From positions 1 through 64,000 of the forward strand of contig JAFRDO010000077.1 of NCBI GenBank assembly GCA_017403825.1: a stretch of DNA of 64,000 nt. Reading direction: 5' to 3'. Below are positions 1 through 64,000 of the stretch, piece after piece. Position 1 is the first letter of the stretch; every line of letters starts with the position of its first letter. The translations under genes were made by a program, and so were the position numbers. Origin of the DNA: Kiritimatiellia bacterium. GTDB lineage: Bacteria > Verrucomicrobiota > Kiritimatiellia > RFP12 > UBA1067. A model generated the notes under the pieces. That model was given only the letters and a program-made list of their open reading frames with translations, was not told the origin of the DNA and made no database searches.

Positions 1-1
1 C

Positions 2-2380
2 GATATCGAGAATCCGCTTCTGGTTTCCGTCCGTTCCGGTGCCCGCGCGTCCATGCCCGGCATGATGGACACGATTCTGAACCTGGGCCTGAATGAGACC
101 GTTGTCAACACGCTGGCTGCAAAATCCGGAAATCCCCGCTGGGCGTGGGACTGCTATCGCAGATTCATCCAGATGTATTCCGACGTCGTTATGGACGTCG
201 GCAAGAAGTATTTTGTGGCCCTGATCGATGCCATGAAGGCCAAGAAGGGCGTCAAGCTCGACGTCGAGCTGACGGCCAACGACCTCAAGGAACTCGCCGG
301 GCAGTTCAAGAAGGAATACAAGAGCAAGATCGGCAAGGACTTCCCGTCCGACGCCAAGGAGCAACTCTTCGAGGCGATCAAGGCTGTGTTCCGCAGCTGG
401 GACAACCCGCGCGCAAACGTCTATCGCCGCGACAACGACATCCCGTACAGCTGGGGCACTGCGGTCAACGTGCAGATGATGGCGTTCGGAAACCTGAACG
501 ACGATTCGGGCACGGGCGTCGCGTTCACGCGCGATCCGGCGACCGGCGAGAAGAAGCTGATGGGCGAGTTCCTCATGAACGCCCAGGGCGAGGACGTAGT
601 CGCGGGTGTCAGGACGCCGATGCCGATCGCCAAGATGGCCGAGGTCATGCCCGAGGTGTTCAAGCAGTTCCAGGACATCTGCGGGAAGCTCGAGGGCCAC
701 TACCGCGACATGCAGGACATGGAGTTCACCATCGAGAACAAGAAGCTCTTCATGCTCCAGACGCGCAACGGCAAGCGTACTGCCAAGGCGGCGCTGAAGA
801 TCGCCTGCGACCTCGTTGACGAGGGAATGAGGACCGAGGAGGAGGCTGTCCTCATGATCGACCCCCGCAACCTCGACACGCTCCTCCATCCGCAGTTCGA
901 CGCAGTGGCGCTCAAGAAGGCGAAGCCCATCGGACGCGGCCTTGCGGCGTCGCCTGGTGCGGCGTGCGGCAAGATCGTGTTCAGCGCGTCCGACGCCAAG
1001 GCGTGGAAGAAGGCCGGCGAGAAGGTCGTTCTCGTGCGCCTCGAAACGAGCCCGGAGGACATCGAGGGCATGAAGGCCGCCGAGGGCATCCTCACGGTGC
1101 GCGGCGGAATGACGTCCCACGCGGCGGTCGTCGCGCGCGGCATGGGCGAGTGCTGCGTCTCAGGCTGCCAGGAGATCGTGATGGACGAGGAGAACAAGAA
1201 GTTCGTCCTCGCCGGCAAGACGTTCAAGGAGGGCGACTGGCTCTCGATAGACGGCTCGACCGGCAACATCTATGACGGCGTGATTCCGACGGTCGACGCG
1301 TCGATCGTCGGCGAGTTCGGCCGCATCATGATGTGGGCCGACAAGTTCCGCAAGCTCAAGGTGCGCACGAACGCCGACACGCCGCGCGACGCCAAGAAGG
1401 CCCGCGAGCTGGGCGCCGAGGGCATCGGCCTCTGCCGCACGGAGCACATGTTCTTCTCGCAGAGCCGCATCACGCCGTTCCGCGAGATGATCTGCTCCGA
1501 CACGGTCGAGGAGCGCCGCATCGCGCTCGCGAAGATACTGCCGTACCAGCAGGACGACTTCGAGCAGCTCTTCGAGGCGCTCGACGGCCAGCCGGTCACG
1601 ATCCGCTTCCTCGACCCGCCGCTGCACGAGTTCGTGCCTCACACCGAGGACGAGATCGCGCTTCTCGCGAAGACGATGCACAAGCCGATCAGCCGCATCA
1701 AGGACATCATCGACTCGCTCCACGAGTTCAACCCGATGATGGGCCACCGCGGCTGCCGCCTGTGCGTGACGTATCCGGAAATAGCCGTCATGCAGACGAA
1801 GGCCGTCATCCGCGCGGCAATCAACGTGCAGAAGAAGCACAAGGGCTGGAACGTGAAACCCGAGATAATGATTCCGCTGACGGGCGACCTCAAGGAGTTC
1901 AAGTTCGTCAAGGACATCGTCGTGCACGTCGCGAACGAGGAGATCCAGGCGGCCGAGATCAAGCTCAACTACGAGGTTGGCACGATGATCGAGGTTCCGC
2001 GCGCGGCACTCTGCGCCGGCGAAATCGCCGAAGAGGCCGAGTTCTTCTGCTTCGGCACGAACGACCTGACGCAGATGACGTTCGGCTTCTCGCGTGACGA
2101 TGCCGGCAAGTTCCTCGGGGCGTACTACGACCAGAAGATCTACGAGAACGACCCGTTCGCCAAGCTCGACCAGACAGGCGTCGGCAAGCTCATGAAGATG
2201 GCCGTGACCGACGGCAAGGCGACCCGCCCGAAGATTCACTGCGGCATCTGCGGCGAACACGGCGGCGACCCGACGTCCGTGGAGTTCTGCCACCGCCTCG
2301 GCCTTGACTACGTCAGCTGCTCGCCGTACCGCGTGCCGATCGCGCGCCTCGCGGCGGCGCAGGCCGCGCTCCGCAAGTAA
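2..2380 (+). CDS. ppdK: Pyruvate, phosphate dikinase (5' end outside window)
   Basis: Cytoplasmic enzyme interconverting pyruvate + ATP + phosphate with PEP + AMP + pyrophosphate. The frame is open from base 2, and the residues before the first Met at base 53 already match the enzyme (SVRSGARASMPGMMDTI), so the gene enters from the left. 792 codons are present; about 90 N-terminal residues are missing compared with a usual length near 880. The phosphocarrier His sits in GGMTSHAA (codon 1118-1120). The C-terminal PEP/pyruvate domain shows GLCRTEHMFF and the catalytic Cys of GICGEHGGDP (codon 2249-2251). A strong terminator starts 29 bases after the stop, so the gene ends its transcript here. 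Confidence 0.97.
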   Translation, partial: DIENPLLVSVRSGARASMPGMMDTILNLGLNETVVNTLAAKSGNPRWAWDCYRRFIQMYSDVVMDVGKKYFVALIDAMKAKKGVKLDVELTANDLKELAGQFKKEYKSKIGKDFPSDAKEQLFEAIKAVFRSWDNPRANVYRRDNDIPYSWGTAVNVQMMAFGNLNDDSGTGVAFTRDPATGEKKLMGEFLMNAQGEDVVAGVRTPMPIAKMAEVMPEVFKQFQDICGKLEGHYRDMQDMEFTIENKKLFMLQTRNGKRTAKAALKIACDLVDEGMRTEEEAVLMIDPRNLDTLLHPQFDAVALKKAKPIGRGLAASPGAACGKIVFSASDAKAWKKAGEKVVLVRLETSPEDIEGMKAAEGILTVRGGMTSHAAVVARGMGECCVSGCQEIVMDEENKKFVLAGKTFKEGDWLSIDGSTGNIYDGVIPTVDASIVGEFGRIMMWADKFRKLKVRTNADTPRDAKKARELGAEGIGLCRTEHMFFSQSRITPFREMICSDTVEERRIALAKILPYQQDDFEQLFEALDGQPVTIRFLDPPLHEFVPHTEDEIALLAKTMHKPISRIKDIIDSLHEFNPMMGHRGCRLCVTYPEIAVMQTKAVIRAAINVQKKHKGWNVKPEIMIPLTGDLKEFKFVKDIVVHVANEEIQAAEIKLNYEVGTMIEVPRAALCAGEIAEEAEFFCFGTNDLTQMTFGFSRDDAGKFLGAYYDQKIYENDPFAKLDQTGVGKLMKMAVTDGKATRPKIHCGICGEHGGDPTSVEFCHRLGLDYVSCSPYRVPIARLAAAQAALRK

Positions 2381-2409
2381 GCGGAAGGACGCAAGGCGAA
2401 AAGAGAGCG

Positions 2410-2448
2410 GCCCGGGGCGAGCGCCCCGGGCCGTTTCCTTTTTTTCGT
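2410..2448 (+). terminator. Rho-independent terminator after ppdK
   Basis: Perfect 11-bp GC-rich stem (2410-2420 with 2425-2435), 4-base loop, followed by TTTCC and a run of seven T. It lies between the convergent ppdK and CBM48 genes. In the other direction the downstream T-run is short and interrupted, so it mainly serves ppdK. Confidence 0.93.
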
Positions 2449-2461
2449 TCGCACCAGGCCG

Positions 2462-2833
2462 TTACGCTACGGTGACGACCGAGTTGAATGTTCCGCAGTC
2501 GTTGGCGACGGCGTTGACGTTCTCCGGATCCGCGCACCAGGTGCCGTCGATGACGAACTTGTACTGGTATTCGCCGGGCGCAAGGCTCAGCGTCGCGGTG
2601 TATATCCCCGAACGGGCCTTGTAGGCCATCTTCTTGGCTGTCGGGTTCCAGTCGTTGAATTCGCCGGCCAGATAGACGGCGTGTCCCTTTTCACCGTGAA
2701 CGGTGAAAGTGACGGCGGTCTTCGATGACGGCTTCCGCCCGACGGATTTCTTCGCCGCAGCCTTTGCGGACCTCTTGACGATGGTCTTCTCGGGCGCGGC
2801 CTTCCTGGCGGTTCTGATCTTCATTTTCTTCAT
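2462..2833 (-). CDS. Small stand-alone CBM48 (glycogen-binding/early-set) protein with Lys/Ala-rich N-terminus
   Basis: About 123 aa. The C-terminal ~80 residues form a CBM48/AMPK-type glycogen-binding domain: VTFTVHGEKGHAVYLAGEFNDWNP, split here as an early-set strand then the GEFNDWNP signature, followed by PGEYQYKFVIDGTWCADP. The first ~40 residues are very basic (repeated K, A, R, S), resembling histone-H1-like bacterial tails. No catalytic domain is attached. The start is placed at 2833 (alternative ATG 2824): a GGGAG lies just upstream, the 2824 start has the better 10-base spacing, and a longer frame to 2917 would run through the promoter. Role unknown; binding to glycogen or another alpha-glucan is inferred from the fold, and nucleic-acid binding by the tail is speculation. 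Confidence 0.8.
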   Translation of the reverse strand: MKKMKIRTARKAAPEKTIVKRSAKAAAKKSVGRKPSSKTAVTFTVHGEKGHAVYLAGEFNDWNPTAKKMAYKARSGIYTATLSLAPGEYQYKFVIDGTWCADPENVNAVANDCGTFNSVVTVA

Positions 2834-2889
2834 TCTCCCTTTTCTTGTCTTTTTGCTCGCCAACTTGCTTTTGGTGCGAACGGGCGAAT

Positions 2890-2917
2890 AGTATCTCATA
2901 TTTTCGCGAAAAGTCAA
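2890..2917 (-). promoter_or_regulatory. Sigma70-type promoter for the CBM48 gene
   Basis: On the minus strand, TTGACT (2917-2912) and GATACT (2895-2890) are separated by 16 bases. The predicted start is near 2883, giving a leader of about 50 bases. It is back to back with the hisH promoter. Confidence 0.55.
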
Positions 2918-2938
2918 TGGGGAAAGTGAAAGTTTTTT

Positions 2939-2947
2939 TGGTATAAT
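2939..2947 (+). promoter_or_regulatory. Extended -10 promoter of hisH, leaderless arrangement
   Basis: TGGTATAAT with the start codon of hisH only 8 bases after the hexamer, so transcription should begin at or next to the ATG. No Shine-Dalgarno sequence fits and no clear -35 is seen. Confidence 0.75.
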
Positions 2948-2955
2948 ATACGCCC

Positions 2956-3576
2956 ATGACAGCTATCATCGACTATCGTGCCGGCAACCTGACGAGTGTG
3001 CGCAACGCTTTCGCTTCGATCGGCGCAGAGGCTACGGTGACGAGCGACCCCGCCGTGATCGCCGCCGCCAGCCGCGTCGTCTTTCCGGGCGTGGGCGCCG
3101 CGAAGAGCGCCATGCGCAGCCTGGCGGACCTCGGGCTCGCCGACGCCGTGCGCAAGGCGGCGGCGGAAAAGCCGTTCCTCGGAATCTGCCTGGGCATGCA
3201 GATACTCTTCACGCATACCGAGGAAGACGGCGGCGTTGACACGCTCGGCATATTGCCCGGGCGCGTGCGCCGGTTCCCCGACGTGCCTGGCTTCAAGGTC
3301 CCGGAGATGGGGTGGAACCAGGTGGAGGGAAGCGATCCGCTCGGACTGCTGAAGCCCAAGGAATACTTCTACTTCGTCCATTCCTACTACGTCGAGATGA
3401 ATCCGGCGGTCGTGGGACGCACCGAGTATGCCGGAATCACGTTTGCGTCGGCGGTCCGGCGCGGCAACCTGTTCGCGACGCAGTTCCACCCCGAGAAGTC
3501 CGGGCGCGCCGGTCTTGCCCTTCTTAGGGAGTTCCTGCGCACGACGTCTGATGCGGAAGGGGGGCGCACATGCTGA
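2956..3576 (+). CDS. hisH: Imidazole glycerol phosphate synthase, glutaminase subunit HisH
   Basis: 206 aa, class I glutamine amidotransferase of histidine biosynthesis; it supplies ammonia to HisF in the cytoplasm. Catalytic triad visible: Cys78 in FLGICLGMQ, His178 and Glu180 in TQFHPEKSG. N-terminal IIDYRAGNL is typical of HisH. The start at 2956 follows the -10 box directly (leaderless). The end overlaps hisF by 7 bases, so the two subunits are co-expressed and probably translationally coupled. Other his genes are not in the window. Confidence 0.96.
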   Translation: MTAIIDYRAGNLTSVRNAFASIGAEATVTSDPAVIAAASRVVFPGVGAAKSAMRSLADLGLADAVRKAAAEKPFLGICLGMQILFTHTEEDGGVDTLGILPGRVRRFPDVPGFKVPEMGWNQVEGSDPLGLLKPKEYFYFVHSYYVEMNPAVVGRTEYAGITFASAVRRGNLFATQFHPEKSGRAGLALLREFLRTTSDAEGGRTC

Positions 3577-4343
3577 CGAAACGCGTGATCCCATGCCTCG
3601 ACGTGCGACGCGGACGCGTGACGAAGGGCGTGCGCTTTCAGAACAACGTCGATCTCGGCGATCCCGTCGAGATGGCAATCGCCTATTCGGACGGCGGTGC
3701 GGACGAGCTGGTGTTCTACGACATAACCGCGTCAGCGGAAGGTCGGCCCATTGACATCGGAATGGTCGAGGCCGTTGCTCGCTCGGTTCATATCCCGTTT
3801 GCCGTCGGCGGCGGAATCGCCTCGCTCGCCGACATGGAGCGCGTGATCCTCGCCGGGGCCGAGAAGGTGTCGGTGAACTCGCTTGCGGTGCGTAACCCCT
3901 CCGTCATATCCGAAGGTGCGGCGGCGTTCGGACGCCAATGCGTGGTACTGGGCATGGATCCAGTACGCAGCGCAAAATGTCCGAGCGGATACGAGATTTC
4001 GGTGCGCGGGTTCCGGGAGCTCACCGGCATCGACGCCGTGGAGTGGGCGCGGCGCGCGGCCGACCTGGGCGCCGGGGAGATCGTCGTAAACTCGGTGGAT
4101 GCGGACGGCACGCGCGAAGGCTTCGAGCTGGAAATCACCAGACTCGTGGCCGACGCCGTAGGAGTGCCGGTGGTCGCTTCGGGCGGCGCCGGGACCCCGC
4201 AGCATGTCGTTGACGCGTTCCGGCTCGCCCGCGCCGATGCGGCGATAGTCGCCGGAATGATTCATTCGGGAGACTATACGATTAGCGAAATCAAGGCTGC
4301 CATGGCGGCGGCGGGCTTGCCCGTGCGGCCCCCGCGAGGATGA
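3570..4343 (+). CDS. hisF: Imidazole glycerol phosphate synthase, cyclase subunit HisF
   Basis: 257 aa, (beta/alpha)8-barrel cyclase that joins ammonia from HisH with PRFAR to give IGP and AICAR. The two catalytic acids are in place: Asp11 in IPCLDV and Asp130 in LGMDPV. Phosphate-binding loops (VGGGI near 80 and the ASGGAG loop near 200) are present. Translation starts inside the end of hisH with a GGAAGGGGGG ribosome site upstream. It is followed directly by the separate guaB promoter. Confidence 0.97.
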
Positions 4344-4351
4344 CGCTGCGC

Positions 4352-4381
4352 TTGATTTCCACGGGCTGGAAAGAGTATAAT
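4352..4381 (+). promoter_or_regulatory. Sigma70-type promoter of the guaB-lepB-kinase operon
   Basis: TTGATT (4352-4357), 18-base spacer, TATAAT (4376-4381). The expected start is near 4388, so the mRNA begins just before the ATG at 4390 and 15 bases before the SD-preceded ATG at 4405. Confidence 0.8.
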
Positions 4382-4404
4382 ACGAGAAAATGGAGAAGGG
4401 AAAG

Positions 4405-5901
4405 ATGAATCGGAATCTCGACGCATTCATGCGCGCATTCCCGTATGAGGGTTTGACGTATGACGACGTGACGCTGGTGACGCAGTATGCGGACTTCCTG
4501 CCGGACGAGACGTCGCTTGAGACGAAGCTGACAAGCCGCATGAAGATGAAGGTGCCGTTCATGTCGGCGGCGATGGACACAGTGACCGAGGCGACGATGG
4601 CGATCGCCATGGCGCTTGCAGGCGGCATCGGCTGCATACACAAGAACCTGGAGGAAGACGACCAGGCCGCGCAGGTGCGCCAGGTCAAGAAGCACCTCAA
4701 CGGTCTCATCGAGTCTCCAGTGTGCTTCCACGAGAACGACGACATCGGATTCCTCCGCAGCGAGAAGGCGAAGCGCAAGATCAAGTTCAACGGTTTCCCG
4801 GTGCTCGACGACGACGGCCGGCTCGTGGGCATGATCACGTCGTCCGACATGCGGTTCGCTCCGATGAACGCCGCGAAGCTCAGGGACGTGATGCAGAAGA
4901 CGCTTCTGACCGCAAAGCCGGGGACCTCGCTCAAGAAGGCGTACGAGCTGATGCGTGAGAACAAGATAGGCAAGCTCCCGATCGTCGACCGCAGCGGCCG
5001 TGTGGTCGGCCTATACAGCTTCACCGACGTAAGCCGCATCGTGGAGAACTCCGACAGCTCGTACAACCTAGACGACAAGTTCCGGCTGCGCGTGTCGGCG
5101 TCGGTGTCGGGCGGCAAGGGCGACCTTTCGCGAATGGAGAAGCTGGCGGACTCCGGCGTGGACGTGGTGGTCGTGGATTCCGCCCACGGGCACACGAAGG
5201 GCATCATCGACATGACGAAGCACATCGTGCGCCACTTCCCGAAGGTGGACGTCATCGCCGGCAACATCGCGACCGGCGAAGCCGCAACGGCTCTTGCGAA
5301 GGCAGGCGCGCACGCCGTCAAGGTAGGCATCGGTCCAGGCTCCATCTGCACGACGCGCGTCGTCTGCGGCGTCGGCATACCCCAGCTCACGGCGGTCTAC
5401 AACGCGGCCAAGGCCCTGCGCGGCACCGATGTCGCAGTCATTGCCGACGGCGGCATAAAGCTTTCGGGCGACGTGCCGAAGGCGATTGCTGCCGGCGCCG
5501 ACTCGGTCATGCTGGGCTCCGTGCTGGCCGGAACCGAGGAGTCCCCCGGCGAGAAGATATACTCCAACGGACGGCAGTACGTAGTCTACCGCGGCATGGG
5601 CTCCATGGCGGCCCTGAAGAACGGCAAGGGTTCGCGCGCCCGCTACTTTCAGGACGACGAGGCCGACGACAGCCTCGTACCGCAGGGCATCGAGGGCATG
5701 GTTCCGTACTCCGGGCACGTCAAGTCGATCATGACTCAGTTCTGCGGCGGCCTTCGCGCCAGCCTCGGCTACTGCGGAGCGCGCACTATCGCGGAGCTCA
5801 AGGAGAAGGGGCGCTTCTACCGCGTAACGGCAGCAGGCCTGCGCGAGGCGCGTCCGCACGACATCACCATCACGAAAGAAGCTCCCAACTACCGCACCTG
5901 A
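4405..5901 (+). CDS. guaB: Inosine-5'-monophosphate dehydrogenase
   Basis: 498 aa; oxidises IMP to XMP with NAD+, the committed step of GMP synthesis. Barrel N-terminus ([10 protein letters not shown]), two CBS repeats at about 105-225, then DSAHGHTKG and the catalytic loop GPGSICTTR with nucleophile Cys315, and the flap near YRGMGSM. The start is set at 4405 because GGAGAAGGG lies 4 bases upstream. An in-frame ATG at 4390 is only 8 bases after the -10 and could serve as a second, leaderless start adding five residues. The stop overlaps the lepB start (TGATG). Confidence 0.96.
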
Positions 5902-6647
5902 TGAAGAAGACCCTAGCCGATTACGGCCGCGAGTGGCTGGATACGCTCGTCGTGGCATTCTCCGTCGCGATGGCGTTCAGAGCCTACTTCTACGAACCGT
6001 TCAAGATTCCGACTGGATCGATGCAGGAGACGCTCTGGGGCTGGCACACGGAGGCCGGCGTCGAGAAGGGCGCTTTCGACGTCTTGCCTCTCTCTGTCCT
6101 CAAATGGGCTTGGACCGGCTCACGTGTGGTCGACTGGAAGTCGCCCGTCTCCGGACAGGTGCGCTGCACGCCGCGCAACGACGGGTTCGCCACGGTGCAG
6201 ATCGGAACGTGCGGCGAGACGTGGTCGTTGCCGACAGATGCCTGTCGCGCCATCCACGGTAAGTTCGTCCGCAAGGGCGAGACGCTTTGGAAGGGGTCCA
6301 TAACCACGGGCGACTTCATCTTCGTCAACCGCTGGAAATGGAACTTCGTAAAGCCCCAGAACGGCGAGGTGATGATCTTTTCGACGACAGGCATCGACCA
6401 GCTGCCGCAAGGCACGCACTACATAAAGCGCATGAAGGCTCGGCCGGGTGAGACGTATGCGCTCGAACACCCGGTGCCGGGCCGTCCCGAGACGGTTACG
6501 ATGGGCGAAGGCGAATACTTCGCCTGCGGCGACAACTTCAACAACAGCTTCGACAGCCGCTACTGGGGGCCTGTGCCCCGCGAGAACCTCCGCGGTTCGG
6601 CGTCCGTCGTGTTCTGGCCATTCAGCGGATGGAGGATCATAAGATGA
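5901..6647 (+). CDS. lepB: Signal peptidase I with a large insert
   Basis: 248 aa; cleaves signal peptides at the outer face of the inner membrane. One N-terminal membrane segment (about 13-31), catalytic Ser40 in IPTGSM, general base Lys176 in HYIKRMKARPGE, and box E GDNFNNSFDSRYWGPV (210-225). Between Ser40 and the usual next block (GDFIFVNRW at 137) there are about 90 extra residues (about 45-135) containing SPVSGQV and GKFVRKGETLW, which look like the hairpin turns of a biotinyl/lipoyl-like barrel. It overlaps guaB by one base and the kinase gene by 4 bases. Confidence 0.92.
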   Translation: MKKTLADYGREWLDTLVVAFSVAMAFRAYFYEPFKIPTGSMQETLWGWHTEAGVEKGAFDVLPLSVLKWAWTGSRVVDWKSPVSGQVRCTPRNDGFATVQIGTCGETWSLPTDACRAIHGKFVRKGETLWKGSITTGDFIFVNRWKWNFVKPQNGEVMIFSTTGIDQLPQGTHYIKRMKARPGETYALEHPVPGRPETVTMGEGEYFACGDNFNNSFDSRYWGPVPRENLRGSASVVFWPFSGWRIIR

Positions 6648-9232
6648 GCGAACAACTGATCAAGACACCGGGAACGTTCGGCGAAAACGGGAACTTCCTT
6701 CTTGAGCGCGAGCTTGGCTCTGGCGGCATGGGAGGCGTCTACATGGGGCGCGACAAGATGCTCGACCGTCCCGTCGCCGTGAAGGTCATGCTCAAGGAGC
6801 TTGGAAACGACCCCGATTTCGTGGAGAAGTTCAAGCGGGAGGCGCAGTCCGTTGCGCGCCTCATACACCCGAACATCGCGCAGGTCTACTCATACGGCAT
6901 CTGCGACGGCATGCCGTACATCGCGATGGAGCTGGCGTCCGGCGGTTCGCTTTACTCCTTAATGAACGCCAACCCCGGCAAGGCCGACATTCCGCGGGTC
7001 ATCAAGATATGCCAGCAGGTGGCGCAGGCCCTGCAGTGCGCATCCGACCAGGGGTGCGTTCATGGTGACGTAAAGCCGGAGAACGTACTTCTGGACGCGA
7101 ACGGGAACGCCAAGCTCGTCGACTTCGGACTGGCGGCCATGCAGAAGGACACTAACGAGATATGGGGCACGCCGTACTACATCTCGCCGGAGAAGGTCAA
7201 GAAGGAGCCCATAGACTTCCGTGCCGACATGTATTCGCTCGGAGGTACGCTCTACCACGCCCTTACCGGCTCCGCGCCTTTCGAGGGAGACGACTCCATC
7301 GCCGTCGTCAAGAAGCGCTTCGAGGGAATGCCCAAAAAGCCGAGCGCGCTCCGCCCTGAGATAACGCCGGCGATCGACAATCTCGTGATGAAGATGCTGG
7401 CCTTCAAGAAGGAAGACCGCTATCCGAGCTTCGAGGCCTTGCTGGAAGCATTCAAGAATGTCCTGACGACAGGCTTGACCAGGAAGGAGCCGCGTCCTGA
7501 CGTCTCGGGTGCCGGCACTGCCGCTGGCGCCCGCAGGGCTATGATGCGTGGCCGCCGAGCCATGATCCGTCCCGGGGCGCCGACGACGGCCAGGAACAGA
7601 CTTGACGGCGAAGCAGCTCCCGAGGATCCGGATGCCAAGGGATCCGAAAACGAGGAGGAGTCCGAGAAGGGAGGGAACCTTGCGCTCAAGGTCGTCGGCG
7701 TTATCGTCGGCGTCATCCTGCTCATCGGCGGAGTCATCGGCGGCCTCGTCTGGTATCAGGTGTCCAGCCGCCGAGCGCAAGAAGCCGAACATCTGGCGAT
7801 GATAACCGGAAACATCGACAAGGCCCGCACTGCAATCCGCAACACCGTCGCCGCCGCTGAGAAGTTCGCGGACGAGTTCGACGCTTTCGCCGCCAAGGCG
7901 GTTGCCGAGGTGGAGAAGCCGACTGAGGAGCTTCGGAAGGTGCTTCCAAAAGAGGAAGCGGATTTGCTGAAGCCAGGCCCGTCGAAGGAACTGCTAGACG
8001 CCATTGCCGCTACGAACGAAGTTGCTGCCGCTGCGGCTCCTGCGCAGGCGGTCCCGGCAGAGACGAATGCTGCGCCTGCCGCCGCTGCCAAGGCCGAACC
8101 CGCTTCCACGAATGCTGCGCCTGCAAAAGCTGCTGCGGCTTCGACGAACGCCGTACCCGCCAAGGCCAAGGACAAGGCAGCTTCCACGAATGCACCGCCT
8201 GCAGCTGCGCAGGAGCCTGCTCCCGCAGCACAGCCGTCGCAAACGGTGGTCACCATGAACGAACTGTGGGAAAAGGCATACGCTTGCCAAGCGAGCGCCA
8301 TTCGCATACGGCACGCCGTCCGCAAGATCGTGGCGAAGGGTGCCGAGGAGGCGCAGCTGACCGAACAGACGAAGGAGGTCATGGACAAGCTGGCCGAGCT
8401 CTCCAGGGTCGTCGTCGACCAGCTCGAGCAAGTGAAGGTCTCCCAGGACGTCGAGAACGTTAAGAAGTGGATCTCGTTCATAAAGTCAAAGGGCGAAAGC
8501 ATCGTCCAGCAGACGACGAGACGGTTGCGTGAAGAGAAGCTGAAGGCCGCGCGCAAAGCCAAGGCCGATGCCGCCGCCGCCGCCGAGAAGGAACGACAGG
8601 AGAAGCTTGCCGCCGAGAAGAAGTCCAAGATCGAGTCCGAGACGAAGGCGGCGGCAGACAAGTTCGAGGCGATCGTCGCGCAGGGCACGCTCCGCCAGCT
8701 CGACTGGAAGAGCGCCATTCGCCAGCTTGAGGCGCTGAAGGCCGACTTGACGACGCCCGAGGGCCAGCTGGCGGCAGACCTTGAGATCCGCAAGGTGACT
8801 AACATGAAGAAGATGCATGACATCTTCATAAAGCACCTCAACGGCCATGTGTTCAAGGGCAAGTTGAGGGGAGCCAAAGTCACGGGCGTCAACGACAAGG
8901 AAATTCAGCTCGTCCGCGGCGACAAGTCTAAGCAGAAGATTCCCTGGCAGAAGTTCTACAGCAGCTATCCTGGCAACCTGAACGAGATAATGAACATCTA
9001 CATCGTAAACGCGCGCAATCCATCGGCCGCTCACAAGCTGAGCCTGCGCGACTGGGCTGACGCAATGACCGGCGCGGCACTGACGATGAAGCTGGTATGC
9101 TCCGACGTGAACGGCGCCGTGGAACGCTCCGAGGCACTGGCAAAGGAGGTCGTCAAGCAGTTCCCGGAATATGCCAAGACTGCGCAGGAGATGTTCCCCG
9201 ACGTCAAGTTCGAGAAGGCTGACGACGAATAG
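6644..9232 (+). CDS. Membrane-anchored Hanks-type Ser/Thr protein kinase
   Basis: 862 aa. Cytoplasmic kinase domain at about 19-275: glycine loop GSGGMGGVY, Lys47 in VAVKV, catalytic loop VHGDVKPEN (Asp142), DFG at 160-162 and GTPYYISPE. The loop is HGD where HRD is usual, so this is a non-RD type kinase. One membrane segment at about 349-371, then an Ala/Thr/Asn/Pro low-complexity linker (about 455-535) and a charged helical region near 600-700. The last 150 residues match nothing I recognise. Start 6644 is chosen because GGAGG lies 7 bases upstream and the ATGA overlaps the lepB stop. Targets unknown. Confidence 0.9.
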   Translation: MSEQLIKTPGTFGENGNFLLERELGSGGMGGVYMGRDKMLDRPVAVKVMLKELGNDPDFVEKFKREAQSVARLIHPNIAQVYSYGICDGMPYIAMELASGGSLYSLMNANPGKADIPRVIKICQQVAQALQCASDQGCVHGDVKPENVLLDANGNAKLVDFGLAAMQKDTNEIWGTPYYISPEKVKKEPIDFRADMYSLGGTLYHALTGSAPFEGDDSIAVVKKRFEGMPKKPSALRPEITPAIDNLVMKMLAFKKEDRYPSFEALLEAFKNVLTTGLTRKEPRPDVSGAGTAAGARRAMMRGRRAMIRPGAPTTARNRLDGEAAPEDPDAKGSENEEESEKGGNLALKVVGVIVGVILLIGGVIGGLVWYQVSSRRAQEAEHLAMITGNIDKARTAIRNTVAAAEKFADEFDAFAAKAVAEVEKPTEELRKVLPKEEADLLKPGPSKELLDAIAATNEVAAAAAPAQAVPAETNAAPAAAAKAEPASTNAAPAKAAAASTNAVPAKAKDKAASTNAPPAAAQEPAPAAQPSQTVVTMNELWEKAYACQASAIRIRHAVRKIVAKGAEEAQLTEQTKEVMDKLAELSRVVVDQLEQVKVSQDVENVKKWISFIKSKGESIVQQTTRRLREEKLKAARKAKADAAAAAEKERQEKLAAEKKSKIESETKAAADKFEAIVAQGTLRQLDWKSAIRQLEALKADLTTPEGQLAADLEIRKVTNMKKMHDIFIKHLNGHVFKGKLRGAKVTGVNDKEIQLVRGDKSKQKIPWQKFYSSYPGNLNEIMNIYIVNARNPSAAHKLSLRDWADAMTGAALTMKLVCSDVNGAVERSEALAKEVVKQFPEYAKTAQEMFPDVKFEKADDE
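8020..8240 (+). repeat. Low-complexity Ala-rich repeat inside the kinase gene
   Basis: Imperfect tandem units encoding variants of ASTNAAPAKA (three to four copies). DNA copies such as GCTTCCACGAATGC recur. It encodes the extracytoplasmic linker after the membrane segment, and the copy number may vary between strains. Confidence 0.7.
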
Positions 9233-9257
9233 TCCTCGCGACAGGGAGAAGGCTGCC

Positions 9258-10451
9258 ATGCAGACGGTGACGAACCAGATACGCGAAGCCCTGGCGAACT
9301 CCAGCTTCATTCGCAAAATGTTCGAGAAAGGCATCGAGCTGAGGCGGCAGTACGGCGACGACGCCGTGTGCGACTTCTCGCTCGGCAATCCCGACGTTCC
9401 GCCGCCGGCTGCCGCCAAGGCAGCGCTGGAGCGCATCGCCGCCGATGCGGTAAAGCCGCTCGGCCTCGGCTATTGCCCGAACGCAGGCATCATGTCCGTG
9501 CGCGAGGCGATGGCCGCACATCTCTCTCGCCAGCAGCGCACGGAGCTGTCGGCCAAGGATGTTGTGATGACCGTCGGGGCCGCCGGCGCGCTCGTCAGCT
9601 TCTTCCGCGTGGTCATCGAGCCTGGCGACGAGGTGATAACGCCGGCGCCGTACTTCGTGGAATACGGCGCATACTGCGGGCACTTCGGCGGCGTACTGCG
9701 TCCTGTGCCGTCCGTCCCGCCCGCGTTCCGTCCAGACGTTGCGGCAATCGCTGCGGCAGTCACGCCAAAGACGCGCGCAATCATCATAAATTCTCCCAAC
9801 AACCCGACCGGCTGCATTTATCCGATGGAGGACCTGCAGGCTCTGGCCGGCATCGCCGAGGACGTCAACCGTGCCAGGGAACGTCCGCTATTCCTCCTGT
9901 TTGACGAGCCTTACCGAGCCTTCGCATATGATGGCGTCGAGGTTCCGCCTGCGCTGCCTCTCTCGCGTTATGCCTGCGTATTGGGTTCGTTCTCGAAAAC
10001 TCTCTCGCTTGCCGGCGAACGCATCGGCTATTTCGTGGCCAATCCCGAAATGCCTGACCAGGCTACGCTGACGGCAGCCGTGACCCTCGCCAACCGGACG
10101 CTTGGCTTCGTCAACGCCCCCGTCGTCGGGCAGCGCCTGGCAGCCGCGCTTGTCGACGAAACAGTTGATCTCGCCATCTATGACCGTCGACGCCAGCTTA
10201 TGGCGCGCGTCCTGCGCGATGCTGGAATCGAGTTTGAAATGCCGAAGGGCGCTTTCTACTTCTTCGCCAAGAGTCCGGTGCCTGACGATACCGTCTTTGT
10301 CGATGCGCTTCTCAAGGAACGGATACTCGTAGTGCCGGGTTCAGGATTCGGCTTCGCGGGCTACGTGCGCCTCAGCTGCAGCGTAGACGAGGCGATAATT
10401 GCGCGAAGCGCGGACGGCTTCAAGCGTGCCGTGGAGTCTCTTCGCGGATGA
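9258..10451 (+). CDS. PLP-dependent aminotransferase, class I/II
   Basis: 397 aa, fold-type I aminotransferase. Motifs: substrate-binding FSLGNPDVPPP near 40-50, INSPNNPTGCIYP (177-189), FDEPYRAF (215-222) with the PLP-ring Asp, and the Schiff-base Lys247 in GSFSKTLSLAGERIGY. The start at 9258 has AGGGAGAAGG upstream, 25 bases after the kinase stop. An open frame back to 9171 lies within the kinase gene and is rejected. Relatives are annotated as aspartate/aromatic aminotransferases; the true substrate cannot be read from sequence. Confidence 0.92.
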   Translation: MQTVTNQIREALANSSFIRKMFEKGIELRRQYGDDAVCDFSLGNPDVPPPAAAKAALERIAADAVKPLGLGYCPNAGIMSVREAMAAHLSRQQRTELSAKDVVMTVGAAGALVSFFRVVIEPGDEVITPAPYFVEYGAYCGHFGGVLRPVPSVPPAFRPDVAAIAAAVTPKTRAIIINSPNNPTGCIYPMEDLQALAGIAEDVNRARERPLFLLFDEPYRAFAYDGVEVPPALPLSRYACVLGSFSKTLSLAGERIGYFVANPEMPDQATLTAAVTLANRTLGFVNAPVVGQRLAAALVDETVDLAIYDRRRQLMARVLRDAGIEFEMPKGAFYFFAKSPVPDDTVFVDALLKERILVVPGSGFGFAGYVRLSCSVDEAIIARSADGFKRAVESLRG

Positions 10452-11497
10452 TCGCCGCGCTGTTCCTCTCCGCGTCGCTCTCGTTCACCGCGACCGCAAC
10501 CGGCGTCGGGAAGGGGACTCCGCTGGAATTCGTCTTCGCCGACAGGAACACTGATCGCGATTACGAGACCATGTTCCTTCTCGACGAGCCGGTCGCAGAC
10601 TTTTGCCGCCGGCTCGAGCGTGCCGGACTGCCGCGCGGAATGCCGACGGATGCCGTCTCTTGCCGTCTCTGGCCCGTAGGGTGTCCGCTCACGTTCTCGC
10701 CGTCGCTTGACAAGTACGTTGAGACCTCGTTGACGGACGATCTCCCGGCCGCGCCGCCAGTCTATACCGGTGGCTCGCGCGACAACAAAGGCGAACCAAT
10801 CGCCGCCGCAGAAATGCCGTCTTCCGCGTTTTCCGTCTATACTCTGGCCCAGTCGCCGATTGTCCATGACGGCATATTCGAGCAAGGACGCGTCTACGGA
10901 CGGCACCTTGCTGCCGTGGAACTGAAAAAGGGCGCAAAGGTGACTTTCACGGTGACTTGGAACGCAGAAGAGATGCCAAGGCACCTGGACGTAACCGTGA
11001 CATCAACAAACGCCGCCGAGACGCTGTCTCTGCTACGGAGGGAGTCCGAGGGACGCGAGCTGGACGTAACCGTGGCGTTCGACCTGGAGATGAAGGTTTC
11101 GGACGCCAGAGCGGCGGCGGTTGCCTTGTCCCGCATTGACTCGCGCCGCATAAAGCTAAACGGTCGCGCCGACGGCAGCCTTTTCTATCGTGCATTCGTC
11201 CCGGAGGCGGAATGGACCAATCGTGCGGCACGACTTGTCCAGCCGTTCGAACTAACGCTCTCTGCTGCCGGCGAGACGCTCGTATTCATCGAAGAGGACT
11301 GGTCCGTCGAGGGGGACGATCCCAAACTTACGCCAAAGGAGATTCCGTTCGGCGATGCCGCAAAATACGCCAAAACCGACACGTGTTTCATATTTGCCTC
11401 GCCCGACGAGCGGCTAAAGCGCATCATGGAGTCAGTAAGCCGCCTGAAAGGCTCGTCCGTAAGGACTTGGTACGTGTTTGCAGAGGTCCGGCCCTAG
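10448..11497 (+). CDS. Secreted protein of unknown function, possible YdjY-like N-terminal half
   Basis: 349 aa; not recognised with certainty. A short hydrophobic N-terminus (about 1-18) suggests export. Residues about 25-75 (PLEFVFADRNTDRDYETMFL, then ADFCRRLERAGLPRG) resemble the YdjY-type domain, judged by eye only. The rest shows alternating beta-type segments without known motifs. It starts in a 4-base ATGA overlap with the aminotransferase, so it is the last gene of the guaB operon, although no terminator is visible after it. Confidence 0.72.
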   Translation: MIAALFLSASLSFTATATGVGKGTPLEFVFADRNTDRDYETMFLLDEPVADFCRRLERAGLPRGMPTDAVSCRLWPVGCPLTFSPSLDKYVETSLTDDLPAAPPVYTGGSRDNKGEPIAAAEMPSSAFSVYTLAQSPIVHDGIFEQGRVYGRHLAAVELKKGAKVTFTVTWNAEEMPRHLDVTVTSTNAAETLSLLRRESEGRELDVTVAFDLEMKVSDARAAAVALSRIDSRRIKLNGRADGSLFYRAFVPEAEWTNRAARLVQPFELTLSAAGETLVFIEEDWSVEGDDPKLTPKEIPFGDAAKYAKTDTCFIFASPDERLKRIMESVSRLKGSSVRTWYVFAEVRP

Positions 11498-11560
11498 TTT
11501 ACATAATCCCCATTATGCGCAAAGATTGCCTGCCTAGCAATACAAATCAACCCGTATTTA

Positions 11561-11569
11561 TGATATAAT
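11561..11569 (+). promoter_or_regulatory. Extended -10 promoter, leaderless arrangement
   Basis: TGATATAAT, with an ATG only 6 bases after the hexamer and no ribosome site. It lies in the 78-base gap 11498-11575; nothing else is seen in that gap. Confidence 0.7.
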
Positions 11570-11575
11570 TCACAT

Positions 11576-12499
11576 ATGAACGAAAATCCAACAGCAGTCA
11601 GCGTCTATCAGCAAGACGGTGTTGACGACTTCCCGGTCCTGAAGGCGTTTCAGCAATACATCGATGCCGAGCATGCAAAGGCACGAAAGCGTCTTGTGAC
11701 GATGGGAATATTCTTTGTAATCCTCATGGGCGCGGTTATCGCGGTGTTCGTGGCAATGCTAGCCTCCCTCAGCCAGCGCAATCAGCAACTGAACGACCGT
11801 CTCGTCGATTTCGCCATGCAGGATCGTGAGCGTCAGCCAAAAACGCCGGAGGTCGTGCAACGTCCGGCGGCGGATGACGGCATGCTAAAGTCGCTCAAGG
11901 ACAAGCTTGACGAACTTCAGAAAAAGCTTTCTGAACGGGAGGCAAAGGACGAGGAGAGGGCTCGCATGGCCGCTGAAGAAAAACAGAAGGGTCCTACGCC
12001 GGAGCAAGTGGAGATCGAGAAGCTCAAGGCCCTTCTCGCCGCCGAGCGCGAAAAGGCTGCCGCGGAGAAGGAACGCAAGCGCCAGGAGGAGCTTGAAGCC
12101 TACCGACGCAAGCATTATCCCGAACTCTACAAGCAGCCGGCCAGGAAGCAGCAGCAGCCCGTCCGCAAGCAAAAGCCGTCGCGCAAGCCAAAGGCCAAGG
12201 CTGCCGCCGCTCCGAACATCGACGAGATAGACGACGTGCTGGACTTGCTTGATGACACAGGCGCAATAGACTACTTCAATGACGCTGATGCGGACAACAC
12301 TGGCGCCAAGGCCTCAGGCGACGCAGAGGATGCGCCTGCGGCAGCAAGCGAAAAAGCTCCGCCGACGAAGAAGGAGCCGACAAGCACTGCTCCGCAACAA
12401 GAAGAAAAGGAAACTGCGCAGGCGAAACCGCCTGCGCAGCCCCTTGCGATTCCCGTCGATGTGAAAAAGACGAGCGGCTGGCGCATTCCGAACGAATGA
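11576..12499 (+). CDS. Single-pass membrane protein with coiled coil and Lys/Pro/Ala-rich tail
   Basis: 307 aa, function unknown. Membrane segment at about 43-66 (FFVILMGAVIAVFVAMLASL). A long charged coiled coil at about 100-190 (repeated E-K-L-K and A-A-E-K-E patterns) precedes a basic stretch rich in K, Q, P and R, then an acidic patch (EIDDVLDLLDD), and a low-complexity end. The topology and composition resemble TolA-like or envelope-linker proteins, but no domain is recognised. Transcription appears leaderless. It converges with the isomerase gene, 19 bases away, and a perfect hairpin lies inside its 3' end. Confidence 0.75.
   Translation: MNENPTAVSVYQQDGVDDFPVLKAFQQYIDAEHAKARKRLVTMGIFFVILMGAVIAVFVAMLASLSQRNQQLNDRLVDFAMQDRERQPKTPEVVQRPAADDGMLKSLKDKLDELQKKLSEREAKDEERARMAAEEKQKGPTPEQVEIEKLKALLAAEREKAAAEKERKRQEELEAYRRKHYPELYKQPARKQQQPVRKQKPSRKPKAKAAAAPNIDEIDDVLDLLDDTGAIDYFNDADADNTGAKASGDAEDAPAAASEKAPPTKKEPTSTAPQQEEKETAQAKPPAQPLAIPVDVKKTSGWRIPNE
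12414..12439 (+). repeat. Perfect 11-bp inverted repeat inside coding sequence
   Basis: CTGCGCAGGCG, 4-base loop, then its exact complement; it lies 60 bases before the stop of the coiled-coil protein gene. No T-run follows on either strand, so it is not a standard terminator. It encodes part of AQAKPPAQP. Confidence 0.6.
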
Positions 12500-12518
12500 C
12501 GCAGCCCGACTCCCCTTC

Positions 12519-13766
12519 TCAGCCGGCGAGATCCTTCATCGTGACGACGGGAAGGTCCTTTAAACGCGAAATCACGCGCATCGGCCGTTGTGCCGCCTTG
12601 TTGAACGCATAGCCGTCCTTTCCGAGCGGCCAGACAACCGGAGCCGTGTTAAGGATAGTCGCCCGGAAGCCTTGCATCGTTGCGCCCATGTTGCCGGTGT
12701 GCGAAGAATTGCATCCCTCGTTCTCGATTACGAACGGGTTGCTGTAGCCCTTCGCCATCAGGTTCTCGAGGAACCTGGTCCAGTCGCACGAGTCGCTGCC
12801 GCCAAAGCCGGGCAGGCGCGGCTCGTAGTTGAGCCGATCCCACTCGTTGCCTGGCAACGGCACGCCTGCCTTCTTCGCAAGCGCAGGGTCTACCGTCTGC
12901 ATCGGGAAGAGCCTGCCCCAGTGCGTCGCTTCCGTCTCGGTCGGAAAGTTGCGCGTACCCTTGATGTGGATGCGGCGGAGCTTCTTGAAGTCCATCGCGT
13001 TTATCACGTCCGTCGGGTCGATGTGCTGCCAGATGTCATGGGACGGGTCATACGTCTCCTCTAGCGCACTGTCGTCGTCGAGGACGGCGTACATGAGCTT
13101 ACGGGCCGCCAGGCAGCCGGGAAGGTTGCAGTAGCAGTCCGTAGAAGTGACGGGACGCCACCCTTCCATAGGGCAGTTCTCGACGCAAACGGTGACTCCG
13201 AGGTCCTTCGCATACTTGAGAATCGGCGTGAAGACCTTCTTGAACTTCATGAGGTTCTTCTCGAAGCCGTTGTCCTCGTTGCCGAGAACCACGTCGTAGC
13301 CGACGAACGAGCCGCAGACGACGTCGTTGAGGTCTCCGCCAAGGAGCGCCGCGATGCGGATCAGCTTCAGTATGTGGTTCTGGTTTACCACCTGAAGCTC
13401 CGGTTTGCCGCCGATAAGGTTGTCGTAGGCACCCACCGATATGCGCAGTCCTTCGCGATTGCAGATGTCGATTACCTGCTTGGCGCGCTCGAGAGTGAAG
13501 TTGTCGTAGTCCAGATGGGTGGCGATGTGGTCCTGCCGGTCGGTGTCGCGGCGGAAGACGCACAGCTCAAGGCCCTGCGCCCCGACGTCCTTCGCGCGCT
13601 TGACGACGGACTCGAAGTCCGGATCGGCGGCGAAGGCGCTTGTCATCAGCCAGATCGGGTTGTTGCGCGGCTCCGGCTTGGGCGTACGGGCGAACGACGC
13701 CTTGGGCGCAATCGCACCCAAGGCAGTCAACGCTGCCGCGCTGCGGAAGAAGTCTCTCCTGTTCAT
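12519..13766 (-). CDS. Tat-exported sugar phosphate isomerase/epimerase-type TIM-barrel protein
   Basis: 415 aa. The N-terminus carries a twin-arginine signal (NRRDFF followed by an Ala-rich hydrophobic stretch to about residue 30). The mature part is an AP-endonuclease-2/xylose-isomerase-like barrel: VGAQGLELCVFR, EGLRISVGAYD, VCVENCPMEGW, YDPSHDIWQHIDP and RIHIKGTRN provide the usual acidic and His metal ligands. The start at 13766 has AAGGGG upstream; the frame back to 13802 has no support. Last gene of a four-gene operon of alternating oxidoreductases and isomerases. The substrate is unknown; a 3-keto sugar or inosose-type compound is plausible from the family. Confidence 0.88.
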   Translation of the reverse strand: MNRRDFFRSAAALTALGAIAPKASFARTPKPEPRNNPIWLMTSAFAADPDFESVVKRAKDVGAQGLELCVFRRDTDRQDHIATHLDYDNFTLERAKQVIDICNREGLRISVGAYDNLIGGKPELQVVNQNHILKLIRIAALLGGDLNDVVCGSFVGYDVVLGNEDNGFEKNLMKFKKVFTPILKYAKDLGVTVCVENCPMEGWRPVTSTDCYCNLPGCLAARKLMYAVLDDDSALEETYDPSHDIWQHIDPTDVINAMDFKKLRRIHIKGTRNFPTETEATHWGRLFPMQTVDPALAKKAGVPLPGNEWDRLNYEPRLPGFGGSDSCDWTRFLENLMAKGYSNPFVIENEGCNSSHTGNMGATMQGFRATILNTAPVVWPLGKDGYAFNKAAQRPMRVISRLKDLPVVTMKDLAG

Positions 13767-13788
13767 GGCGGAAATCCCCTTCTTTGCG

Positions 13789-15357
13789 TCAGACCACCAC
13801 ATCCCAGCCCTTGCGGTAATTGGCTCGCTTGAGCCAGGCTGGATCGCCGGTTCCGTTCGCGAACGTCAAGTTCACCGGATCCCAGTCGAACCCGGTGTCA
13901 TAGACGTAGCTCATGTTGCAGAGCTGGCAGAGAATCGCGCCGCGGGCGCCGACTTCGGCCGGCGACACGGTCATAGCGCGCGTCTCAATGCACTCGCAGA
14001 AGTTGACGACCTGGTTGACGCTCTTATAGAGCTGCACCGGGGCGGACTCGAGGCCGAAACGGTCAATGAGCGTCGCAAGCGTCTTGGCGAGCACGTCGTC
14101 CTTCTTGACCATCGCGTCAGTTCCGTAGTCCTTGCCTATGGAGGCGGCGACTATCTTGTCCTTCATGAACTCGCCGGACTCGATCTGCTTGCGGATCTCA
14201 AGGTCGGGCTTGACGAGGCCCGTCCCCTTCCACACCGCTATCTTGCCGCGGTTGACCGCGACGATGCCGTCCGTTCCGTAGAACACCGTTCCCCAGCCGC
14301 CGGAACCTGTGATCACTCCGAACGGCCCGTGGTAGAGCTCGATGTCGCCATCCTTGCCCTTGAACAGCATCTTCATGCCGTACTGGCGGCGGCCGCCGTG
14401 ATAGAGGTCGGTGGAGTACGGCTCGTCGGATCGGATAATCCTGTACGGGCCCGACCCGTCCATGTCCATGCCCCACTGGGCGATGTCGAGATGATGCGCG
14501 CCCCAGTCGCCGTTGTAGCCCGTTCCGATGTCGTCGTCGAAACGCCAGAACATCGGGTAGAACTTGTTGACGCCCTTAGGCGCCAGCTGGTTCGAGTACG
14601 GACGCCACTTCGCAGGACCGAGCCACATGTCCCAGCCCCATGCTCCGAGCTGTTCGTAGCCGTCGCTCTCTGCCGCGGCGTTGTTCGGATCGTCGAAGAA
14701 ACGGAGCGGATGGGACGGACCGCCGAGCTTCTTGCCGCCGATTCCGTAGTTTGCGTCAACGTACTTGATGGTGCCGATGCCGCCGTTGCGCACGATCATG
14801 CACGCCGTACGGAATTCGCTGACCTCCGACCAGCTGCGCTGCATCGAGCCCGTCTGGAAGACTCGACCGTACTTCTTCTGCGCGGCCATAACCTTCTTGG
14901 CCTCCTCCGGGGAGAAGGTGAGCGGCTTCTCGCAGTAGACGTCCTTGCCGTGCTTCATGGCCTCGACGCACATGTACGCATGCCAGTGGTCCGGCGTCGC
15001 GATGCAGACCGCATCGATCTGCGGGTCGGCTATCACCGTGCGGAAGTCGAGCACCGCCTTGCAGGCATTGTCGCCGTAGATCTTATTGACCTGTGCGGCT
15101 CCCGCTTCGGCGCGAGTCTTGTCGCAGTCGCAGACGGCGACAATCTTCACCATGTCGCGAAGCTTGGAGCAGTACTTTGCCGTTCCTGCGAACTGCGGAA
15201 TGAGGGCGGACCTCTGCTGGATTCCGTAGCCGATCATCGCGATGTTGCGCTTCTCGCCCGGCTTGAGGGCGCGAAGGCCCGTCTTGGCGGTGGCGCAGCC
15301 CGCAAGAGTCGCGGCTGCGGCGGAGCCGAAGAGGAAGTTCCTTCTACCGAGCTTCAT
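13789..15357 (-). CDS. Tat-exported Gfo/Idh/MocA family oxidoreductase (lipoprotein-type signal)
   Basis: 522 aa. Tat motif GRRNFLFG followed by lipobox TLAGC (Cys20), so it is probably a lipoprotein exported folded with bound NAD(P). Rossmann start NIAMIGYGIQQ, then CIATPDHWHAYMCVEAMKHGKDVYCEKPLTF with the EKP signature Lys, written here in pieces: ATPDHWHA, GKDVYCEKPL. C-terminal alpha/beta domain includes WGAHHLDIAQWGMD. The family oxidises or reduces sugar hydroxyls. One base separates its start from the upstream isomerase stop; the downstream isomerase follows 22 bases later. Confidence 0.92.
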   Translation of the reverse strand: MKLGRRNFLFGSAAAATLAGCATAKTGLRALKPGEKRNIAMIGYGIQQRSALIPQFAGTAKYCSKLRDMVKIVAVCDCDKTRAEAGAAQVNKIYGDNACKAVLDFRTVIADPQIDAVCIATPDHWHAYMCVEAMKHGKDVYCEKPLTFSPEEAKKVMAAQKKYGRVFQTGSMQRSWSEVSEFRTACMIVRNGGIGTIKYVDANYGIGGKKLGGPSHPLRFFDDPNNAAAESDGYEQLGAWGWDMWLGPAKWRPYSNQLAPKGVNKFYPMFWRFDDDIGTGYNGDWGAHHLDIAQWGMDMDGSGPYRIIRSDEPYSTDLYHGGRRQYGMKMLFKGKDGDIELYHGPFGVITGSGGWGTVFYGTDGIVAVNRGKIAVWKGTGLVKPDLEIRKQIESGEFMKDKIVAASIGKDYGTDAMVKKDDVLAKTLATLIDRFGLESAPVQLYKSVNQVVNFCECIETRAMTVSPAEVGARGAILCQLCNMSYVYDTGFDWDPVNLTFANGTGDPAWLKRANYRKGWDVVV

Positions 15358-15358
15358 G

Positions 15359-16336
15359 TCAGTTCAGCCCTTTCGCCTTGAGGAACGCATACGACGGCGT
15401 GATTGCGGAAAGGTCGTCGAAGTGGCGCTCGCACTCGACGACATACCAATCGACGCCGTCCTTCTCCGTCACAGGGATGAGTCCGTCCCAGTCGACCGGC
15501 GTCGCGCCGGGCTTGCCGGGCTTGCCGAGAATCGCATCGAACTCCTTGACGTTCTTGCCCATGCCGTTCTCCTTGGCGTGAAGCGTCGGGGCCCGGTGCG
15601 GGTACTTGACGTACTGCTCCTTCGGGTCGACGCCTGCACAGGTCGTCCAGCCGACGTCCTGCTCCATGCAGACGCTCGGATCGGTGTTGGAGAAGAAGTA
15701 GTCCCAGAACGACGTGCCGTCCAGAAGATGCACCGCATGCTCCCACGTGTGGTTGTGCAGGCCGATCCTGCACCCCATCTTCGCGGCGTCGGCGGCCATC
15801 TTGTTGTAGTACTCGGCGAGCTTCTTCGTGTGATCGTCGATTGCCTGCGACGGGGTGCAGGGTTCGCCGCCCCTTCCCGTCGACCAGGTGCATCCAGGCG
15901 GGAAGTTGCCGCCGCCGGGGCAGATGACGAGGTTGTTGCCGAAGGTCATGTTGAATTCGCACGTCTTCTTGAGCTGCTCCGGATTGTATGTCCACTGCTT
16001 GGTGTCAAGGCCGTATTCGGCGCACGAGACGTGCGTGCCGACGGCTTTTACGCCGGCGTTGGCCAGCGCCTTGCGGAGCCCCTTGGGGTCGTTGGCATAC
16101 TGGTAGTAGCCGGCGAACTCCACGCCCTTGAAGCCGATTGCGGCGACATCTTCGAGCGCACGGTCGAGGCCGGGGCCGTTCTTGATGTAGTCCTTGATGG
16201 AGTAGAGCTGCAGCGCAATCCTGGCGTTCACGCCACCGCAACCGCACCTGCAGCTGCAGCATCCGGAGAAGGCGGCGGCAGCCGCGCTGGCTCCGAGAAT
16301 CTCAAAGAACCCTCTGCGTGTCATGTCAGTCTTCAT
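15359..16336 (-). CDS. Tat-exported sugar phosphate isomerase/epimerase (lipoprotein-type signal)
   Basis: 325 aa. TRRGFFEILG plus hydrophobic core and lipobox FSGC, followed by a striking Cys-rich stretch (CCSCRCGCGG). Barrel motifs: RIALQLYSIKDYI, FKGVEFAGYYQY, GTHVSCAEYG, RIGLHNHTWEH and VGWTTCAGVDP; these carry the His/Glu/Asp residues that bind a divalent metal in this family. The start is placed at 16336 (AGGAG 7 bases upstream); an open frame to 16459 is spurious. Closely similar in plan to the gene at 48245-49105. Confidence 0.9.
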   Translation of the reverse strand: MKTDMTRRGFFEILGASAAAAAFSGCCSCRCGCGGVNARIALQLYSIKDYIKNGPGLDRALEDVAAIGFKGVEFAGYYQYANDPKGLRKALANAGVKAVGTHVSCAEYGLDTKQWTYNPEQLKKTCEFNMTFGNNLVICPGGGNFPPGCTWSTGRGGEPCTPSQAIDDHTKKLAEYYNKMAADAAKMGCRIGLHNHTWEHAVHLLDGTSFWDYFFSNTDPSVCMEQDVGWTTCAGVDPKEQYVKYPHRAPTLHAKENGMGKNVKEFDAILGKPGKPGATPVDWDGLIPVTEKDGVDWYVVECERHFDDLSAITPSYAFLKAKGLN

Positions 16337-16374
16337 GTCGTTTCTCCTTGCTTGAACCTTTCTTCTCCCTTGCC

Positions 16375-17919
16375 TCAGAACTCCCATCCCTTGCGGATGT
16401 ACGGCTTGACGAGCGCATTCGCCTTCGCATTGTCGAACGTCTGCGTGGCGGAGTCCCATACGAGCTTGCCCGGCACGCGCTGCGCGATGCAGCCGACGAG
16501 AATGCCCTCCATCTGCGGCACGCAGTATTCGACGTCGGCGAAACAGCGCGAATGGGTCTGCTCGTAGTACGGGCCGACGCCGCGGATCGCATCGAGGAAC
16601 TCGATGTAGTGACCGTTGGCGAAGCCCTTCATCTCGACCGTCGACTTGCCGGCGGCCGCCGCGGAGTCGGTGCGGAACGGAATCGAACGCGGCACCGCCT
16701 TCGCAGCCTCGTGCTCGAACACGTCCTTGAACTCCTTGTCGGAGTCAAGCGCGATCGCGCACTTGGCGCCGTAGTCGTCCTGCATGAGCACGGAACCCTT
16801 AGAGCCGATGATGTAGCAGCCGGTCTCGGGAACCTTGCCGTCGTGGGCGGAGGCCCACTTGGGCATGACATCGGCAGCGGGCTTGAGGCCGCCGTCGTAC
16901 CAGTAGAGCGTCAGCGCGGGCAGCGTTACGCCGGGGCGCACCTTCGACGCGCGCGCCTTGTATGTGAGCTTGACCTTCGAGGCGAGCGGATACGCCAGGT
17001 CGTTCTCGGATTTGATGCTGACGCATTCAGCGTCGGACACTCCGCCGAGCTCAAGCCCGCGGAACGCAAGGTTCATCGTGTGGCACGCCATGTCGCCGAA
17101 CGCGCCGGCGCCGAAGTCGAAGAACCCGCGCCACGTGAAGGTGTGGTAGACGTTCTTGCCGAGGTTCCAGGGGTCGTAGACGTCGGCGTCCTTCGGATAC
17201 TGGTCGAGGAACGGACGCTCCGCGGCCGTCGCGAGCCATGCGTTCCAGTTCAGCCCCGGACGGAGCTTGTCACCCTTCGGGTGACCCTTCACCCAGTCGG
17301 TGACAGCCTTGCCCTGCGGCCACACAGGACGGTTCGTCCAGACGTGAACTTCCTTTGCGTCTCCGAGGATTCCGCTCTGGAGGACCTCGGTGCAGCGGCG
17401 CATGGAGTCAAGCGAGGACCCCTGGTTGCCCATCTGCACGATGACGTTGTTTGCCTTCGCAGTGCGGCCGAAGTAGTCGAGCTCCCAGAGCGTCCTGACC
17501 AGGGGCTTCTGCACGTACACGTGAATGCCCTGCTGCATTGCCCTCACCGCAACCGGAGCGTGGACATGGTCGGGCGTAGAGATCGTCATCGCATCGATAC
17601 CGAGCAGCCCGGCGTTGTCGAGGAGGCTGCGGTAGTCGGTGAAGAACGGGATCTTGTACATGTCAAGGTCGATGCCGTCCTGGGCCAGGCGCAGCTGCGC
17701 CTTCTCGCGCATCGCGTAGTCGGCGTCGCAGAACGCGACCATCTCCGCCAGACCGGACTTCACCATGGGCGTCCAGTCGCTGTAGCCCTTGCCCATGACG
17801 CCTACCGCCGCAAGCCTGATCTTCTGTCCGCCGCGCAGGCTCTTGCACCCTATGGCGAAAACCCCCGTTCCTGCGGCCATGCCGCGAAGGAACCCTCTGC
17901 GTGAAGCGCAAACCTTCAT
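16375..17919 (-). CDS. Tat-exported Gfo/Idh/MocA family oxidoreductase (first gene of operon)
   Basis: 514 aa. Tat motif SRRGFLRGMAAG and lipobox FAIGC. NAD-binding AAVGVMGKGYSDW, ISTPDHVHAPVAVRAM and the VQKPL variant of the EKP motif (Glu replaced by Gln, Lys kept). The C-terminal half has DFGAGAFGDMACHTMN, the His-containing signature of periplasmic members of this family. Start 17919 follows AAAGGAG at good spacing. Expressed from the promoter at 17981-18009 inside the 3' end of dapF. Acts with the three downstream genes, probably on a carbohydrate in the periplasm. Confidence 0.9.
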   Translation of the reverse strand: MKVCASRRGFLRGMAAGTGVFAIGCKSLRGGQKIRLAAVGVMGKGYSDWTPMVKSGLAEMVAFCDADYAMREKAQLRLAQDGIDLDMYKIPFFTDYRSLLDNAGLLGIDAMTISTPDHVHAPVAVRAMQQGIHVYVQKPLVRTLWELDYFGRTAKANNVIVQMGNQGSSLDSMRRCTEVLQSGILGDAKEVHVWTNRPVWPQGKAVTDWVKGHPKGDKLRPGLNWNAWLATAAERPFLDQYPKDADVYDPWNLGKNVYHTFTWRGFFDFGAGAFGDMACHTMNLAFRGLELGGVSDAECVSIKSENDLAYPLASKVKLTYKARASKVRPGVTLPALTLYWYDGGLKPAADVMPKWASAHDGKVPETGCYIIGSKGSVLMQDDYGAKCAIALDSDKEFKDVFEHEAAKAVPRSIPFRTDSAAAAGKSTVEMKGFANGHYIEFLDAIRGVGPYYEQTHSRCFADVEYCVPQMEGILVGCIAQRVPGKLVWDSATQTFDNAKANALVKPYIRKGWEF

Positions 17920-17980
17920 TATTTCTCCTTTAGTGGTTGTTTGTGTTTTGTGTTGGAAAGACCTGTTCCCGTTTGAGTGA

Positions 17981-18009
17981 AGTATACACGATTTGACGCT
18001 AATCCGCAA
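17981..18009 (-). promoter_or_regulatory. Promoter of the oxidoreductase/isomerase operon
   Basis: TTGCGG (18009-18004), 17-base spacer, TATACT (17986-17981) on the minus strand. The -35 lies in the last codons of dapF. The leader to the ATG at 17919 is about 55 bases; no hairpin stands out in it. Confidence 0.6.
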
Positions 18010-18796
18010 CTGCGACGTCAAGCGAATCCCAGTCGATTTCACCTTCGAAAACCCTCTTTACTGGACCCGTCAGCGTCACGGACCTGAAGACGGAGCCGTC
18101 GAACTCGCCGTCAACGACGAGCTCATACCCTTCCGACGTCTTCACCCTTACTGGAAACTCCAGCCCGTGCTGGGCTACGCCGACTACGGCTGCGGCGACC
18201 GCGCCGGTGCCGCAGGCGCCTGTTTCCGCCTCAACTCCGCGCTCGTAGGTGCGCATTGCCGCGCGGTTCGGCGCATGGTAGGCCACGAAGTCAACGTTGG
18301 TGCCGGCAGGCGCGAAGGCTTCCGAGAGCCGTATGCGGCGGCCTTCGCCCTCCACGTCGGCCTGGGCAAGGTTGTCCACCGGCACGATCTTGTGCGGTAC
18401 GCCGCTGTTGACGAAATCTTCGCGCAGGTCGTGCGGCGCCGGTATCCAGATCTTGACGAGGTTTCCGCCCACGATCTCAGCGTCCACGAGCCCGGCCAGC
18501 GTCTCGAAGCACATCACGCCGCCGCGCACCGCGCCAATCTCGCGGGCGAACGCCGCGGCACAGCGCGCGCCGTTGCCGCAAAGCTCGGCCTCCGACCCGT
18601 CGGGATTGTAGAAGCGCATCATGAAATCGGCCTTGCGGGACGCCTGTATGATGATCACGCCCTCGCAGCCGACGCCAGTGCGTCGCGCCGCCAGCGCGGC
18701 GATCCTGCGCCAGTCGCCGGGAAAGCGTCCGTCGCGGTCGTCGATCATGACGAAGTCGTTGCCCGCGCCATGCATCTTTACGAACTTCACCTTCAT
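17999..18796 (-). CDS. dapF: Diaminopimelate epimerase
   Basis: 265 aa; converts LL- to meso-diaminopimelate for lysine and peptidoglycan. KMHGAGNDFVMID at the N-terminus, and the two catalytic cysteines Cys73 (AELCGNGARC) and Cys195 (ETGACGTGA). The start at 18796 shares one base with the upstream protease stop; the open frame to 18871 is rejected because it would begin inside prc. Last gene of the tsaD-dxs-prc transcription unit. Confidence 0.96.
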   Translation of the reverse strand: MKVKFVKMHGAGNDFVMIDDRDGRFPGDWRRIAALAARRTGVGCEGVIIIQASRKADFMMRFYNPDGSEAELCGNGARCAAAFAREIGAVRGGVMCFETLAGLVDAEIVGGNLVKIWIPAPHDLREDFVNSGVPHKIVPVDNLAQADVEGEGRRIRLSEAFAPAGTNVDFVAYHAPNRAAMRTYERGVEAETGACGTGAVAAAVVGVAQHGLEFPVRVKTSEGYELVVDGEFDGSVFRSVTLTGPVKRVFEGEIDWDSLDVAVAD

Positions 18797-20967
18797 CAGA
18801 ACCACCATCCCTTCTGTTCCTGGACCTCCGCGCCGCCGTTGAGCCTGATGAGGTCGGAGAGCACCCTCCAAGCCTCGTCTAGAACCACGTCGTCCTCCCT
18901 CGGCTCGTTGCGACGGCGCCGCTTCTTGTTGCGACTCTTGTCGGAAGGCTCGTCGTCATCGTCGTCGTTTTCCTCGTCGAGCTCGCGCAGCGCACGGTCA
19001 GCCGCCATCTGCTCCTTGCGGACGTCGTGTGCCAGCGACACGTCCTCGCGCTCGCTGATCTCCTTCATTCCGGACACGTTCGCGAGATGTCGCACGAAGC
19101 GTTCGTCTCCGTCCGTACGCAGCTGCGAGAGATCCCTGAGCCTGGGGACGTAGTCGCCGAGGTTCCATGACATCCTGTAGTCGGCCGGAGCGATTCTGCT
19201 GAACGGCAGCGCGTACGTGAGCTTGTCCTCACCGATGTCGAGCGAGTCGAGAAGCGACGGCAAGTGGACGTCGGCAGACACGCCCTCTATCTGCGTGGAG
19301 CGTCCGTCAATGCGATAGAAGCGCGCGGTGGTGATCTTCATGGAACCGTACTTCTCCGGCCCCATGCCGAGGACCGTCTGCACCGTACCCTTGCCGTGTG
19401 TGCGCACGTCGCCCAGCACGACGGCCCGACCCGTGTCCTGAAGGTGCCCTGCCACGATTTCCGAGGCGGAAGCGCTGGCGCGGTCGGTCAGCACCACCAT
19501 CGGTTTCTTGTAGGCTATCGGGTTACCGGGCGGAATAGGCAGGCAGCCTACAGTGCGGATGTCGCGAATCTGCACGACCGGCCCGGACTGCACGAAGAGC
19601 GCCGAGAGCATCACCGCCTCGCGGAGCGAGCCGCCGCCGTTGCCGCGCAGGTCCAGCACGAGGCCTTCCGTGCCCTTCGCATTGAAGTCGCAGAGCAGTC
19701 GCGCCACGTCCATAGAGCAGCTGCGGTAGCCTTCGTCGCTGGGGCGCTTGTCCATCGTGCCGTAGAATCCAGGAAGGAATACGTAGCCGAGCCTCCTCGT
19801 TATGCCCTCGTGAGTGACTCGCTCGACGCGTCCGGTGGCCGCCTGGTCTTCCAGCTTGATCTCGTCGCGCACAAGTTCTATCTGCTTCTTCGTCGCACCG
19901 CTCGGGTCGGAACGCGGTATGATCTCAAGAGTCACGCGGGTGCCCTTCTTGCCGCGGATCTTCTTGATGGTCTTCTTCATCGGCTGCCACATCACGTCTT
20001 CCATCTCACCGTCGCCCTGGCGCACTCCGACGATCTTGTCGCCCTCCTTTATGCGGCCGTCAGTGTCGACCGGTCCGCCGGGCATTATCTCCACGATCTT
20101 CAGCGCGCCGTCCTCCATCGAGAGCACCGCGCCGACGCCGCAGAGCGTGAGGTTCATCTCCATGTCGAAGTCCTCCTTCGAAGTCGGCGACATGTAGTCC
20201 GTGTGCGGGTCGTAAGCCCGGCAGACTGCAGAGAGGTAGTGCTGGAGAACCGCCTCCTCGTCAGGCTCGGTCAGTACCGTCACGTACTGGCGGTACTTCT
20301 TTACGAGCGATTCCTCGGGCGTGTCTGCCTTGTCCGTGGCGTTGGTTGCGGCCGGCTCCGCCTCGATGACTCCCTGGCCGTCCTGCTCCGCGGACTTCTT
20401 CGCCTTCTTCTTCGCGTCTTCCTCCGCGTCAAGCTCGCGGGCGATCCGCGACACGAGAACCTCATTCTTCATCCGCTTGCGCCAGTGCTCCTCGGCATCG
20501 GCGCGCGTCTCCGGCCAAGGCGCGTCCTTGCGCTTGATCCGGTACGTTTCGTTCGTTGAAAAGTCCCACTCGGCCTTGACAAGGAGGTTTGTAGCGAAGT
20601 CGATGCGCTCGCGCAGCCGCTCCACGTAGAGGTTGTAGACGTCAAAGCCGAAGCTGACGTCGCCGGCACGTATCTCGTCGTCAAGCGACCGCTCGCGCCG
20701 TGCGAAGCGTTCGAGATCTTCCCTGAGGAACACCGAATGGTCAAAGTCGTAGAACGTCACGAGGTTCGTCCATGCGCGCTGTGAAATCTCGTCGTTCAGC
20801 CGCTGCTGCAGCACATGGAACTTCGGCAGCATGTCGCCAAGGCGCTTGGCGATGTTTCCGTAGTATTGCCGAGGCATGACCGGTCCCCGGGGCGGAGGTC
20901 CTGGCGGCTCTGTAGCCGCGGCGGCCAGACACGTTCCGAAAGCCAGCAGCAGAATGTTCTTCTTCAC
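18796..20967 (-). CDS. prc: Carboxy-terminal processing (tail-specific) protease, S41 family
   Basis: 723 aa with N-terminal signal peptide (about 1-18). Order: helical N-terminal Prc domain, PDZ domain at about 270-345 (LTLCGVGAVLSMEDG, GDKIVGVRQGDG), then the S41 core with GLVLDLRGNGGG, catalytic Ser in DRASASASEIV and catalytic Lys in RTHGKGTVQT. A highly charged tail (a run of D then K/R near 670-690) is unusual. Periplasmic protease that trims or degrades envelope proteins. It overlaps the NERD gene by 4 bases and dapF by one. Confidence 0.94.
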   Translation of the reverse strand: MKKNILLLAFGTCLAAAATEPPGPPPRGPVMPRQYYGNIAKRLGDMLPKFHVLQQRLNDEISQRAWTNLVTFYDFDHSVFLREDLERFARRERSLDDEIRAGDVSFGFDVYNLYVERLRERIDFATNLLVKAEWDFSTNETYRIKRKDAPWPETRADAEEHWRKRMKNEVLVSRIARELDAEEDAKKKAKKSAEQDGQGVIEAEPAATNATDKADTPEESLVKKYRQYVTVLTEPDEEAVLQHYLSAVCRAYDPHTDYMSPTSKEDFDMEMNLTLCGVGAVLSMEDGALKIVEIMPGGPVDTDGRIKEGDKIVGVRQGDGEMEDVMWQPMKKTIKKIRGKKGTRVTLEIIPRSDPSGATKKQIELVRDEIKLEDQAATGRVERVTHEGITRRLGYVFLPGFYGTMDKRPSDEGYRSCSMDVARLLCDFNAKGTEGLVLDLRGNGGGSLREAVMLSALFVQSGPVVQIRDIRTVGCLPIPPGNPIAYKKPMVVLTDRASASASEIVAGHLQDTGRAVVLGDVRTHGKGTVQTVLGMGPEKYGSMKITTARFYRIDGRSTQIEGVSADVHLPSLLDSLDIGEDKLTYALPFSRIAPADYRMSWNLGDYVPRLRDLSQLRTDGDERFVRHLANVSGMKEISEREDVSLAHDVRKEQMAADRALRELDEENDDDDDEPSDKSRNKKRRRRNEPREDDVVLDEAWRVLSDLIRLNGGAEVQEQKGWWF

Positions 20968-21638
20968 GAGTTGCTCTCCATGATGCCGACGAGACGCTCA
21001 AGCTCAGGCGGCGGTATTACCACGCGATCGGACTCGAAGCTCGCCTTCAGTTCGCAGGAATTCATGACGATCACGCCTTTGAGCGTTGCGCGGTGGGCGT
21101 CAAACGTGTCGGAAGCGAACGCCAGCACCGGAGTCACCGTGCCGGACCACCCTGCGCGCGACAGCGCCTGCTTCACGAGCGCGGCCTCATGGAGTACCTG
21201 CGTGACCGGCGAGCGGTCGGGAAGCTGCCCGTCGAGCAGTATGTGCCCGTCCTCTATTGTCACCTTCCCTCGCCAGAACTTAGTCTCCACGGCAAATGCG
21301 CCGCCAGGTCCGACGACGACATGGTCCACGTGGCTCCGCCCGACGGCGAAGTCGTTGAAGACGTGGTACGCGGCGGGCAGCGACTTCAGGATGCCCGACA
21401 CCTTCTCCTCGCCCCTCGCCCCCCTGTAGAACCGTTCCACGCATCGTAGTCCGGCCATAAGGCTCCATATTATGAAGCCAAGCGACACCACCAGCAGCGA
21501 AAGGCCGAACGCAGGCGACACCATGCACGCCGCTGACGCGAATCCAGCTGCAAACACCCCGAGGAAAAGCGGCCACAGCCCAAGGACCGATCCCTTGACC
21601 CGTGCCCACTCTCCTGCAACTCCGTGTATCTGTGCCAT
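20964..21638 (-). CDS. Membrane protein with NERD (nuclease-related) domain
   Basis: 224 aa. Two hydrophobic segments at about 18-38 and 42-65, then a NERD domain at about 75-190: GARGEEKV, HVDHVVVGPGGAFAVETKFWRGKV. The Asp and the E-T-K triplet match the PD-(D/E)XK-type active site expected for this family. A nuclease or DNA/RNA-associated role is inferred only from the fold. The gene overlaps prc by 4 bases and follows dxs after 16 bases. Confidence 0.85.
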   Translation of the reverse strand: MAQIHGVAGEWARVKGSVLGLWPLFLGVFAAGFASAACMVSPAFGLSLLVVSLGFIIWSLMAGLRCVERFYRGARGEEKVSGILKSLPAAYHVFNDFAVGRSHVDHVVVGPGGAFAVETKFWRGKVTIEDGHILLDGQLPDRSPVTQVLHEAALVKQALSRAGWSGTVTPVLAFASDTFDAHRATLKGVIVMNSCELKASFESDRVVIPPPELERLVGIMESNS

Positions 21639-21654
21639 AGTCGTTAAGAAGGTT

Positions 21655-23274
21655 TTAGGAAGTTTTCAACATCGTGCGGTTTTCCCTGGCTGAAACGTCA
21701 GACCTCAACCTGGCTGCAATGCTCTCCACGTCAAGTCCGCAGCGCCGCTCCAGCTCGCCTACGGAACCGTGCGGCACGAAAGCGTCCGGCCAGCCGAACC
21801 TGATGTCCGCCCCGATCGCCTCTCCGAAGCCGCCCGCAACCGAGCCGTTCTCGATGGATGCGATGCGTCGTCCGGCTTCGCGCTGCCTGCGAAGCAACGC
21901 CTCGTCAAACGGCTTGATCGAACGCGCGTAGACGACGCCGGCTCCCGTCAGCCCCGAGACGGCCATCGCCTTCTCAAGCATGTCTCCCGTAGCCCATATC
22001 TGCGTCCCGGCCTCAGGGTTTGCCACAGGCACCGCAAGACCGCGAGGAAGCGATGCGCGAGGTGCGGACACTGCGCCGCGCGGGTAACGTATCACAGTCG
22101 GGCCGTCGCGGACAATCGCCTCCGCGAGCATTCCCGCCAACTCCGACTCATCGCACGGCTGCTCGATCGTCAGGCCGGGCAGGCAACGCAGCATGGCAAT
22201 GTCGAATACGCCCTGATGCGTTGCGCCGTCGCCCCCGACGACGCCGGCGCGGTCCACGCAAAACACGACCGGCAGCTTCGGCAGGCAGACGTCGTGCATC
22301 ACCTGGTCTACGGCGCGTTGCAGGAACGAGGAGTACACGGCGACGACAGGGCGCATCCCGCCGGCTGCGAGGCCGGCCGCAAAGGCGACCATGTGGCCTT
22401 CCGATATCCCGACGTCGAAGAACCGGCCTGAAAACTCATCGGCGAACGGCCCTAGCCACGTGCCCTCCTTCATCCCTGCGGTCAGGGCGATGATCCGTTC
22501 GTCGCGTCTGGCCAGGTCTACGATCGTGTCTCCAAAGGCCTCGCTCCATGTACGGTGCGGCGCTGCGGAATCTGCAGCTGGCAACGCATGATAGGCGGCG
22601 GGGTCGGCCTCCGCCGGCGCATAACCCCTCCCCTTTTGCGTCAAGGCGTGCACGATCACGCTGCGTTCTTCTTCTTTCGCAGTGGCGAGGGCAGCGCGCA
22701 GCGCATCAATGTCATGCCCGTCGACTGGACCGATGTAACGCAGCCCGAACTGCGTGAAGAATGCGTTTGCAGAGAACCGGCCCTCTTCTGCGGAAAGCGG
22801 CGGAATGATGGTGTTGTTGTCGTTCAGCACCACAATCATCTTCCGCGTCGCCGTCGTCAGGTTGCAGAGGGCCTCCAGGCTCGTTCCGTTCATGACAGCC
22901 GCATCGCCAATGACCGCGACCACATGCTCGCCGGTCCCCTTTGCATCGCGAGCTGCCGCAAGACCTTCGGCCACCGACAGCGCGACGCCGGCATGTCCTG
23001 CGACGGCCGCATCTGCCGTGCTTTCCGCCGGCGTCGGGAACGGCGCCATGCCGTCGGTCTGACGGAGCGTGTCAAAAGTTCGTCCGCCGCGATCGGTCAA
23101 GAGCTTCCAGGCATATGCCTGATGTCCGACGTCCCAGACGATGCGGTCTGCCATAGGATCGAACTCTTCAGCAAGCGCCATCGACAGCTCTACCGCGCCA
23201 AGCGAGCTGGCGAGATGCCCCCCGTTCCTTGAAACGACGTCCAAAATCCGTTTGCGTATGTCCGATGCCGTCAT
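21655..23274 (-). CDS. dxs: 1-deoxy-D-xylulose-5-phosphate synthase, compact and divergent
   Basis: 539 aa against a usual ~620. Makes DXP from pyruvate and glyceraldehyde-3-P, the first MEP-pathway step. His20 (GGHLASSLG) and His51 (WDVGHQAYAWK) are kept, as are IGPVDGHD, KGRGYAPAE, VDRAGVVGGDGATHQG and YPRG. Three departures: the ThDP motif reads GDAAVMNG instead of GDGA; the AEQHA Glu motif reads SEGHM (Glu kept); and about 45 residues normally between the NDN loop and YIGPVDGHD are missing. The start at 23274 overlaps the upstream stop (ATGA). No other dxs is in the window. Confidence 0.9.
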   Translation of the reverse strand: MTASDIRKRILDVVSRNGGHLASSLGAVELSMALAEEFDPMADRIVWDVGHQAYAWKLLTDRGGRTFDTLRQTDGMAPFPTPAESTADAAVAGHAGVALSVAEGLAAARDAKGTGEHVVAVIGDAAVMNGTSLEALCNLTTATRKMIVVLNDNNTIIPPLSAEEGRFSANAFFTQFGLRYIGPVDGHDIDALRAALATAKEEERSVIVHALTQKGRGYAPAEADPAAYHALPAADSAAPHRTWSEAFGDTIVDLARRDERIIALTAGMKEGTWLGPFADEFSGRFFDVGISEGHMVAFAAGLAAGGMRPVVAVYSSFLQRAVDQVMHDVCLPKLPVVFCVDRAGVVGGDGATHQGVFDIAMLRCLPGLTIEQPCDESELAGMLAEAIVRDGPTVIRYPRGAVSAPRASLPRGLAVPVANPEAGTQIWATGDMLEKAMAVSGLTGAGVVYARSIKPFDEALLRRQREAGRRIASIENGSVAGGFGEAIGADIRFGWPDAFVPHGSVGELERRCGLDVESIAARLRSDVSARENRTMLKTS

Positions 23275-24749
23275 TTGCGCCTCAGTATCAGCAATGTCGT
23301 CGAGTTCTGCCCGAATGCATCTTCGCGGTCTACGAGTTCGTAACGCCGCTTGAGAATCTCCCAGTATTCCATCTGCTGCTCCAGCGGGCGCTCCGTGCAT
23401 TCCGGCGGCTTTATTGCGAACGTATAGCCCGAAAGCGCGGCGACACGGCACGGCGCAGACTCCAGCAGGTCGCGCCATTCGCAGTCCGTCAGCATTGCGA
23501 AAGGCCCCATCTCCAGCCCTCTCGGAACTTTCCGGCCTGTCTCTATCGCAAGGTAAAGGTCCTGCGTAAGAAGGTCTTTCCCGCCGGGGTCGATGGACTC
23601 GATCTTGGCCGCTGCCCGGCGCAGTTGCGGAAGTTCGTAGGCGGACTTCTTCAGCGACCAGAACCTGTCCTGCCCGTTGGTGGCCCACTTCTCAAGCAGC
23701 GGCGATCCGAAAGAACAGGCGAACGCCATGCCGAGCGTCAACAGCGCAAGAAAAATTCCCCGATTGCATTCCAACCGGACAAGGCCGATCGCGCCGAACA
23801 CCGCCAGCAGTCCCATTATCGGCACCTGGTAGTCCTCGTATGGAAACGGCGCAAGCATCTGAACCGCGAACACTGCCAAGAATCCCAAGAGCAGCATGCG
23901 CAGCAACTGTCGCGTTCCGCAGTCATCGTCTGCAGCCGCACGCCGGCTTTCGAACGCATACAGCCCTACGACTACAAACGTCGGCAAATACCAACGGACC
24001 AGACGGCTCAGCGACCCGACCGTCCAGACAGGGTCGAAGCCTCCGCGTGCGGCGTGGTAGCGTTGCGCGGCCAAAAGCCCGTCAAGCGTCCGCGAGTCAA
24101 CTAGGCACGGCCCGTATACGAGCGCCAGCCCCGCGAACCCGCCGATGCAGAACGGAAGGAGATCCTTCCAACGCCTGGCAAGGAGCAGGCTTAGCCCAGT
24201 CGTGGCAAGAAGCGCGCTGAGGCTGATGCGCGTTCCCGCCGCGAAAGCGAGACAAAGCCCGGCGCCGACTGCCGCAGCCCTGGCGACGCTGCAGGAGCCA
24301 CCCAAAGCGACGCACAGAAGATAGAACCCCGTGGACACGAAGAGGCTCGCAAGCGCGTATGTCTTCGGGATTGCCAGGTAGTAGACATGATAGAGGTTTG
24401 CGCCGAGCAAAAGCAAGACGAGCAATGCCGCCTCGTTGCGACGGTCCGACGGCGCAAGGCGCCGCGCCAACGCCGCCGTGAACAGGACGGACATCGCGCC
24501 TATCAGCAGCGTGAAGATGCGTGCCCCCAGCATGCCCCACGACCGCCACACCCATGCGAACGGAGAGTAGACTACTGGCAGCAGCGGCCCCTGCGTGTAG
24601 AAGAAGTCGCGATACGGAACCTTCCCCTCCGCAACGAGATTCGCCGCGTAAAGATACCAGCCTTCGTCCTGGTTCAGTCCACCCATCCACACCGCTGCCG
24701 CGCCAAGGACCGCAAACGCGCCTAATGCCAGGATCCACAGAACCTTCAT
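23271..24749 (-). CDS. GT39/ArnT-like integral membrane glycosyltransferase
   Basis: 492 aa with roughly ten hydrophobic segments. The first loop after segment 1 holds LNQDEGWYLYAANL (Asp28-Glu29), the acidic catalytic motif of GT-C enzymes that use polyprenyl-phosphate sugars, followed by PYRDFFYTQGPLLP typical of the PMT_2/GT39 group. It probably transfers a sugar at the periplasmic face to lipid or protein. The start at 24749 follows GGAGGTAGGAG and overlaps the tsaD stop. Acceptor unknown. Confidence 0.82.
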   Translation of the reverse strand: MKVLWILALGAFAVLGAAAVWMGGLNQDEGWYLYAANLVAEGKVPYRDFFYTQGPLLPVVYSPFAWVWRSWGMLGARIFTLLIGAMSVLFTAALARRLAPSDRRNEAALLVLLLLGANLYHVYYLAIPKTYALASLFVSTGFYLLCVALGGSCSVARAAAVGAGLCLAFAAGTRISLSALLATTGLSLLLARRWKDLLPFCIGGFAGLALVYGPCLVDSRTLDGLLAAQRYHAARGGFDPVWTVGSLSRLVRWYLPTFVVVGLYAFESRRAAADDDCGTRQLLRMLLLGFLAVFAVQMLAPFPYEDYQVPIMGLLAVFGAIGLVRLECNRGIFLALLTLGMAFACSFGSPLLEKWATNGQDRFWSLKKSAYELPQLRRAAAKIESIDPGGKDLLTQDLYLAIETGRKVPRGLEMGPFAMLTDCEWRDLLESAPCRVAALSGYTFAIKPPECTERPLEQQMEYWEILKRRYELVDREDAFGQNSTTLLILRRK

Positions 24750-25834
24750 TCTCCTACCTCCAGACAAGGATTGACGTCAAGCCGCATAGCGTCCGCCTCA
24801 TGGTTGCGGCGGAAGAACGCAAGGCCCGCTATCATCGCGCCGTTGTCGCCGCAGTAACGCGGCTTCGCCAAGAGAAGCCTTACGCCTGCCTCGCGCGCTA
24901 CATCGGAAAGAACACTGCGCAGACGCGAATTGAGAGAAACTCCGCCTCCGACGATCAGCGAACGCCGGCGGCTGCGGCGCAACGCGGTCCTGGTTCGGTC
25001 TGCAATGGCCTGCACTATGGCCTCCTGATAGCTCGCAACGACTCGCGGAATCTCTCCTGCCGACGCCAGCGCCTCCGCACCGCCTTCGCGCTGCACGTAG
25101 CGCAAGAGCGCGGTCTTCAGTCCGGAGAAGCTTACGCACAGCTCCGCCGGAAGCCCGGCAAGTGCGCTTACGCCGTCCCGGGGACGTCCCTTCGGGAACG
25201 AAATCAGATCCTTTCCCGACGCCGACAGGAACTCCTTTGCGATGCGGTCTACGACCGGTCCGCCAGGATAGCCGAGGCCGAGCAGCTTTGCGGCCTTGTC
25301 GAATGCCTCCCCTGCTGCATCGTCAAGGGTCTGCCCGAGAATCGTGTAGATTCCGTATTCCGGCATGTCTATCCATGCGGTGTGCCCGCCGGAAATCGCC
25401 AGCCCCAGCGCAGGCATACATTCCGCAGGGGCGGGAATGTCGGATGCAGACGCATCGTCATGATCGATAAGGAACGACGTATGCAGATGGGCTTCGATGT
25501 GGTTGATGCCGATAAGCGGCACGCCCAGTCCCTTGGCAAGGCCCTTTGCTGCGTTCAGCCCTACGATCAGCGCAGGCGAGAGCCCCGGACCGTAGGTGAC
25601 TGCCACAGCGTCCACCTCGCCGCAGCCAGACCCGTGAAAGCGCGTCATGGTTTCGCCGACCACCGCGCCGATCTTCTCTATGTGCGCGCGGCTGGCAATC
25701 TCGGGCACGACCCCGCCGTATGGCTGGTGGAGTGGAATCTGGGTATAGACGACACTGGAGACGACTTCGCGGCCGTCTTTCACGACAGCCGCCGCAGTCT
25801 CGTCACAGCTCGTCTCGATGCCCAGGACGTTCAT
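24746..25834 (-). CDS. tsaD: tRNA A37 threonylcarbamoyltransferase TsaD
   Basis: 362 aa. Transfers threonylcarbamoyl to N6 of A37 in tRNAs reading ANN codons. N-terminal GIETSCDETAAAVV and the metal-binding INHIEAHLHTSF (two His), followed by ISGGHTAW, GEAFDKAAKLLGLGYPGGP and GGGVSLNSRLR. Overlaps the membrane glycosyltransferase gene by 4 bases and starts 1 base after the upstream unknown gene. The partner genes tsaB/C/E are not in the window. Confidence 0.97.
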   Translation of the reverse strand: MNVLGIETSCDETAAAVVKDGREVVSSVVYTQIPLHQPYGGVVPEIASRAHIEKIGAVVGETMTRFHGSGCGEVDAVAVTYGPGLSPALIVGLNAAKGLAKGLGVPLIGINHIEAHLHTSFLIDHDDASASDIPAPAECMPALGLAISGGHTAWIDMPEYGIYTILGQTLDDAAGEAFDKAAKLLGLGYPGGPVVDRIAKEFLSASGKDLISFPKGRPRDGVSALAGLPAELCVSFSGLKTALLRYVQREGGAEALASAGEIPRVVASYQEAIVQAIADRTRTALRRSRRRSLIVGGGVSLNSRLRSVLSDVAREAGVRLLLAKPRYCGDNGAMIAGLAFFRRNHEADAMRLDVNPCLEVGE

Positions 25835-25835
25835 C

Positions 25836-26702
25836 TCACCAGAACTTCCACCACGGGTTCACCTTAGGTTTCACGCCACCCTCGCGGTAGAGCTCGCGCA
25901 CGCGCGCCGTGCCGGCCGTCTCAGGATCGCGCACCGCCTCGCGCATGCGGAACTCAAGCGCGTCCGGCAGCGACCAGAACTCGCTACGAACGAGCTGGTC
26001 GCTGTTCAGCCTGTGCAGCACGATCACTTCTCCGGTCTTGAGTATGCTTATCGAGGGTTCGTCGATGCGCAGTATGGCTCCAAGGTCTCTCGTCTCCCAT
26101 GTCGTGGTCTGAGAACCGGTGTCGTGCGCCTTCAGAAATATGTGCTCCGAGTGGTTGCGGGACCAGTAGACGAGAGAGAACTCGCGCTGGACTCCCGGCC
26201 TGTTCGCGAACATCTGCATCGCCCCGCGAAGCTTTACGCCGTCAACAACGTCGAAAGCACGAATTGCACCCTCGAAGCGGTAGCCGTTGTGCACCAGGAC
26301 CGGCTTGGCGAGATAGCGCCGCGTCTCGCGCAGGTCGTAGTGGTCTCCCAGGAAGGTCTCCAGCTTTTGCCCCTCGCCGGAATCGACGCGAAAGCGCGCG
26401 ACAAACTGGCGCTTCGACGTGCGCGAAAGCTGCGACATATCCCCTGCGCGAAAGACTTCGACGAACAGCTTGTCAGCCGAGTTGGCGTAGCCGACGCTGA
26501 CTTTATCCGGTGAGGAGTTGGCGACGTCCACGACTCCGCGTATGCGCTCGCCAGAGACGAAATCCGACCCGTCAAGCTTCAGGTCGACATGTATCTCGCT
26601 GGTGGCGGCGAATTGCGCAAATGGCAGCGCCGCGGCGAGAAAAGCCGCAAACGCCCTGACACCCCGTGCCGATGCCCTAGGCTCTTTCAGTCTGAATCGC
26701 AT
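25836..26702 (-). CDS. Exported protein of unknown function
   Basis: 288 aa, not recognised. The N-terminus (basic residues then AFAAFLAAALPFAQFAA) is a signal peptide of about 33 residues. It is followed by GERIRGVVDVANSS, a beta-sandwich-like segment as seen in proteins with Ig-like or BsuPI-like folds, and ends in an aromatic KVNPWWKFW. It is the first gene of the tsaD-dxs-prc-dapF unit. No active-site pattern is visible. Confidence 0.72.
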   Translation of the reverse strand: MRFRLKEPRASARGVRAFAAFLAAALPFAQFAATSEIHVDLKLDGSDFVSGERIRGVVDVANSSPDKVSVGYANSADKLFVEVFRAGDMSQLSRTSKRQFVARFRVDSGEGQKLETFLGDHYDLRETRRYLAKPVLVHNGYRFEGAIRAFDVVDGVKLRGAMQMFANRPGVQREFSLVYWSRNHSEHIFLKAHDTGSQTTTWETRDLGAILRIDEPSISILKTGEVIVLHRLNSDQLVRSEFWSLPDALEFRMREAVRDPETAGTARVRELYREGGVKPKVNPWWKFW

Positions 26703-26739
26703 GAAACCCCGTTCAAGTTTGTTGTTTCTTCTGCGGGAT

Positions 26740-26748
26740 ATTATACCA
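26740..26748 (-). promoter_or_regulatory. Extended -10 promoter of the tsaD-dxs-prc-dapF unit
   Basis: TGGTATAAT on the minus strand, 37 bases before the ATG at 26702. Unlike several others here it leaves a normal short leader with a GGGG-type ribosome site. Confidence 0.72.
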
Positions 26749-26774
26749 TAATTCGGACTCGAATCGGCCGGATT

Positions 26775-27635
26775 TCAACTGCATATGCGCAGTTCAAGAC
26801 CGTCGTATGCCGGTTCGACGCGTGCAGGCAGTTTTGCAAGCCATTCGACGTGAGAAAAGTCGTGGCACATATGGATCAGATATGCCATTTTCGGGCTTAC
26901 GCTGTCGATGTAGGCCAGCGACTCGCTAAGGCTCAGGTGCGTCGGGTGCGGACGCTCCCTGAGACAGTTCAGCACCAGCACGTCGACTCCGTGAATTCGC
27001 TTTAGCGTCTCCTTTGGCAGCACATGACAGTCGCATATGTAAGCCAGCGTCCGCGCCGCAGAGCCCGATTCTCCTCCTCCCTCGCGCAGAAGATAGCCGC
27101 AGCACGGGAATCCATGTTCGACTTGCAGGCGCTCCACGGCGATGGAGCCAAGCGCGAACGAGTCGGACGAATCGAACTCTATCATCGGACGGAAAAGCCC
27201 GTTCTTTTCGCCTTCTGCGGATATGTACGGGAAAATGCGGTGCAGTTGCGCGATGGTGTCAGGCATGGCGTAGCATGTCATCGGCTTGCCTTCAATGCGG
27301 TATGGGAGCCCGCGATAGAACGGGTCGCCGGGCGCACACGGGACTCTTGTGCCGTTCAGCGTGTTGAAGCGGCGAACGTCATCGAAGCCGGCGACATGGT
27401 CCATGTGCGCGTGAGTGACGACGACCGCATCCACCTTGTCAATGCCGTATTCTATGCATGCGAGGCGCATTTCGGGCGGAGTGTCGATGAGAAACGCCGT
27501 TCCGTCGTCGGCAGTCACGTAGGCGCCGCATCGCCGCCTCTTGTCGCGAGGGTCTGCCGATGTGCACACCGCGCACTTGCAGCCGATCTGCGGCACGCCT
27601 ACGGAAGTTCCGGTTCCCAGGAATCTGAACTTCAT
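26775..27635 (-). CDS. MBL-fold metallohydrolase, PhnP-like
   Basis: 286 aa. KFRFLGTGTSVGVPQIGCKCAVC at the start, quoted here as FLGTGTSVGVP and GCKCAVC, is the PhnP-type opening with paired cysteines; metal ligands THAHMDH (near 80), ICDCH (near 205) and the final LIHMCHDF. PhnP relatives are cyclic phosphodiesterases. The start at 27635 follows GGGGAG; the gene begins 7 bases after the mannose-1-P guanylyltransferase stop. Substrate unknown. Confidence 0.88.
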   Translation of the reverse strand: MKFRFLGTGTSVGVPQIGCKCAVCTSADPRDKRRRCGAYVTADDGTAFLIDTPPEMRLACIEYGIDKVDAVVVTHAHMDHVAGFDDVRRFNTLNGTRVPCAPGDPFYRGLPYRIEGKPMTCYAMPDTIAQLHRIFPYISAEGEKNGLFRPMIEFDSSDSFALGSIAVERLQVEHGFPCCGYLLREGGGESGSAARTLAYICDCHVLPKETLKRIHGVDVLVLNCLRERPHPTHLSLSESLAYIDSVSPKMAYLIHMCHDFSHVEWLAKLPARVEPAYDGLELRICS

Positions 27636-27642
27636 GCTCCCC

Positions 27643-28617
27643 TTACGCAAAAAGCCGCTTCATTTCGGTCAGGCGCGACTTGTCGGCTACGAGAACCGAA
27701 TCGGGCGTTGTGACGACGACAAGGTTCTTCACTCCCAGGAGCGAGATGCGCGCCGACCTGGCGACGCAGATGTTGTCGTCCGCCTCGACGACCGTACATG
27801 GCCCCTCGCGGACATTGCCGCGCGAATCGTGCGGGAAGTACTTGTCGAAGGCGCTGTAGCTGCCGACGTCATCCCAGCCGAAGTCGCCCTTCACGACCGC
27901 GACGCGAGGCAGCTTCTCCATGACCGCATAGTCGAAGGAAATGCGCGGCAACGACTCATAGGCCGCCGCAAGCCGCCGTGCCGTCGGCTTGCGCAGGTTG
28001 GTCAGGGGCAGCAGCAACGGCGCATGCGAGGCGAACGCCGTGCGGAACACCTCGCTGCGGGCGATGAACATGCCGGCGTTCCACAGGAAGCCCTGCCGCA
28101 GATAACGCGCCGCCTTCCGTGCGTCCGGCTTCTCGACAAACGTGCCGAGAACCGGGTTAACGTAGCCGAATCCCGTGGCGGGATATGTCGGGCGCACCCC
28201 GATCGTCACGATCGTGTCGCGCCGCGCGGCCGTGGCTACGGCACGGGACACAGCCCGGCGGAAATCCTTCGGACGCCCCACCAGCTGGTCCGCAGGAAAG
28301 AAGCCTAGGGTTCCGCTGCCGGCGACGGCGACGCCAAGGGCAACTGCGGCGCCTGTGTCACGGCGCATAGGCTCGCCGATGACGTTGGAGCGCGGCAGCT
28401 CCGGCAGCTCACGCCGCGTCGCGCCGACAAGCGCGGCCGACGTGACCACGAATACGTTCTCGGGTTCGACGAGTCCGGCAAGACGGGTGAACGCCTGCCG
28501 CATCAGGCTTTCGCCGCCGAACACGTTGAGAAACTGCTTGGGACGCTCTGGCGTGGAAAGCGGCCAGAAACGCTCGCCGGAACCTCCGGCGAGAATGATT
28601 GCCTTGAAGTCATGCAT
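27643..28617 (-). CDS. manC: Mannose-1-phosphate guanylyltransferase
   Basis: 324 aa; makes GDP-mannose from GTP and mannose-1-P. N-terminal ILAGGSGERFWPLSTPERPKQFL is the family signature (quoted as AGGSGERFWPLS and PKQFL), followed by FFPADQLV, VGVRPTYPATGFGYV and FVEKPD. It lacks the C-terminal cupin domain of longer bifunctional ManC proteins, so it is the single-domain form. The start at 28617 overlaps the VWA gene by 8 bases. The product could feed the glycosyltransferases of the envelope. Confidence 0.94.
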   Translation of the reverse strand: MHDFKAIILAGGSGERFWPLSTPERPKQFLNVFGGESLMRQAFTRLAGLVEPENVFVVTSAALVGATRRELPELPRSNVIGEPMRRDTGAAVALGVAVAGSGTLGFFPADQLVGRPKDFRRAVSRAVATAARRDTIVTIGVRPTYPATGFGYVNPVLGTFVEKPDARKAARYLRQGFLWNAGMFIARSEVFRTAFASHAPLLLPLTNLRKPTARRLAAAYESLPRISFDYAVMEKLPRVAVVKGDFGWDDVGSYSAFDKYFPHDSRGNVREGPCTVVEADDNICVARSARISLLGVKNLVVVTTPDSVLVADKSRLTEMKRLFA

Positions 28618-29623
28618 GACGATCCCTCTTCCCGAATCTCCCTTTCGACAGCATCGCGCCTGCAAGCAGCAAGCATATGCCCGGCACGAGAAAAGTCTGG
28701 TAACGCTCGGCGGCACGCTCCGCCTCCTCGTTTTGTTCCTTTGCCGCGACCTGGCGCAGGAAGCGCCGGTAGATCGCACCAAGCGTAGTCTCGGCCGTTC
28801 CTGCCGTAGCAAGCGGGACGTAGCGTCCATGGCTGGCGTCGGCTATGGCCTTCAGCGCAGACTCCTCAAGCTTGACCTTCACGACCTCGCCGTTGAACTT
28901 CTGCACGCCGCGGCCGTCCTCAGACGGCAGCGTCGCGCCGTGGCGCGGGTCGCCTATGCCCACCGTGAAGATCGGCACTCCTCGCTTCTTCGCAAGCTCG
29001 GCATTCGCGATGGCCTCGCCGCGCAGGTCACCGCCGTCCGAAATCATGATGATCGCGTTATGGTCGTCCGCCGCCGGATCCAGCGCCTCAAGCGATGCCC
29101 GGATCGCGCTCCCGAGGTCCGTCTCGCCGCGTGGCGCAGATTCCGGCGTAAGCTGCTCGAGAGCGCTGCGCAGGTAACCGTGGTCCGTCGTGAGCGGACA
29201 TATCACGACGCCCGTGCGCCGGAACGCCACAAGTGCGCAACGGTCTCCCTCAAGCGAGTCTATGAGATCTGCGACATCGGCCTTGGCCCGCTCCAGACGG
29301 TTCGGGCGAACGTCCTCGGCAAGCATCGAGCGCGACACGTCAATGGCCACCACCACGTTGCGACTGCGCTCTACGGTCCGTTCGGTCGTCTTGCCCCACT
29401 GCGGACGCGACGCGGCGAACAGGCATAGGAACAGTCCGGCAAGTATAAGCCAGGCCTGAAGGCCCCAAAGGTTGACGCTGGCCGGCATCAGCCGATGGCG
29501 CAGCGAGGGCGCCACCAGCCTGTCGAGCGACTTCTCGCGGCGCGCCCGCAGGAACGCCCAGAAGAGCCCAGCCAGCGGAACCGCCGCGACAAGCACCAGA
29601 AACATCGGATTCGCAAATTTCAT
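28610..29623 (-). CDS. BatA/BatB-like VWA-domain membrane protein
   Basis: 337 aa. Hydrophobic segments at about 5-25, 55-71 and near 310-328; a von Willebrand A domain between them (about 88-260) with MIDAS motif DVSRS (95-99), a TDLGS-type Thr site in GETDLGSAI and SDGGD. The plan matches aerotolerance-operon BatA/BatB proteins, but no MoxR ATPase or DUF58 partner is adjacent, so it is an orphan here. An AAAGG ribosome site precedes the ATG. Confidence 0.88.
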   Translation of the reverse strand: MKFANPMFLVLVAAVPLAGLFWAFLRARREKSLDRLVAPSLRHRLMPASVNLWGLQAWLILAGLFLCLFAASRPQWGKTTERTVERSRNVVVAIDVSRSMLAEDVRPNRLERAKADVADLIDSLEGDRCALVAFRRTGVVICPLTTDHGYLRSALEQLTPESAPRGETDLGSAIRASLEALDPAADDHNAIIMISDGGDLRGEAIANAELAKKRGVPIFTVGIGDPRHGATLPSEDGRGVQKFNGEVVKVKLEESALKAIADASHGRYVPLATAGTAETTLGAIYRRFLRQVAAKEQNEEAERAAERYQTFLVPGICLLLAGAMLSKGRFGKRDRHA

Positions 29624-29640
29624 AATCGCCTTTGTGGCGT

Positions 29641-29649
29641 ATTATACCA
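29641..29649 (-). promoter_or_regulatory. Extended -10 promoter of the VWA-manC-MBL unit
   Basis: TGGTATAAT on the minus strand, 17 bases before the VWA start codon, leaving a leader of about 11 bases that carries AAAGG. Confidence 0.72.
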
Positions 29650-29697
29650 TATCTGCGATTCGTCGGCTGTTCCCGGCGCCCGCCGCAACAAGCTCGG

Positions 29698-30342
29698 TCA
29701 ACGGCAGTTCTCAACAAGCCGACGGGCGACGTCGGCTATCCGCCCGTATTCGCCAGCGGCAATCCACTCCTTGTTCACAAGCGAGCCGCTCGCACCGACG
29801 CCTACACAGCCGGCCTTGATGTAGTCTGCCGCATTCTCCGGCGACACGCCTCCGACTGCAATCAGCTTAAGATGCTTCAGCGGGGCGAGGACGTCCTTAA
29901 CGTATGCCGGACCCAACGCGCGGACCGGGAACACTTTGACGTAGTCGGCGCCAGCTTCGTTCGCCACCTCCATTTCCGTCGGCGTGAACGTGCCAGGCAT
30001 TGTGACAAGCCCGGCGGCACCGGCTGCACTGATAATCTGCGGATTGCAGTTCGGCGTGACGATGAATTCCGCCCCGGCGTCAATCGCACGGTCCAGCTGG
30101 GCTGCCGTGACGACGGTGCCGGCGCCGACATGCATGTCAGGGAACGCCTCGCGAACCGCCCGAATGGCCGCGACCGTCGCCTCCGGGTCGCCTGTCTGGT
30201 CGAACGTGACCTCCACCAGGCGTATGCCGCCCTCGTGATACGCCTTCGCCAGCCTGACGCAGACCTCTGGCGCCATTCCGCGAATGATTGCAACGACCTT
30301 CGTCGTCGCAAGGCTAGCCTTGACTTCTTCTTTCCTATTCAT
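29698..30342 (-). CDS. KDPG/KHG aldolase family protein (last gene of aromatic operon)
   Basis: 214 aa. Class I aldolase cleaving 2-keto-3-deoxy-6-phosphogluconate or 4-hydroxy-2-oxoglutarate. Schiff-base Lys136 in GADYVKVFP, Glu44 in LVEVTFDQT and Arg21 in AIIRG are all present, with the phosphate loop VGGVSPEN. It starts 13 bases after the aroE-aroK stop, so it appears co-transcribed with the aromatic genes although it has no known role there. A second paralogue lies at 41843-42487; the two are only distantly similar. Confidence 0.9.
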   Translation of the reverse strand: MNRKEEVKASLATTKVVAIIRGMAPEVCVRLAKAYHEGGIRLVEVTFDQTGDPEATVAAIRAVREAFPDMHVGAGTVVTAAQLDRAIDAGAEFIVTPNCNPQIISAAGAAGLVTMPGTFTPTEMEVANEAGADYVKVFPVRALGPAYVKDVLAPLKHLKLIAVGGVSPENAADYIKAGCVGVGASGSLVNKEWIAAGEYGRIADVARRLVENCR

Positions 30343-30355
30343 GTTGTTCCTCCGT

Positions 30356-31516
30356 TTAAGCCTTTGTTATGGACGTCATGTCCACAATCTTTACCGAAAA
30401 CGAATCATAATGTTCCCTGCGCGAGGCAAGCAGCGCTGCAAGTCTCTTCGCCTTGTCCCCGGCGAGGAGAGGACGGTCCGAGGAGGCTGCGGCACGCCGC
30501 AACAGTTCCTCTTCTGGGCACTCCAGCAGAACCACGCGCCCGGTTGTCTCGGCAAGACTGCGGGATTCGCCGTCCAGCAGTGCGCCGCCACCCAGCGCAA
30601 CGACTTGCCCTCGCGAAGCTGCTACACGCGCCAGCGTCGCTTTCTCGATGCGCCTGAACGCCGCCTCGCCGTCCGTAGCGAAGATGTCGGCGATGGGCCG
30701 CCCCTCCTCGCGTACGATCTCTGCGTCGATATCGACGAGCGGCATGCCCGTGGCAGACGCAATCCTCCTTGCCCACGTCGTCTTGCCTGACGCCGGAGGA
30801 CCATAAATGTACAGGTTGCCTTCTGGCGTGGACGCATCAGGCGACGTCAGCCGGAACGCGCGGTACGCTTGGGCAACAAGCATTACCATGCCGTCTTCCG
30901 CTGCCTTGCCGTATGCCCTTGCCTCCCGCACGAGACGCGTTGGCGACGGGTTGTATACGAGATCAAGCACTATTTCGCACGCAGGGAACCTGGAGATGTC
31001 GATCCGCCGCCCATCTACGTCAGGGAACATTCCTACCGGCGTCGCGTTCACGATGATTCCTGCGTCCTGCGGCGGCAATTCTCCGCGCCGAACAAGCGCG
31101 ACTTCCTCGCAACGGTCCTCCAGCACCGCCTTCGCCGTAAGTGCAGCACCGCCAGCGCCAAGAACCGCCGCACGTCGCGGCACAGACTTTCCCGATGCCG
31201 CGCAGACGGAGTCGAGCAGTTGCGAGAATCCGAAGTAATCGGTGTTGTCGCCGCGAAGCCGTCCGTCGGGAAGGCGCGTGACGAGATTGACGTTGCCGAG
31301 CCGCTCGGCAAGCGGCGTCAGTTCGTCGCATATCTGCGCGACCGTCTGCTTGTAGGGAATCGTGACGTTTAGGAAGTCCAGCCCCGATCCGCGCACAAAG
31401 TCCGCCACGTCTTCCGGCTCGCGTTCGTAAAGACGATAGTCGTAGTCGCCGAAGAAACGGTGTATCTGCGGCGAGAGGGAATGGCCGAGACGACGGCCCA
31501 GCAGCCCGGCCTTCAT
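30356..31516 (-). CDS. aroEK: Fused shikimate dehydrogenase - shikimate kinase
   Basis: 386 aa, two enzymes in one chain. AroE half at about 1-228: LGHSLSPQIH, NVTIPYKQ (catalytic Lys56), GDNTDYFG (90-96), NADP-binding VLGAGGAA, and a closing LVAQAYRAF. AroK half at about 233-386: Walker A GPPASGKTT (239-247), VDIDAEIV, the R-containing FRRIEKATL, and ALGGGALL. AroE reduces dehydroshikimate and AroK phosphorylates the product, so consecutive pathway steps are joined. It overlaps aroC by 4 bases. No internal start with a ribosome site was noticed at the junction. Confidence 0.95.
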   Translation of the reverse strand: MKAGLLGRRLGHSLSPQIHRFFGDYDYRLYEREPEDVADFVRGSGLDFLNVTIPYKQTVAQICDELTPLAERLGNVNLVTRLPDGRLRGDNTDYFGFSQLLDSVCAASGKSVPRRAAVLGAGGAALTAKAVLEDRCEEVALVRRGELPPQDAGIIVNATPVGMFPDVDGRRIDISRFPACEIVLDLVYNPSPTRLVREARAYGKAAEDGMVMLVAQAYRAFRLTSPDASTPEGNLYIYGPPASGKTTWARRIASATGMPLVDIDAEIVREEGRPIADIFATDGEAAFRRIEKATLARVAASRGQVVALGGGALLDGESRSLAETTGRVVLLECPEEELLRRAAASSDRPLLAGDKAKRLAALLASRREHYDSFSVKIVDMTSITKA

Positions 31517-32454
31517 CGCCCCGCCTCCTGCAGCATGCCGTCTAGCACTAGCGCTACGGCCGCCTCGGCAGCGACCGCGCCACGAAACGCTACGCAGCGG
31601 TCATGCCGTCCCTTCACCGTCAGTTTTGCTGGAGTCATTGTCGCGAGATCGACGGAATCCTGCTCGATGGAAATCGAAGGCGTCGGCTTGAACGCAATCC
31701 TTATCACGATAGGCGCGCCGACGGAGACGCCGCCCAGGATGCCGCCGCAATGATTCGTGCGAAGAACTACGCGGCCGTTCTCGACAGCAAATGCGTCGTT
31801 GGCCTCAGAGCCGCGCATCTCCGCGAGTGCAAAGCCGTCGCCAAACTCGACGCCCTTCACCGCTGGAATCCCGAAAAGCGCGGCGGCAAGGCGAGACTCT
31901 ATGCCGTCCGTGCCGACATCGCCTATGCCTGCCGGGAAGCCAGAGACGACAAGGTGCACCGTGCCACCGACAGAGTCGCCCACATCTACGCCGTCCAGCG
32001 ACGGCCGCCGCACCTCGGACGAAATCGCAATGCCGCGCCGTTTCAGCAGTTGCAGCGCAATGCCGCCTGCTATGCAGAGCGGCGCGGTCATGCGTCCCGA
32101 CCACTTGCCGCCGCCCGTCGGGATCTTTCCGCACTTGAGCCACGACGCATAGTCGGCATGTCCCGGACGCGGCACGGTCGAGACGTTGGCGTAGTCCTGC
32201 GGACGCACGTTTGTGTTTCGGATCACGGCACGGATCGTCGTGCCGTCCGCAACGCCGTCAACGACGCCGGCGACGAACTCTGGCCTGTCCGGCTCGCGGC
32301 GCGGCGTAGAAAGTCCGCCCTGCCCGTTGCCCGGCGCGCGCCTGTCGAGAAAAGCCTGAAGCTCCTCCATGTCGATGCGCGTTCCAGTCGGCACGCCTTC
32401 CATCTCCACGCCGATTTCAGGCGCGTGGGATTCGCCGAATATCCTGATCTTCAC
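31513..32454 (-). CDS. aroC: Chorismate synthase
   Basis: 313 aa, shorter than the usual 350-390. Converts EPSP to chorismate using reduced FMN. FGESHAPEIGVEMEGVP near the start, NTNVRPQDY, RPGHADY (first catalytic His region), and GRHDRCVAFRGAVAAEA near the C-terminus are all recognisable. The usual GESHG reads GESHA. It lies within a run of 4-base overlaps: aroEK after it, aroA before it. Confidence 0.95.
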   Translation of the reverse strand: MKIRIFGESHAPEIGVEMEGVPTGTRIDMEELQAFLDRRAPGNGQGGLSTPRREPDRPEFVAGVVDGVADGTTIRAVIRNTNVRPQDYANVSTVPRPGHADYASWLKCGKIPTGGGKWSGRMTAPLCIAGGIALQLLKRRGIAISSEVRRPSLDGVDVGDSVGGTVHLVVSGFPAGIGDVGTDGIESRLAAALFGIPAVKGVEFGDGFALAEMRGSEANDAFAVENGRVVLRTNHCGGILGGVSVGAPIVIRIAFKPTPSISIEQDSVDLATMTPAKLTVKGRHDRCVAFRGAVAAEAAVALVLDGMLQEAGR

Positions 32455-33470
32455 GGGTTGCTCCTTTCGAGCGCGGCGAAGTCATCCCAGAAGCGCGGAT
32501 ACGACTTGGCAACGCAGCCTGGATCGTCGACGGCTATCGGCCTGTCGGAATAGCATGCCATGACCGCCGCCGACATGGCGATCCGATGGTCGCCGAACGT
32601 CCTTATCGTCTCGCCGCGCCGCACTGACTCAATCAGCGCAGCGGTTGACGCGATGCGGTCCGACTCCTTCAGACGCAGTCGCTCGGTGCCTGTAAAAGTG
32701 ACGGCTCGCCCGGTCGCAGCAGCATATGCGGCAAGGACGGGGTAGAGGTCCGGCGTCTGTGAAATGTCTAGCGTTACGCCAGCCTCCGATGCCGCGTCAA
32801 TTACCGCCAGCAGGCCGACGACTGCGCGGTCGCCCTGTAGAGAATCGTTGCGAAGTCCCTTCGCCTCCACGCCCATAGCGAGGAAAAACGCCGCCTGCGA
32901 CCAGTCTCCCTCGACCTCTCGTCCACCGCAGAAATGGTAAGCCTGACGCCCCGGCACGCGCCATGCGCCTTCGCCTGTCCGTTCGAACGAAATGCCCGAT
33001 GCCCTAAGCGTGTCCTCGGTCAGGCGCACGTATGCCTCGCTCTGCAACGTGCCTTCGACGACGATTTCCGAATCCCAGTCGGCGAGCGGCAGCGCCATGA
33101 GGAGCCCGCTCACGAACTGCGATGAGACGTTGCCGGGCACGACGTAGCGGGACTTCTTCTCGAACGGCATGCGCGGACGCTCGCCAAGGCGCCCTTCACA
33201 GGCGAAGTCGCCCTTCCAGCCCATAACGCCAGCAATCGGTTCGAGGAGCCGCAGCGTGGTGCCGCTCTCTCCGCACGGCCAGACGCTTTCGCCGGACATC
33301 ATCGCCTTCAGGCATGCGCGAGTCGCGAGCGTGTCCTTAGATTCGCCGCGAATGACGGGCGGTTCGGCGCCGGAAAGCGCCGCCGCTATCAGCTCGCGGT
33401 GGGCGATCGACTTCGACGATGGCACCGTTACAGCGCCACGCCGCCGCCCCGGTTCTATCACTTTAACCAT
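32451..33470 (-). CDS. aroA: EPSP synthase (3-phosphoshikimate 1-carboxyvinyltransferase), compact
   Basis: 339 aa against about 430 in most bacteria. Joins shikimate-3-P and PEP. Substrate-binding PSSKSIAHR at the N-terminus (usual PGSKS), GESGTTLRL, SSQFVSGLLMALPLA, the catalytic Asp in ISQTPDLYPVLA, RLKESDRI, FGDHRIAM and the final VAKSYP Lys are present, so it should be active despite the missing ~90 residues spread through the domains. Overlaps aroC by 4 and aroB by 13 bases. Confidence 0.94.
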   Translation of the reverse strand: MVKVIEPGRRRGAVTVPSSKSIAHRELIAAALSGAEPPVIRGESKDTLATRACLKAMMSGESVWPCGESGTTLRLLEPIAGVMGWKGDFACEGRLGERPRMPFEKKSRYVVPGNVSSQFVSGLLMALPLADWDSEIVVEGTLQSEAYVRLTEDTLRASGISFERTGEGAWRVPGRQAYHFCGGREVEGDWSQAAFFLAMGVEAKGLRNDSLQGDRAVVGLLAVIDAASEAGVTLDISQTPDLYPVLAAYAAATGRAVTFTGTERLRLKESDRIASTAALIESVRRGETIRTFGDHRIAMSAAVMACYSDRPIAVDDPGCVAKSYPRFWDDFAALERSNP

Positions 33471-34435
33471 GCGTCCAATTCCGACATCGGGATATCTTTA
33501 AGTTCGCATTCGCCGATGCGCTTCGGCACGACGAGCGTAATCGTCTCGCCAGAGCGCTTCTTGTCGTTTGCCAGATAACCGCGCAGATCGTCCTGCGTCA
33601 GGTTGAGCGGTTCCGAGAAAACATCGTCGACCTGAGGGAATCCGTATTCGTCGAGAATTGCTCCGATCTCCGGCACATTGCGCCCGACGATGCGCATTCC
33701 GACGGCCACAGCCTCGCCGTGTGAAAGGCGAAAGCTACTCGCGCTTTCGATGGCGTGGCCGAACGTATGGCCGAGGTTTAGCAACTTTCGCCGTCCCCCT
33801 TCGCGGAAGTCTGCCGCCACGACCTTTTCCTTCCAGCGGGCGCATCGCTCCACTAGCGGCGCGAGCGCGTCGAGCGACGGACGCGGAGACAGCGCCGCGA
33901 AGAGCTCCGGATCGAAGAGAATTGCAGTCTTAATAAGCTCGGCAAAACCGTTCTTCATCTCCCGCTCCGGCAGCGTGGCGAGGAAGCCGACGTTACGGAC
34001 GATCTGGCTCGGCAGGTGGAACGCGCCTACAAGATTCTTGCCCTCCGGAATGTCAACGCCAGTCTTGCCGCCGATGGAAGAATCGACCATCGCAAGAAGC
34101 GTGGTCGGGACTTGCACATAGTCAATGCCGCGCATGTATGTCGCAGCGGCAAAGCCAGTAAGGTCGCCTACAACGCCGCCGCCAAGCGCGACGGCTATGT
34201 CGGTGCGCGTCATGCCAAGCGCGGCGAATCCGCGCACGAGCTCGGCGTACGTCTCGAGCGTCTTGGAGCGTTCGCCTGCTGGGAACACGATGCGCTCCAC
34301 GCGCAGTCCGGACGTCTCAATCCGCCTAACCGCCGCGTCGCCGTAAAGACGGTCCACGTTGGAGTCCGTGACAAGCGCGACTGTCTTAACCTTCGGGAAC
34401 TTCGAGAAGTCCACTTCGATGTCCGGCAGTTCCAT
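33458..34435 (-). CDS. aroB: 3-dehydroquinate synthase
   Basis: 325 aa. Converts DAHP to dehydroquinate with NAD+ and a divalent metal. FPAGERSKTLETY, ALGGGVVGDLTGFAAATYMRG (quoted in part), PTTLLAMVDSSIGGKTG and NLGHTFGHAIE with metal ligands Glu/His/His are all visible. ATG 34435 shares one base with the tyrA stop; a GTG one codon upstream is less likely. Its 3' end overlaps aroA by 13 bases. Confidence 0.96.
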   Translation of the reverse strand: MELPDIEVDFSKFPKVKTVALVTDSNVDRLYGDAAVRRIETSGLRVERIVFPAGERSKTLETYAELVRGFAALGMTRTDIAVALGGGVVGDLTGFAAATYMRGIDYVQVPTTLLAMVDSSIGGKTGVDIPEGKNLVGAFHLPSQIVRNVGFLATLPEREMKNGFAELIKTAILFDPELFAALSPRPSLDALAPLVERCARWKEKVVAADFREGGRRKLLNLGHTFGHAIESASSFRLSHGEAVAVGMRIVGRNVPEIGAILDEYGFPQVDDVFSEPLNLTQDDLRGYLANDKKRSGETITLVVPKRIGECELKDIPMSELDAWLK

Positions 34436-35211
34436 CACTTCGTCCTTTCCTTTGCCGCACGCCCTTCCGCCAGCAAGCGCCTGAGCGCATCTGCGTTGCC
34501 ATCGCGAACAGCGGTGCGGTAGTCGGCTAGACGGTCGATAAGACGTCTTAGCACCGCATCGAGCGACTTGCTGTTGAACAGGAAGAGATCAGTCCAGATG
34601 TCGGGGTCAACGGTGGCGACGCGCGTCATGTCCTGATAGCTGCCGGCGGAAAAGCCGGCGTGCGACGTGGCGAGCGGGTCGCGCACGTAGGCGGACGACA
34701 CAACGTGCGCGAGCTGGCTCGTGTAGGCAATCATCTCGTCATGGCGATCGGGGTCGGTTACGACGAAGCGCGAGAAGCCGACGGGCGCGAAAAGCTCCTT
34801 AAGGCGTTCCACGGCTGCCGGCGGCGTCCAGTCGTACGGAGTAAGCACCATCGATGCGCCATTGAAGAGCGCGGCATCGGAGTTCTCGTAGCCGCTTACC
34901 TCCTTGCCGGCCATCGGGTGTCCGCCTATGAACGTCCAGCGCGCCACGCGCGTGATGTCCGCCAGTTCGCGGCAGACAACGCCCTTCACGCCAGCTGCGT
35001 CGGTGACTAACGCATCAGCGGCGAACTCGCCGGCATGTTCACGAATCCACGGCGCGACGAACCGCGGCGGAAGGCATACGACTACGAGTCCGCACGAGGC
35101 GACCGCCTCCGGCGCGGCGTCCTTAAGGTTTAGGACCTCGTGTCCTGCCTTGCGGAACGCCTTCTCGAAGGAGCCTCCTATAAGGCCCATGCCGCGTATG
35201 CCGACGGTCAT
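34435..35211 (-). CDS. tyrA: Prephenate dehydrogenase
   Basis: 258 aa, monofunctional. Oxidises prephenate to 4-hydroxyphenylpyruvate for tyrosine. Rossmann GMGLIGGSFEKAF at the N-terminus, then TDAAGVKG, GGHPMAGKEVSGYENSDAALF (quoted as GGHPMAGKE and YENSDA) with the catalytic His, and YTSQLAHVVSSAY. No ACT or chorismate-mutase domain is attached. One base separates it from the DAHP synthase stop. Confidence 0.92.
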   Translation of the reverse strand: MTVGIRGMGLIGGSFEKAFRKAGHEVLNLKDAAPEAVASCGLVVVCLPPRFVAPWIREHAGEFAADALVTDAAGVKGVVCRELADITRVARWTFIGGHPMAGKEVSGYENSDAALFNGASMVLTPYDWTPPAAVERLKELFAPVGFSRFVVTDPDRHDEMIAYTSQLAHVVSSAYVRDPLATSHAGFSAGSYQDMTRVATVDPDIWTDLFLFNSKSLDAVLRRLIDRLADYRTAVRDGNADALRRLLAEGRAAKERTK

Positions 35212-35212
35212 C

Positions 35213-36226
35213 TCAGGCTCTCCGCCAGGCGTGCGGACGGATCGCCGCGATTTTCTTCATCGTTTCAGCGAACATCTCCGGCGTCTGCGACTGGACGCCG
35301 TCGCACAGCGCGTGAGGCGGATCGTTGTGGACCTCGATGATGAGTCCGTCCGCCCCCATCGCAGTCGCACCCATTGCGACGGGCTCTACGAGATGCGCGT
35401 ATCCGGTCGCATGGCTCGGGTCGATCACGACAGGAAGGTGCGAGAGTCGTTTCAGCACAGGAATCACCGTAAGGTCAATGGTGTTGCGCGTCGCAGTCTC
35501 GAAAGTGCGTATGCCGCGCTCGCAAAGCATGACGTTCGGGTTGCCGCTCGCCATGATGTACTCGGCGCTCATCAGCAGCTCCTGCAGCGTCGCGCTCATG
35601 CCGCGCTTGAGGAGAACCGGCTTCTTCGACATCGAGCCGACTTCCTTGAGGAGATCGAAGTTCTGCATGTTCCTGGCGCCGATCTGTATGACGTCCACGT
35701 CGTTGAAGAGCGGCAGGTGCTCGATCGCCATAAGCTCCGTTACGATCGGCAGGCCCGTCTCGCGCTTTGCCTCAAGAAGAATCTCAAGCCCGCGCTTGCC
35801 GAGGCCCTGGAACGAGTAAGGCGACGTGCGCGGCTTGAATGCACCGCCGCGCATCAGCGTCGCGCCTGACGCCTTCACGCTCTTTGCGATGCCGACCATC
35901 TGCTCGACCGACTCCACGCTGCACGGCCCTGCGATCACCTGAAAGTTGCCTCCGCCGATCTTCATGCCCGAGCAATCGACGACGGAATCCTCCGGGTGAA
36001 ACTTCCTGTTCGCCGCCTTGTACGGTTCCTGTATGCGCTGTACGCTCTCCACGACGCTGAGCGCCTGGACAAGCCCGATGTCCATCTTCGCTACGTCGCC
36101 TACGCAGCCGATTACCGTCTCGCGGTCGCCCGTAGAGACGTTCGGCTTGATGTTCCGCGCCCTTAGCCAGCCTAGCAGCGACTCGACCTGGCCCTTGTCC
36201 GCATCTTTCTTCAGTACGATTATCAT
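35213..36226 (-). CDS. aroF: DAHP synthase with N-terminal ferredoxin-like regulatory domain
   Basis: 337 aa. Condenses PEP and erythrose-4-P, the entry step of the shikimate pathway. Residues 1-70 (IIVLKKDADKGQVESLL onward) form the ferredoxin-like domain that in Thermotoga-type enzymes mediates Tyr/Phe feedback. The barrel shows AGPCSVES, MRGGAFKPRTSPYSFQG (metal/PEP binding), LLKRGM and DPSHATG. It starts 42 bases after the pheA stop with an AAAGGAATG ribosome site. Enzyme-level feedback would add to the attenuator control upstream. Confidence 0.95.
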   Translation of the reverse strand: MIIVLKKDADKGQVESLLGWLRARNIKPNVSTGDRETVIGCVGDVAKMDIGLVQALSVVESVQRIQEPYKAANRKFHPEDSVVDCSGMKIGGGNFQVIAGPCSVESVEQMVGIAKSVKASGATLMRGGAFKPRTSPYSFQGLGKRGLEILLEAKRETGLPIVTELMAIEHLPLFNDVDVIQIGARNMQNFDLLKEVGSMSKKPVLLKRGMSATLQELLMSAEYIMASGNPNVMLCERGIRTFETATRNTIDLTVIPVLKRLSHLPVVIDPSHATGYAHLVEPVAMGATAMGADGLIIEVHNDPPHALCDGVQSQTPEMFAETMKKIAAIRPHAWRRA

Positions 36227-36268
36227 TTCGGCATTCCTTTGTTTTACATGAAATGGCAGTTCGGCGCA

Positions 36269-37417
36269 TCATTCCTCATATGCGCCGAGGAACGTGAAGT
36301 GTTCGATATCCGGATCGTTGGCAAGACCGGTAAGCAGCCGCACCGTCCGCTCGTCGTTGACCGACGCCTCCAACTCGAAGATGAAACGGAACTCGAAGTC
36401 CGATCCTTCCACGGGCCGCGACTCGAGCTTCGTAAGATTGACGCCAATTGAGGCAAAGCGCACCAGCACATCGGCCAGGGCTCCAGGCCTGTGCCCGAGG
36501 CTCATCAGCAGCGACATCTTGTTTGCCTTCGGATATATCTCGCCGCGCTTTGATATGCAGATGAAGCGGGTGAAGTTGCTGGTGGTGTCGGAGACTTCTT
36601 CGGCAATCGGCTCGAGCCCGTAAAGCGCCGCACACTCTCGGGATGCTATCACGGCGGCGTCGCGGCGCCCCGACGCGGCAAGCTCTTTAGCCGCCGCAGC
36701 CGTGTTGGACGCCGGCACGCACCGGATTTTGGAATTGGCGGCGAGGAAGTTTGCGCACTGGGCGAGCGCGTGAGGGTGGCTAGTGATCTCGCGCAAGTCG
36801 GAAATCCGCACGCCCTTCGGAGCAAGCAGCACATGGTGAATCCGCAGGCGCGTCGCACGTACGATCCGGAACGAGTGCCGTGCCATCAGGTCATAGACCG
36901 CGGTAACGCTGCCGGCCTTCGAGTTCTCTATGGGCAGCACGCCGTAGTCGCACATCCCCTTCTCTACAGCCATGAACACGTCCTCGAATCCCTTGAAGTA
37001 GAGTATGGACGGGAACTTGACCATCGCGCACAGCGCCTGCTGCGAATAGCTTCCCTCGGTGCCGGGACAGGCGACCGTAGCGCGCGAAGGAAAAGACTTG
37101 CCGCCGGCGGCAGCGACCGCATCGGCGATTTCCGTTCCGAGCGCGCACCTGTCCGGAAGCGCGGCACGCTGCCGCGCACGAGAAATCGCAAACAGCGTGG
37201 TGAAGACGAGGCGCGCCTCGTCCTCCATGTCCGCGCCGATCTCCTCGGCGACCCGTACCATCACCTCGCGCTCGCGCGCAGGATCGAGAATAGGCAGACC
37301 CTTCTCGATCTTGGCACGCAGCACGTCGCCAGCGATTTCAAGACGCCGCTTGAGGAGCGGCACCAGCCGTCCGTCGATGTCGTCTATTTCCTTCCGTGCC
37401 TCTTCCAGGTTTTTCAT
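36269..37417 (-). CDS. pheA: Bifunctional chorismate mutase - prephenate dehydratase (P-protein)
   Basis: 382 aa. Chorismate mutase (AroQ type) at about 1-88 (EEARKEIDDIDGRLVPLL), prephenate dehydratase at about 111-290 (GTEGSYSQQA, LPIENSKAGSV, and the catalytic Thr in NFTRF, 281-285), ACT domain at about 300-378 with the Phe-binding ESRP motif (332-335). Makes phenylpyruvate from chorismate and should be inhibited by Phe. It is the first enzyme gene of the operon and is preceded by a leader ORF and a terminator hairpin. Ribosome site AGGGAAGAG upstream. Confidence 0.96.
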   Translation of the reverse strand: MKNLEEARKEIDDIDGRLVPLLKRRLEIAGDVLRAKIEKGLPILDPAREREVMVRVAEEIGADMEDEARLVFTTLFAISRARQRAALPDRCALGTEIADAVAAAGGKSFPSRATVACPGTEGSYSQQALCAMVKFPSILYFKGFEDVFMAVEKGMCDYGVLPIENSKAGSVTAVYDLMARHSFRIVRATRLRIHHVLLAPKGVRISDLREITSHPHALAQCANFLAANSKIRCVPASNTAAAAKELAASGRRDAAVIASRECAALYGLEPIAEEVSDTTSNFTRFICISKRGEIYPKANKMSLLMSLGHRPGALADVLVRFASIGVNLTKLESRPVEGSDFEFRFIFELEASVNDERTVRLLTGLANDPDIEHFTFLGAYEE

Positions 37418-37469
37418 TCGATTGACTCTTCCCTTTGATCGTCTTTCTTGCGGAGAATGGCCGAGAACG

Positions 37470-37502
37470 AAAAACGGCCTCGCTTTCGTGGAGCGGGGCC
37501 GT
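37470..37502 (-). terminator. Attenuator terminator in the pheA leader
   Basis: On the minus strand an 11-base arm (37502-37492, ACGGCCCCGCT) pairs with 37484-37474 with one mismatch around a 7-base loop, and is followed by TTTT. It stands 37 bases after the leader stop codon and 52 bases before pheA. The 5' arm can alternatively pair with CGGGGC at 37556-37551 inside the leader ORF. Confidence 0.85.
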
Positions 37503-37539
37503 TGTCTTCATTCATGACCGATGTCATCTGAACGCAGCA

Positions 37540-37605
37540 CTAGCAGACCCGCCCCGACGTAAAGCCGAAGTAGTAAAACCACTCGATCTGATAGCTCTTG
37601 TTCAT
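37540..37605 (-). CDS. pheL: Aromatic leader peptide of the pheA operon
   Basis: 21-codon ORF (ATG 37605, TAG ending at 37540), too short for routine calling. Residues 9-15 read W-F-Y-Y-F-G-F, with a further Tyr at 5: one Trp, three Phe and three Tyr in 21. It sits between a good promoter and an intrinsic terminator just ahead of pheA, the arrangement of pheL/trpL-type attenuators. Stalling at the aromatic codons when charged tRNA is short would favour read-through into the operon. No ribosome site fits, and the predicted transcript start is about 6 bases before the ATG, so initiation is close to leaderless. The function is inferred from position and composition. Confidence 0.85.
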   Translation of the reverse strand: MNKSYQIEWFYYFGFTSGRVC

Positions 37606-37617
37606 ACGACGAGTGAT

Positions 37618-37647
37618 AGTTTACCAAATTCCCTTCCGCCTTGTCAA
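37618..37647 (-). promoter_or_regulatory. Promoter of the pheL-pheA aromatic operon
   Basis: TTGACA (37647-37642), 18-base spacer, TAAACT (37623-37618) preceded by TGG, on the minus strand. It overlaps the stop of lptG. This is the only promoter in the window with a consensus -35. Confidence 0.82.
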
Positions 37648-38741
37648 CGCTGCTTCCAGAACGCACGGATGCCCAGCGCCAGGAAGAGAGCATACGGGAA
37701 AAGCGCGGCAAGGATTGCCGGACACCATCCGTTCTTTGCGGCGACCATGCCGGCGATTACGACGCCGTAGAACGAAAAGTACATGGCCAGGGCGCCGATG
37801 ATTCCGCGGAAGACGGACTGCCTTCCCGACGCGATGCCGGCTGGAATCGCAAAAAGCGTGATCACGATGCATGCCCATGGCGCCGCAATCTGCGCCCAGA
37901 CGTCATACACGCAGTCGCGCCGGGCCTCGGCGGAAAGCTCCGGGTGGGTGCGCAGATAGCGCAGGCGGTCCTGCACGGAGTTGAACTTCCACGGACGGTT
38001 CTGCATCACGAAGTCCGTAGGACGCTCTCCGAACTCGCTGAAGCAACGAAGCGGCAGCGCATCCATCTCCGGGGTCGGCGTCGCAATCTCCTGGCCCTGC
38101 GCACCGTAATGCTGCACCTTGGGACCGAAGAACCACCACTCGCCGTCAAGGTAGTCGGCCCTCGGCGCAGACACGCTCATGCACCGCCCTCCGCCCGGAC
38201 GGTCGATCGTGACCTGAACGTTCGACAGGCTCTTCCCCTCGTCGTCGCGAAACGCGTCGATGTTCCATATCCGGCCTTCCTTCGCGTTGCGAAAGACGAT
38301 GTTGTCCCCCTTCGCCATGGTGGTCTGGTCAAAGCGGTCCTTCTTCATCTGCGCCGCCCACTGCGCCTTCCATGGCACGAAGACCTCGTTCACGTATGCC
38401 ACGCAAGCCGCCATCACAAGCGCAACGGCCAGGAGCGGACGGACGATTGCGATGAAGCTCACGCCGCTCGCGCGCATGGCGACGATTTCCGAGTGGCGGC
38501 AGAAGCTCCACATGGTGTAGAGTGTGGCCAGCATCAGCGCGGCAGGCACGATGTAATGGAAATAGGGGGCCAGATATCCGCAGAAGTACAGTACTGCAGT
38601 CTTCGTAGAAAGCTTCGCCGCCGCCATCCGCGAGAACGACCCGAACAGGTCGAACAGCACGTAGATGGAGATGAACCCGGTCAGGCAGTAGAACAGCGGG
38701 ACCAGGAACTCCCTAAGGACGTAGCGAGTAAGTATTCTCAT
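37644..38741 (-). CDS. lptG: LptF/LptG-family LPS export permease
   Basis: 365 aa. N-terminal ILTRYVLREFLVPLFYCLTGF with the first of about six membrane segments; segments near 15-35, 55-80, 95-118, and three in 275-360, with a large periplasmic jellyroll-like region (about 130-265) between them. This is the LptF/G plan; with LptB it drives LPS to the outer membrane. It begins just 8 bases after an extended -10 box, so it can be made from its own leaderless mRNA as well as by read-through from pgpA. Only one LptF/G paralogue is in the window. Confidence 0.88.
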   Translation of the reverse strand: MRILTRYVLREFLVPLFYCLTGFISIYVLFDLFGSFSRMAAAKLSTKTAVLYFCGYLAPYFHYIVPAALMLATLYTMWSFCRHSEIVAMRASGVSFIAIVRPLLAVALVMAACVAYVNEVFVPWKAQWAAQMKKDRFDQTTMAKGDNIVFRNAKEGRIWNIDAFRDDEGKSLSNVQVTIDRPGGGRCMSVSAPRADYLDGEWWFFGPKVQHYGAQGQEIATPTPEMDALPLRCFSEFGERPTDFVMQNRPWKFNSVQDRLRYLRTHPELSAEARRDCVYDVWAQIAAPWACIVITLFAIPAGIASGRQSVFRGIIGALAMYFSFYGVVIAGMVAAKNGWCPAILAALFPYALFLALGIRAFWKQR

Positions 38742-38749
38742 CGCCGCCT

Positions 38750-38758
38750 ATTATAACA
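38750..38758 (-). promoter_or_regulatory. Extended -10 promoter of lptG, leaderless arrangement
   Basis: TGTTATAAT on the minus strand, overlapping the stop codon of pgpA; the lptG ATG is 8 bases after the hexamer. Confidence 0.65.
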
Positions 38759-39212
38759 TACTTGCGGCAATCATCCAATTGACCGCCAGCGAATAAAGGT
38801 TCGCGACAAGGTCATCGAGAACGACGCCCCAGCCGCCCGGAAGAGCCTGCAGCCCGCGGCACGGCCACGGTTTCAGTATGTCCACGGCACGTACTACGCA
38901 GAAGTACACGACCATCGACCACCACGGAAGCGATGCGAGCGGAATGCCGATGAGCGCGACCGGATAGAGCATCCATTCGTCAGCCGCTATGCGTCCGTCG
39001 TCCTTGATGCCGAACGCGCGTTCCGCCGCACCGCATATCGGGACCGCCAGAAGCACAAGTACGGCGCAGACCGCGATCTGCAGGGGAAGCGCCAGCGCTG
39101 TCGTCAAGTAGGCTAGCGCTACGCCTGGGAGCGACCCGAACGTTCCCGGGGCGAACGGCGCGACGAGGCCGAGGCCGAGGCCGCTTGCAACGAACAGGCA
39201 TAGCCGTCTCAC
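38751..39212 (-). CDS. pgpA: Phosphatidylglycerophosphatase A
   Basis: 153 aa. Dephosphorylates phosphatidylglycerophosphate in the inner membrane. Family motifs: PFAPGTFGSLPGV, the acidic site KDDGRIAADEW and DILKPWPCRGLQALPGGWGVVLDDLVAN (quoted as KPWPCRG and VVLDDLVAN), with three to four hydrophobic segments. It starts with GTG overlapping the upstream stop (GTGA). Confidence 0.93.
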   Translation of the reverse strand: MRRLCLFVASGLGLGLVAPFAPGTFGSLPGVALAYLTTALALPLQIAVCAVLVLLAVPICGAAERAFGIKDDGRIAADEWMLYPVALIGIPLASLPWWSMVVYFCVVRAVDILKPWPCRGLQALPGGWGVVLDDLVANLYSLAVNWMIAASML

Positions 39213-39634
39213 CGCTTCAGCTTCTCCTCGAACTCCTTGACGCCCGTGTGATGCCAGGCGTCGAGGGTTATGCCGTCGACCTTAACGATGCCCTTCTTCT
39301 CCCACTTGGAACGGTCCACCGTCTTCACGTCGCCGTATGCGGTCCGCTTGCCGCGGAACACGAAACCGTCGTCATCAAACGCGAAACGAAGTCGCGAGAC
39401 GGCCCAGAGGTGCCCGCCTACCAAAGCCGACGCAAGGAATGCCAGAACCATGAATTCTTTCTGCCTCCTTATTGCGTTGTCGCGCCGGAGATGCTGCGCC
39501 TCGAACCAGGCTTCATCGTGCTCGGGGTACGCTACGTAGCCGTCGTAGCCGAACCAGCAGCCCATGCAGAAGAAAAGAACGGCCACGCCAAGGTGACGCA
39601 GGAAGAATTCTCGATTGAGCTTGAGAACGGTCAT
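39209..39634 (-). CDS. Membrane protein with two hydrophobic segments and PH-like C-terminus
   Basis: 141 aa, function unknown. Hydrophobic segments at about 14-32 and 62-80; the C-terminal third (RLRFAFDDDGFVFRGKRTAYGDV) resembles bacterial PH-like domains of small membrane proteins. Overlaps both pgpA and rlmB by 4 bases, so it is strictly co-translated with them. Confidence 0.78.
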   Translation of the reverse strand: MTVLKLNREFFLRHLGVAVLFFCMGCWFGYDGYVAYPEHDEAWFEAQHLRRDNAIRRQKEFMVLAFLASALVGGHLWAVSRLRFAFDDDGFVFRGKRTAYGDVKTVDRSKWEKKGIVKVDGITLDAWHHTGVKEFEEKLKR

Positions 39635-40425
39635 GAACGTTGCCTCATTATCTCGTAGAGCGCGACGGCCGCCGCCACGCCGGCGTTGAGCGATTCAAAT
39701 CCGCCTGGCATCGGCAGCACGCCGATGAAGTCGCAGGTCTCGCGGACGAGACGGGAGAGTCCGGTCCCCTCCGCGCCGACGACAAGGCCTGCGCGGCCCT
39801 TGAAGTCTAGCTTCGTGTATGGCTTGGCGTCGTCGCCCCAGTCGAGTCCAGTAATCCACACGCCTGCCTCCTGCAGTGCCTTCATCGCCCTCGGCAGGTT
39901 TACGACGTGGGCGACGCGCACGTATTCCACACCGCCGGCGGAGGCACGCACCGCTGCCGGCGTGATGCCGCAGGCGCGGTCCTCGGGAATGACGACACCG
40001 GTAACGCCGACCGCTGCGGCAGTCCGCAGTATCGAGCCGACGTTCTGCGGGTCTTCGAGGTGGTCCAGCACGAGAACGATGGCGTTTTCGTCAGCCTCTG
40101 CAGCTGCGACAATCTCGTCGAAACCTACGTACGGGTAACCAGAAGTCTTTAAAGCTACACCTTGATGATGTCCGAACCTGGTCAGGCGATCAAGCTGGTC
40201 GCGCGTCATGGTGCGGATAGTCAGGTGCCTTGCACGGGCCTCGTCACGGATTCGGCGGATTTGGCCATCCTCGTCCGGCGAGGCCGGAGGCAGCACAACC
40301 TCCGAGCAAGTCCGCCGCCCGGCAGCCAGGGCCTCCTCAACGGGATTCCGTCCGAAAAGCCACTCGCCCCCGGAGACAAGCTCGCGGGGACCCTTGTGGT
40401 CGCGGCGGTCCGGACGGTCTCTCAT
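39631..40425 (-). CDS. rlmB: TrmH/RlmB-family RNA 2'-O-methyltransferase
   Basis: 264 aa SPOUT enzyme. N-terminal substrate-binding domain with LFGRNPVEEAL, then the knotted domain: LDHLEDPQNVGSILRTAA, VGAEGTGLSRL and PMPGGFESLNAGVAAAVALYE (quoted in part). These three motifs are typical of 23S rRNA Gm2251 methyltransferases, though TrmH-type tRNA activity is not excluded. Begins 5 bases after the SDR stop. Confidence 0.92.
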   Translation of the reverse strand: MRDRPDRRDHKGPRELVSGGEWLFGRNPVEEALAAGRRTCSEVVLPPASPDEDGQIRRIRDEARARHLTIRTMTRDQLDRLTRFGHHQGVALKTSGYPYVGFDEIVAAAEADENAIVLVLDHLEDPQNVGSILRTAAAVGVTGVVIPEDRACGITPAAVRASAGGVEYVRVAHVVNLPRAMKALQEAGVWITGLDWGDDAKPYTKLDFKGRAGLVVGAEGTGLSRLVRETCDFIGVLPMPGGFESLNAGVAAAVALYEIMRQRS

Positions 40426-40430
40426 CGGGA

Positions 40431-41273
40431 TCAGACGCCCGAATAGCAGACGAAGCCGCCGTCCACCGGCAGCGTCACGCCCGTGATGAAGCTCGCCTCG
40501 TCGGAGAGCAGGAAGCGCGCCGCGCCGTGCAGGTCGCTCGGCTGGCCGAACTTGCGCATCGGCGTCTTGGCAATCACCTTGTTGCCGCGCGCGGTGAGCG
40601 TCTTGCCGTCCTTCTCCAGCATGAGGAAGCGGTTCTGGTTCGTGATGAAGAACCCGGGCGCGAGCGCGTTGACGCGAATCCCCATCGGCGCCAGGTGGGT
40701 AGCCAGGAACCGCGTGAAGTTCATGATGCCGGCCTTCGCCGCGCCGTATGCGGCCACCTTGGTGAGCGGCTGGTAAGCCGCCATCGAGCAGAAGTTCAGC
40801 ACCGCGCCGCCCCTCTTCAGCATCTCCTTGCAGAACACCTGGCAGGGCAGGATCGTGCCGACGAGGTTCAGCCTGTTAACAAACTCGAAGCCTTCCGCCG
40901 TGAGCCCGAAGAACGTGTCTTCGAGCGGGACGCCCTTGGTCATCTGCTCGGCCGGCGTCGTGCCCTTCGGGTGGTTGCCGCCTGCGCCGTTTATGAGGAT
41001 GTCGATGCGGCGCCACTTCTTCAGGACCACCTTCTTCGCCGCTTCCAGCGAATCCTTGTCGAGCACGTTCGCTTCGACGGCGATGCAATCCTTCAGGCCC
41101 TTCTTCGCGAGGGATGCGACGAACTTGTCGGCGACGTCCTTGCGGAGATCAAGTACCGCCACCTTCGCTCCGTGCCGGAGCAGGTCCTCCGTCATCGACG
41201 AGCAGAGGACGCCTGCAGCGCCCGTGCACACGATCACCTTGCCTTCGACTCCCTTGTCTTTGACCGACTTCAT
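40431..41273 (-). CDS. SDR-family oxidoreductase, D-mannonate/fructuronate-reductase-like
   Basis: 280 aa. Cofactor motif VCTGAAGVLCSSM (the usual third Gly is Cys, as in this subgroup), INGAGGNHPKGTT, and active-site YGAAK. NGAGGNHP is characteristic of the SDR-type mannonate oxidoreductases (Bacillus UxuB-like). This would reduce fructuronate to mannonate in hexuronate breakdown, consistent with the KDPG aldolase genes nearby. ATG 41273 has GGAG upstream; the alternative TTG at 41318 overlaps the acetyltransferase. Surrounded by housekeeping genes. Confidence 0.85.
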   Translation of the reverse strand: MKSVKDKGVEGKVIVCTGAAGVLCSSMTEDLLRHGAKVAVLDLRKDVADKFVASLAKKGLKDCIAVEANVLDKDSLEAAKKVVLKKWRRIDILINGAGGNHPKGTTPAEQMTKGVPLEDTFFGLTAEGFEFVNRLNLVGTILPCQVFCKEMLKRGGAVLNFCSMAAYQPLTKVAAYGAAKAGIMNFTRFLATHLAPMGIRVNALAPGFFITNQNRFLMLEKDGKTLTARGNKVIAKTPMRKFGQPSDLHGAARFLLSDEASFITGVTLPVDGGFVCYSGV

Positions 41274-41314
41274 CTTCTGTTTGCTCCTTGGTTGGTTGTG
41301 GTTTGTTGACTTGT

Positions 41315-41806
41315 TCAAGATTCCAGCCTGCGCCGCATCGCGACTTCAGGGCACGTGTACGGATTGGCGTGCTTCGTGCAGTTGATGCACCCGGTATAGA
41401 GCTTGTGCATGATCTCTGTCTTCGGAAACTCCTCGAAGTCCAGCTTGCGGAAGAATCCAGGCGCGAAGGTAAGGACCATCACCTCGTGCGGACGGAACCG
41501 GCGCACTCCGTCCACGACGGCCTCCACCAGCTTCCGCCCGATTCCGCGCATGCGGAAATGCCGATCGACGGCGACGGACACTATCTCAACCGTCGCGGCT
41601 TCGGCATCGCCGATCTCAGGGTGTATCTGGTAGGCGGCGCAACCGGCAGTCTCGCCGTCGCACTCGGCGACGACGAACCTGTCTATCGACTCGACTACGT
41701 TGCCGAGCGACCGCGGCACCAGCTCGTCGCGGTGGCGGTCTATGAGCGCATAGATCGTCTCCGCGTCCTTCAGCGTCGCCGGCCTTACTGTCGTATCCCG
41801 TTCCAC
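41315..41806 (-). CDS. GNAT N-acetyltransferase, ArgA-like
   Basis: 163 aa. Acetyl-CoA-binding segment AVDRHFRMRGIGRKLVEA (R-x-x-G-x-G/A), then VLTFAPGFFRKLDFEEFPK and a Cys-rich end (GCINCTKHANPYTCPEVAM) typical of short N-acetylglutamate-synthase-like proteins. A role in arginine synthesis is possible but not shown. It starts with GTG just 7 bases after the -10, so the mRNA is probably leaderless. Confidence 0.83.
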   Translation of the reverse strand: MERDTTVRPATLKDAETIYALIDRHRDELVPRSLGNVVESIDRFVVAECDGETAGCAAYQIHPEIGDAEAATVEIVSVAVDRHFRMRGIGRKLVEAVVDGVRRFRPHEVMVLTFAPGFFRKLDFEEFPKTEIMHKLYTGCINCTKHANPYTCPEVAMRRRLES

Positions 41807-41813
41807 ACGGCGT

Positions 41814-41822
41814 ATTATACCA
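41814..41822 (-). promoter_or_regulatory. Extended -10 promoter of the acetyltransferase unit, leaderless arrangement
   Basis: TGGTATAAT on the minus strand, 7 bases before the GTG start codon. Confidence 0.72.
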
Positions 41823-41842
41823 AAATCTGCGCGCTGCCGCGT

Positions 41843-42487
41843 TCAAGCGCACCGGACGCGCCGTGCGATTGACGCCGCTTCGGACGCCAGCTTCTCGATT
41901 GTGGCGTAGTCACCTGCCGCCAGCGAGGCCTTCGGAACAATCCAAGTGCCACCGCAACTGATCACTTCAGGTACGGAAAGATAGTCCGCTAGGTTGCCTG
42001 CACTGACCCCGCCCGTCGGCATGAAGCGCACTCCGGCGGAGCGGAAGGCCCCCAGCAGGTTCTTTATCATCTTCACTCCGCCGGCAGCCTCGGCAGGAAA
42101 GAACTTCAATGTGCTGCAGCCAGCAGTAAGGGCCTGCGAGACTTCGCTTGCAGTGGCCACACCGGGACAGAACGGCAGAAGCTGACTCTTCGCCTCGTCG
42201 ACGATAACAGGGTCAAAACCCGGAGCCACGCCAAACGCCGCACCAGCCCTCTTCGCCGCCCGCACTTGCTCGACCGTCAGAAGCGTTCCGGCACCGACCA
42301 CGGCCTCGGGAACATCACGGCGGATAGCCGCTATGGCACCTGCCGCTGCCGCAGTGCGGAACGTCACCTCAAGAACGGACAACCCGCCCGCAGCCAGTGC
42401 ACGAGCAAGGGGAACCGCCTGATCCTCCCGTTCGATGACGATCACCGGCACCACTCCCGCCGGACGAAGCAAGTCTGCTATGTCCAT
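41843..42487 (-). CDS. eda: KDPG/KHG aldolase
   Basis: 214 aa. Schiff-base Lys128 in STLKFFPAEAAGG, Glu40 in LEVTFRT, and VVGAGTLL and PTGGVSAGN phosphate-binding loops: a classic Eda. Cleaves KDPG to pyruvate and glyceraldehyde-3-P, the last step of hexuronate or Entner-Doudoroff routes. It is the last gene after etfB-etfA-acyl-CoA dehydrogenase (9-base gap), an unexpected partner set. Confidence 0.94.
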   Translation of the reverse strand: MDIADLLRPAGVVPVIVIEREDQAVPLARALAAGGLSVLEVTFRTAAAAGAIAAIRRDVPEAVVGAGTLLTVEQVRAAKRAGAAFGVAPGFDPVIVDEAKSQLLPFCPGVATASEVSQALTAGCSTLKFFPAEAAGGVKMIKNLLGAFRSAGVRFMPTGGVSAGNLADYLSVPEVISCGGTWIVPKASLAAGDYATIEKLASEAASIARRVRCA

Positions 42488-42496
42488 GCAGCCCCT

Positions 42497-44230
42497 TCAG
42501 TCAAGGTTGGGCACCGCAGGAGCAAGCGCCTCGAAGTCAGTCACTGCGCCAGCATAGCCGCCCTTGACGACTTCGAGCCCGGCGCGCACGCGTGGGAACT
42601 CCACGTTCAACCAGTACCAAAGCGCCTCGTGCTTGCCGGCAACGCCCTTCTCCTCCAACTTCACGAAGAGCGCGGCGACCACAAGCGCTATGCCGGCGTC
42701 GACGAGCCGCCGCGCCGAGAGGTCGTGATAGTCCTTTGCGTCCTCGCGGCCCTTCACGTACGCGATTGCCTCGTCAAGCAATGAGAGAAGCGTCGCCATG
42801 CGCGGGTGCGCCGACGACCAGCCTTCTCCAAGAATGTCGTTTATGACAGCAGCGACCAGCCCGCCGGTAACGCCCGCGATTGCCGCCACTACCTGCAGTT
42901 GCGACGTTCCTTCGTAGATCGTCGTGATGCGCGCATCGCGCAGATAGCGCTCGACCGGATAGTCCTTCATGTATCCGGAACCGCCGAGAACGGCAACCGC
43001 ACCGTTGGAGACGCGCATGGACATCTCGGACGCGAAATACTTCGCCATCGGCGTGAGCATCTTGTTGAAGCCGCCGTAGAGCTTCATGCGCGTGCGCAGC
43101 GCCGGCGCCTCCGGAGTGCCCTTTGCCTTATCGAACGCGCGGGAAAGTCCGGTTTCCATATCGACGCACTTCGCCGCGTAATAGGCGAGAGCACGGCTTG
43201 CCTGCACGTCAACGGACATTCCGGAGAGGAGATCGCGCACAGCAGGGAAAGTGTCGATCGTCGTGCCGAACTGCTTGCGGCTCGCCGCGTAGTCGCGCGC
43301 GGCGCGGTACGCTGCCTCGCCGATGCCTGTTCCTTGCGCGGCAATGCCCATGCGGGCGCCGTTCATGAGCGCCATAATGTACGTGATGAGTCCGCGCTTG
43401 CGCTGGCCTATCAGCTTCGCAGGAGCCTCGTTGAACACGAGCTCGCATGTTGGCGAACCGTTGATTCCGAGCTTATGCTCCAGACGACGCACCTTAACCC
43501 ACGGTCCCTTCTCCACGAGCAGGCAACTGAGTCCGCGTCCGTCGGAGAACTCAGGCTCGGTACGGGCGAGAACGATGAGGACGTCGCCGCAGCCGTTGGT
43601 GATGAAGCGCTTGACGCCGTTCACGAACCAGTTGCCGTCCGCGTCCTGATGCGCCGACACCTTTACGCTCTGCAGGTCGGACCCGGCATCTGGTTCGGTA
43701 AGCACCATCGCACCGGTATATTCGCCAGTGACAAGCTTCGGCACATACTTCTGCTTCAGGTCCTCGTCGGCAAACGCATTGATCGTCTCGGCAATGCCCT
43801 GCAGTCCGAACATGTTCATGAGCGATGCGTCGGCTCGTGAAACGATGTCGTTCAAGGCCGTCAGAACCACACACGGCATGTTAAGCCCGCCAAGCCTGTA
43901 GGGGATCGTCGCCCCCATGAGGCCGGAGCCGCCAAAAAGCTTGATTGCGAGCTTGATGCCTGGCGCATAGGTGACCGTCCCGTCGTCGTTGAGGACGTTC
44001 CCGACCTTGTCCGTCTCCTCGGCAGTCGGCGCGATGCGGTTGGCGCAGACGTCGCCGCAGAGGGAGAGCGCCCTTTTGTAGTTGTCGATGGCGGACGCCG
44101 CATCCTTCGGCGCGAAGTCATATTCTTCGGCAAAGCGGAAGTTCTCCTCCAACAGCGTCGCGACCTCCGTAAGGTCGAGCGCGTCTATCGTCGCCGCGAT
44201 GTCCTTGTTGTCTTCGTAGAAATTACCCAT
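42497..44230 (-). CDS. Acyl-CoA dehydrogenase family protein
   Basis: 577 aa, longer than the ~380 of simple members because of an extended C-terminus (about 445-577) as in FadE-like or DUF1974-type relatives. FAD/substrate motifs: GATIPYRLGG, VLTEPDAGSDLQS, FITNGCGDVL, the mid-domain GINGSPTCEL, RKQFGT and YEGTSQLQ; the catalytic base cannot be fixed by eye. It oxidises an acyl-CoA and passes electrons to the ETF encoded directly upstream (3-base gap). Confidence 0.9.
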   Translation of the reverse strand: MGNFYEDNKDIAATIDALDLTEVATLLEENFRFAEEYDFAPKDAASAIDNYKRALSLCGDVCANRIAPTAEETDKVGNVLNDDGTVTYAPGIKLAIKLFGGSGLMGATIPYRLGGLNMPCVVLTALNDIVSRADASLMNMFGLQGIAETINAFADEDLKQKYVPKLVTGEYTGAMVLTEPDAGSDLQSVKVSAHQDADGNWFVNGVKRFITNGCGDVLIVLARTEPEFSDGRGLSCLLVEKGPWVKVRRLEHKLGINGSPTCELVFNEAPAKLIGQRKRGLITYIMALMNGARMGIAAQGTGIGEAAYRAARDYAASRKQFGTTIDTFPAVRDLLSGMSVDVQASRALAYYAAKCVDMETGLSRAFDKAKGTPEAPALRTRMKLYGGFNKMLTPMAKYFASEMSMRVSNGAVAVLGGSGYMKDYPVERYLRDARITTIYEGTSQLQVVAAIAGVTGGLVAAVINDILGEGWSSAHPRMATLLSLLDEAIAYVKGREDAKDYHDLSARRLVDAGIALVVAALFVKLEEKGVAGKHEALWYWLNVEFPRVRAGLEVVKGGYAGAVTDFEALAPAVPNLD

Positions 44231-44233
44231 GGT

Positions 44234-45277
44234 TCAGCCGCCCTTCTGCTTGATGGACTTAATCAGCTTGGGAATTACGACGTTGAGGTCGCCGACGATG
44301 CCGTAGTGCGCGACCTTGAATATCGGCGCGTCCTTGTCGGTGTTGATAGCGATGATCTTCGCCGAGTCCTGCATCCCGGCGAGGTGCTGCACTGCGCCGG
44401 ATACGCCGCAGCTTATCATCAGCGCCGGACGCACCGTGACGCCCGTCTGGCCGATCTGCCGCTCGTGCTCGCAGTAGCCGAGGTCCACCGCCGCGCGCGA
44501 CCCGCCGACCGCGCCGCCTAGCGCTGCCGCAAGCTCGTGGAGAAGCGCGAAGTTCTCCTTCGACCCCACGCCCGCGCCGCCGCACACGATGATCCTTGCG
44601 CCCTTCAGGTTGACGGACGACGCCTTGCGGACGATCTCCAGGACCTCCGTCGGAATCTTCACCCCTTCAAGACGAGCGTCATGGCGCACGACTTCGCCCT
44701 TGCGCGACACGTCCGCCTCCAGAGGCTTCATCACGCCCTCCCGAACCGTAGCCATCTGCGGCCAGTTGTATGGGTTGACGATCGTCGCTATGATATTGCC
44801 GCCGAACGCCGGGCGAATCTGGAGAAGGACATTCTTGACGACCTTCGGCTCGCCTCCGTCACAGACGCACTTCTTGTCCGTATAATCGCCTATCTGGAGG
44901 TCCGTGCAGTCTGCCGTAAGGCCGCACTGCAACGCAGAGGCGACGGACGGCGCAAGGTCGCGTCCCATGTGCGTCGCACCGAAGATGACGATCTGCGGAC
45001 TGCACTCCTTCACCAGCTCAACGAGCGAATGACGGTACGCCTTGTTGCGAAACACCTTTAGCGCGGGATCCTCAACGAGATGCACAACGTCAGCCCCGCC
45101 TGCGATCAGCTTGCCTGCGAGAGGCTCCACCCCGTCTCCCATCAGCACGGCGCCGACCCTAACGCCAAGCTTGCCAGCCAGCTCGCGCGCCTTGCCAAGC
45201 AGTTCGAACGGCACGTCGGAGAGCTTGCCCTCCTCCTGCTCGGCGAACACCCAGACTTCACCCTTCGTACGATCCAT
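44234..45277 (-). CDS. etfA: Electron transfer flavoprotein alpha subunit
   Basis: 347 aa. FAD-binding C-terminal domain with GAVGGSRAAVDLGY, RQIGQTGVTVRPALMISCGVSGAVQH (quoted as QTGVTVRP and CGVSGAVQH) and AINTDKDAPIF. Forms a heterodimer with EtfB. Lies 9 bases after etfB and 3 before the acyl-CoA dehydrogenase, so the three make one electron-transfer module. Confidence 0.95.
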   Translation of the reverse strand: MDRTKGEVWVFAEQEEGKLSDVPFELLGKARELAGKLGVRVGAVLMGDGVEPLAGKLIAGGADVVHLVEDPALKVFRNKAYRHSLVELVKECSPQIVIFGATHMGRDLAPSVASALQCGLTADCTDLQIGDYTDKKCVCDGGEPKVVKNVLLQIRPAFGGNIIATIVNPYNWPQMATVREGVMKPLEADVSRKGEVVRHDARLEGVKIPTEVLEIVRKASSVNLKGARIIVCGGAGVGSKENFALLHELAAALGGAVGGSRAAVDLGYCEHERQIGQTGVTVRPALMISCGVSGAVQHLAGMQDSAKIIAINTDKDAPIFKVAHYGIVGDLNVVIPKLIKSIKQKGG

Positions 45278-45286
45278 AAACCCTCC

Positions 45287-46084
45287 TTAACCGATCGTAT
45301 GGTCCGCAATCAGTTCGCTCACGAGCCCGCCGATTCCTTCGTCCGTCGCCGGGATCTCCTTGAACTCGCCGCCGGCCAGCACTACGGACATGATCTTGTT
45401 GACGTTCGTAGGCGACCCGGCGAAGCCGCAGCGCTCCGGCGCGCAGCCAACGTCGTCGCACGAGAGGACCTCCGGCTCGGCGTCCTTGTATTTCATCACC
45501 CTGCGCATCTGGAAAGGACGCAGTTCACCGAATTTCTCGGTGACCGTGAAAAGAGCGGGCAACTGCACGCGGCAAGTCTCGATACCAGTTCCGATGTCAC
45601 GCGTCGCCACGGCGGAGTCTCCGTCCAGCGCCAGCTTTTCGAGGTACGTCACTACCGCGTAGTCGATCTTTTCGCCAATCTGCGGCCCGACCTGCGCCGT
45701 GTCGCCGTCGATGGCCTGGCGTCCGCAGAATACGAGGTCGGGGTTGAGCTTCTTGACAGCCTGCGAAAGTATGTAGCTGGTCGCCAGGGTGTCGGAGCCG
45801 GCGGCTTTGCGATCGGTGAGCAACACCGCCCTGTCGGCTCCGCACATCAGCGCCTCGCGCAGGACCGCCTTTGCCGCCGGCAGCCCCATCGTGACGACGG
45901 TGACCGTTCCGCCATAGGTTTCCTTGACATAGAGCGCGGCTTCAAGCGCATTCCTGTCCTCCGGATTGAATATCGCCGGCAAAGCCGCCCGGTTGATCGT
46001 ACCGTCTGCTTTCATGGCATCGCCCGTCACCTTCTTGGTGTCCGGCACCTGCTTGACGCAGACAACGCAGTTGTAGGTTCTCAT
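45287..46084 (-). CDS. etfB: Electron transfer flavoprotein beta subunit
   Basis: 265 aa. VCVKQVPDTKKV at the N-terminus, NPEDRNALEAAL, LMCGADRAVLLTDR and CGRQAIDGDTAQVGP are standard EtfB motifs. First gene of its operon; the ATG lies 7 bases after a TGGTATAAT box with no ribosome site, so translation is expected to be leaderless. Confidence 0.95.
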   Translation of the reverse strand: MRTYNCVVCVKQVPDTKKVTGDAMKADGTINRAALPAIFNPEDRNALEAALYVKETYGGTVTVVTMGLPAAKAVLREALMCGADRAVLLTDRKAAGSDTLATSYILSQAVKKLNPDLVFCGRQAIDGDTAQVGPQIGEKIDYAVVTYLEKLALDGDSAVATRDIGTGIETCRVQLPALFTVTEKFGELRPFQMRRVMKYKDAEPEVLSCDDVGCAPERCGFAGSPTNVNKIMSVVLAGGEFKEIPATDEGIGGLVSELIADHTIG

Positions 46085-46091
46085 GATGCGT

Positions 46092-46100
46092 ATTATACCA
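46092..46100 (-). promoter_or_regulatory. Extended -10 promoter of etfB-etfA-acyl-CoA dehydrogenase-eda, leaderless arrangement
   Basis: TGGTATAAT on the minus strand, 7 bases before the etfB ATG. No good -35 at 16-18 bases. Confidence 0.75.
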
Positions 46101-46148
46101 TTTCGCCACGCTCAGTTGTTGAACTTATTGCGCCAAGGCGCGGTCGCC

Positions 46149-47408
46149 TTAGGCTTCGCAGCGGTCGCGGCGGAAGAAGAACACGCGTGCGATAATGACC
46201 GCAATGGCGCCGATTGCATACGTTCCGCCGAACATGGCGATACCGTGCTGGTACGAGAAGTGTTGCCCGACATAGCCCAGTACGGCCGTAGCCGGGCAAC
46301 CAATCAGGAACGCACCGCAAAGGTATACGCCCATAGCGGCTGCACGGTAACGAGGAGCCACGACCTCGAACAACCCGGAGTAGAGCGAACAGTCGAATAA
46401 ACCGCCGCCGATTCCAAAGACGAACGTCATGAAACAGCAGAGCCAAAGATTCGGCATATAGACCATCGCAGCCATGGCTGGCGCGGAAATCGCAAGACCT
46501 ATCCAGAGCATGTTGATGCGGATTGCGGGGAATCTGTGCGCAAGACGGTCTGAAAGGCGCGCTCCTGTCCCGATGCCTACGAAGGAACCGATGTAGAACC
46601 ACACCACAGAGTGGAGCGCGGCAGATGCCGACGACAACTCAAATCCGCCAGCACCTATTGGTTGGCGAAGGAAGTGCGGCAGGAACGTCCGAAAGCAGTT
46701 CGACCCGAAAACCAGCATGCCGAACGCAAAAGTCAGTAGAAGAGCGGTAGGCTTGGAGACCATCGCGAGCGCGGCCTCCTTGAAACTCGCACGATCCTCA
46801 CAGCCCTTCTGGACAAGCGGCGGGGTGTCACGCAAAAGAAACACGAGCGCGAATGTCCAGGCGATGCCTATTGCGCCAAATCCCCAGAACGCCCAGCGCC
46901 AGCCTGACTCCGGCGAAACCGACCCCAACCAACCAGCCAGCGCGCTCGCAAGTATGATGCCAAAGTAGAGGCCTGTCTGGTAGATTGAAAGCGCTGTCGA
47001 GCGAGTCTTCGTGTGATATTGCGCGATCAGCGAACTTGCGGACGCGGGAATCATGCACTGGCCTATGCCGTTCATAAGCCCGTACATGACGAGCATTCCA
47101 ACAAAGCCCTCAACATAACCCGTGCCGAACACGCTCAGCGAGAACAACAGCGCGCCTGCAACGACAACCCACTTGCGCCTGAGCATATCCGCCGCGATAC
47201 CTGCGAGCGGCACGGCTAGGCCGTAAGCGAAGAGGAACGCCGTGCGCGTGAAGCCCCACTCGGCGTCCGTGGGCCCCGGCAGCGAAGCCTTGATATCCGT
47301 GAATGACGCGTTGAACACCTGGCGCGTTGCATGCATCAAGAAGTAGGTGACCGCCAGAAGGCCGAGCATCACCCACTTGTAACGCGAATCAGTCTTCGTT
47401 TCCGTCAT
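46149..47408 (-). CDS. MFS transporter
   Basis: 419 aa with about 12 hydrophobic segments. Loop 2-3 carries GIAADMLRRKWVV (the MFS A-motif), and the start FLMHATRQVFNASF resembles the organophosphate:phosphate antiporter group. A sugar-phosphate or organic-acid substrate would fit the upstream aldolase, isomerase and phosphoesterase, but is inference. It is the last gene of that unit, 21 bases after the aldolase, with GAAAGG ahead of the ATG. Confidence 0.88.
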   Translation of the reverse strand: MTETKTDSRYKWVMLGLLAVTYFLMHATRQVFNASFTDIKASLPGPTDAEWGFTRTAFLFAYGLAVPLAGIAADMLRRKWVVVAGALLFSLSVFGTGYVEGFVGMLVMYGLMNGIGQCMIPASASSLIAQYHTKTRSTALSIYQTGLYFGIILASALAGWLGSVSPESGWRWAFWGFGAIGIAWTFALVFLLRDTPPLVQKGCEDRASFKEAALAMVSKPTALLLTFAFGMLVFGSNCFRTFLPHFLRQPIGAGGFELSSASAALHSVVWFYIGSFVGIGTGARLSDRLAHRFPAIRINMLWIGLAISAPAMAAMVYMPNLWLCCFMTFVFGIGGGLFDCSLYSGLFEVVAPRYRAAAMGVYLCGAFLIGCPATAVLGYVGQHFSYQHGIAMFGGTYAIGAIAVIIARVFFFRRDRCEA

Positions 47409-47429
47409 TTCGACCTTTCGTTTGCCGCC

Positions 47430-48257
47430 TTATCTTCCTGCAAAGAACTTTATCAGCCGCTGCACGTGCGCGGCGCAGGCGTCGATGATCGGGTCCGCCA
47501 GCTTGTCGGGCGGCACGAACGCACCCTGAAGATCGCCGTAGACCTTGAGCGTCGCCTTGATGTAGCCGTCAAGGAACTCCGTGGCGATGTTCACCTTGGC
47601 GATGCCGCTCTCAATTGCCCTTCTCACGTCCGCAAGCGGCGTTCCGCTGCCGCCGTGCAGGACGAGCGGGACGTCAGGCAGGGCGTCCGCAATCGCCGCG
47701 CAGCGCGCTATGTCGAGCTTTGGCTCCGCCTTGTAGTAGCCGTGCGCCGTGCCGATCGAGACGGCAAGCGCGTCCACGCCCGTAGCCTTTGCGAACGAAA
47801 CGGCCTCGTCCACGTCAGTCAGTGCAGTTTCGTCGCCCTGGGCGACATGGCCTATCTCGCCCTCGCACGTGGCCCCGAGGGCGTGTGCGTAGTCGGCAAC
47901 GTGCTTCGTCCACTTCACGTTCTCGTCGTACGGCGAACGCGAACCGTCGTACATGACCGATGTGTAGCCCCATGCGAGGGCGTCCGTCGCCTGCTTCACC
48001 GTGTTGCCGTGGTCGAGATGCAGGGCTACCGGAACCTTCGCACGGAAAGCGAGCCGCTGAAGCGTCCCAGCGAGGTCGTATGCCTTGCCAGTATCGAAGA
48101 GGCGCATATAAAGCTGTATTATGACAGGCTCGTTCTCGGCCTCTGCGGCCTTCAGCACAGCCGCAGCCGTCTCGTAGTTCGTAACGTTGAAAGCACCGAC
48201 GGCGCGATGCGCGTTTCGCGCCTCACGCAGCATCTCAGCCATGTTTACAAGCGACAT
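47430..48257 (-). CDS. Class II ketose-bisphosphate aldolase (fructose/tagatose type)
   Basis: 275 aa. Zinc ligands and phosphate sites of class II aldolases: LHLDHGNT, CEGEIGHVAQGDE, SIGTAHGYYK, VLHGGSGTP and KVNIATEF. Cleaves a ketose-1,6-bisphosphate to DHAP and an aldehyde-phosphate; fructose versus tagatose cannot be told. ATG 48257 (GGAG upstream) overlaps the upstream isomerase gene by 13 bases; the longer frame to 48287 is inside that gene. Confidence 0.93.
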   Translation of the reverse strand: MSLVNMAEMLREARNAHRAVGAFNVTNYETAAAVLKAAEAENEPVIIQLYMRLFDTGKAYDLAGTLQRLAFRAKVPVALHLDHGNTVKQATDALAWGYTSVMYDGSRSPYDENVKWTKHVADYAHALGATCEGEIGHVAQGDETALTDVDEAVSFAKATGVDALAVSIGTAHGYYKAEPKLDIARCAAIADALPDVPLVLHGGSGTPLADVRRAIESGIAKVNIATEFLDGYIKATLKVYGDLQGAFVPPDKLADPIIDACAAHVQRLIKFFAGR

Positions 48258-49105
48258 CTCTCCAGCTCCTTCATCACGAAACGGCAATTAGCTATGCAAG
48301 GCTCGAGAGAGTCGGGCTTGCCTTCCGCCTCTATGATGTACCACTTGCATCCCGGCTCGGTGGACATGTAGTCGAAGACATCGTCCCACGGAATGATCGG
48401 TCCGCCGTCCGTCGGACGTTCGCCGAAGATGCCGGACACCGTAGGCACGTTCTCCTTCAGGTGGATCGAGTGGTGGCGGTTCCTGTATTTCTTCAGTAGC
48501 GCAACCACGTCAGTGCCCGTGTGGAGCGCATTAGCCGTGTCAATCTGCTGCTGAAGAAGTTTCGACGCATCGCTGTAGATGACGTCCCATGCCGTCAGAC
48601 CGCCATCGTAGACAGTCGTGAAGTGATGGTATGTCGTGTGGACTCCAACCTTTATGCCGTAAGGCGCGGCGGCCTCCGCCGCCAGCCCCATGTCATGTCC
48701 GAAGCGGCGGTAGGCGTCGGCTGAGTCGCGCTTCGCGTGAGGCGTCGTTATGCTTTCGATCCCAGCCTCGGCGCAGAAGTCAAGAGAACGCTTAAGCCCG
48801 TCGCCAACGAGATCGATGTCGCCGTTCACATGCGTGCCGGCGGCCTTCAGTCCGGCATCGGAAAGAAGCTTGCGTATCTCCTTAGCCGTGTGGTTCTCGT
48901 ATCCGGCGAACTCAACGCCATCGAATCCGCCGGCTTTCAGGGCAGCGAGGCACTTCTCCGGCTCTTTCCAGAATATCTTCCATATCGAGTATAGCTGCGC
49001 CGCAACCTGCGGACGGCACTTCGCCGATGCTGTAACGCAGCCATCAGTCATGAACGCGCCTGCAGCAAGTGCAGATGCGGACAGGAAATCCCTTCTTGTC
49101 ATCAT
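48245..49105 (-). CDS. Tat-exported sugar phosphate isomerase/epimerase-type protein
   Basis: 286 aa. TRRDFLSASALAAGAFM signal with a Cys (GCVTAS) at the possible lipobox position. Barrel: QVAAQLYSIWKIF, FDGVEFAGYENH, AAGTHVNGD, KVGVHTTYHHF, SIHLKENVP and WYIIEAEGKP, with the metal-binding His/Glu/Asp set. Same architecture as 15359-16336. AAAGGAGG ribosome site. Its product is presumed periplasmic whereas the next gene encodes a cytosolic aldolase. Confidence 0.88.
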   Translation of the reverse strand: MMTRRDFLSASALAAGAFMTDGCVTASAKCRPQVAAQLYSIWKIFWKEPEKCLAALKAGGFDGVEFAGYENHTAKEIRKLLSDAGLKAAGTHVNGDIDLVGDGLKRSLDFCAEAGIESITTPHAKRDSADAYRRFGHDMGLAAEAAAPYGIKVGVHTTYHHFTTVYDGGLTAWDVIYSDASKLLQQQIDTANALHTGTDVVALLKKYRNRHHSIHLKENVPTVSGIFGERPTDGGPIIPWDDVFDYMSTEPGCKWYIIEAEGKPDSLEPCIANCRFVMKELERCRL

Positions 49106-49150
49106 GAACGACCTCCTTTATCCTTCTTGCTTTCCTTTTCCGCAGTGGCG

Positions 49151-50476
49151 CTATGCACGCGGGGCGAAGAAATGTTCGCCGACTATAGTTCCGGCATCGG
49201 TATTGTAGACGCGCATCACGAGCCGCCCGTTCTCGACCTTTCCCTCGACCAGCGTCTGGAACGTACTGTCCCCGCGTCCTCCGCCTACTATCTCCGCCCA
49301 CGAACGTGTCGACGTGGCGGCATCGTAGCGATAGCGGTGGATATGGCCGGCAAGGACAAGCTGCGCCTTGTTCTCGGTGAGGATCGGGCCCCACAGGTCT
49401 GCGCACTCCTTCTGCCATACGGCATAGTCTTCAAGCAGCGTGCCGGGATTGGCTCCGGGCCAAAGCTCGATCAGCGGTATGTGCACGAACGCAACGACGT
49501 ACGGAGCGTTGGCGATCTCCGGACGCTTGAACTGGTCCTTGAGCCACGTCGCCTGCGCGATACGGAACGGCGTAAACCTTGACAGCCCTCCGTTGGCAGG
49601 GTGATGGTCGGGCTTGTCCTCCCCCGTATCAAGCCCGATAAGCGCGACTTCCCCCATGCGGAACGCGAAGTTGCGGTCAAGCGCAAAATCGCGCATCGAA
49701 CGTTCCGTAGGCAGACGCGGCATCATTACTTCGCCCAGACGCTTCACCGCAGTGCCGCGGTAGTCATGGTTGCCTCGGTTTAAGATGATCGGCGTATCCG
49801 CGGCGTATCCGGCGTTGTGCGGTGGCACGAGATAGTGCTTCACGAAATCCTCACGCTTGTTCGTGAGGCTGTGAGGAATGTCGCCATTCCAGACCATCAG
49901 CGGCACGCCAAGCTCACGGTACTTTTTCGTGATCTTCCCCATCTGTTCGAAGTGAGCGTGAGTGTCACACATCATGCCGAAGTGGGAAGGCGCGTTTTCG
50001 CCGGGGGTGACAAACGTGTGGACCGCGCTCCAGACAATCTCCGACGGCTTCGTCCAGTAGCCGACCGGGTGCTCAAGCTTAGCCGCTCCGGCACGGTACC
50101 AGTACCTCGTGCCGGGCTTGAGTCCAGTCATCCGAACCTGCAGCACGCGGTCGTCGATGCCGGCCTGCGGCATTCCCTCCGCCATGAACCGCACGGAACC
50201 GTTCATCTGGGGGTTGTCCGCCAATTCCACAAACCCGTTCGCAAGCGCAGTCACGGCGAATGCAACGCCCATTGAGTCTGGCGCCGGGACCTGCAACACC
50301 GGTTCGCCGTCCAAAAGCCCGTCGGGCCTTGGTATCGTCAACGCATTGTACCTGTCGTATGCGGCCTGTTCGCTAGGAAGCATGCCCAAGCCGCATTTGG
50401 CCGCACCCACCGCCGCCATTGCGGCAGCGCCCTTCCACGCCGTGTTCGTCAAGAACTCGCGCCTGCTCTGATCCAT
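49151..50476 (-). CDS. Tat-exported metallophosphoesterase, purple-acid-phosphatase-like
   Basis: 441 aa. Tat signal SRREFLTNTAWKGAAA; a fibronectin-like N-terminal domain (TGLKPGTRYWYRAG) then the metallophosphoesterase core: CDTHAHF, WNGDIPHS, NRGNHDYRG and LAGHIHRY with the expected metal ligands. Releases phosphate from an unidentified ester in the periplasm. ATG 50476 is supported by AGGAGG; the frame back to 50527 lies in the leader. First gene of the unit ending with the MFS gene. Confidence 0.9.
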   Translation of the reverse strand: MDQSRREFLTNTAWKGAAAMAAVGAAKCGLGMLPSEQAAYDRYNALTIPRPDGLLDGEPVLQVPAPDSMGVAFAVTALANGFVELADNPQMNGSVRFMAEGMPQAGIDDRVLQVRMTGLKPGTRYWYRAGAAKLEHPVGYWTKPSEIVWSAVHTFVTPGENAPSHFGMMCDTHAHFEQMGKITKKYRELGVPLMVWNGDIPHSLTNKREDFVKHYLVPPHNAGYAADTPIILNRGNHDYRGTAVKRLGEVMMPRLPTERSMRDFALDRNFAFRMGEVALIGLDTGEDKPDHHPANGGLSRFTPFRIAQATWLKDQFKRPEIANAPYVVAFVHIPLIELWPGANPGTLLEDYAVWQKECADLWGPILTENKAQLVLAGHIHRYRYDAATSTRSWAEIVGGGRGDSTFQTLVEGKVENGRLVMRVYNTDAGTIVGEHFFAPRA

Positions 50477-50517
50477 GACAGAAGCCCTCCTTGGATTAAT
50501 GTAATCTTGATGAAAGT

Positions 50518-50526
50518 ATTTTACCA
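50518..50526 (-). promoter_or_regulatory. Extended -10 promoter of the phosphoesterase unit
   Basis: TGGTAAAAT on the minus strand, 41 bases before the ATG at 50476; a normal leader with AGGAGG follows. Confidence 0.6.
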
Positions 50527-50565
50527 AAACCCCGCCCGAAAATCCACGGCTTCAAGCCAGTCTCT

Positions 50566-51993
50566 TCACTCCAAAGGAGCGCAGTTGACGCCTTCGGATA
50601 TGAGCCGCAAGCGGTGAACGGCCATACGCTGCGAGAAGTCCGCGAAGTCACGCGGCGCGGCAGGCGCGGTCCACACCGCCTCCGCAAACGCGCAGGCACG
50701 GGGCCACAGCTTGAAGGCGAGATCGTATTCGTTCCATGTGCACTCGCTCCACATGCAGCATTCAGCGCCAAGCACATGCCGCTTGGCCGCTTCCGTCATG
50801 CCGGCATGCGGATCGAAAGCGTATGCCGCGGCGAGCGAGCAACGCCTTTTGGGACTGAGGTAGGTGAAAGGATCTTCCTTCACGCCCTGCGACACGGAGA
50901 AGTACGTCGCTCCAAGCGCGGACACAACCACGTCATGCCCCTTCTCTGCCGCTTCAATGCCGTATTCGGGCTTGCGCCAGTTGTGCACTACCGTCTCCAA
51001 ACCGGGGTTCCCCGCCAATATTTCGTCCCAGCCGACGGTCCTCCGCCCCTTCTTCGCGAGATAGTCCGTAAAGTGCCGCGTCACCCATGCCTGAAGAGCG
51101 TCCTCATCATTGAGCCCAAGGGCCTTGATGCGGGCCTGACACTTCGGACACTCCTTCCACCTCTTTTTCGGGCATTCGTCACCGCCGATATGAACGTACG
51201 TTCCCGGGAAGAGCGCACACACCTCGTCATAGACCTGCTCCATGAAGCGGATCGCCTCGTCGTTCCCGGCGCAAAGGACTTCGTCTTCGATGCCGTTCAT
51301 CGTACGCGGTACGCGCGGCAACCCTTCGCGACACGCGAACTCGGGGTGCGCCGCTAGGAGCGCACGGGCATGTCCCGGAACCTCGACCTCCGGGACGACC
51401 GTGATGAATCGCTCCTTCGCGTAAGCGAGGATCTCGCGCACGTCCGCCGCAGTGTAGAAGTACGGACCGTAGACCTGCCCGTTGCCGCGGTAGTCGTTCG
51501 GCCTGCCAGTGCATCCATGTACGGGCGACTCGGGCCGCACAGCCCCATACTGCACAAGTTCAGGGAAGCGGTCTATCGCTAGCCGCCAGCCTTGGTCTTC
51601 GGTCAGGTGCCAGTGGAATACGTTGAGCTTGTGATCGGCCATCAGGTCGAGGAGCGATTTTACCGTCTCCTTGCCGAAAAAATGCCGTCCCTCGTCCAGC
51701 ATAAACCCGCGCCACCGGAAAGCCGGCGCGTCCGTCACCGTTCCGCACGGAACCGCATTGGTGCCCAGTTGCTTCAGCGTCTTCCTGGCATAGAACGCAC
51801 CCGCATCGTCCGCGCTCGCCACGGTCACGCCATCCGGCGCGATGTCGAGCCGGTAGCCCTCAGGCGGCAACGCGGCATCTCGCACGAAGCGAACGTCCTT
51901 CTCCGCAAAATTACAAGCACCATCGCGCCAAGCCTGCTCGCGCGGGGCCGGCACAAGCGCAATCGCTGCGACAAACATTACAAATGCATTCAT
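50566..51993 (-). CDS. Beta-N-acetylhexosaminidase, GH20
   Basis: 475 aa. N-terminal hydrophobic signal (about 1-15), GH20b-like domain to about 90, then the barrel: RWRGFMLDEGRHFFG, FHWHLTEDQGWR and catalytic pair Asp272-Glu273 in HIGGDECPK, with Trp residues lining the site. Releases terminal GlcNAc/GalNAc from glycans, probably in the periplasm. ATG 51993 has GGAGAG upstream, 10 bases after the beta-helix gene. The unit is GH3, phosphoesterase, beta-helix, GH20. Confidence 0.93.
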   Translation of the reverse strand: MNAFVMFVAAIALVPAPREQAWRDGACNFAEKDVRFVRDAALPPEGYRLDIAPDGVTVASADDAGAFYARKTLKQLGTNAVPCGTVTDAPAFRWRGFMLDEGRHFFGKETVKSLLDLMADHKLNVFHWHLTEDQGWRLAIDRFPELVQYGAVRPESPVHGCTGRPNDYRGNGQVYGPYFYTAADVREILAYAKERFITVVPEVEVPGHARALLAAHPEFACREGLPRVPRTMNGIEDEVLCAGNDEAIRFMEQVYDEVCALFPGTYVHIGGDECPKKRWKECPKCQARIKALGLNDEDALQAWVTRHFTDYLAKKGRRTVGWDEILAGNPGLETVVHNWRKPEYGIEAAEKGHDVVVSALGATYFSVSQGVKEDPFTYLSPKRRCSLAAAYAFDPHAGMTEAAKRHVLGAECCMWSECTWNEYDLAFKLWPRACAFAEAVWTAPAAPRDFADFSQRMAVHRLRLISEGVNCAPLE

Positions 51994-52003
51994 GATCTCT
52001 CCG

Positions 52004-53365
52004 TTAATACGAACCAACGTCCTCCAAGCGGCTTGCAAACCTGTTCGTTGCGCGGATGGACTTCTCGCGCACGGCCTCGGCCGCAGCCTTTTCTTTCCCC
52101 ACGCAGTAGGCGAGGGGCTGGTTCGCCGGACCGACAACCGTGTTGTCGACGATGCGGTATGTTTCCGGCAGGTCAGCCAGTCCGCCCGACTTGAAGATGA
52201 GATATCCGCGTGAGTTGATGAAGATGTTGTCCTTCACAAGAATGTCGCATATGTCCGTAGCCATAGTGTACATCAGAAGCGGCGTGGCATTCGCCTTGTC
52301 CGGGCGAACGTCATACGCCCAGCCGCGCGCAGTATCGATGCAACGGTTGCGCATGAACGAGCAGTTCTTCATGCCTATTCCCGGACGGCATTTGTTCAGC
52401 CACAGCTCGTAGCATTGCGAGCACCTGAGGAACACGCAGTCGGTGACGTGGATGTTCTCCCAGGAAAACGGGGCTTGCCTGCCCTGCATCGTGAAGCCGA
52501 CGTCGTAGACATCCGCAAACACGCATCGACTCACCTGCACGTCGCGGCATCCTCCCCAGCATTCCACGCCGTTGCCGTAGCGGGACACGCCCGCGCCGTG
52601 TCCATACAGATGCGAACCACCTATCTCGAGAAACTCACAGTCAAAAAAGCGAACGTCCACGCCCCCGCCGTTTGCGCCGTGAGCACCGGTGCCGCGCACG
52701 ACAACATTGCTCACCCCGATGTGATCCCTGAACGGCAGTGTGCCCATGCACGGGGCGATGCGGATGTCTTTTGCGACAAGTGCAGGATTGGCTTTGCTCC
52801 ATACGGTGAGGTTGCGTCCGTCGTCGATGAAGTCCCATTGTCGCTCAAGCGGCTTCTTCAGCTTTGCGAAGAACTTGCGTCCGAAGATGCGGCCGTCCAC
52901 CTTCAGGAAGCCGACATTTCCGCTCCTCGTCATGTGGTTGCCGTCGAAATTCGAATAGTCGCCAAGGTCAATCCGCCAGAGATTGTTTGTGCCTGCAGGC
53001 GTCCACACGGCGGGGTCGGGCTTCGCCACCTTGAAAGCGCAGATTTCCGGCTTCGCGCCCTCGCCGTATGCCGTGAGCACTGTAGGACATTCGGCGCTTA
53101 GTCCGGGCTTCAGGTCCGCCTTGCCATAAAACACGTCTCCCCGGCGAAGACGCGCCTCTGCGCCGGCGGGCAGGTCCTTGCAAAGTTTCTCCAGCGTCCG
53201 CCAGGCCGTTCCGGGCGTCAGTCCGTCGGCGGCATCGTCACCATCGTTCGAGAAGTAGCGTACGCTTTTGCCGCCGTTGCCAGCCGTTACAGACGCATCC
53301 GCCATCGCCACGAAGGCCGACAGCAATGCGACCGTCACGACCAAGACGAAATGCGCACGATCCAT
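52004..53365 (-). CDS. Secreted right-handed beta-helix protein
   Basis: 453 aa. Signal peptide (about 1-24), then YFSNDGDDAADGLTPGTAWRTLEKL (quoted as NDGDDAADGLTPGTAW), the usual opening of pectate-lyase-like beta-helix proteins, and repeating short strands with D/N/G turns (VVRGTGAHGANGGGVDV, VQVSRCVFADVYDVG, NIHVTDCVFLRC). Probably a polysaccharide lyase or hydrolase; no catalytic residues assigned. Twelve bases after the phosphoesterase gene. Confidence 0.82.
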   Translation of the reverse strand: MDRAHFVLVVTVALLSAFVAMADASVTAGNGGKSVRYFSNDGDDAADGLTPGTAWRTLEKLCKDLPAGAEARLRRGDVFYGKADLKPGLSAECPTVLTAYGEGAKPEICAFKVAKPDPAVWTPAGTNNLWRIDLGDYSNFDGNHMTRSGNVGFLKVDGRIFGRKFFAKLKKPLERQWDFIDDGRNLTVWSKANPALVAKDIRIAPCMGTLPFRDHIGVSNVVVRGTGAHGANGGGVDVRFFDCEFLEIGGSHLYGHGAGVSRYGNGVECWGGCRDVQVSRCVFADVYDVGFTMQGRQAPFSWENIHVTDCVFLRCSQCYELWLNKCRPGIGMKNCSFMRNRCIDTARGWAYDVRPDKANATPLLMYTMATDICDILVKDNIFINSRGYLIFKSGGLADLPETYRIVDNTVVGPANQPLAYCVGKEKAAAEAVREKSIRATNRFASRLEDVGSY

Positions 53366-53377
53366 GAATTCTCTCCG

Positions 53378-54784
53378 TCAGCTGGCGCAGCTCACGGCAA
53401 ACAGTTCCTTATCACCGTTGGAAGCGGTGGCGAGCGCAATGGATTCGCCCGGCTTCTTTGCAGTGAACATGCCGTCAGCCGAAATATCCGCAACGTCGTT
53501 GAAATAGCCGTAGAAATGCTGATACTTGTTCTTCGGGTTACGCGTCTTCGTTGCCCTGTCTGCATCGTAGCAACCCCACGTAACGCCGCCCATCCACTTT
53601 GCAGCCTTGAGCTGCAGCGGCTCGCCGACCTTGGCGCGGAGCGCGTCAAGATGGAACGTGCGGTTTCCGCCGCCGCCGATGCGGGTGAAGTAGAGCGCAT
53701 TGTTTCGCCTGTCAATGTGGACAGCGTCAAACGTCTGTTCGTAAACCGTGCCCTTCTCCTTCGTCGGCAGATTCTTGCACCACGGCGTGGAGCCGACGAT
53801 GTAGTCGCTGTATGCGGCATCGCACGGCTCCGTGATGTGCCAGAGCCCTTTCTGGAACGTCTGCCGCTCCGCATGCTCATGTCCGGTCAGGCTGCAAACG
53901 ATTCGCCCTTGCGCGCCAGAGAAATCGTACGCTTTGCCACCGACCGACGCCTTGCCTCGGTTCTGATATGCCTCAAGCAGATTCCGCCACGGCGCGAACA
54001 GAGTCAAATTCCCGCTCTCGCCACTTACGACTCCCGTCACGGGGATATGATGCATAACAAGCGCAACCCAGCCGGAAGGGATTGTCGAAAACGCCTTTTC
54101 CGCCAACCATTTGAGCTGCCGCTCGCCCATGCCGTACTGCACCGCCCAGTATGTGCGGTCGGTCCGTACGCTGTCCGTCGTGTCGGCTACGATATAGCGA
54201 ATACGCGATTCCGGGCAATCGACATAGTAGTAACACGCCTCCGGGTCGTCCTGATTCGTTACGGCGTTCGTCCTGACGGCGGCGGTGTTCATCAGAACGT
54301 CGCGCGCGGCCTTTCCCGAATACGTGAACCCGCTCTGCTCCGTTGGGCTGTCCTTGATGGTGAAGTCATGGTTGCCCTTCGCCGGATAAAATTCGCCGCC
54401 CGCGCGCTCGACCTTCGCCACCCACTGTTCGCGGTAGTCGCCTATTGTGCGGTCGACGGACGCCTTGCCGCCGAACGCTTCCGTCAGGTCCCCTCCGCAC
54501 AGCACCTTCTTCACACCTGTCTCTGCAATCAACTTGGCGAGGATTCGCCCTGAAACACATCTGTTAGAAGGGATGTGCAGATCGGTGATGAAGAAGAATG
54601 CGTCATCGCAGTTCTTCGACAATGCGCGTATGCGCTCGGCAACTTTTGCAAGATGCTCGCCGTAGTAGGCCGGCAGGCTTTCCTCCGCCGCCCACAGCTT
54701 CCAGTCGGCCGCAGACATCGCTGCCCCCGCAACGCCCAGCCGCAGAAACCCACGCCGAGAAAATTCACATCTTTTCACTCTCAT
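53378..54784 (-). CDS. Tat-exported metallophosphoesterase
   Basis: 468 aa. SRRGFLRLGVAGAA twin-arginine signal; metal motifs ITDLHIPSN, CGGDLTE, KGNHDFT, VMHHIPVTG and LTGHEHAE. Unlike the one at 49151 it has no Fn3-like N-terminal domain but a C-terminal beta-rich extension (about 360-468). ATG 54784 follows AGGA; the upstream GTG at 54799 overlaps the GH3 stop. Substrate unknown, perhaps sulfated or phosphorylated glycan products. Confidence 0.88.
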   Translation of the reverse strand: MRVKRCEFSRRGFLRLGVAGAAMSAADWKLWAAEESLPAYYGEHLAKVAERIRALSKNCDDAFFFITDLHIPSNRCVSGRILAKLIAETGVKKVLCGGDLTEAFGGKASVDRTIGDYREQWVAKVERAGGEFYPAKGNHDFTIKDSPTEQSGFTYSGKAARDVLMNTAAVRTNAVTNQDDPEACYYYVDCPESRIRYIVADTTDSVRTDRTYWAVQYGMGERQLKWLAEKAFSTIPSGWVALVMHHIPVTGVVSGESGNLTLFAPWRNLLEAYQNRGKASVGGKAYDFSGAQGRIVCSLTGHEHAERQTFQKGLWHITEPCDAAYSDYIVGSTPWCKNLPTKEKGTVYEQTFDAVHIDRRNNALYFTRIGGGGNRTFHLDALRAKVGEPLQLKAAKWMGGVTWGCYDADRATKTRNPKNKYQHFYGYFNDVADISADGMFTAKKPGESIALATASNGDKELFAVSCAS

Positions 54785-54795
54785 ATCATTCCTGC

Positions 54796-57027
54796 TCACT
54801 TGAGCAAAACCTGCGTAGCGTTCATCGTCATCGAATCAGGTCCTACGAAAATTGTAAAAGCACCAGGCTCGACGACGCGCTTAAGGTCTTTGTCGTAGAG
54901 TGCGAAAGCGTTGTCGTCCAATGTGAACTCGACGGTCTTCTCTTCTCCCGGATTGAGCCAAACGGAAGTAAACTCCTTTAGCTCGCGTTCGCGCGGCAGT
55001 ACGCTCGCCACTTCATCTCGCACGTACAGCTGCACGACCTCTCGTCCTGCGACCTTGCCCGTATTCTTCACCTGAACGCTGACGCGCACTTTTTCGCCGA
55101 TCGAGTACTCCGTCTTGTCTGTCCTTGGCTTGCCATACTCGAACGTTGTGTAGCTCAGGCCAAAGCCGAACGGGAACAGCGGCTTCGAAGGAATGTCAGC
55201 GTAGGAGCACGTGATGAAAGTCCGCTTCTCGCGGTAAGAGAGCGGAATCTGCCCGACGTCATACGGGATGTGCTGGCTGAGCTTGCCGGAAGGATTGACG
55301 TCTCCGCACAGCACTTCTGCTATTGCCTGCCCGCCCATCGCGCCCGGATACCACGCAAGAACAACCGCATCGGAAAGCCACACGATCTCGTTCATGATGA
55401 AGGGACGCCCTGCGAACACCACTGATATGATCTTCTTGCCAGCGCGCTTCAAGGCACGAAGGTTCTCAAGTTCAGATTCCGGAATCTCAATGCGGGCACG
55501 CCCCCTGCGCTCGCCGGTGTATTCCGTAGGTTCGCCGATGGAAAGAACCACGACGTCTGGCTTCGGCATGCCTCCGCCAAGCCCACGAGCGACATTGAAC
55601 ATGTTCATCGGCTCGTAGTCGAGGTTCGCACCCCAGCGCTTCTCCATCGCGGTCTTGATCGTGTCGATCTTCAGGTGGGCTTCCGTCTTGACTCCAGGAT
55701 CGACATCATATTCGTTGAACATGTCCTTGCCCATTCCGCCCCTGTGGGCGTCTTCATCGTCCGCCCACGTCCCCGTGAGTCCGACAGGCTTGGAGACATC
55801 CAGCGGAAGTGTCCCGTCGTTCTTGAGAAGGACCAGCATCTCGCGAGTGAGGGCGAGGACATCCGCCTTGTTGCGCTCGGTCATCAGCGCCTCGCGGGAT
55901 TTCCTTTCGTCGCAGAAGCGGTACGGGTCGTCGAAGAGGCCCATGAGATACTTGAGCGCAAGCGACCTGACGACTGCAACGTCGACGTCGGCCTCGCTGA
56001 CCTTGCCTTCCCGCACAAGCTTCGGCAGCGAAAGGAACGCCCTGCTTATCATGTCCATGTCGACGCCGGCTTCCAGTCCCCGCTTCGCCGCGTCTTCAAC
56101 GTCGGTCGCCGCGCCCTCGTCGATGGAAAACGTCAGCGTCGTCCAGTCGGTTATCAGCTGGCCGCGAAAGCCCCACTGGTCGCGAAGGATTTCTTTCAGG
56201 AGATGGCGGCTGAAGTTGCACGGCACGCCCTCGCAGACGGTATATGCGTTCATGAGCGAAAGCGCCCCGGCGTCAACCGTCGCCTTGAACGGAGGAAGGT
56301 GCGTTTCCAGAAGTTCGCGGCGGGAAAAGTCCTTGTGGCGGTAGTCCTTGCCGCCCTGAAGCGAAGAATAGCCCGCGAAATGCTTGGGACAGGCGATGAT
56401 GTGTTCTCCGTCCGCAAGCTCGTCAAGCGTCCGCCCCTGGCAGCCGCGCACGCGCGCCGCGCCGACACGTCCTGAAAGGTACGGGTCCTCTCCGTTCGTG
56501 CAGCCGATGCGTCCCCAGCGCGGATCGTCTGACACGTCAACCTGCGGAGAATACGTAAGCTGTATTCCGATTGCGGCCGCTTCGCGCGCCGCAACGGCCT
56601 CGGCCTTCTCTATAGCCGCGTCGTCCCAGCTGCATGCGATGCCAATCTGGCTCGGAAGCGTGGTCACCCATCCGTGCGTGATGTCTTCGTGGACGATAAG
56701 CGGAATGCCGAGCCGAGAGTGCTTCATCTTGTACTCCTGCAACCGCCGCGTCTCCTTTGCGCCCAAGACACGCATCATGGCGCCGATCTCGTTCCTGCAG
56801 ACCATGTTGGTATAGACATGCCAGCGGTTCTGTCCGAGATCCATGTAGTCGTAGACCATCAGCTCGCCGGCCTTCTCCTCCAGCGTCATGCGCGCGCAAA
56901 GCTCCCGCGCCCGCGCCTCCGCACGGTCAAGCGCATCTTCCGCCCGTGCCGTTGCCAACGGCAGAAGCGCACAAACGGCAAACGCAGTCACAAGCGACCG
57001 GCACCGGCTAAAATCACATTTATACAT
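54796..57027 (-). CDS. Beta-glucosidase/xylosidase-type glycoside hydrolase, GH3
   Basis: 743 aa with a signal peptide (about 1-29). GH3 N domain: MTLEEKAGELM, YSPQVDVSDDPRWGR, CPKHFAGY, and the nucleophile Asp in QLITDWTTL; GH3 C domain with IGEPTEYTGERRGR holding a candidate acid/base; C-terminal fibronectin-III-like domain (FGFGLSYTTFEYG, VKNTGKVAGREVVQLYV). Cleaves terminal beta-glycosides in the periplasm. GGGGAG ribosome site. A hairpin separates it from nagB; no promoter was found in the 130-base gap. Confidence 0.93.
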   Translation of the reverse strand: MYKCDFSRCRSLVTAFAVCALLPLATARAEDALDRAEARARELCARMTLEEKAGELMVYDYMDLGQNRWHVYTNMVCRNEIGAMMRVLGAKETRRLQEYKMKHSRLGIPLIVHEDITHGWVTTLPSQIGIACSWDDAAIEKAEAVAAREAAAIGIQLTYSPQVDVSDDPRWGRIGCTNGEDPYLSGRVGAARVRGCQGRTLDELADGEHIIACPKHFAGYSSLQGGKDYRHKDFSRRELLETHLPPFKATVDAGALSLMNAYTVCEGVPCNFSRHLLKEILRDQWGFRGQLITDWTTLTFSIDEGAATDVEDAAKRGLEAGVDMDMISRAFLSLPKLVREGKVSEADVDVAVVRSLALKYLMGLFDDPYRFCDERKSREALMTERNKADVLALTREMLVLLKNDGTLPLDVSKPVGLTGTWADDEDAHRGGMGKDMFNEYDVDPGVKTEAHLKIDTIKTAMEKRWGANLDYEPMNMFNVARGLGGGMPKPDVVVLSIGEPTEYTGERRGRARIEIPESELENLRALKRAGKKIISVVFAGRPFIMNEIVWLSDAVVLAWYPGAMGGQAIAEVLCGDVNPSGKLSQHIPYDVGQIPLSYREKRTFITCSYADIPSKPLFPFGFGLSYTTFEYGKPRTDKTEYSIGEKVRVSVQVKNTGKVAGREVVQLYVRDEVASVLPRERELKEFTSVWLNPGEEKTVEFTLDDNAFALYDKDLKRVVEPGAFTIFVGPDSMTMNATQVLLK

Positions 57028-57074
57028 ATTTCTTTCTCCCCTTTAGTTCAAGCTGCGGCGAAGTCGATGGGAAA

Positions 57075-57102
57075 GCCGCCCTCGTCAAACGCCAAGGGCG
57101 GC
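57075..57102 (-). terminator. Hairpin between nagB and the GH3 gene
   Basis: 8-bp perfect stem GCCGCCCT/AGGGCGGC around a 12-base loop, followed on the minus strand by only TTT. Could be a weak terminator ending most nagB transcripts while letting some into the GH3 unit. Confidence 0.55.
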
Positions 57103-57157
57103 ATTCCGACAGCACACAAAAATGCTGCAAGCAATCCCAACATCTGCCAGCAATCCG

Positions 57158-58021
57158 TCAGATGTTGAACCTGGGCTTCTGGGCCGTGCCGTAGTCCGAG
57201 ACGATGCGCAGATTCTTGTGATAGCGCGCGTGGGTGACAGGGTAGTCGTCGCCCGGCTTGCCGAGCGCGGCAATCCTGAGAATCGTGTTCGCCCAGAGAT
57301 ACGCCGTCGTCTCGTTGCGCGTCATAAGAAGCATCTTGCGAGCTTCAAGGCACTGCTTCATGCCCATGGTGATCGCGCGGCGAGGGAAGTTCTCGAGGTT
57401 GCCGCCGACGCCGCAGTGACGCGTCGCGTCGATCGTGCGCGTAAACTCGTTGATCTCCAGTATGCGCGGATTCGACTCCGCCACGCCAGGCGCCGGCTCG
57501 TTGAACGCAACGTGCCCGTGGATGCCGATGCCGCCGTAGCACACCTCAATTCCCCCAAGGTCCTTTATCATCTTCGGGAGGTCCTTGATGTTCTTCGGCG
57601 TCGGGAATATTATCTGATCCTTCGGCATCAACAGGTCAGGACGGATGCGGTTGAAGAGCAGAGGCCCGATCTGACCGCGGAACGAAAGCGGATTCGTCTT
57701 CGGAATCAGCTCGTCCTTCTCGTCGTCAACATACTCGTCCATGAAGAAGAACCGCACGTTCTTCAGGTTGAGCTGGCGGTAGTTAATCTTCTCGGACATC
57801 AGGCGGTATGGCTGCGTCGGACCGACCGGCATGATGAAGTTCACGATCTTCTTGCCCTTCGCCGCCTTGGCGAACTCCTTCACCATCTCTTCTGCGAGAT
57901 AGTCGTACACCTCGTCGAGCGTCGGAAACAGCACAAGCTGCCCTTTCGCGCGCTTCACCAGTTCATCGGTGTCCAGCGCGAGAATCTCGCGCACTTCCTC
58001 TTTTCTTTCCTTGTGTGTCAT
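57158..58021 (-). CDS. nagB: Glucosamine-6-phosphate deaminase family protein
   Basis: 287 aa. Converts GlcN-6-P to fructose-6-P and ammonia. FIMPVGPTQPYRLM (sugar-phosphate loop), FFMDEYVDD with the catalytic Asp, and YGGIGIHGHVAFNEP with the catalytic His/Glu region are present. The usual Gly-rich GGSTP loop is altered to VGPTQP, so this is a divergent member. ATG 58021 follows GGAAGG; a frame running to 58075 crosses the promoter. Fits catabolism of amino sugars released by GH20. Confidence 0.88.
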   Translation of the reverse strand: MTHKERKEEVREILALDTDELVKRAKGQLVLFPTLDEVYDYLAEEMVKEFAKAAKGKKIVNFIMPVGPTQPYRLMSEKINYRQLNLKNVRFFFMDEYVDDEKDELIPKTNPLSFRGQIGPLLFNRIRPDLLMPKDQIIFPTPKNIKDLPKMIKDLGGIEVCYGGIGIHGHVAFNEPAPGVAESNPRILEINEFTRTIDATRHCGVGGNLENFPRRAITMGMKQCLEARKMLLMTRNETTAYLWANTILRIAALGKPGDDYPVTHARYHKNLRIVSDYGTAQKPRFNI

Positions 58022-58045
58022 TTCTTTTCCTTCCAGTTGGTTCAT

Positions 58046-58054
58046 ATTATACCA
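58046..58054 (-). promoter_or_regulatory. Extended -10 promoter of nagB
   Basis: TGGTATAAT on the minus strand, 24 bases before the ATG at 58021. An ATG that touches the -10 box (58045-58043) cannot be transcribed from it and is not used. Confidence 0.72.
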
Positions 58055-58129
58055 ATGCAACCGCGCCGGAATCAACTGTACTTTCTACAATTCGCCTGTA
58101 CAAATGACAACAGATTCGGTTCTCGATTG

Positions 58130-60913
58130 CTACAGCGATAAGATCGCCTCGATTGCACGGGCCAACTTCTCGCGATGCGTCTCCATCGGTTTGGGGTCCG
58201 TCGTGAACTCGGTCATCGACGAATAGACGGACGAGGGAACATTCAGGAGCGCGGCGGCCTTGTCACGCAGAGCGGACGGCAGATTGCGCCGTTCAACAAG
58301 AAGCCGTTTCAGCATGGCGAAATACTCATAGTCCTCGATGCCGTCGCGAAGCATCTCGATGCGGAACGAATCGACCGGCCCATCCAGGACTGGCGTGGGC
58401 GAAGGCTGGGCCGCAGTGCGCGGCGGATAGAGGAACCGCCCGTCGCCGTTGCCCCATGGGCTCTTCGTCCCCTTGCCGAGGCTGTCGCTCGCGCACCAGC
58501 TCATCGAGTCTTCATATGGATTCTGCGGACGGGCGGGATCGGGATATGCGTTCGCGCTGGTCCACCATGTCGTCGTCCATATCAGGATGCCCGACACGTC
58601 CTCGCCCCACGTCTGCCACAGCCACAGGCGCATTTCCGTGCCGGGGTGGTCGATGAACTCCGTGACGTAAGGCGCCTTCGGTCCGCAGCACACGTACCAC
58701 CAGAATGTGTCGCCGGCAGCACGAGCCTTCTCTTCGCCGGAGACGTGCAAATTCGGCGTGAGCGGCACCCAGAGGTTCGGTCCGCCTTGAAGTGCCTCGA
58801 CGGCCTCTTCCGTGACCATCCGCCTCAGCTTCGGCGCATGGCGCTTCACCGTCTCAAATATCCGCATCACGATCGGATAGTGCTTCGGCTCTGGCTCGTC
58901 GAATGCGTAGAGAAACGCCTTATCCAACCAGCCCTTCTCCTCAAGGTGACTCTCTATGCCGCGAAGATACTTTCCGATCAGCACGTCGTACGCCGGATTG
59001 TCGGCAGGGATTCCCATGAACTCCGGCTGTGACCATTTCTGATAGTTGCCTCCGCCTAGTCCTTTTACGCGGATGAGAAACGTGTTGAAGTGATACTTGG
59101 CAAGCGCGTCTTCCACAGCCTTGTCCCACGCCGCCCAGTCGAACACCGGCTCGGCGGTCATGGGGTTATCCATGCCCTTCCATATCACGCTCCAATTAAC
59201 GCTGAGCGCCGGATCGTACGGCGAGATGTGGTGGTCGCCAAGCGAACGGAGATACTTCTCCGCGACAATCTTCTTCTCTTCGGCGGTCTTTAGGCCGTGA
59301 TATCTCGATACGGTCCATAGCGAAAAGTCAAATGCCGTCTCGCACGTCATCACATCCGGCAGCTCGAATCCGAACACCTCGACTGACAGCGGAACGGAGA
59401 AAGTCATCTTCTGCCGGCTCTTTGCCTTTGAGCAGACCACCCGCAGCGAACCGGCATAGACGCCCTTCGGCGTTCCCTTCGGCGGCTTCACGCGCACCCA
59501 GAACGGCTGGGTCTCCCCTGCCGCGACAGGGAATGGCGCACTGTCCTGCGGCGGCAGAGGATCGGGCCAGAGCGCACGGCATCCCATTTCGTCTGTCGGA
59601 ACATCCACCGGCACATATCCTACGCGAAGCACCTCCACGGCGGCGGCAGACAGTTCCTTTCCGGTAGAGCGGCAGGACAGCGGACCGGCCGTCTCGACCC
59701 GGACGTCTTCAAGGGCGTCCTTCGGAGAAACGACGAGCTGCACGGCTTCAGCCTCGTTCGCCGCCGTTTGGATGAAAAGACCCTTGGCCTTCTTCTTCGG
59801 GAGTTCACGCACTCGTGGAATCTTCCAGCCGCTTGACGCCCGCCAGAGATTCACGTCCTTACCGCCGCATGGCAAGACTTCGCCATAATCACCAGAGAAG
59901 AAAGTGCATCCTGTAGTCTTGCACACGACTTCTCCCGATTCCTCGTCCACGTATTTCGTCGCGCCTACGGCCGACACAGGCACTCCAGAAAATTCACCGT
60001 CGAAGGAAACGTGGTATATCTGCAGCTGGCAGGGATCGTTTCCGCGCACACGCAGCGACAAAGCGTCTGTCGGAAGAAGACTGCCTGGAACATCGGCCGT
60101 CTTAGTCGTTGTGTTGCTGATGACGGCAATCGTTGTCCATTGCTTCCCGTCGCACGAAACCTCGACGTCAGCCGTCCCCTTCGTGTAGTGACCGCACGTA
60201 ACGCTCACCTTTGCGGAGCGCCATGTACGATGCGGAAGTGAAAAGCGGTAGGCGATGCAACGTCCGCGCCCAATGTCCCATCGGTCCGAATTGAACGACG
60301 CCGTTCCCTCCGCAAGCGTCCGCGCATGATTGCGCGAAACGGCACCATATTGCGTAGTGAACGAATACCGATTTCCGTCAATCTGTTCGCCGTGGCCAAG
60401 CTCCATATCGCCCGCCTTCACGTAGACTGGCTTGACAGGCGTCAACGCCACTTCGTCAAAAAGCGCTTCGCCATCCATCATCCACTGGCCGAGGTGGAAT
60501 GCCGGCGCATAGGTGCCCGGCCGGTCTGGAGTCCGCAGCACGTTCAGGCGTTGAGTCCACTGTTCGCCAGCACAACCCCAATCCACGTTCATGTCGTCGA
60601 TTCCGCTGGTGACGCAACCCGACCCGTTCCCCCTGCTCCAGAACGAAAAGGCGTAACAGCGTCCCGATTCCATCTTCACGGGATCCGACCGCCACTGGCA
60701 GTACGAGGAACCCTTACCCGTCACTCGTATCGCAGCACCTCCATCGCGCCCGCCGTTCCTCAACCAGTCGCCGCCGCTGCTGTCCGTCAACCGCCACCCC
60801 TCCGGCCGGCCGTCACAGCCGGTCTCGAACTGCGGATTAGGCAGCGGAATGCCTGCGACTGCCACTGAGGGAACCGCCAGCAACACGACATGCAGCAATC
60901 GCCGTATCATCAT
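58130..60913 (-). CDS. Secreted DUF4091-type glycoside hydrolase-like protein
   Basis: 927 aa. Signal peptide (about 1-20). A carbohydrate-binding-like beta-sandwich (about 25-160, NPQFETGCDGRPEGWRLTD) opens the protein and a second sandwich lies near 200-330. A beta-sandwich (VRVKPPKGTPKGVYAGSL) and barrel with LYAFDEPEPKHYP and FRIEMLRDGIEDYEYFAML follow; these two motifs are typical of DUF4091 proteins related to GH123 hexosaminidases. ATG 60913 follows GGGGG. It is 20 bases after the GH78-like gene and probably acts on the same glycan. Confidence 0.87.
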   Translation of the reverse strand: MMIRRLLHVVLLAVPSVAVAGIPLPNPQFETGCDGRPEGWRLTDSSGGDWLRNGGRDGGAAIRVTGKGSSYCQWRSDPVKMESGRCYAFSFWSRGNGSGCVTSGIDDMNVDWGCAGEQWTQRLNVLRTPDRPGTYAPAFHLGQWMMDGEALFDEVALTPVKPVYVKAGDMELGHGEQIDGNRYSFTTQYGAVSRNHARTLAEGTASFNSDRWDIGRGRCIAYRFSLPHRTWRSAKVSVTCGHYTKGTADVEVSCDGKQWTTIAVISNTTTKTADVPGSLLPTDALSLRVRGNDPCQLQIYHVSFDGEFSGVPVSAVGATKYVDEESGEVVCKTTGCTFFSGDYGEVLPCGGKDVNLWRASSGWKIPRVRELPKKKAKGLFIQTAANEAEAVQLVVSPKDALEDVRVETAGPLSCRSTGKELSAAAVEVLRVGYVPVDVPTDEMGCRALWPDPLPPQDSAPFPVAAGETQPFWVRVKPPKGTPKGVYAGSLRVVCSKAKSRQKMTFSVPLSVEVFGFELPDVMTCETAFDFSLWTVSRYHGLKTAEEKKIVAEKYLRSLGDHHISPYDPALSVNWSVIWKGMDNPMTAEPVFDWAAWDKAVEDALAKYHFNTFLIRVKGLGGGNYQKWSQPEFMGIPADNPAYDVLIGKYLRGIESHLEEKGWLDKAFLYAFDEPEPKHYPIVMRIFETVKRHAPKLRRMVTEEAVEALQGGPNLWVPLTPNLHVSGEEKARAAGDTFWWYVCCGPKAPYVTEFIDHPGTEMRLWLWQTWGEDVSGILIWTTTWWTSANAYPDPARPQNPYEDSMSWCASDSLGKGTKSPWGNGDGRFLYPPRTAAQPSPTPVLDGPVDSFRIEMLRDGIEDYEYFAMLKRLLVERRNLPSALRDKAAALLNVPSSVYSSMTEFTTDPKPMETHREKLARAIEAILSL

Positions 60914-60933
60914 CTGCACGCCCCCGACACAGG

Positions 60934-63369
60934 TCACTTGACCGAAGAGATGCTTATGTCACAAGACTTGCCTGCCGCGAGCGGCATTTCACGTCCCTTC
61001 CAGCGGAAGACGCCAGAAAGACCTTCCGGCAACGTGACAGTGCCGGACACCGCTTCGCCGTCAAACGCCAGGTCTAGCTTCACATCGCCCTTCGGGGTCG
61101 GCGTGGAGCTGCGAACATGCTTCAGGTGCGCGGGCTGAGGCTCTACAAGGACCTTCTCGTAGAACGGCGCGGCGCTCTTCACGCCCGCAACGCCCGTATG
61201 CAGGTGCCAGAGCGGATGCGATCCCCAGCCATGGCAGTCGCTGCGCGAGTTGATGTCAGGCGTCTCAAGGATCGTCGAAAGGTTCCAGTCAAGGCAATCG
61301 CGCCAGAAGCCTAGGTTGCCGAAGAAGAGATCGGCGCGATGGAACTTGAAGTATGTCGCAAAGAGATAGTGCTTGTAGTAGATCGTGCCGCGTGCGAGAT
61401 CTGGCGTCTCCACCAATGCCTTGAAGCAACGCTCGGCCTCTTCGCCCGTCACGACGTCCGCCAGAAGCGCAAGGCACTGCGAATGTTCGCTGAACTTCGT
61501 CTTCGCCACGTCGGACGAGAACAGAGCCTTGTCCGCGCACCAGAACGTCTTGCGGAGAGCGGCCTTGAGCGCCTCGGCGCGCGCCCGCCAGTGTGCGGCC
61601 AGCGACACGTCGCCGACCGCCTCCTCGGCAATCACAGCCGAAAGGATAGCGTGAAGGTACTGGAAATTCATCTCGGCGTTCGGCTTCTCGTCATCGCCAT
61701 CCGGAGGCACGCCGCCGTGCCACGAAGGAACCCAATCGACGAAGTTCCAGCCAGGCGTCTTGCCAAGCAGCCCATCGCCGTTCAGGAACAGCTCCAACCC
61801 CATCAGCGTGTGGTTAAGACCAGGGAGCCGCGCCTTGAGCCATTCGCGGTTCGTGTGGTTCCAGGCGTAGTCGCCGAACATCATCGCCTCGCAGCACGTG
61901 AAGCCAAGCGCGTCCTGCATCCCGCGCGTCGGGCAGTTCATCGGGATCATGCCGTTCTCGCGCCGGTCGGTGTCGTAGAGCGTGATGGCGTTGCGCACCG
62001 TGCGGTCCTCGGTGTCGAAGAGACCGGAGACAAGATACTGCACGCGGCTGTCGCCTGGGTACATCTGCTGCTCGTAGTAGGGGCAGTCGAAGAACATCTC
62101 GTGCATGCACATCTGCAGGGCGCGCGCGCACACGGGCTGCATCTTCATAATAAACGGATCGTCGCACTCGAACGAGGCGGCCATTTCAACCGGATAGCGG
62201 GTCTCGGCGATTTCGACCTTGTCGAGGGTCAACGGCTCGTCCGCCGTCTCTATCGTCAGCCGACACCACCGTCCGCAGCGCCACCACGGCGTGGAGAAAT
62301 GCGCGCCCGACCGCCCGTCGCAGAGGAATACGTCGCCGAACGGACGCAGCATGTCCAGACCCTCGCCGAACGCCGCCCTGTCGCCCTTCTTGCCGTCCGC
62401 CCCGGTCAGACATTCCGCCCAGTCCCAGCTGACCTTCGCGCCCTTGCCGCCGGAGACGGTCAGCGACGGATACGCACAGTAGTAATTGCCGAGATCCCAC
62501 CACGCCGAGACTTTCGTGTTGGCGGACACGACCGCGCCAGGCTTCAGGACGCCGAATCCGCGCTTAACCTCGCCAGGCGTCTTCAGCTCGTGCATCAAGT
62601 CCTTGAGCGGCGAGGGGAACAGCTTCCAGCCCTGTACCGTAAGGCCGGCCCAAGTCTTGACAGGCCCGCGCACAACGACGGCGTCAGACCACGAATCGGC
62701 GGACGGCTCCTCGTCAAGCATCGACGCGCCGGAGACCTCGCACTGCGAACCGACGCCGAACGCTCCCGACTTCCCCTTGTGCGTCATTCGCGTGTTGTGA
62801 AGCGGCGCGACCTTCCACGCAGCCTTGCCTGTCGTCAGCTGCGCGTCATATGCGCCGTGAGCCCTTACGATGAAGCCTCCGCGCACAGAGACCTGCGCGA
62901 GCGGCGCATGCTCCCCGACCTGCCAGCAGACCGCCTCAAGACGATGGGTGCCAGGTGCAAGCCCCGTCACCCTGTAGCTCTGGTAGTGCCAGCAATTCGG
63001 CAGCCCGCGCATCGGGCCTCTCGCAACCTCCTTGCCGTCAAGAAGCAGAACAAACCGCTCGTCGGCGGAAATGTCGATCTCCAGAGGCTCCGCCGTTGCC
63101 GTGAAGTCGCGGCGGAAGCGGAAGAACGACTGCGGCATCTTGGCGAGCGTCACGGGATCGGTGCGCGTATCAGAGAATACGGCCCCGCCCCAAACGTCGC
63201 TGCCCTTAGCCCACACCCACGACGCCTCGTCTATAGGCTGCTGCACGCGCACATTCGTGTCGCCGCGCGAATACCGCTCCGGACGAAAGACCTGCTCAAC
63301 CTCTGCCGCGTGCAATCCGCACGAAACGAATGCTGCCATCGAAACGACGAAAACCTTTGCTTTGCTCAT
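60934..63369 (-). CDS. Alpha-L-rhamnosidase-like glycoside hydrolase, GH78
   Basis: 811 aa. Signal peptide (about 1-21), two or three N-terminal beta domains (SFFRFRRDFTATAEPLEI; SADERFVLLLDGKEVARGP), then an (alpha/alpha)6 barrel with MFFDCPYYEQQMYPGDSR, the acidic catalytic segment of GH78, NFVDWVPSW and DCHGWGSHPLWHL, and a final beta domain. Removes terminal alpha-L-rhamnose or a similar sugar. GGAG lies ahead of the ATG. Confidence 0.9.
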   Translation of the reverse strand: MSKAKVFVVSMAAFVSCGLHAAEVEQVFRPERYSRGDTNVRVQQPIDEASWVWAKGSDVWGGAVFSDTRTDPVTLAKMPQSFFRFRRDFTATAEPLEIDISADERFVLLLDGKEVARGPMRGLPNCWHYQSYRVTGLAPGTHRLEAVCWQVGEHAPLAQVSVRGGFIVRAHGAYDAQLTTGKAAWKVAPLHNTRMTHKGKSGAFGVGSQCEVSGASMLDEEPSADSWSDAVVVRGPVKTWAGLTVQGWKLFPSPLKDLMHELKTPGEVKRGFGVLKPGAVVSANTKVSAWWDLGNYYCAYPSLTVSGGKGAKVSWDWAECLTGADGKKGDRAAFGEGLDMLRPFGDVFLCDGRSGAHFSTPWWRCGRWCRLTIETADEPLTLDKVEIAETRYPVEMAASFECDDPFIMKMQPVCARALQMCMHEMFFDCPYYEQQMYPGDSRVQYLVSGLFDTEDRTVRNAITLYDTDRRENGMIPMNCPTRGMQDALGFTCCEAMMFGDYAWNHTNREWLKARLPGLNHTLMGLELFLNGDGLLGKTPGWNFVDWVPSWHGGVPPDGDDEKPNAEMNFQYLHAILSAVIAEEAVGDVSLAAHWRARAEALKAALRKTFWCADKALFSSDVAKTKFSEHSQCLALLADVVTGEEAERCFKALVETPDLARGTIYYKHYLFATYFKFHRADLFFGNLGFWRDCLDWNLSTILETPDINSRSDCHGWGSHPLWHLHTGVAGVKSAAPFYEKVLVEPQPAHLKHVRSSTPTPKGDVKLDLAFDGEAVSGTVTLPEGLSGVFRWKGREMPLAAGKSCDISISSVK

Positions 63370-63388
63370 GACATATGCTCCATGCAGT

Positions 63389-63419
63389 GGGCCTCAGGTC
63401 ACGATGACAGCTGAGGCCC
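63389..63419 (-). repeat. Intergenic inverted repeat upstream of the GH78 gene
   Basis: 9-bp perfect stem GGGCCTCAG/CTGAGGCCC with a 13-base loop in the 76-base gap between the surface protein and GH78. No T-run on the minus strand. Possible RNA-stability or processing element; it is not a standard terminator. Confidence 0.55.
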
Positions 63420-63445
63420 GTGGTGTTTGGTAGAGACGCATCCGC

Positions 63446-64000
63446 TCAACGAAGCAAGATCATCACGCCGAGCGGATGATTGAAAACTGTGCAGGAAATC
63501 GGCTCACCATCGGTTTCCTCGCCGTACACGTCGTAAACCGGCGTGATGGTATAGGTGTCCGTCGCACCGCCCTTCACCCATTCCACCGTCAAATCGCCGT
63601 CTGCACCGCCCTCGATCGCCTTGCCGTTCTTCGTCCATTTGTAAGCCTGTGCGCCGGAGGCGTTGGCGGAAATAACCGTCGATTCGCCGAACTTCAAGAT
63701 GACGCCCTGCGGACGGACAATCCACCTCTCCGAGCCGTCAACGCCCTTGCCGCAAATCGTAAGGTCGTTTCCGGACGGGATTCCGTTCGTCTTGACCTCT
63801 CCAGTCTGCGTATCGTACACGCCCACGACGCTCCCTTTTTTGTACGGCAGGAACTCGTGCGTGAGCGTCTTCACTCCGTTCACGTATTCATAGATGCGGA
63901 ACGAGTAGATGCGCAGATGCGAATATTTGGGCGTAAAGTTCGGATTCTGAACGAACGACGTACCGGCGGCGTTGCCACCTTTTGCGAAGAGACCAATCCG
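63446..64000 (-). CDS. C-terminal part of a surface protein (LamG-like then Ig-like region), cut by window edge
   Basis: 184 codons visible; the frame is open through the right edge, so the start is outside. First part HLRIYSFRIYEYVNGV and LPYKKGSVVGVYDTQTGEV resembles the tail of concanavalin/LamG-type domains common in surface proteins of PVC bacteria. The second part (about 100-170: VISANASGAQAYKWTKNGK, TDTYTITPVYDVYG) is an Ig-like domain. No anchoring motif is seen at the C-terminus. It may precede GH78 in one operon. Family uncertain. Confidence 0.7.
   Translation of the reverse strand, partial: RIGLFAKGGNAAGTSFVQNPNFTPKYSHLRIYSFRIYEYVNGVKTLTHEFLPYKKGSVVGVYDTQTGEVKTNGIPSGNDLTICGKGVDGSERWIVRPQGVILKFGESTVISANASGAQAYKWTKNGKAIEGGADGDLTVEWVKGGATDTYTITPVYDVYGEETDGEPISCTVFNHPLGVMILLR

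Follow-up and report, generated by a model that had tools for sequence, protein, structure and literature searches.

The closest described systems are short leader ORFs ahead of aroF, pheA and the trp genes. In Corynebacterium glutamicum the AroR leader, which contains Phe-Tyr-Phe, precedes an operon that includes aroF (Neshat et al. 2014, as described in PMC11802643 and PMC11525245); the leader was also seen in another study (PMC4046766). Stalling in AroR under Phe limitation reportedly raises transcription, whereas Tyr is without effect (PMC11802643). A further upstream ORF, uORFC-13-1, was predicted before aroF in 24 sequences from Acholeplasma and environmental DNA (Brewer et al. 2021; PMC8632094). 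Escherichia coli pheL, a Phe leader before pheA, controls pheA alone (cited in PMC11802643). The trpL leaders of E. coli and Sinorhizobium meliloti sense Trp and control trp genes; the S. meliloti trpL leader RNA starts at the AUG (PMC7298713) and sets a precedent for leaderless attenuator ORFs. A His leader was described in bacilli by Naville and Gautheret (PMC2965389).

The locus described here belongs to a Kiritimatiellia bacterium of rumen type and lies in a stretch of 64,000 nucleotides, which is called the window. Between lptG and pheA the window very probably encodes a ribosome-mediated transcription attenuator of the trpL/pheL type that would control a whole shikimate-Phe-Tyr operon. 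Like AroR, it consists of a short aromatic leader ahead of an operon with aroF, the gene for DAHP synthase; unlike AroR it belongs to another phylum and has seven aromatic codons, one of them for Trp, where three are named for AroR, and the operon that it heads comprises most of the shikimate pathway together with pheA and tyrA. With uORFC-13-1 it shares one or more Phe codons, promoter elements, an adjacent intrinsic terminator and the position ahead of aroF (PMC8632094); uORFC-13-1 is, however, a prediction, and no Rfam model matched the window leader. These likenesses are taken from the published descriptions; leader sequences diverge fast. In all of these cases an aromatic leader precedes the gene for DAHP synthase or the operon that contains it: in the window the genes follow as pheA-aroF, and in the relatives aroF follows directly. 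The latter is a difference from pheL, whose attenuation logic before pheA is the same; another is that the window leader heads seven aro cistrons. The logic is also that of S. meliloti trpL, whose AUG-start RNA resembles the very short 5' UTR predicted in the window (PMC7298713), but both trpL leaders differ in serving trp genes.

All elements of the locus lie on the minus strand (Table 1), in the order lptG end, predicted promoter, leader ORF, terminator and pheA, the ATG of which is at 37417. The original prediction had named a promoter, an ORF, a GC-rich stem with a T-run and pheA in this order, and each of them was found at the position it had given. The -35 box TTGACA (37647-37642) overlaps the lptG stop codon (37644-37646), and the -10 box TAAACT ends at 37618, 12 nt before the leader AUG (20-27 nt in many other members), from which a 5' UTR of about 5 nt is predicted in the window. 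No Shine-Dalgarno sequence is visible ahead of this AUG, so that translation would need to be near-leaderless. Seven of the 21 leader residues are aromatic, and the cluster WFYYFGF precedes a Phe/Tyr operon, with an intrinsic terminator between the leader ORF and the first gene. Rfam gave no match at the gathering threshold in the whole window. A T-box was considered for the leader region and rejected, as Rfam, T-box consensus RNA included, had no match up to E 5 within 37400-37700.

Table 1. Features of the leader locus and the genes behind it, in the direction of transcription
Feature	Coordinates	Strand	Basis
Predicted promoter TTGACA-18 nt-TAAACT, TG-extended	37618..37647	-	Consensus-type site; like sites at related leader loci
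Leader ORF MNKSYQIEWFYYFGFTSGRVC, 21 codons and UAG	37540..37605	-	Aromatic leaders also in relatives
Regulatory codons 9-15, W-F-Y-Y-F-G-F, proposed stall site	37561..37581	-	Aromatic density and comparison with kin
Region 2, GGGGCGGG, end of leader ORF, proposed antiterminator strand	37548..37555	-	Complementarity to region 3
Region 3, CCCGCTCC, within the terminator 5' arm, common to antiterminator and terminator	37490..37497	-	Pairing analysis
Intrinsic terminator (predicted): hairpin 37503-37473, T-run TTTTT 37474-37470	37470..37503	-	Sequence scan
pheA, chorismate mutase/prephenate dehydratase/ACT, first operon gene	36269..37417	-	Pfam
aroF, DAHP synthase, type I beta	35213..36226	-	Pfam and relatives
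tyrA, prephenate dehydrogenase	34435..35211	-	Pfam
aroB, 3-dehydroquinate synthase	33458..34438	-	Pfam
aroA, EPSP synthase	32451..33470	-	Pfam
aroC, chorismate synthase	31513..32454	-	Pfam
aroE-aroK fusion, shikimate dehydrogenase and shikimate kinase in one protein	30356..31516	-	Pfam
KDPG/KHG aldolase, 13 nt past the last aro cistron	29698..30342	-	Pfam and spacing

The Pfam assignments and the spacing of the genes make seven aro cistrons secure. The gaps between them are 42 nt and 1 nt, followed by overlaps of 4 to 13 nt. The aldolase gene is likely a further member and probably co-transcribed; its product has no obvious part in aromatic synthesis. The operon had been proposed to contain nine cistrons, of which the seven aro cistrons stand; the count of nine does not, since the candidate for a ninth, a gene that encodes a VWA-domain protein, lies beyond a gap of 74 nt and its membership is uncertain. 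None of the operon genes was seen to encode a 3-dehydroquinate dehydratase.

Across the surrounding 14 kb, two promoter-like sites were found (2.6 expected), so that the site alone is not rare, and the number of terminator-like sites, ten, is at chance level (10.2 expected). When the 230-nt intergenic stretch was shuffled 5,000 times with its dinucleotides kept, no short ORF with six aromatic residues in eight arose, in keeping with the initial claim that such a cluster is unlikely by chance, and five in eight occurred at a frequency of 0.0006. The two strands of the window together contain about 1,000 short ORFs, of which a single one besides the leader reaches six in eight. It lies on the plus strand (48429-48554), opposite a minus-strand ORF, and is probably a chance occurrence.

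The nearest named records to the window aroF are Kiritimatiellae metagenome-assembled genomes from the rumen. The usual gene order in the relatives is aroF-pheA-tyrA, with the leader 150-200 nt ahead of aroF; examples are MTRNYNKFAWWYFFGFTSERGCAY (L151), MNRYYRFGWYFYFGFMSERGRAH (L144), MNGTFKFAWYYYFGFTAGAARAC (L153), MNRYFYGFYFYFTGLMGRARLP (L160) and MNNNRYFYFGFFYFAFTERGVG (L042). An ORF with at least five aromatic residues in eight is present in 42 of the 77 upstream regions from the order, some of which represent a single sequence retrieved under two locus ids, against 0.6 expected in shuffles. Among the named loci the fraction is 68/80 (3.5 expected); Clostridia (Oscillospiraceae, Lachnospiraceae and further families) make up most of this set, alongside some Kiritimatiellae, two Lentisphaerae and a Treponema, and because its loci were chosen by similarity to the window aroF they are uninformative on other aroF lineages. 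An intrinsic terminator lies between leader and gene at 42 of 43 loci of the order and 67 of 68 named loci. A promoter-like site with TG extension precedes the leader at 38 of 43 related loci; the match to the consensus averages 9.3 of 12 positions, compared with 6.4 for shuffles. At the aromatic positions of 13 close sequences, 174 codon pairs differ, and in 149 of them both codons are aromatic; the genetic code is such that about 2/9 of random single changes in a Phe or Tyr codon yield an aromatic codon again. The comparison of related genomes that the initial reading had called for thus supports it: aromatic codons, promoter, terminator and the antiterminator pairing treated below are kept, and the flanking letters vary.

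The leader tracks the operon head rather than one gene. Where pheA is the first gene, in the window and at L062 (pheA-aroA-aroF), it is pheA that the leader precedes; a search of the relatives upstream of pheA alone yielded almost no leaders, as their operons usually begin with aroF, which makes the operon head the right anchor. In 35 of the 77 regions from the order no leader directly precedes aroF. These include the close kin L145, L147, L060 and L148, indicating that the leader is easily lost or replaced; in some leaderless regions aroF may not be the first gene of the operon. At L145, L147 and L060, aroF-pheA-tyrA is present and the aromatic leader ahead of aroF is absent. A horizontal transfer of aroF together with its leader between Clostridia and Kiritimatiellota was considered. 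In a quick aroF tree, 41 Kiritimatiellota-type proteins form one group (support 99) nested among the Clostridial ones. Outside the aromatic cluster the Clostridial and Kiritimatiellota leaders are dissimilar. Upstream of aroF at L066-L139, many Clostridial leaders share a stretch near the stop codon that resembles TTTGTGCTGCA; it pairs with terminator arms of the GCCGCACAGA type and could be made into an RNA family.

Recurrence across genomes also bears on a simpler account, in which the hairpin only terminates the lptG transcript, the aromatic ORF and the promoter are chance occurrences, and pheA is transcribed from a promoter further downstream. The hairpin does sit behind lptG, it is nearly symmetrical, the scan scores a plus-strand terminator too, and promoter-like sites are as frequent as stated above. 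This account is nevertheless very improbable, given that the aromatic ORF is found again ahead of aroF in many genomes, as are promoter, terminator and antiterminator pairing, that the leader remains at the operon head where the first gene differs, and that no minus-strand promoter-like site other than that of the leader was found between 24500 and 38800. Since shuffles never gave such a cluster and the relatives keep cluster, promoter, spacing and terminator with different letters, the aromatic leader arrangement, as judged by sequence comparison, is not due to chance.

In 37 distinct Kiritimatiellota sequences the last leader codons show complementarity to the terminator 5' arm, and compensatory changes are present. 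In the window GGGGCGGG pairs with CCCGCTCC, including one G-U pair, and at L146 GGAGCGGGG pairs with CCCCGCTCC. Both partners have changed together to GGAGCAGGG/CCCTGCTCC at L141, to GCGGGGTTT/AAACCCCGC at L045 and to GCGGAG/CTCCGC at L042 and L044, where the 3' arm of the terminator retains a G and forms a G-U pair; at L063 the compensatory pairing uses entirely different letters. Relative to shuffled leaders the duplex has a mean z of -2.9 over the 37 sequences, 30 of which reach p<=0.05. The window duplex on its own does not reach significance relative to shuffles (p 0.10), owing to the GC-rich stretch in which it lies. When leaders were re-dealt among terminators, the native total was unmatched in 20,000 permutations in both groups (p 5e-5, which is not a strict probability because related sequences are not independent).

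The effect of a ribosome was modeled by folding the RNA before the 3' arm of the terminator is made, with the ribosome masking chosen codons. The mean pairing of the 5' arm with upstream sequence was 0.81 with the ribosome at the aromatic codons versus 0.33 with the ribosome at the stop codon. As this outcome is partly trivial, more masking leaving fewer partners, controls were shuffled: the mean difference of 0.48 fell to 0.15 with the post-aromatic stretch shuffled, and that of the window, 0.61, to 0.20 (sd 0.12). Pairing permutation and mask test together point to an antiterminator that excludes the terminator and can be masked by a ribosome at the stop codon. In the window model without a ribosome the 5' arm is still largely paired upstream (0.75), which leaves no evident protector hairpin.

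A leader of this kind might also act at translation, by sequestering or exposing the ribosome-binding site of the first gene or by translational coupling. The leader stop codon and pheA lie on one RNA, and a translational mode exists among the described leader peptides, those of the erm genes being an example. The probability of this mode is again very small, because 109 of the 111 leader loci have an intrinsic terminator with a T-run and because the conserved pairing uses an arm of that terminator and not the gene start. Transcription attenuation, the reading originally advanced, is supported by the comparative conservation of leader, promoter, terminator and antiterminator pairing.

From parts whose order, conservation and covarying pairing are directly apparent, we infer stalling, termination and read-through as follows. 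RNA polymerase would start a few nucleotides ahead of the leader AUG. If charged Phe-, Tyr- or Trp-tRNA ran short, the leading ribosome would stall within codons 9-13 and leave region 2, which starts at the end of codon 17 and runs to codon 20, free to pair with region 3 (CCCGCUCC) once the latter is made. The terminator would then be blocked and pheA-aroF-tyrA-aroB-aroA-aroC-aroEK transcribed. With plentiful charged tRNAs the ribosome would reach the UAG and mask region 2, whereupon region 3 would join the 3' arm of the terminator and transcription would end at the U-run. The scheme is that of trpL, with region 2 located within the last part of the leader ORF. For an assumed ribosome footprint that extends 14 nt past the first position of the A-site codon, a stall anywhere in codons 9-13 would spare region 2 and one at codon 15 would cover part of it; accordingly placed stalls in the window model gave 5'-arm pairings of 0.75, 0.75 and, at the last aromatic codon, 0.48.

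This leader apparently serves the bacterium as a gauge of its Phe and Tyr supply, and perhaps of its Trp supply. Phe and Tyr would be the dominant amino acids sensed. A Trp codon is present in 28/37 Kiritimatiellota leaders versus 5/66 in the other, mainly Clostridial group; Trp makes up 9% of the aromatic residues of the Kiritimatiellota leaders, a share not above that expected for ordinary proteins, and a Trp-sensing role is therefore possible. What would be sensed is the charging of tRNA. Aromatic-rich stalling peptides exist, and the nascent peptide itself could arrest the ribosome in response to a metabolite or drug. Arrest peptides retain specific residues, however, whereas these leaders vary widely and retain only their aromatic character, with exchanges among F, Y and W; arrest by the peptide is thus the least probable of the alternatives.

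In the same genome a Trp leader, MNIAISNIWWWRRAHEAR, with WWW, a promoter and a terminator, precedes trpE, so that the same architecture serves a second pathway. At this site (L230, upstream of trpE on contig C71 of G000) the promoter reads TTGACG-18-TAGAAT, and the terminator sequence closely resembles the one behind the aro leader. No clear case of a leader was seen before pheS or its neighbor in this genome.

The mechanism is of a known kind, tested for AroR-aroF and predicted for uORFC-13-1. The scope of the attenuator had been considered undescribed in this group. No report on aro-operon leaders of Kiritimatiellota or Clostridia was found in the literature searched, which largely lacked subscription papers, and to that extent the claim stands; as a statement on scope in general it went too far, as AroR (PMC11802643) and the Acholeplasma uORF (PMC8632094) precede it. 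The Kiritimatiellota members are new, and so are the operon-wide scope and the occurrence of the leader ahead of the majority of the nearest Clostridial aroF genes (the named loci counted above). We tentatively raise, without favoring it, the broader idea that a single attenuator class, at the head of type I-beta aroF operons in Clostridia, Kiritimatiellota, Lentisphaerota and a Treponema, determines the flux through the whole aromatic pathway, the Kiritimatiellota version reading all three aromatic amino acids beside a Trp-only trpL.

The comparative evidence indicates that classic leader-peptide attenuation governs aromatic amino acid synthesis in Kiritimatiellota, and does so over a pathway-wide operon. 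The charging of Phe and Tyr tRNAs is predicted to set the transcription of the whole pathway. Small ORFs of this type can be annotated as leaders, a rule that the present comparison offers. The occurrence of the architecture ahead of most of the nearest Clostridial aroF genes hints at a large unlisted set of attenuators of the same kind, and points to a widespread regulator, unmatched by Rfam, in bacteria of the gut and the rumen.
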